A DNA stretch of 8,750 nt from positions 1 to 8,750 of the forward strand of contig JAIFNK010000146.1 in NCBI GenBank assembly GCA_020047775.1, written 5' to 3'. The first letter of the stretch is position 1; each line of letters opens with the position of its first letter. This DNA is from Akkermansia sp. (GTDB lineage: Bacteria; Verrucomicrobiota; Verrucomicrobiia; Verrucomicrobiales; Akkermansiaceae). Below are positions 1-8,750 of the stretch, piece by piece. The notes under the pieces were generated by a model that was not told the origin of the DNA, did not search any database, and saw only the letters and a program-made list of their open reading frames with translations. A program made the translations under genes and the position numbers.

Positions 1-465
1 GCGACGAATCGCGTATTCGGCATCGACAACGGCTGCGGCTGCGGTGGCGGCTTCCCGGCGCGCGCTGCGTTTTCCTCCCAGTTCCACCAATTGGATGATC
101 GAAGCGGTGAAGATCGCGGAGTCACCGCCCTTGAACTCACGGGATCCGCCAAAATCCTCGGCTTCAATCGCCAACGCTGGATTGTTAGGCAGACTGGCGG
201 CCAGGATGCGCGCGTCAGACACGCGCTTTTGTAGCGGAAAGGCCGCCATCTCGGGGTGGTATTGCAATGAATACGCACTGGCCATCGGCAAGGTGACCGG
301 ACCACTGATCGGGACCGGTGACGCGGTGGTTTCGGAATGGCTGGCGGTGTCCGTTTTCTCCACGAGGGAGGGAGCGGCACAGCTTGCGGAAAAACCGAGC
401 AAAACCGTAGCAAATGTTTTGAAAACGCCATGAGGACTGAGCGGATTTTGAATCGGGAATTTCAT
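1..465 (-). CDS. CzcC/CusC-like outer-membrane efflux protein, N-terminal part
   Basis: The open frame starts at ATG 465 and runs off the left edge (155 codons, no stop). By family this is the TolC-type outer-membrane channel of an RND heavy-metal efflux pump, the exit duct of a CzcCBA/CusCBA-like complex. Residues 1-31 look like a lipoprotein export signal: a Lys at 16, a hydrophobic run (TFATVLLGF) and SASC with Cys 29. The lipobox is weak, because Ser replaces Leu at -3. After a Ser/Thr/Pro-rich linker come a degenerate first helix (about 67-87), then LPNNPALAIEAEDFGG (about 88-103) and QLVELGGKR (about 124-132). These match the hallmark LPNPEL...EDFGG and QPLELGGKR segments of CzcC proteins. 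The start has no Shine-Dalgarno sequence. The inner-membrane and periplasmic partners would be expected beyond the left edge. The exact exported metal cannot be told. Confidence 0.82.
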   Translation of the reverse strand, partial: MKFPIQNPLSPHGVFKTFATVLLGFSASCAAPSLVEKTDTASHSETTASPVPISGPVTLPMASAYSLQYHPEMAAFPLQKRVSDARILAASLPNNPALAIEAEDFGGSREFKGGDSAIFTASIIQLVELGGKRSARREAATAAAAVVDAEYAIRR

Positions 466-554
466 GCGAAATGGAGGTGAATCGTCAAAATGGCTGTGAA
501 TGGAGTTGCATCGACATCCAATGAACACAAGATGAATCCCATCCCTGCGGCAGG

Positions 555-570
555 ATTACAGAACTGTAAT
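555..570. promoter_or_regulatory. Palindrome ATTACAGAACTGTAAT, candidate operator
   Basis: Two 7-nt arms, ATTACAG and CTGTAAT, pair perfectly around AA. It lies in the 120-nt gap between the TatD-like gene and the efflux gene, 89 nt upstream of the efflux start. The TACA/TGTA half-sites resemble those bound by BlaI/CopY-type repressors, but those usually have a 2-nt spacer and here it is 4. The arms are AT-rich and no T-run follows on either strand, so a terminator is unlikely. A control site for metal-efflux expression is inference only. Confidence 0.35.
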
Positions 571-585
571 AATTCCCCCTCTCTT

Positions 586-1389
586 TCACGGGATGCCGAA
601 CTTCGGGCACTGACTCATGAAGCGGTGCGGATTACGATAGATCAGCGCATCCACCGCATCGGCGCTGTGGCCGCGCCGGCGCATTTCCAGCGCGGTGTAG
701 GGAATCGAGAGCGGTATGCTCACTCCCCAATCGCAGGCGCTGTTCATCCACAACCTTTCGGCGCCGTAGGTCTCCACGATGTCGATGGCCCGGACCGGCG
801 AGCATTTCGAGCCAGGATAAAGCGTCATGCCCGCCCAGAATCCGGCGTCGAGCACCATCGCTACGGTGTGTTCCTCGACATGGTCGATAATGACACGTTC
901 CGGTTTGATGGCCGGATTGTTTTTCAATGCATCGAGAGTGAGGCGGGTGCCTTTGAGCTTGTCCTCCAAATGCGGAGTGTGAACCAAGATGAGTTGATCG
1001 TGACAGGCAGCCAGGTCGATGTGCATTTCAAGCACTTCGAGTTCATTGCGGCTGTTCTTGTTGAGGCCGATTTCGCCGATGCCGAGCACGTTGGGTCGGT
1101 CGATGAATTCCGGGATGAGAGAGAGCACTTCTTGCGCCAATCCGATGTCTTCCGATTCCTTCGGGTTGATGCAAAGCCAACAGAAATGCGGCAGGCCGAA
1201 CTTGGCGGCGCGCTTCGGTTCGTAGTCGGTGAGTTGGAGGAAATAGTCGTAAAAACCATCGACTGAACTCCGGTCATATCCCGCCCAGAAGGCAGGTTCG
1301 CAGACCGCAGCGCAGCCGGAGGCTACCATGCTAACGTAATCGTCAGTGGTGCGGCTGACCATGTGGGCGTGAGGTTCGATGTAACGCAT
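586..1389 (-). CDS. TatD-like metal-dependent hydrolase (TIM barrel)
   Basis: A 267-residue amidohydrolase-type enzyme. I chose ATG 1389 ([10 protein letters not shown]) because the longer frame to 1476 adds residues encoded by an intergenic heptamer repeat and by the end of the upstream gene in another frame. The metal-site pattern of the TatD superfamily is visible: HxH at 7/9, Glu 106 (GIGEIGLN), His 137 (LVHTPH), His 170 (IIDH) and Asp 220 (SACDWG). All expected metal ligands are present, so the enzyme is probably active. It differs from DNase-type TatD in its N-terminal IEPHAHM and the [11 protein letters not shown] segment. It resembles the TatD-like members found in ebo metabolite gene clusters (EboB type), but no other ebo gene is seen here, so the substrate is unknown. 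It sits 34 nt downstream of the 88-residue gene, probably in one transcript. Confidence 0.85.
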
Positions 1390-1392
1390 TGG

Positions 1393-1425
1393 GATTGGAG
1401 ATTGAAGATTGAAGATTGGAGATTT
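1393..1425. repeat. Heptamer tandem repeat, block A
   Basis: Four contiguous 7-nt units on the plus strand (GATTGGA, GATTGAA, GATTGAA, GATTGGA; 1393-1420) are followed by a partial GATTT. The block fills nearly all of the 34-nt gap between the 88-residue gene and the TatD-like gene and touches the stop codon of the former. The unit is close to those at 7723-7757 and 8128-8162. Confidence 0.75.
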
Positions 1426-1690
1426 AAAGAGCCCCTGGCCAGGCACCACATGCGCCTTGGGTGAAAGCTGCAGCAATCGGTTCTTGCGTGGGGTCGCTGA
1501 AGGTTAGCAGAATGCGGCTCGCCGTGTGAGGTTCTTGTTTGCAAGCCTCCAGCATCGCGCGACGAAAGGCGTCCATGCGGAAATCATCATCGCCTTCCGA
1601 CCGCGCCAGTCGGTCTAAAAAGGCTCCTATATCGATCAGCTTATGGCGCGCCTCTACAAAATCGAGGTCAAGTATTTCTTGTTTTTTCAT
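1424..1690 (-). CDS. Small acidic protein of unknown function, upstream of TatD-like hydrolase
   Basis: An 88-residue frame from ATG 1690 to TAA 1424. I do not recognise the family. The first 52 residues look like an amphipathic helical region ([22 protein letters not shown], given here as residues 11-32, then [17 protein letters not shown]). The C-terminal part reads [17 protein letters not shown] and ends in [10 protein letters not shown]. No signal peptide or membrane segment is seen, so it is probably cytoplasmic. Composition is protein-like and GC usage matches its neighbours, which argues for a real gene. It lies 34 nt upstream of the TatD-like hydrolase on the same strand, so a partner or accessory role to that enzyme is plausible but unproven. 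There is no Shine-Dalgarno sequence before the start. Confidence 0.65.
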
Positions 1691-1750
1691 AGTATTCTGA
1701 TGGACTTAGATTCTAGGCATTGTGAACAACCGCAGTGAAAGTTAAGTGGA

Positions 1751-1776
1751 AGCAGGATTGAATTGAATTTTGATAT
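1751..1776. repeat. AT-rich ATTGA-type repeat, possible decayed heptamer block
   Basis: The spacer just after the NifX-like stop codon contains GATTGAATTGAATTTTGATA, with ATTGA/TTGA repeated four times. It resembles the TTGRA-type heptamer blocks elsewhere in the window, but the 7-nt period is not clean. It may be a degenerate relative or simply AT-rich spacer. Confidence 0.25.
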
Positions 1777-2133
1777 TTATGGAATGATTCTTTCGAGGTT
1801 TTTCGCGACATAGCGGGCAACCAGTTGTGTGGGAGGCCGCCTTTCAGGGGTCGCCACGACCTCGATCCCGAGGTTCCGCAGGCGTAACGCCATGTGCTGC
1901 CCGACAGCCCCCGCGATCACCACCTGGCAATCGTGCAGCAGTCCGGCGAGTTCGGCATGGTCGTCGCAAACCTCGCCAGGAACGTCATGCCGCACACGGT
2001 AAAAGGGCCCGCGGATGTCATTTCCAGATACGTCAAACAGCGCGAATTTGACCGTGCGTCCGAGACGTAACGTCAATACGTTTTCTTTCACCTCTTCGGC
2101 TACAGCCACACGCATTTGGGTTTCGACTGCCAT
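1777..2133 (-). CDS. NifX/NifB-type iron-molybdenum cofactor domain protein
   Basis: 118 residues from ATG 2133. It has the fold signature of the dinitrogenase iron-molybdenum cofactor family (COG1433, stand-alone NifX-like). Features are an N-terminal strand (MRVAVAEE), LGRTVKFALFDVSG (about 24-37) in the place of the usual GRA.FFLIYD segment, and the conserved LLHDCQVVIAGAVGQHMALRLRNLGIEVV core (given as residues 65-93). Such proteins bind Fe-S or Fe-Mo clusters or their precursors. Outside nitrogen fixers their role is largely unknown, and no nif genes are visible here. The gene follows the DUF134 regulator by 47 nt on the same strand, a pairing common in bacteria and archaea, so the two are probably co-transcribed and functionally linked. 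Confidence 0.82.
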   Translation of the reverse strand: MAVETQMRVAVAEEVKENVLTLRLGRTVKFALFDVSGNDIRGPFYRVRHDVPGEVCDDHAELAGLLHDCQVVIAGAVGQHMALRLRNLGIEVVATPERRPPTQLVARYVAKNLERIIP

Positions 2134-2136
2134 CTT

Positions 2137-2158
2137 GTTTTAAGCATACGCTCAAAAC
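2137..2158. promoter_or_regulatory. Inverted repeat directly upstream of the NifX-like start
   Basis: Arms GTTTTAAGC and GCTCAAAAC (plus strand) flank ATAC. Eight of nine positions pair in DNA; read as minus-strand RNA the ninth is a G-U pair. The hairpin ends three bases upstream of the ATG at 2133, so it could be an operator for the neighbouring regulator or a fold limiting translation. Neither is proven. Confidence 0.35.
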
Positions 2159-2180
2159 CTGGACCCAGCAAGGCGAATTT

Positions 2181-2525
2181 TCAGATTGTGCTCCGATCCT
2201 TGCCACATCTCACTTTTCCGCTCTTGGCGGGCGTTTCAAGATGAATCACGCCACCTTCAATCCGGATCGCCATCCCCTGCGTCATGCAGGTGGCCACGGT
2301 TTGTCGGGCACTGGCCAGGATGCGGCTGAAGGTCTGGCGGGAAATTCCCATCATACGGGCCGCATCGAGGTGCGGCATGCCCTCGACATCCGCCAAGCGC
2401 AAAGCCTCGTATTGATCGAGTGGCAGAACACGCTCCTCAAGGTCACGCAGCGGGATGCCTGCCGGTTTAAAAAACACGACACCTGGAAGTGTGGCGATGC
2501 GGCGTGGACAATGTGGGCGGGCCAT
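2181..2525 (-). CDS. DUF134 family helix-turn-helix DNA-binding protein
   Basis: 114 residues from ATG 2525. The sequence follows the DUF134 (COG1342) pattern through most of its length: MARPHCPRRIATLP, FFKPAGIPLRDLEERVL (about 19-34), DQYEALRLADVEGM (about 37-50), then a sigma-70-region-4-like helix-turn-helix, HLDAARMMGISRQTFSRIL (about 52-70). After a basic helix it ends in the conserved GMAIRIEGG (about 84-92). This family is a predicted DNA-binding regulator that frequently sits beside a NifX-type cluster-binding protein, as here (47 nt downstream). It may sense cluster or metal status through its cysteines (Cys 6, 80, 107), which is inference. The short C-terminal tail after IEGG (about 22 residues) is not part of the recognisable domain. 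Confidence 0.88.
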   Translation of the reverse strand: MARPHCPRRIATLPGVVFFKPAGIPLRDLEERVLPLDQYEALRLADVEGMPHLDAARMMGISRQTFSRILASARQTVATCMTQGMAIRIEGGVIHLETPAKSGKVRCGKDRSTI

Positions 2526-2531
2526 AGATAC

Positions 2532-2561
2532 AGTCTAAATGATTAGAAAATCTTTTTGCAA
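2532..2561 (-). promoter_or_regulatory. Possible promoter of the DUF134/NifX-like operon
   Basis: Read on the minus strand, TTGCAA (2561-2556) and TAGACT (2537-2532) are spaced by 18 nt and end 6 nt before the ATG at 2525. That would give a very short or leaderless mRNA. The match to a sigma-70-like promoter is moderate. Confidence 0.25.
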
Positions 2562-2579
2562 GCGAGAAGCTGTCTCGCT
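2561..2579. promoter_or_regulatory. Perfect 7-bp inverted repeat upstream of the DUF134 gene
   Basis: AGCGAGA and TCTCGCT flank a 5-nt centre (AGCTG). It lies 35-53 nt upstream of the DUF134 start and abuts the possible -35 box. No T-run follows immediately on either strand (on the minus strand only TTGCAAAAAG), so an intrinsic terminator is less likely than an operator or an RNA hairpin. Confidence 0.35.
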
Positions 2580-2629
2580 GATAAACGAATCCGCACATAC
2601 GGTGAACAAAAGACTTTGCGCTGCCCGGA

Positions 2630-3073
2630 TCAGGGTGTCTGAAGTTCGATTTCATGAAAGGATGCCGCGTAACGGCATTGGAACGGATTTGGAGCGGTTT
2701 TATCTGAATAATTGCATGCCACACAAAGCCACATGGTCTTGCCGTCCGCGCTGACAAACTTGGCCGGCACATTCGGGAAGTAAGCCTGCGGCCCCCAGTC
2801 GCGCAGATAATGCACCATGCGATAGGGGCCGGTGATCGCATCCGCTTCATAAAATATCAGCACGTTGTATGGCAGGTTCTTCTCGCTCTCTTTGAGGCGG
2901 GCTGTCATCAGCAGGAATTTTCGGATTCCGGGCAGATAGGTGATGCTTTCGCTTCCAAAATGGTTCTTCCACTCAAGGATGGGCTGGGCGGACGTCACGC
3001 TGCTACTCCATTTCGCGATACCATTTTCGTCATGGCCGGCGAAGAACTCGTGAATGGGGTCAGGTAACGCATT
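2630..3073 (-). pseudogene. 5'-truncated remnant of a secreted beta-propeller-like protein
   Basis: The frame is open from a stop at 3076-3074 to TGA at 2630. It offers no ATG: the first usable start is GTG 2998, giving 122 residues. Family-like sequence seems to begin before that GTG, with HEFFAGHDENGIAKW encoded upstream of it. The rest reads SITYLPGIRKFLLMTARL, FYEADAITGPYRMVHYLRDWG, then FPNVPAKFVSADGKTMWLCVACNYS. This resembles the last blades of GH43/DUF4185-like propeller proteins of secreted carbohydrate-active type. The expected N-terminal two thirds and signal peptide are missing, and the upstream DNA is repeat-containing and non-coding. I therefore read it as a deletion remnant. 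A short active gene starting at GTG 2998 is the alternative. Confidence 0.5.
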
Positions 3074-3425
3074 TCAACATTTTAATTATCCAGAGCAAAT
3101 CTCCGGTTCCAATAACAGCCATTGGGCATGGATGAGTGAAGCAAGAGGAGGGTAGGTCGGGCGGTGATGAGCGGATGCCATTTGGCTGGATTGCGATTAC
3201 GGATAGATTATCTGCCAAATTCCGGGGTGAAGCAGAATCCATGCGGGAGGGGGGATGCCAGCGAAGCGGGGCTTTAAGGAGCGAGGAAGGGAAGCGGGGA
3301 TTCCCCCCGATGCATGGACGTCCCCACGCATGGACGAGACGTCCATTCCCCTTAGGGCGGTTGACTCCGAAAAAGTCATCACAGCTGCATCCGTAACGAC
3401 TGGCCTGCAATTTTCAGACCGCCGC
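3074..3425. other. Gene-free stretch with short repeats
   Basis: 352 nt between the propeller remnant and the transglutaminase stop. Frames here give arginine/proline-rich low-quality translations with no recognisable domain. It holds repeated GAAGCGGGG words (3263-3271 and 3291-3299) and a GGACGTCC-based repeat cluster (3312-3346). Read on the minus strand, TTGGAA (3112-3107), a 16-nt spacer and GATAAT (3090-3085) form a promoter-like pair that would read into the remnant. No convincing intrinsic terminator for the operon to the right was found. Confidence 0.6.
3312..3346. repeat. Nested direct and inverted repeat based on GCATGGACG
   Basis: GCATGGACG occurs at 3312-3320 and 3328-3336. ATGGACGTC (3314-3322) is inverted as GACGTCCAT (3338-3346), and ATGGACG/CGTCCAT also forms a tight 7-bp hairpin around AGA (3330-3346). 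The two inverted pairs compete for the same right arm, so two alternative hairpins are possible. Function unknown; it could be a small dispersed intergenic repeat. Confidence 0.6.
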
Positions 3426-4268
3426 TCAGATTTTCTCGACCTCCACCTCGACCTCCATCCGGCAGTGCCCGGTGCCCTGGTAGTTGCCCTGGACCGGGGC
3501 GACATCGTCGTAGTCGCGGCCTACGGAGATTTTCACGTAGCGCTCGTCGGCCAGAGTGTTGTTCGTGGGATCAAAGCCGATCCAGCCCGCGGCTGGCAGA
3601 TAGACCTCCGCCCAGGCGTGGGATGCCTGGGCACCCACCAAGGTGTCGCGCGGGCCGTTGTAAAGATACCCGGAGGCATAACGCGCCGGAATCCCCACCG
3701 ACCGGCAAAGCCCGAGCATCACATGCGTAAAATCCTGACAAACTCCGTGACGCATTTGGAAGGCCTCCTCCAGATGCGTGTTCACATTCGTCGCCCCGGG
3801 TTCGTAGCGGAATTCCTGGTGGATCCACTGCATCAGCGCGGTCGCCTGATGGAATACCGAGGGTATCGACCGCGTGATGTCGAGAGCCTCCCGCCAAACC
3901 TCCGGATGCCGGGAAACCGCGCGGCTTTCCTGAAGATACGGCCAGATCTGCTCGCGGATCGAAGGATCCCCGAACCCTTCCACCGTCGCCTCGCGGCTTG
4001 CCGCGGAGATATCCAGCGGCAGGTTGTGAACGCGGATCCGGCTCTCGATCTCAAGTCGCACGTGGGGCTCGGGAAGCTCGAAATGGTGGGTGATGTTCTG
4101 GAAAAGATCCGTGAACCGGCGCAACCGTGTCGCCGGCACCACCCGGATCAAGGCACTCAAGGTTTTCTGATAGGGAAATGTCCGGGGCTCAAGATGCAGC
4201 GTGTTGATGCTGTGCGTCGCGGGTGATCCGTAGTTGAAGGCGGTCCGGTGAAACACCGAAAGCCTCAT
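3426..4268 (-). CDS. Transglutaminase-like cysteine protease family protein
   Basis: 280 residues from ATG 4268. A GTG at 4337 would add 23 residues overlapping the alpha-E gene, but MRLSVFHRTAFNYGSPA is the typical start of this family. An N-terminal beta-rich transglutaminase_N domain (about 1-85, ending in HNLPLDISAA) is followed by the papain-like transglutaminase core. The full catalytic triad is visible: Cys 177 in GVCQDFTH, His 217 in ASHAWAEVYLP and Asp 233 in GFDPTNN. The protein has no signal peptide and is probably cytoplasmic. Length is normal for the family. It is the last gene of a three-gene operon with alpha-E and ATP-grasp proteins and probably cleaves or remodels amide bonds in their product. 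The C-terminus ends in an EVEVEVEK run, encoded by a duplicated 12-nt unit. Confidence 0.9.
   Translation of the reverse strand: MRLSVFHRTAFNYGSPATHSINTLHLEPRTFPYQKTLSALIRVVPATRLRRFTDLFQNITHHFELPEPHVRLEIESRIRVHNLPLDISAASREATVEGFGDPSIREQIWPYLQESRAVSRHPEVWREALDITRSIPSVFHQATALMQWIHQEFRYEPGATNVNTHLEEAFQMRHGVCQDFTHVMLGLCRSVGIPARYASGYLYNGPRDTLVGAQASHAWAEVYLPAAGWIGFDPTNNTLADERYVKISVGRDYDDVAPVQGNYQGTGHCRMEVEVEVEKI
3437..3460. repeat. 12-nt tandem duplication in the transglutaminase C-terminus
   Basis: CTCGACCTCCAC is followed directly by CTCGACCTCCAT. It encodes the alternating Glu-Val tail (residues about 271-278). In-frame slippage would change tail length without breaking the gene. Confidence 0.6.
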
Positions 4269-4303
4269 GCCAAGCGTGGATGCCACCGGGTCACTCGGAC
4301 TGT

Positions 4304-5347
4304 TCACGATGACGATTGCTGTTGTTCCATGCGCCACAGCGCAGCGTCTGACAGAGTCGGAGGCTTGGCCCCGGGACTGATCTGGACGCGCTCGGGCATC
4401 AGCACGTAGGTCTCGAAGATTTCACCGCCGATGTGGTTGAAGCGCCCTTGGAGAGCGTCGAGATAATCGTGCAGTCCGCTTTCAAAAACATCCGCCGTCG
4501 AACCGAAGTTGAGATCGGATAACAAGCGCCCGGACTCGCGCTCCGCCTCGTTGGAAAACGAGCCGCGCGGCGTTCCGGAGATCAAATGCAGGCTGCGGTC
4601 CACCTTGTCGATGCAGTAGCGGACCGACCGCGGGAAGTCCTTGGAGAAAATCAGGAAATCCACCACGCTCTCCGCCGTGATTTCACGCCGCGCGGCGCGG
4701 AACGCTCCCATCGCGCCGCAGGACCGGAGGATGGCGGTCCAGTGAAGAATCCCCGGAGAAATCGCATCCTGTCCGTCGGCCGCCGCCGGGAGGTAACTCG
4801 AAACATCCAGGAAGCGCGTCGTCTTGTCCGCCCGTTCCAAATGCCGCCCCAGATCCATGAAGTCCCACGCCTGGTTGCGCGAGGTGGTGGAGGCGGCGAT
4901 GCCGAGAAACGTCATCGCGGCCCGCCGGATGTTTTCATAATACCGCGGCGGATCGACATCGAAAAGTTTCTGCGCCTCATCGGAGCGGGAAAACAGATAG
5001 AGCGCGTTCAGCTCCTCCCACAGCTCGTCCGACAACTGGTCGCGGACGGTGCGCGCGTTCTCCCGCGCCAGGGCGATGCAGGAGGTGATGCTGTTAGGAT
5101 TCTTCGGGTCATTGGTCAGGAACCGGATGACTTCCGCGCTGCCGGTCTCATCGTAGAGCTTGGCGAAGGCGTCCTCATCCCCGGTGCTGAGAATGATCGG
5201 CTGCCAGAAACCACGCAGGCGCTCGCTGTCGAGGCTTTCGAAGTCCAGCAACAGCTGTTGGTTCACATCGATCAACCGCGCGAGGTTGTCGGCCCGCTCC
5301 ACATAGCGGACCATCCAGTATAACGTATTGGCGACTCGGGAGAGCAT
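4304..5347 (-). CDS. Alpha-E domain protein (DUF403)
   Basis: 347 residues from ATG 5347. The N-terminus MLSRVANTLYWMVRYVERADNLARLIDV (given as residues 1-28) is the hallmark of alpha-E proteins. An all-helical body follows, with SITSCIALARENARTVRDQL (about 86-105), WDFMDLGRHLERADKTTRFL (about 161-180) and KDFPRSVRYCIDKVDRSL (about 236-253). The paired glutamate/arginine motifs (YVERADN and HLERADK) give the family its name. The biochemical role is unknown; it is predicted to work with the ATP-grasp enzyme encoded 9 nt upstream. It is somewhat longer than the usual 310 or so residues because of a tail after about residue 317. The transglutaminase ATG lies 35 nt beyond its stop, so all three are very likely translated from one mRNA. 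Confidence 0.92.
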   Translation of the reverse strand: MLSRVANTLYWMVRYVERADNLARLIDVNQQLLLDFESLDSERLRGFWQPIILSTGDEDAFAKLYDETGSAEVIRFLTNDPKNPNSITSCIALARENARTVRDQLSDELWEELNALYLFSRSDEAQKLFDVDPPRYYENIRRAAMTFLGIAASTTSRNQAWDFMDLGRHLERADKTTRFLDVSSYLPAAADGQDAISPGILHWTAILRSCGAMGAFRAARREITAESVVDFLIFSKDFPRSVRYCIDKVDRSLHLISGTPRGSFSNEAERESGRLLSDLNFGSTADVFESGLHDYLDALQGRFNHIGGEIFETYVLMPERVQISPGAKPPTLSDAALWRMEQQQSSS

Positions 5348-5356
5348 AAATTTTGA

Positions 5357-6790
5357 TTAACGGAGCACCCAGGTATCCTTGCTGCCGCCGCCTTGGGATG
5401 AGTTTACAATCAGGGAATTTTTCGTCAGGGCCACGCGGGTCAGCCCGCCCGGCACGATTTTCACGTCCTTGCCATAGATGATGTACGGCCGCAGGTCGAT
5501 GTGGCGGCCTTCCATCGCCCCGTCGCACCAGGTCGGCGCGGTCGAGAGCGAAATGACCGGCTGGGCCACGTAGTTGCGGGGGTCCGCGATGATGCGCTCG
5601 CGGAAGGACTCGATCTCGTCCTTGCTGGCGGTCGGCCCCATCAACATGCCGTAGCCGCCCGACTCGTTGGCCGCCTTGACCACCAGTTCCGGCAGATTCT
5701 TGAGAATGTATTTCATGTCCGCCTCCTCCGAGGCCAGATAAGTCGGCACGTTCGGCAGGATCGGCTCCTGGCCGAGGTAGTATTGGATCATCCGCGGGAC
5801 GAAATAATAGATCACCTTGTCGTCCGCCACGCCGGTGCCCACCGCGTTCGCGAGGGAGACGTTTCCGGCCTTGTAGGCGTTCATCAATCCGGGCACGCCC
5901 AGCACCGAATCCTTGCGGAAAACCACGGGGTCGATGAAATCGTCGTCGATACGCCGGTAAATCACATCCACCCGCAGCAGCCCGCGGGTGGTGCGCATGT
6001 AAACGAACTTGTCCACCACCACGAGGTCCTTGCCCTCGACGATGTCGATGCCCATTTCCCGCGCCAGATAACAGTGCTCGAAGTAGGCGCTGTTGTAGCA
6101 GCCGGGCGTGAGCAGCACGCACACCGGATCCTTGTCCTGCCGCGGCGCAATGTGGTGCAGCATGTTCAGCAGGTCCCGCGGATAAGAATCGACCGGACGC
6201 ACGCCCAGCGACTCGAAAATCCCGGGAAACGCCCGCTTCAGCGCGTTGCGGTTTTCCAAAAGATAGGATGCACCGGACGGGCAGCGACCGTTGTCCTCGA
6301 GCACATAATAAACCCCGTCGCCACCGCGGATCAAATCGCTGCCGCAAATGTGGATGTAAGTATCAGCCGCCACGTCCACCCCGCGGAATTCCGGCCGGTA
6401 ATGCTTCGCCTGCTCGATGTAAAACCGCGGGATCACCTCGTCCTTGAGGATCTGCTGGTCGTGGTAGATGTCGTGCAGGAATAAATTCAGCGCGACGATC
6501 CGCTGCGTCAGTCCAGCCTCCAGGTGCTCCCACTCGCTCGCCGGCATCACCCGAGGAATCGGATCGAACGGGAAAATCCGCTCGGTCCCGCGGTCGTCGT
6601 GATACACGTTGAACGTGATGCCCTGCCGCAGGAAGTAGAGCTCGGAATTCGCTTTCCGGGTCAGGAAATCCTTCTGATCAATCACGCCGAACTTCTGGAG
6701 AAGCGGCGCGCAATGACTTCGGACCGAGCCGTCCTCGCAAAACATCTCGTCGTAAAACTTACCGGGATCGTAGCCCTTAAACATTTCCAT
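5357..6790 (-). CDS. Circularly permuted ATP-grasp type 2 family protein
   Basis: 477 residues from ATG 6790, which gives MEMFKGYDPGKFYDEMF, the usual family start. A GTG at 6865 would add 25 unlikely residues. Characteristic segments are IFPFDPIPRVM (about 72-82), EWEHLEAGLTQRIVALNLFLHDIYHDQ (residues 86-112), DTYIHICGSDLIRGGDGVYYVLEDN (143-167), RCPSGASYLLENR (169-181) and, near the C-terminus, the glycine-rich KAANESGGYGM of the ATP-binding part. The family is predicted to be an amide-bond-forming ligase that joins an amino group to a carboxylate at the expense of ATP; the substrates are unknown. Family-typical length and intact motifs suggest an active enzyme. It heads the operon with alpha-E and transglutaminase genes and is divergent from sdhC. 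Confidence 0.92.
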   Translation of the reverse strand: MEMFKGYDPGKFYDEMFCEDGSVRSHCAPLLQKFGVIDQKDFLTRKANSELYFLRQGITFNVYHDDRGTERIFPFDPIPRVMPASEWEHLEAGLTQRIVALNLFLHDIYHDQQILKDEVIPRFYIEQAKHYRPEFRGVDVAADTYIHICGSDLIRGGDGVYYVLEDNGRCPSGASYLLENRNALKRAFPGIFESLGVRPVDSYPRDLLNMLHHIAPRQDKDPVCVLLTPGCYNSAYFEHCYLAREMGIDIVEGKDLVVVDKFVYMRTTRGLLRVDVIYRRIDDDFIDPVVFRKDSVLGVPGLMNAYKAGNVSLANAVGTGVADDKVIYYFVPRMIQYYLGQEPILPNVPTYLASEEADMKYILKNLPELVVKAANESGGYGMLMGPTASKDEIESFRERIIADPRNYVAQPVISLSTAPTWCDGAMEGRHIDLRPYIIYGKDVKIVPGGLTRVALTKNSLIVNSSQGGGSKDTWVLR

Positions 6791-6943
6791 GGGTCGTGGC
6801 TTGGGGTTAGCAGGTCGCGGGCCAACTTCTAATGCCGTTGCCACGGACACCACCACCGAATTCACCCGGCCGGGGAAATTTTCCGGTCATCACGCAAATT
6901 CTACCATTTGCCGCACGGATTTCACTTCCGACAGACTCTCCCC

Positions 6944-6972
6944 TTGAAAAGCCCATCCTCCATGTCTATTCC
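6944..6972 (+). promoter_or_regulatory. Possible sdh operon promoter
   Basis: TTGAAA (6944-6949) and a poor -10, TATTCC (6967-6972), are 17 nt apart, about 36 nt before the sdhC ATG. They lie in the 218-nt divergent spacer between the ATP-grasp gene and sdhC. No clear operator palindrome was seen in that spacer. Confidence 0.25.
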
Positions 6973-7008
6973 TCGCCCGACCCCGCGAGGTCGCCCTCTC
7001 TAAATGCT

Positions 7009-7722
7009 ATGAACGCCCTTACCCGTTGCCTCGAAACTTACTGGTCCTCCTCCATCGGGAAAAAGCTCGTCGTCGCCCTCACCGGCATCGTCCTTGTTCT
7101 CTTCCTCGCCGGCCACCTTGTCGGAAACCTGGTCGTCTTCATGGGCCCGGAACCCTTCAACCAATACGCGTATTTCCTCCACCACATGCTCCACGGCATG
7201 GGCATCTGGGCCTTCCGGATCGTCATGCTGGTGATGGTCACCGCCCACATCGTGGCCACCATCGCCCTCACCCGCCAGAACCGCGCCGCCCGCCAGGCCT
7301 ACGAATACAAGGCCACCATCCAGGCCTCCAAGTCCTCGCGCACCATGATCCTCTCCGGCCTCACCATCCTGGCCTTCGTGATCTACCACATGCTGCATTT
7401 CACCGCCCGCGTCGGCAATGAATACAACTCGCTGGCCCGCTACAAGACCACCATCCACGGCGTCGAGGGCGAAGTCCACAACGCCTGGCAAATGGTCATC
7501 GATGGCTTCAACTGGTGGCCCGCCTCCCTGTTCTACGTCATCGCCATGACCCTTCTCTGCTCGCACCTCATGCACGGCGTCGGCTCGATCTTCCAAACCA
7601 TCGGCCTCCGCACCAAGAAATCGGAAGGCCTGATCAAGCAGATTTCCATCGGCTACGCCCTTTTCATCTGGCTCGGCTTCATCTCCATCCCGCTCGCGAT
7701 TATCCTCGGCTTTGGCCGATGA
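7009..7722 (+). CDS. sdhC: Succinate dehydrogenase cytochrome b558 subunit
   Basis: 237 residues from ATG 7009. A longer frame to 6832 adds a proline-rich stretch with no family features. This is the membrane anchor and haem subunit of type B succinate:quinone oxidoreductase, which passes electrons from the flavoprotein to quinone in the inner membrane. The start SSSIGKKLVVALTGIVL and five predicted membrane helices (about 20-45, 68-88, 113-134, 172-192, 212-234) fit the b558 family. Candidate haem-ligand histidines lie in the helices at 36, 80, 127/130 and 186/189, consistent with two haems. Genes of this type normally sit directly before sdhA and sdhB with no separate SdhD. Here a four-helix-bundle gene intervenes before sdhA. 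There is no Shine-Dalgarno sequence. Confidence 0.93.
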   Translation: MNALTRCLETYWSSSIGKKLVVALTGIVLVLFLAGHLVGNLVVFMGPEPFNQYAYFLHHMLHGMGIWAFRIVMLVMVTAHIVATIALTRQNRAARQAYEYKATIQASKSSRTMILSGLTILAFVIYHMLHFTARVGNEYNSLARYKTTIHGVEGEVHNAWQMVIDGFNWWPASLFYVIAMTLLCSHLMHGVGSIFQTIGLRTKKSEGLIKQISIGYALFIWLGFISIPLAIILGFGR

Positions 7723-7757
7723 GAAATTGAGGAGTGAATATTGATTATTGAAAATTG
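7723..7757. repeat. Heptamer repeat block B, left side of the S23/IVP cassette
   Basis: Five consecutive 7-nt units (GAAATTG, AGGAGTG, AATATTG, ATTATTG, AAAATTG) begin immediately after the sdhC stop. The last three units plus one flanking base at each end (7736-7758) form the left arm of a 23-nt inverted repeat with 8131-8153, matching at 21 positions. Confidence 0.75.
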
Positions 7758-8153
7758 GCATCATGAATCCGGAAGAACTCAAAGCGCGCTGCAAGCAGTT
7801 CTCCCTGCGTGTCATCCGCTTGGTGCGCGCACTTCCGGATGATCGGGTCAGCCGCCCCATCGCCAATCAACTCATCCGCTCCGGCACCTCCGTCGCAGCA
7901 AATTACCGCGCCGCCTGTCTCGCCAAGTCCCCTGCCGATTTCACCTCCAAAATCGGCACCGCAGTCGAAGAAGCCGATGAATCCGCCCTCTGGATGGAAC
8001 TCATCATCGAGGACGGAATCCTGCCCGCCGAAAAAGTCACCTCACTCTGGCAGGAAGCCACGGAACTCACCGCCATCTTCTGCGCCTCCATCAAAACCAC
8101 CCGCCAAAACAACGCGCGTTAATTCGGTTTCCAATTTCCAATATTCAATATTC
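7736..8153 (+). mobile_element. Putative inverted-repeat-bounded S23/IVP cassette in the sdh operon
   Basis: The 418-bp unit is bounded by 23-nt inverted arms (7736-7758 and 8131-8153, 21 of 23 complementary). The arms end 4 nt before the ATG and begin 8 nt after the stop of the four-helix-bundle gene. Removing the unit would leave 13 nt after sdhC and 14 nt before sdhA, a normal spacing for co-translated sdh genes. The layout resembles 23S rRNA intervening sequences, which are stem-bounded and may carry an S23/IVP frame. No target duplication or transposase is seen, so mobility is inference. Confidence 0.45.
7763..8122 (+). CDS. Four-helix-bundle protein of the 23S rRNA intervening-sequence (S23/IVP) family
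   Basis: 119 residues from ATG 7763. A TTG at 7748 lies inside the repeat and is less likely. The family signature is clear: FSLRVIRLVRALPDD (about 13-27), then RPIANQLIRSGTSVAANYRAAC (residues 31-52), the core of the second helix, then ADFTSKIGTAVEEADESALWMELI (residues 58-81) and a final helix ending near residue 110. The protein should form a small four-helix bundle, often a pentamer in relatives such as the diversity-generating-retroelement accessory protein Avd, with a basic surface suited to nucleic acid. The function of free-standing copies is unknown. It lies between sdhC and sdhA on the same strand, so it would be on the sdh mRNA. It is GC-rich like its neighbours, so any insertion is not recent or came from a similar genome. 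Confidence 0.9.
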   Translation: MNPEELKARCKQFSLRVIRLVRALPDDRVSRPIANQLIRSGTSVAANYRAACLAKSPADFTSKIGTAVEEADESALWMELIIEDGILPAEKVTSLWQEATELTAIFCASIKTTRQNNAR

Positions 8154-8162
8154 AATATTCAA
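8128..8162. repeat. Heptamer repeat block C, right side of the S23/IVP cassette
   Basis: Five exact 7-nt units follow each other: two TTTCCAA then three TATTCAA. The block starts 5 nt after the IVP stop and ends 5 nt before the sdhA ATG. Its reverse complement (TTGAATA, TTGGAAA) matches block B, making the two blocks inverted partners. Confidence 0.85.
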
Positions 8163-8167
8163 TCGCC

Positions 8168-8750
<583 letters not shown>

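Follow-up and report, generated by a model that had tools for sequence, protein, structure and literature searches.

The intervening sequences (IVSs) of 23S rRNA genes and the heptamer arrays located between genes are among the described systems closest to the locus analysed here. In the accessible part of the Coxiella study (PMC4990558), the IVS has a 28-bp stem that was cleaved by RNase III in vitro, as well as tandem GACAGAT heptamers upstream of the S23 open reading frame (ORF); the Xanthomonas S23 structure is described there as a homopentamer. Intergenic heptamer arrays are represented by TAACTGA in Beggiatoaceae and by GGGAATC in Xanthomonas (PMC4679880, PMC4692102; available text). With respect to the transfer of such arrays, the available text of PMC4679880 states that 'no mechanism is evident', and a term search of the available text of both papers returned no mention of S23, 23S rRNA or four-helix. 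The protein family PF05635 was described as resembling Avd of diversity-generating retroelements (PMC10053308, accessible part). In the literature as searched, with most subscription papers outside its range, S23 and heptamers were brought together, among the papers listed, in the Coxiella IVS work alone, and none of those listed joined IVP genes to mirrored heptad arrays.

An S23/IVP gene between mirrored 7-nt arrays

The window, i.e., the whole stretch of 8,750 nt of Akkermansia sp. DNA that was analysed, carries an S23/IVP gene between sdhC and sdhA. The features of this region are as follows.

7009..7722, forward strand: sdhC, the upstream neighbour (PF01127 at 21.5 bits, under the cut-off of 25.8; tblastn to sdhC of relatives, 57-87%)
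7726..7758, forward strand: left arm of 7-nt units, recognised by eye, with the core at 7736-7758 (inverted repeat, 33 nt, 85% complementary)
7763..8122, forward strand: S23/IVP gene, 119 aa (PF05635 at 50.3 bits, cut-off 33.8; PDB 2rld, E 1.3e-18; dN/dS 0.11 compared with the copy of genome G011)
8131..8163, forward strand: right arm of the inverted repeat, a mirrored 7-nt array (period-7 detector, 8121-8173)
8168..8750, forward strand: sdhA, the downstream neighbour, truncated by the window end (PF00890 at 73.7 bits; 89-99% identity in 29 relatives)

The sequence-only reading had described arms of 23 nt at 7736-7758 and 8131-8153, and reading the sequence again gave the same picture. Complementary bases were found at 21 of the 23 positions, the arms were 4 nt away from the ATG at 7763 and 8 nt past the stop codon at 8120-8122, and 13 nt and 14 nt were left outside the arms to sdhC and sdhA, respectively. 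The inverted repeat extends beyond these 23 nt, to the 33 nt listed above (7726-7758 and 8131-8163). We also observed a feature absent from that reading: the arms are 7-nt tandem arrays oriented as mirror images around the gene. The right arm reads in sevens as CCAATTT CCAATAT TCAATAT TCAATAT TCAAT; the left arm mirrors it imperfectly. The period-7 detector flagged the right array and missed the shorter left one.

The arms enclose a single gene, that of PF05635, and no transposase gene is present inside. The structure matched by the IVP, PDB 2rld, consists of five chains of one sequence. The IVP gene is under purifying selection, with dN/dS values of 0.03-0.24 in 15 of the 17 pairs compared and dS saturated in the other two.

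MITEs and insertion sequences have terminal inverted repeats, ORF-less versions and empty sites. The unit resembles them in all three respects and differs from them in that it carries no transposase and in that what its ends have in common is a period and not a sequence. Since the transposase is absent, the unit is not a transposon of a known type. It differs from the Avd retroelements in that a scan of ten window ORFs revealed no reverse transcriptase, and the five reverse transcriptase matches of the source genome were all situated on other contigs. A reverse transcriptase was also rejected as a necessary partner of the IVP: the IVP was found and the reverse transcriptase was not in 18 of 59 genomes (for example, in G041, a single contig with 7 IVP genes, and in G056 with 9).

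With the Coxiella IVS (PMC4990558, accessible part) the unit shares an S23 ORF between complementary ends, tandem heptamers and sporadic presence in related bacteria. Unlike that IVS, which is located in 23S rRNA and excised by RNase III, the unit lies between protein genes, and both its arms are heptad arrays. Complementary ends of long-stem type and an S23/IVP ORF within the stem are thus present at a site outside rRNA genes, and because of this site we withheld the IVS label; the unit is IVS-like and not an IVS. It is best read as akin to the rRNA intervening sequences but resident in an operon. The arrays of Beggiatoaceae and Xanthomonas, as far as the available text describes them, have the same 7-nt tandem units between genes; unlike them, the unit has two mirrored arrays that bracket one gene.

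Two side observations concern the window itself. Among relatives sdhC varied strongly (57-87% amino acid identity) compared to the start of sdhA (89-99%), as if sdhC alleles had been exchanged. A solitary period-7 array at 1384-1430, for which an inverted partner was sought and not found, had no IVP gene and was positioned directly upstream of a minus-strand TatD-like gene.

Arm matching and the 7-nt period across genomes

An arm score was defined as the best local pairing of the 90-nt flanks of an IVP gene, with mispaired arms used as a control. The loci were mostly the best-scoring matches of each search and therefore a non-random sample. Loci with short flanks were dropped, one from the genus/order set (L086; 60 of 61 used) and two from the named-genome set (L179 and L193; 78 of 80 used).

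The window unit had an arm score of 25, compared to a maximum of 20, reached once, for 3000 random 363-nt pseudo-genes placed in 200 kb of own-genus background. Three IVP genes, including the window copy, were identified by Pfam in the source genome. The second (L001) was located between queC and a PTPS-family, queD-like gene, and the third (L002) between gyrB and gyrA, with the neighbours confirmed by Pfam in both cases. The other arm-gene-arm units that the sequence-only reading had envisaged in this genome were therefore found, at two sites. Both are flanked by heptads seen by eye to be mirrored (GAGTTGA-type for L001 and GGGTCAA-type for L002) and different in sequence from the window arms. 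The arm score was strong for L001 (27) and weak for L002 (10), whose reading frame continues into its right arm.

The same plan was observed for many IVP genes of relatives, of other phyla and of plasmids; what the sequence-only reading had described is genuine and extends further than stated there. For the genus/order loci the median score was 20 for matched arms and 8 for mispaired ones, and scores of at least 20 were reached in 33 of 60 loci compared to 1 of 3000 random placements. The 99th percentile of mispaired arms was exceeded by 29 of the 60 loci, and by only 2 of 60 in direct orientation. The arm's own partner scored best in 30 of 60 loci, and 11 of 60 scored below 14. The same threshold was passed by 11 of 29 loci in the phylum-wide set (3 in direct orientation) and by 26 of 78 in the named-genome set, where the 12 of 78 passes in direct orientation indicate that a part of the signal is repeat composition. 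The organisms of the 26 loci included Planctomycetota, Clostridia, Bacteroidota, Cyanobacteria, Proteobacteria, Chloroflexi and Acidobacteria, as well as to Kiritimatiellae, Kapaibacterium, Fibrobacteres and Gracilibacteria. Core operons were among the sites, namely gyrB-gyrA, metK-ahcY, ilvB-ilvN and sdhC-sdhA.

Within an element one arm matches the other, and from species to species at a given site both arms vary in step. For 17 elements between metK and ahcY, own arms scored 22 compared to 17 for the arms of orthologues; in a second set of 12 elements, grouped by an upstream motif (two of the 12 resemble the ahcY elements), the values were 29.5 and 17.5. Because relatives share heptads, own arms ranked as the single best match for no more than 4 elements of the 17 and 4 of the 12. 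In elements with AAGACNN heptads, the variable ends of the heptads in one arm agreed with those in the other arm of the element, with a mean cosine of 0.497 compared to 0.265 after permutation (1 of 5000 permutations was as high; 19 of 21 elements, those with such units on both sides, entered the test).

With a detector of arrays of at least 28 nt, period 7 was found in the IVP flanks of 33 of 61 genus/order, 19 of 29 phylum-wide and 48 of 80 named loci. Period 8 was seen in 6 of 61, 6 of 29 and 9 of 80 loci, any other period between 5 and 13 in 0-2, and periods 14-16 were echoes of 7 and 8. The sequence of the unit was nearly free: the 66 left arms compared had 59 distinct heptads. Its composition was skewed: left arms had 31% G and 13% C, and right arms 34% C and 12% G, with the polarity reversed in some elements (e.g., L058, L072 and L089).

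For the background, 20 genomes were sampled at 100 kb each. In the two samples from the own genus (200 kb), the detector reported zero period-7 arrays at both longer settings and one at the shortest. At the middle setting we counted 11 period-7 arrays in G168, 9 in G176, 4 in G165, 2 in G111, 1 in G217 and none in the other 15 genomes. In G165 two queries detected no IVP, and arrays can thus exist without the gene. A simple link between the number of IVP genes and that of free arrays was considered and dropped, given the 15 of 20 genomes without a period-7 array and the arrays of G165.

Several side observations were made in these samples. The 100 kb of G160 (L267-L271) had twelve period-8 and zero period-7 arrays at the middle setting. 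G168 has an ORF-less hairpin (L249, 10467-10675) whose arms are near-identical to those of an IVP element some 2.5 kb away; this element belongs to the window's own subfamily, and its IVP was missed by Pfam and recovered by a protein query. More ORF-less hairpins were seen in L252, near 11029-11127 and 12242-12389.

Plasmids carried IVP matches in 40 of 72,556 records, and phages in 0 of 50,697. Among three plasmid units inspected, the arms were visible by eye in Calothrix and Nostoc and were not clear in Anabaena sp. 90.

Occupied, empty and half-empty sites

An sdhC-sdhA match, in some cases to paralogues only, was present in 58 genomes, of which 30 were read. The IVP gene was located at this junction in three of them (the source genome, G011 and G002), while the other 27 had 12-57 nt instead; the empty site for which the sequence-only reading proposed to look in relatives does exist. 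A fourth copy at this junction, in G008, was frameshifted. The empty junctions showed a slight period-7 trace (0.383 compared to 0.330 for shuffled sequences, sd 0.017); therefore, some of them may be relics.

Intermediate states were observed between queC and queD, where 15 loci were read and the upstream gene was checked in four of them. The source genome has a full unit; in G009 the two arms are present without a gene, in G023 there is a single arm, and in G011 there are neither arms nor gene. Upstream of gyrA an IVP match was present in 4 of 30 loci, adjoining in the source genome and G018, adjoining but short in G006, and about 0.5 kb off in G040.

In IVP trees the copies clustered by site, which argues that most of them were inherited in place. 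A single origin of all metK-ahcY copies was not rejected (p 0.65). At cysD-cysN there were two deep IVP lineages (L052 and L053 versus L084), and a single clade was rejected (p 0.0005). Two other members of this group, L058 and L089, had joined it by loose clustering; by neighbours, the site rests on L052 and L053 versus L084. A single IVP clade was also rejected for the PSD1-DUF1501 pair (p 0.0003); these genes seem to belong to multi-copy families, which means that different loci may be involved. The tree used for the clade tests left out four rows (L002, L073, L083 and L050). The nesting of the queC-queD IVP within the livG-livF clade was considered as proof of a jump and discarded, since the nesting was not required by the test (p 0.58).

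A probable mobile cassette and the competing explanations

Since the unit recurs in many phyla and at further operon junctions, it is likely, in our moderately confident judgement, that the S23/IVP gene with its mirrored 7-nt arms is a mobile cassette colonising operon junctions. Such a cassette would insert as DNA next to a stop codon and would rely on the host operon for its expression. Its IVP oligomer might bind the arms through their 7-nt spacing and not through their sequence, and, when bound, could help the cassette to insert or to be copied. Copying templated by the hairpin would keep the two arms alike. In favour of the mobile cassette we counted the matched arms, the prevailing 7-nt period and its near absence from the own-genus background, the empty sdhC-sdhA junctions, the four states of queC-queD, the two IVP lineages at cysD-cysN and the purifying selection on the protein. 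We counted against it that an insertion was not observed between near-identical strains, that no recombinase is encoded within the unit, that most copies were inherited in place, that G165 has arrays and no detected IVP, that 11 of 60 arm scores were low, that direct-orientation passes reached 12 of 78 in the named set, and that the empty sdh junctions are possibly relics.

The sequence-only reading had favoured an IVS-like RNA element, whose arms pair in the sdh transcript and whose stem is cut by RNase III so that the sdhC and sdhA messages part. We consider this rather unlikely. For the sense transcript a closing stem of some 28 pairs was indeed predicted (z -3.5), with the 28-bp Coxiella stem and its in-vitro cleavage as a precedent (PMC4990558, accessible part), and by a rough method 79 of 170 loci had both neighbours on the same strand as the IVP gene and 3 had both on the opposite one, the remainder being mixed or unclear (the strand caller was correct for 45 of 61, 26 of 29 and 78 of 80 IVP genes). 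However, arms kept alike through RNA pairing should tolerate G-U mismatches more readily than A-C ones. This was not observed: the arms of 133 elements had 122 G-U and 186 A-C mismatches (295 and 376 in the mispaired control), with A-C in excess in 61 elements and G-U in 23. In addition, Nostoc edaphicum has an IVP unit in antisense within a ribonucleotide reductase gene pair, and sense insertion is thus no rule. A stem on the mRNA is predicted, selection at the RNA level is not supported, and we infer that the arms belong to the DNA level and that copying keeps them alike. The broader proposal of an IVS-like element in a protein-coding operon held for the arm-gene-arm unit, the further units and the empty sites. 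Its rRNA origin gained no such support: a 14-nt word that we take to be conserved in 23S rRNA was present in 0 of 200 IVP locus rows, many of them short-flanked.

Two side observations touch on these data. The A-C lean of the mismatches, which corresponds to G-T on the other strand, was seen in matched and mispaired arms alike. Adjoining ribonucleotide reductase genes, an IVP gene was found both on the Nostoc plasmid (L395, 1501-1869, antisense) and in the window's own genus (L056, sense; the upstream gene is the small subunit).

It is improbable that the IVP is a resident regulator, bound to the arms of the operon that encodes it and tuning the neighbours, with arms and gene kept through a gain to the host. 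The vertical clades per site, the low dN/dS in 15 of 17 pairs and the arms that match at a given site in different species would all agree with such a role, but the gene is absent from sdhC-sdhA in most relatives, and its loss is borne, judging by the frameshifted G008 copy and the arms-only site of G009. That slippage produced the arms as ordinary heptamer repeats, with IVP genes merely among them, is highly doubtful: heptamer arrays without IVP are described (PMC4679880, PMC4692102; available text) and were seen here too, one genome without a detected IVP included, but the own-genus background was empty of arrays at the two longer settings, and the arms are mirrored and matched, with direct orientation passing in just 2 of 60 loci.

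Extending the mobile cassette reading, we tentatively suggest that IVP cassettes could form a mobile class shared across phyla, with ends recognised by the mirrored 7-nt spacing of a nearly free sequence and with the IVP as the sole factor encoded by the element, acting through transposase-free chemistry. The IVSs of rRNA would then be a branch resident in rRNA, and orphan heptamer arrays would be footprints. It would be unusual for an element to mark itself by ends whose period is fixed but whose sequence is almost unconstrained. With S23/IVP genes occurring between mirrored heptad arrays in many phyla, the function of the IVP and the origin of heptamer arrays become linked questions and, since units reside within core operons, any effect on expression matters.

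One more placement was observed on the Anabaena sp. 90 plasmid pANA02, where an IVP gene (L394, 1501-1869) is located between cas6 and cas4 of a CRISPR operon.
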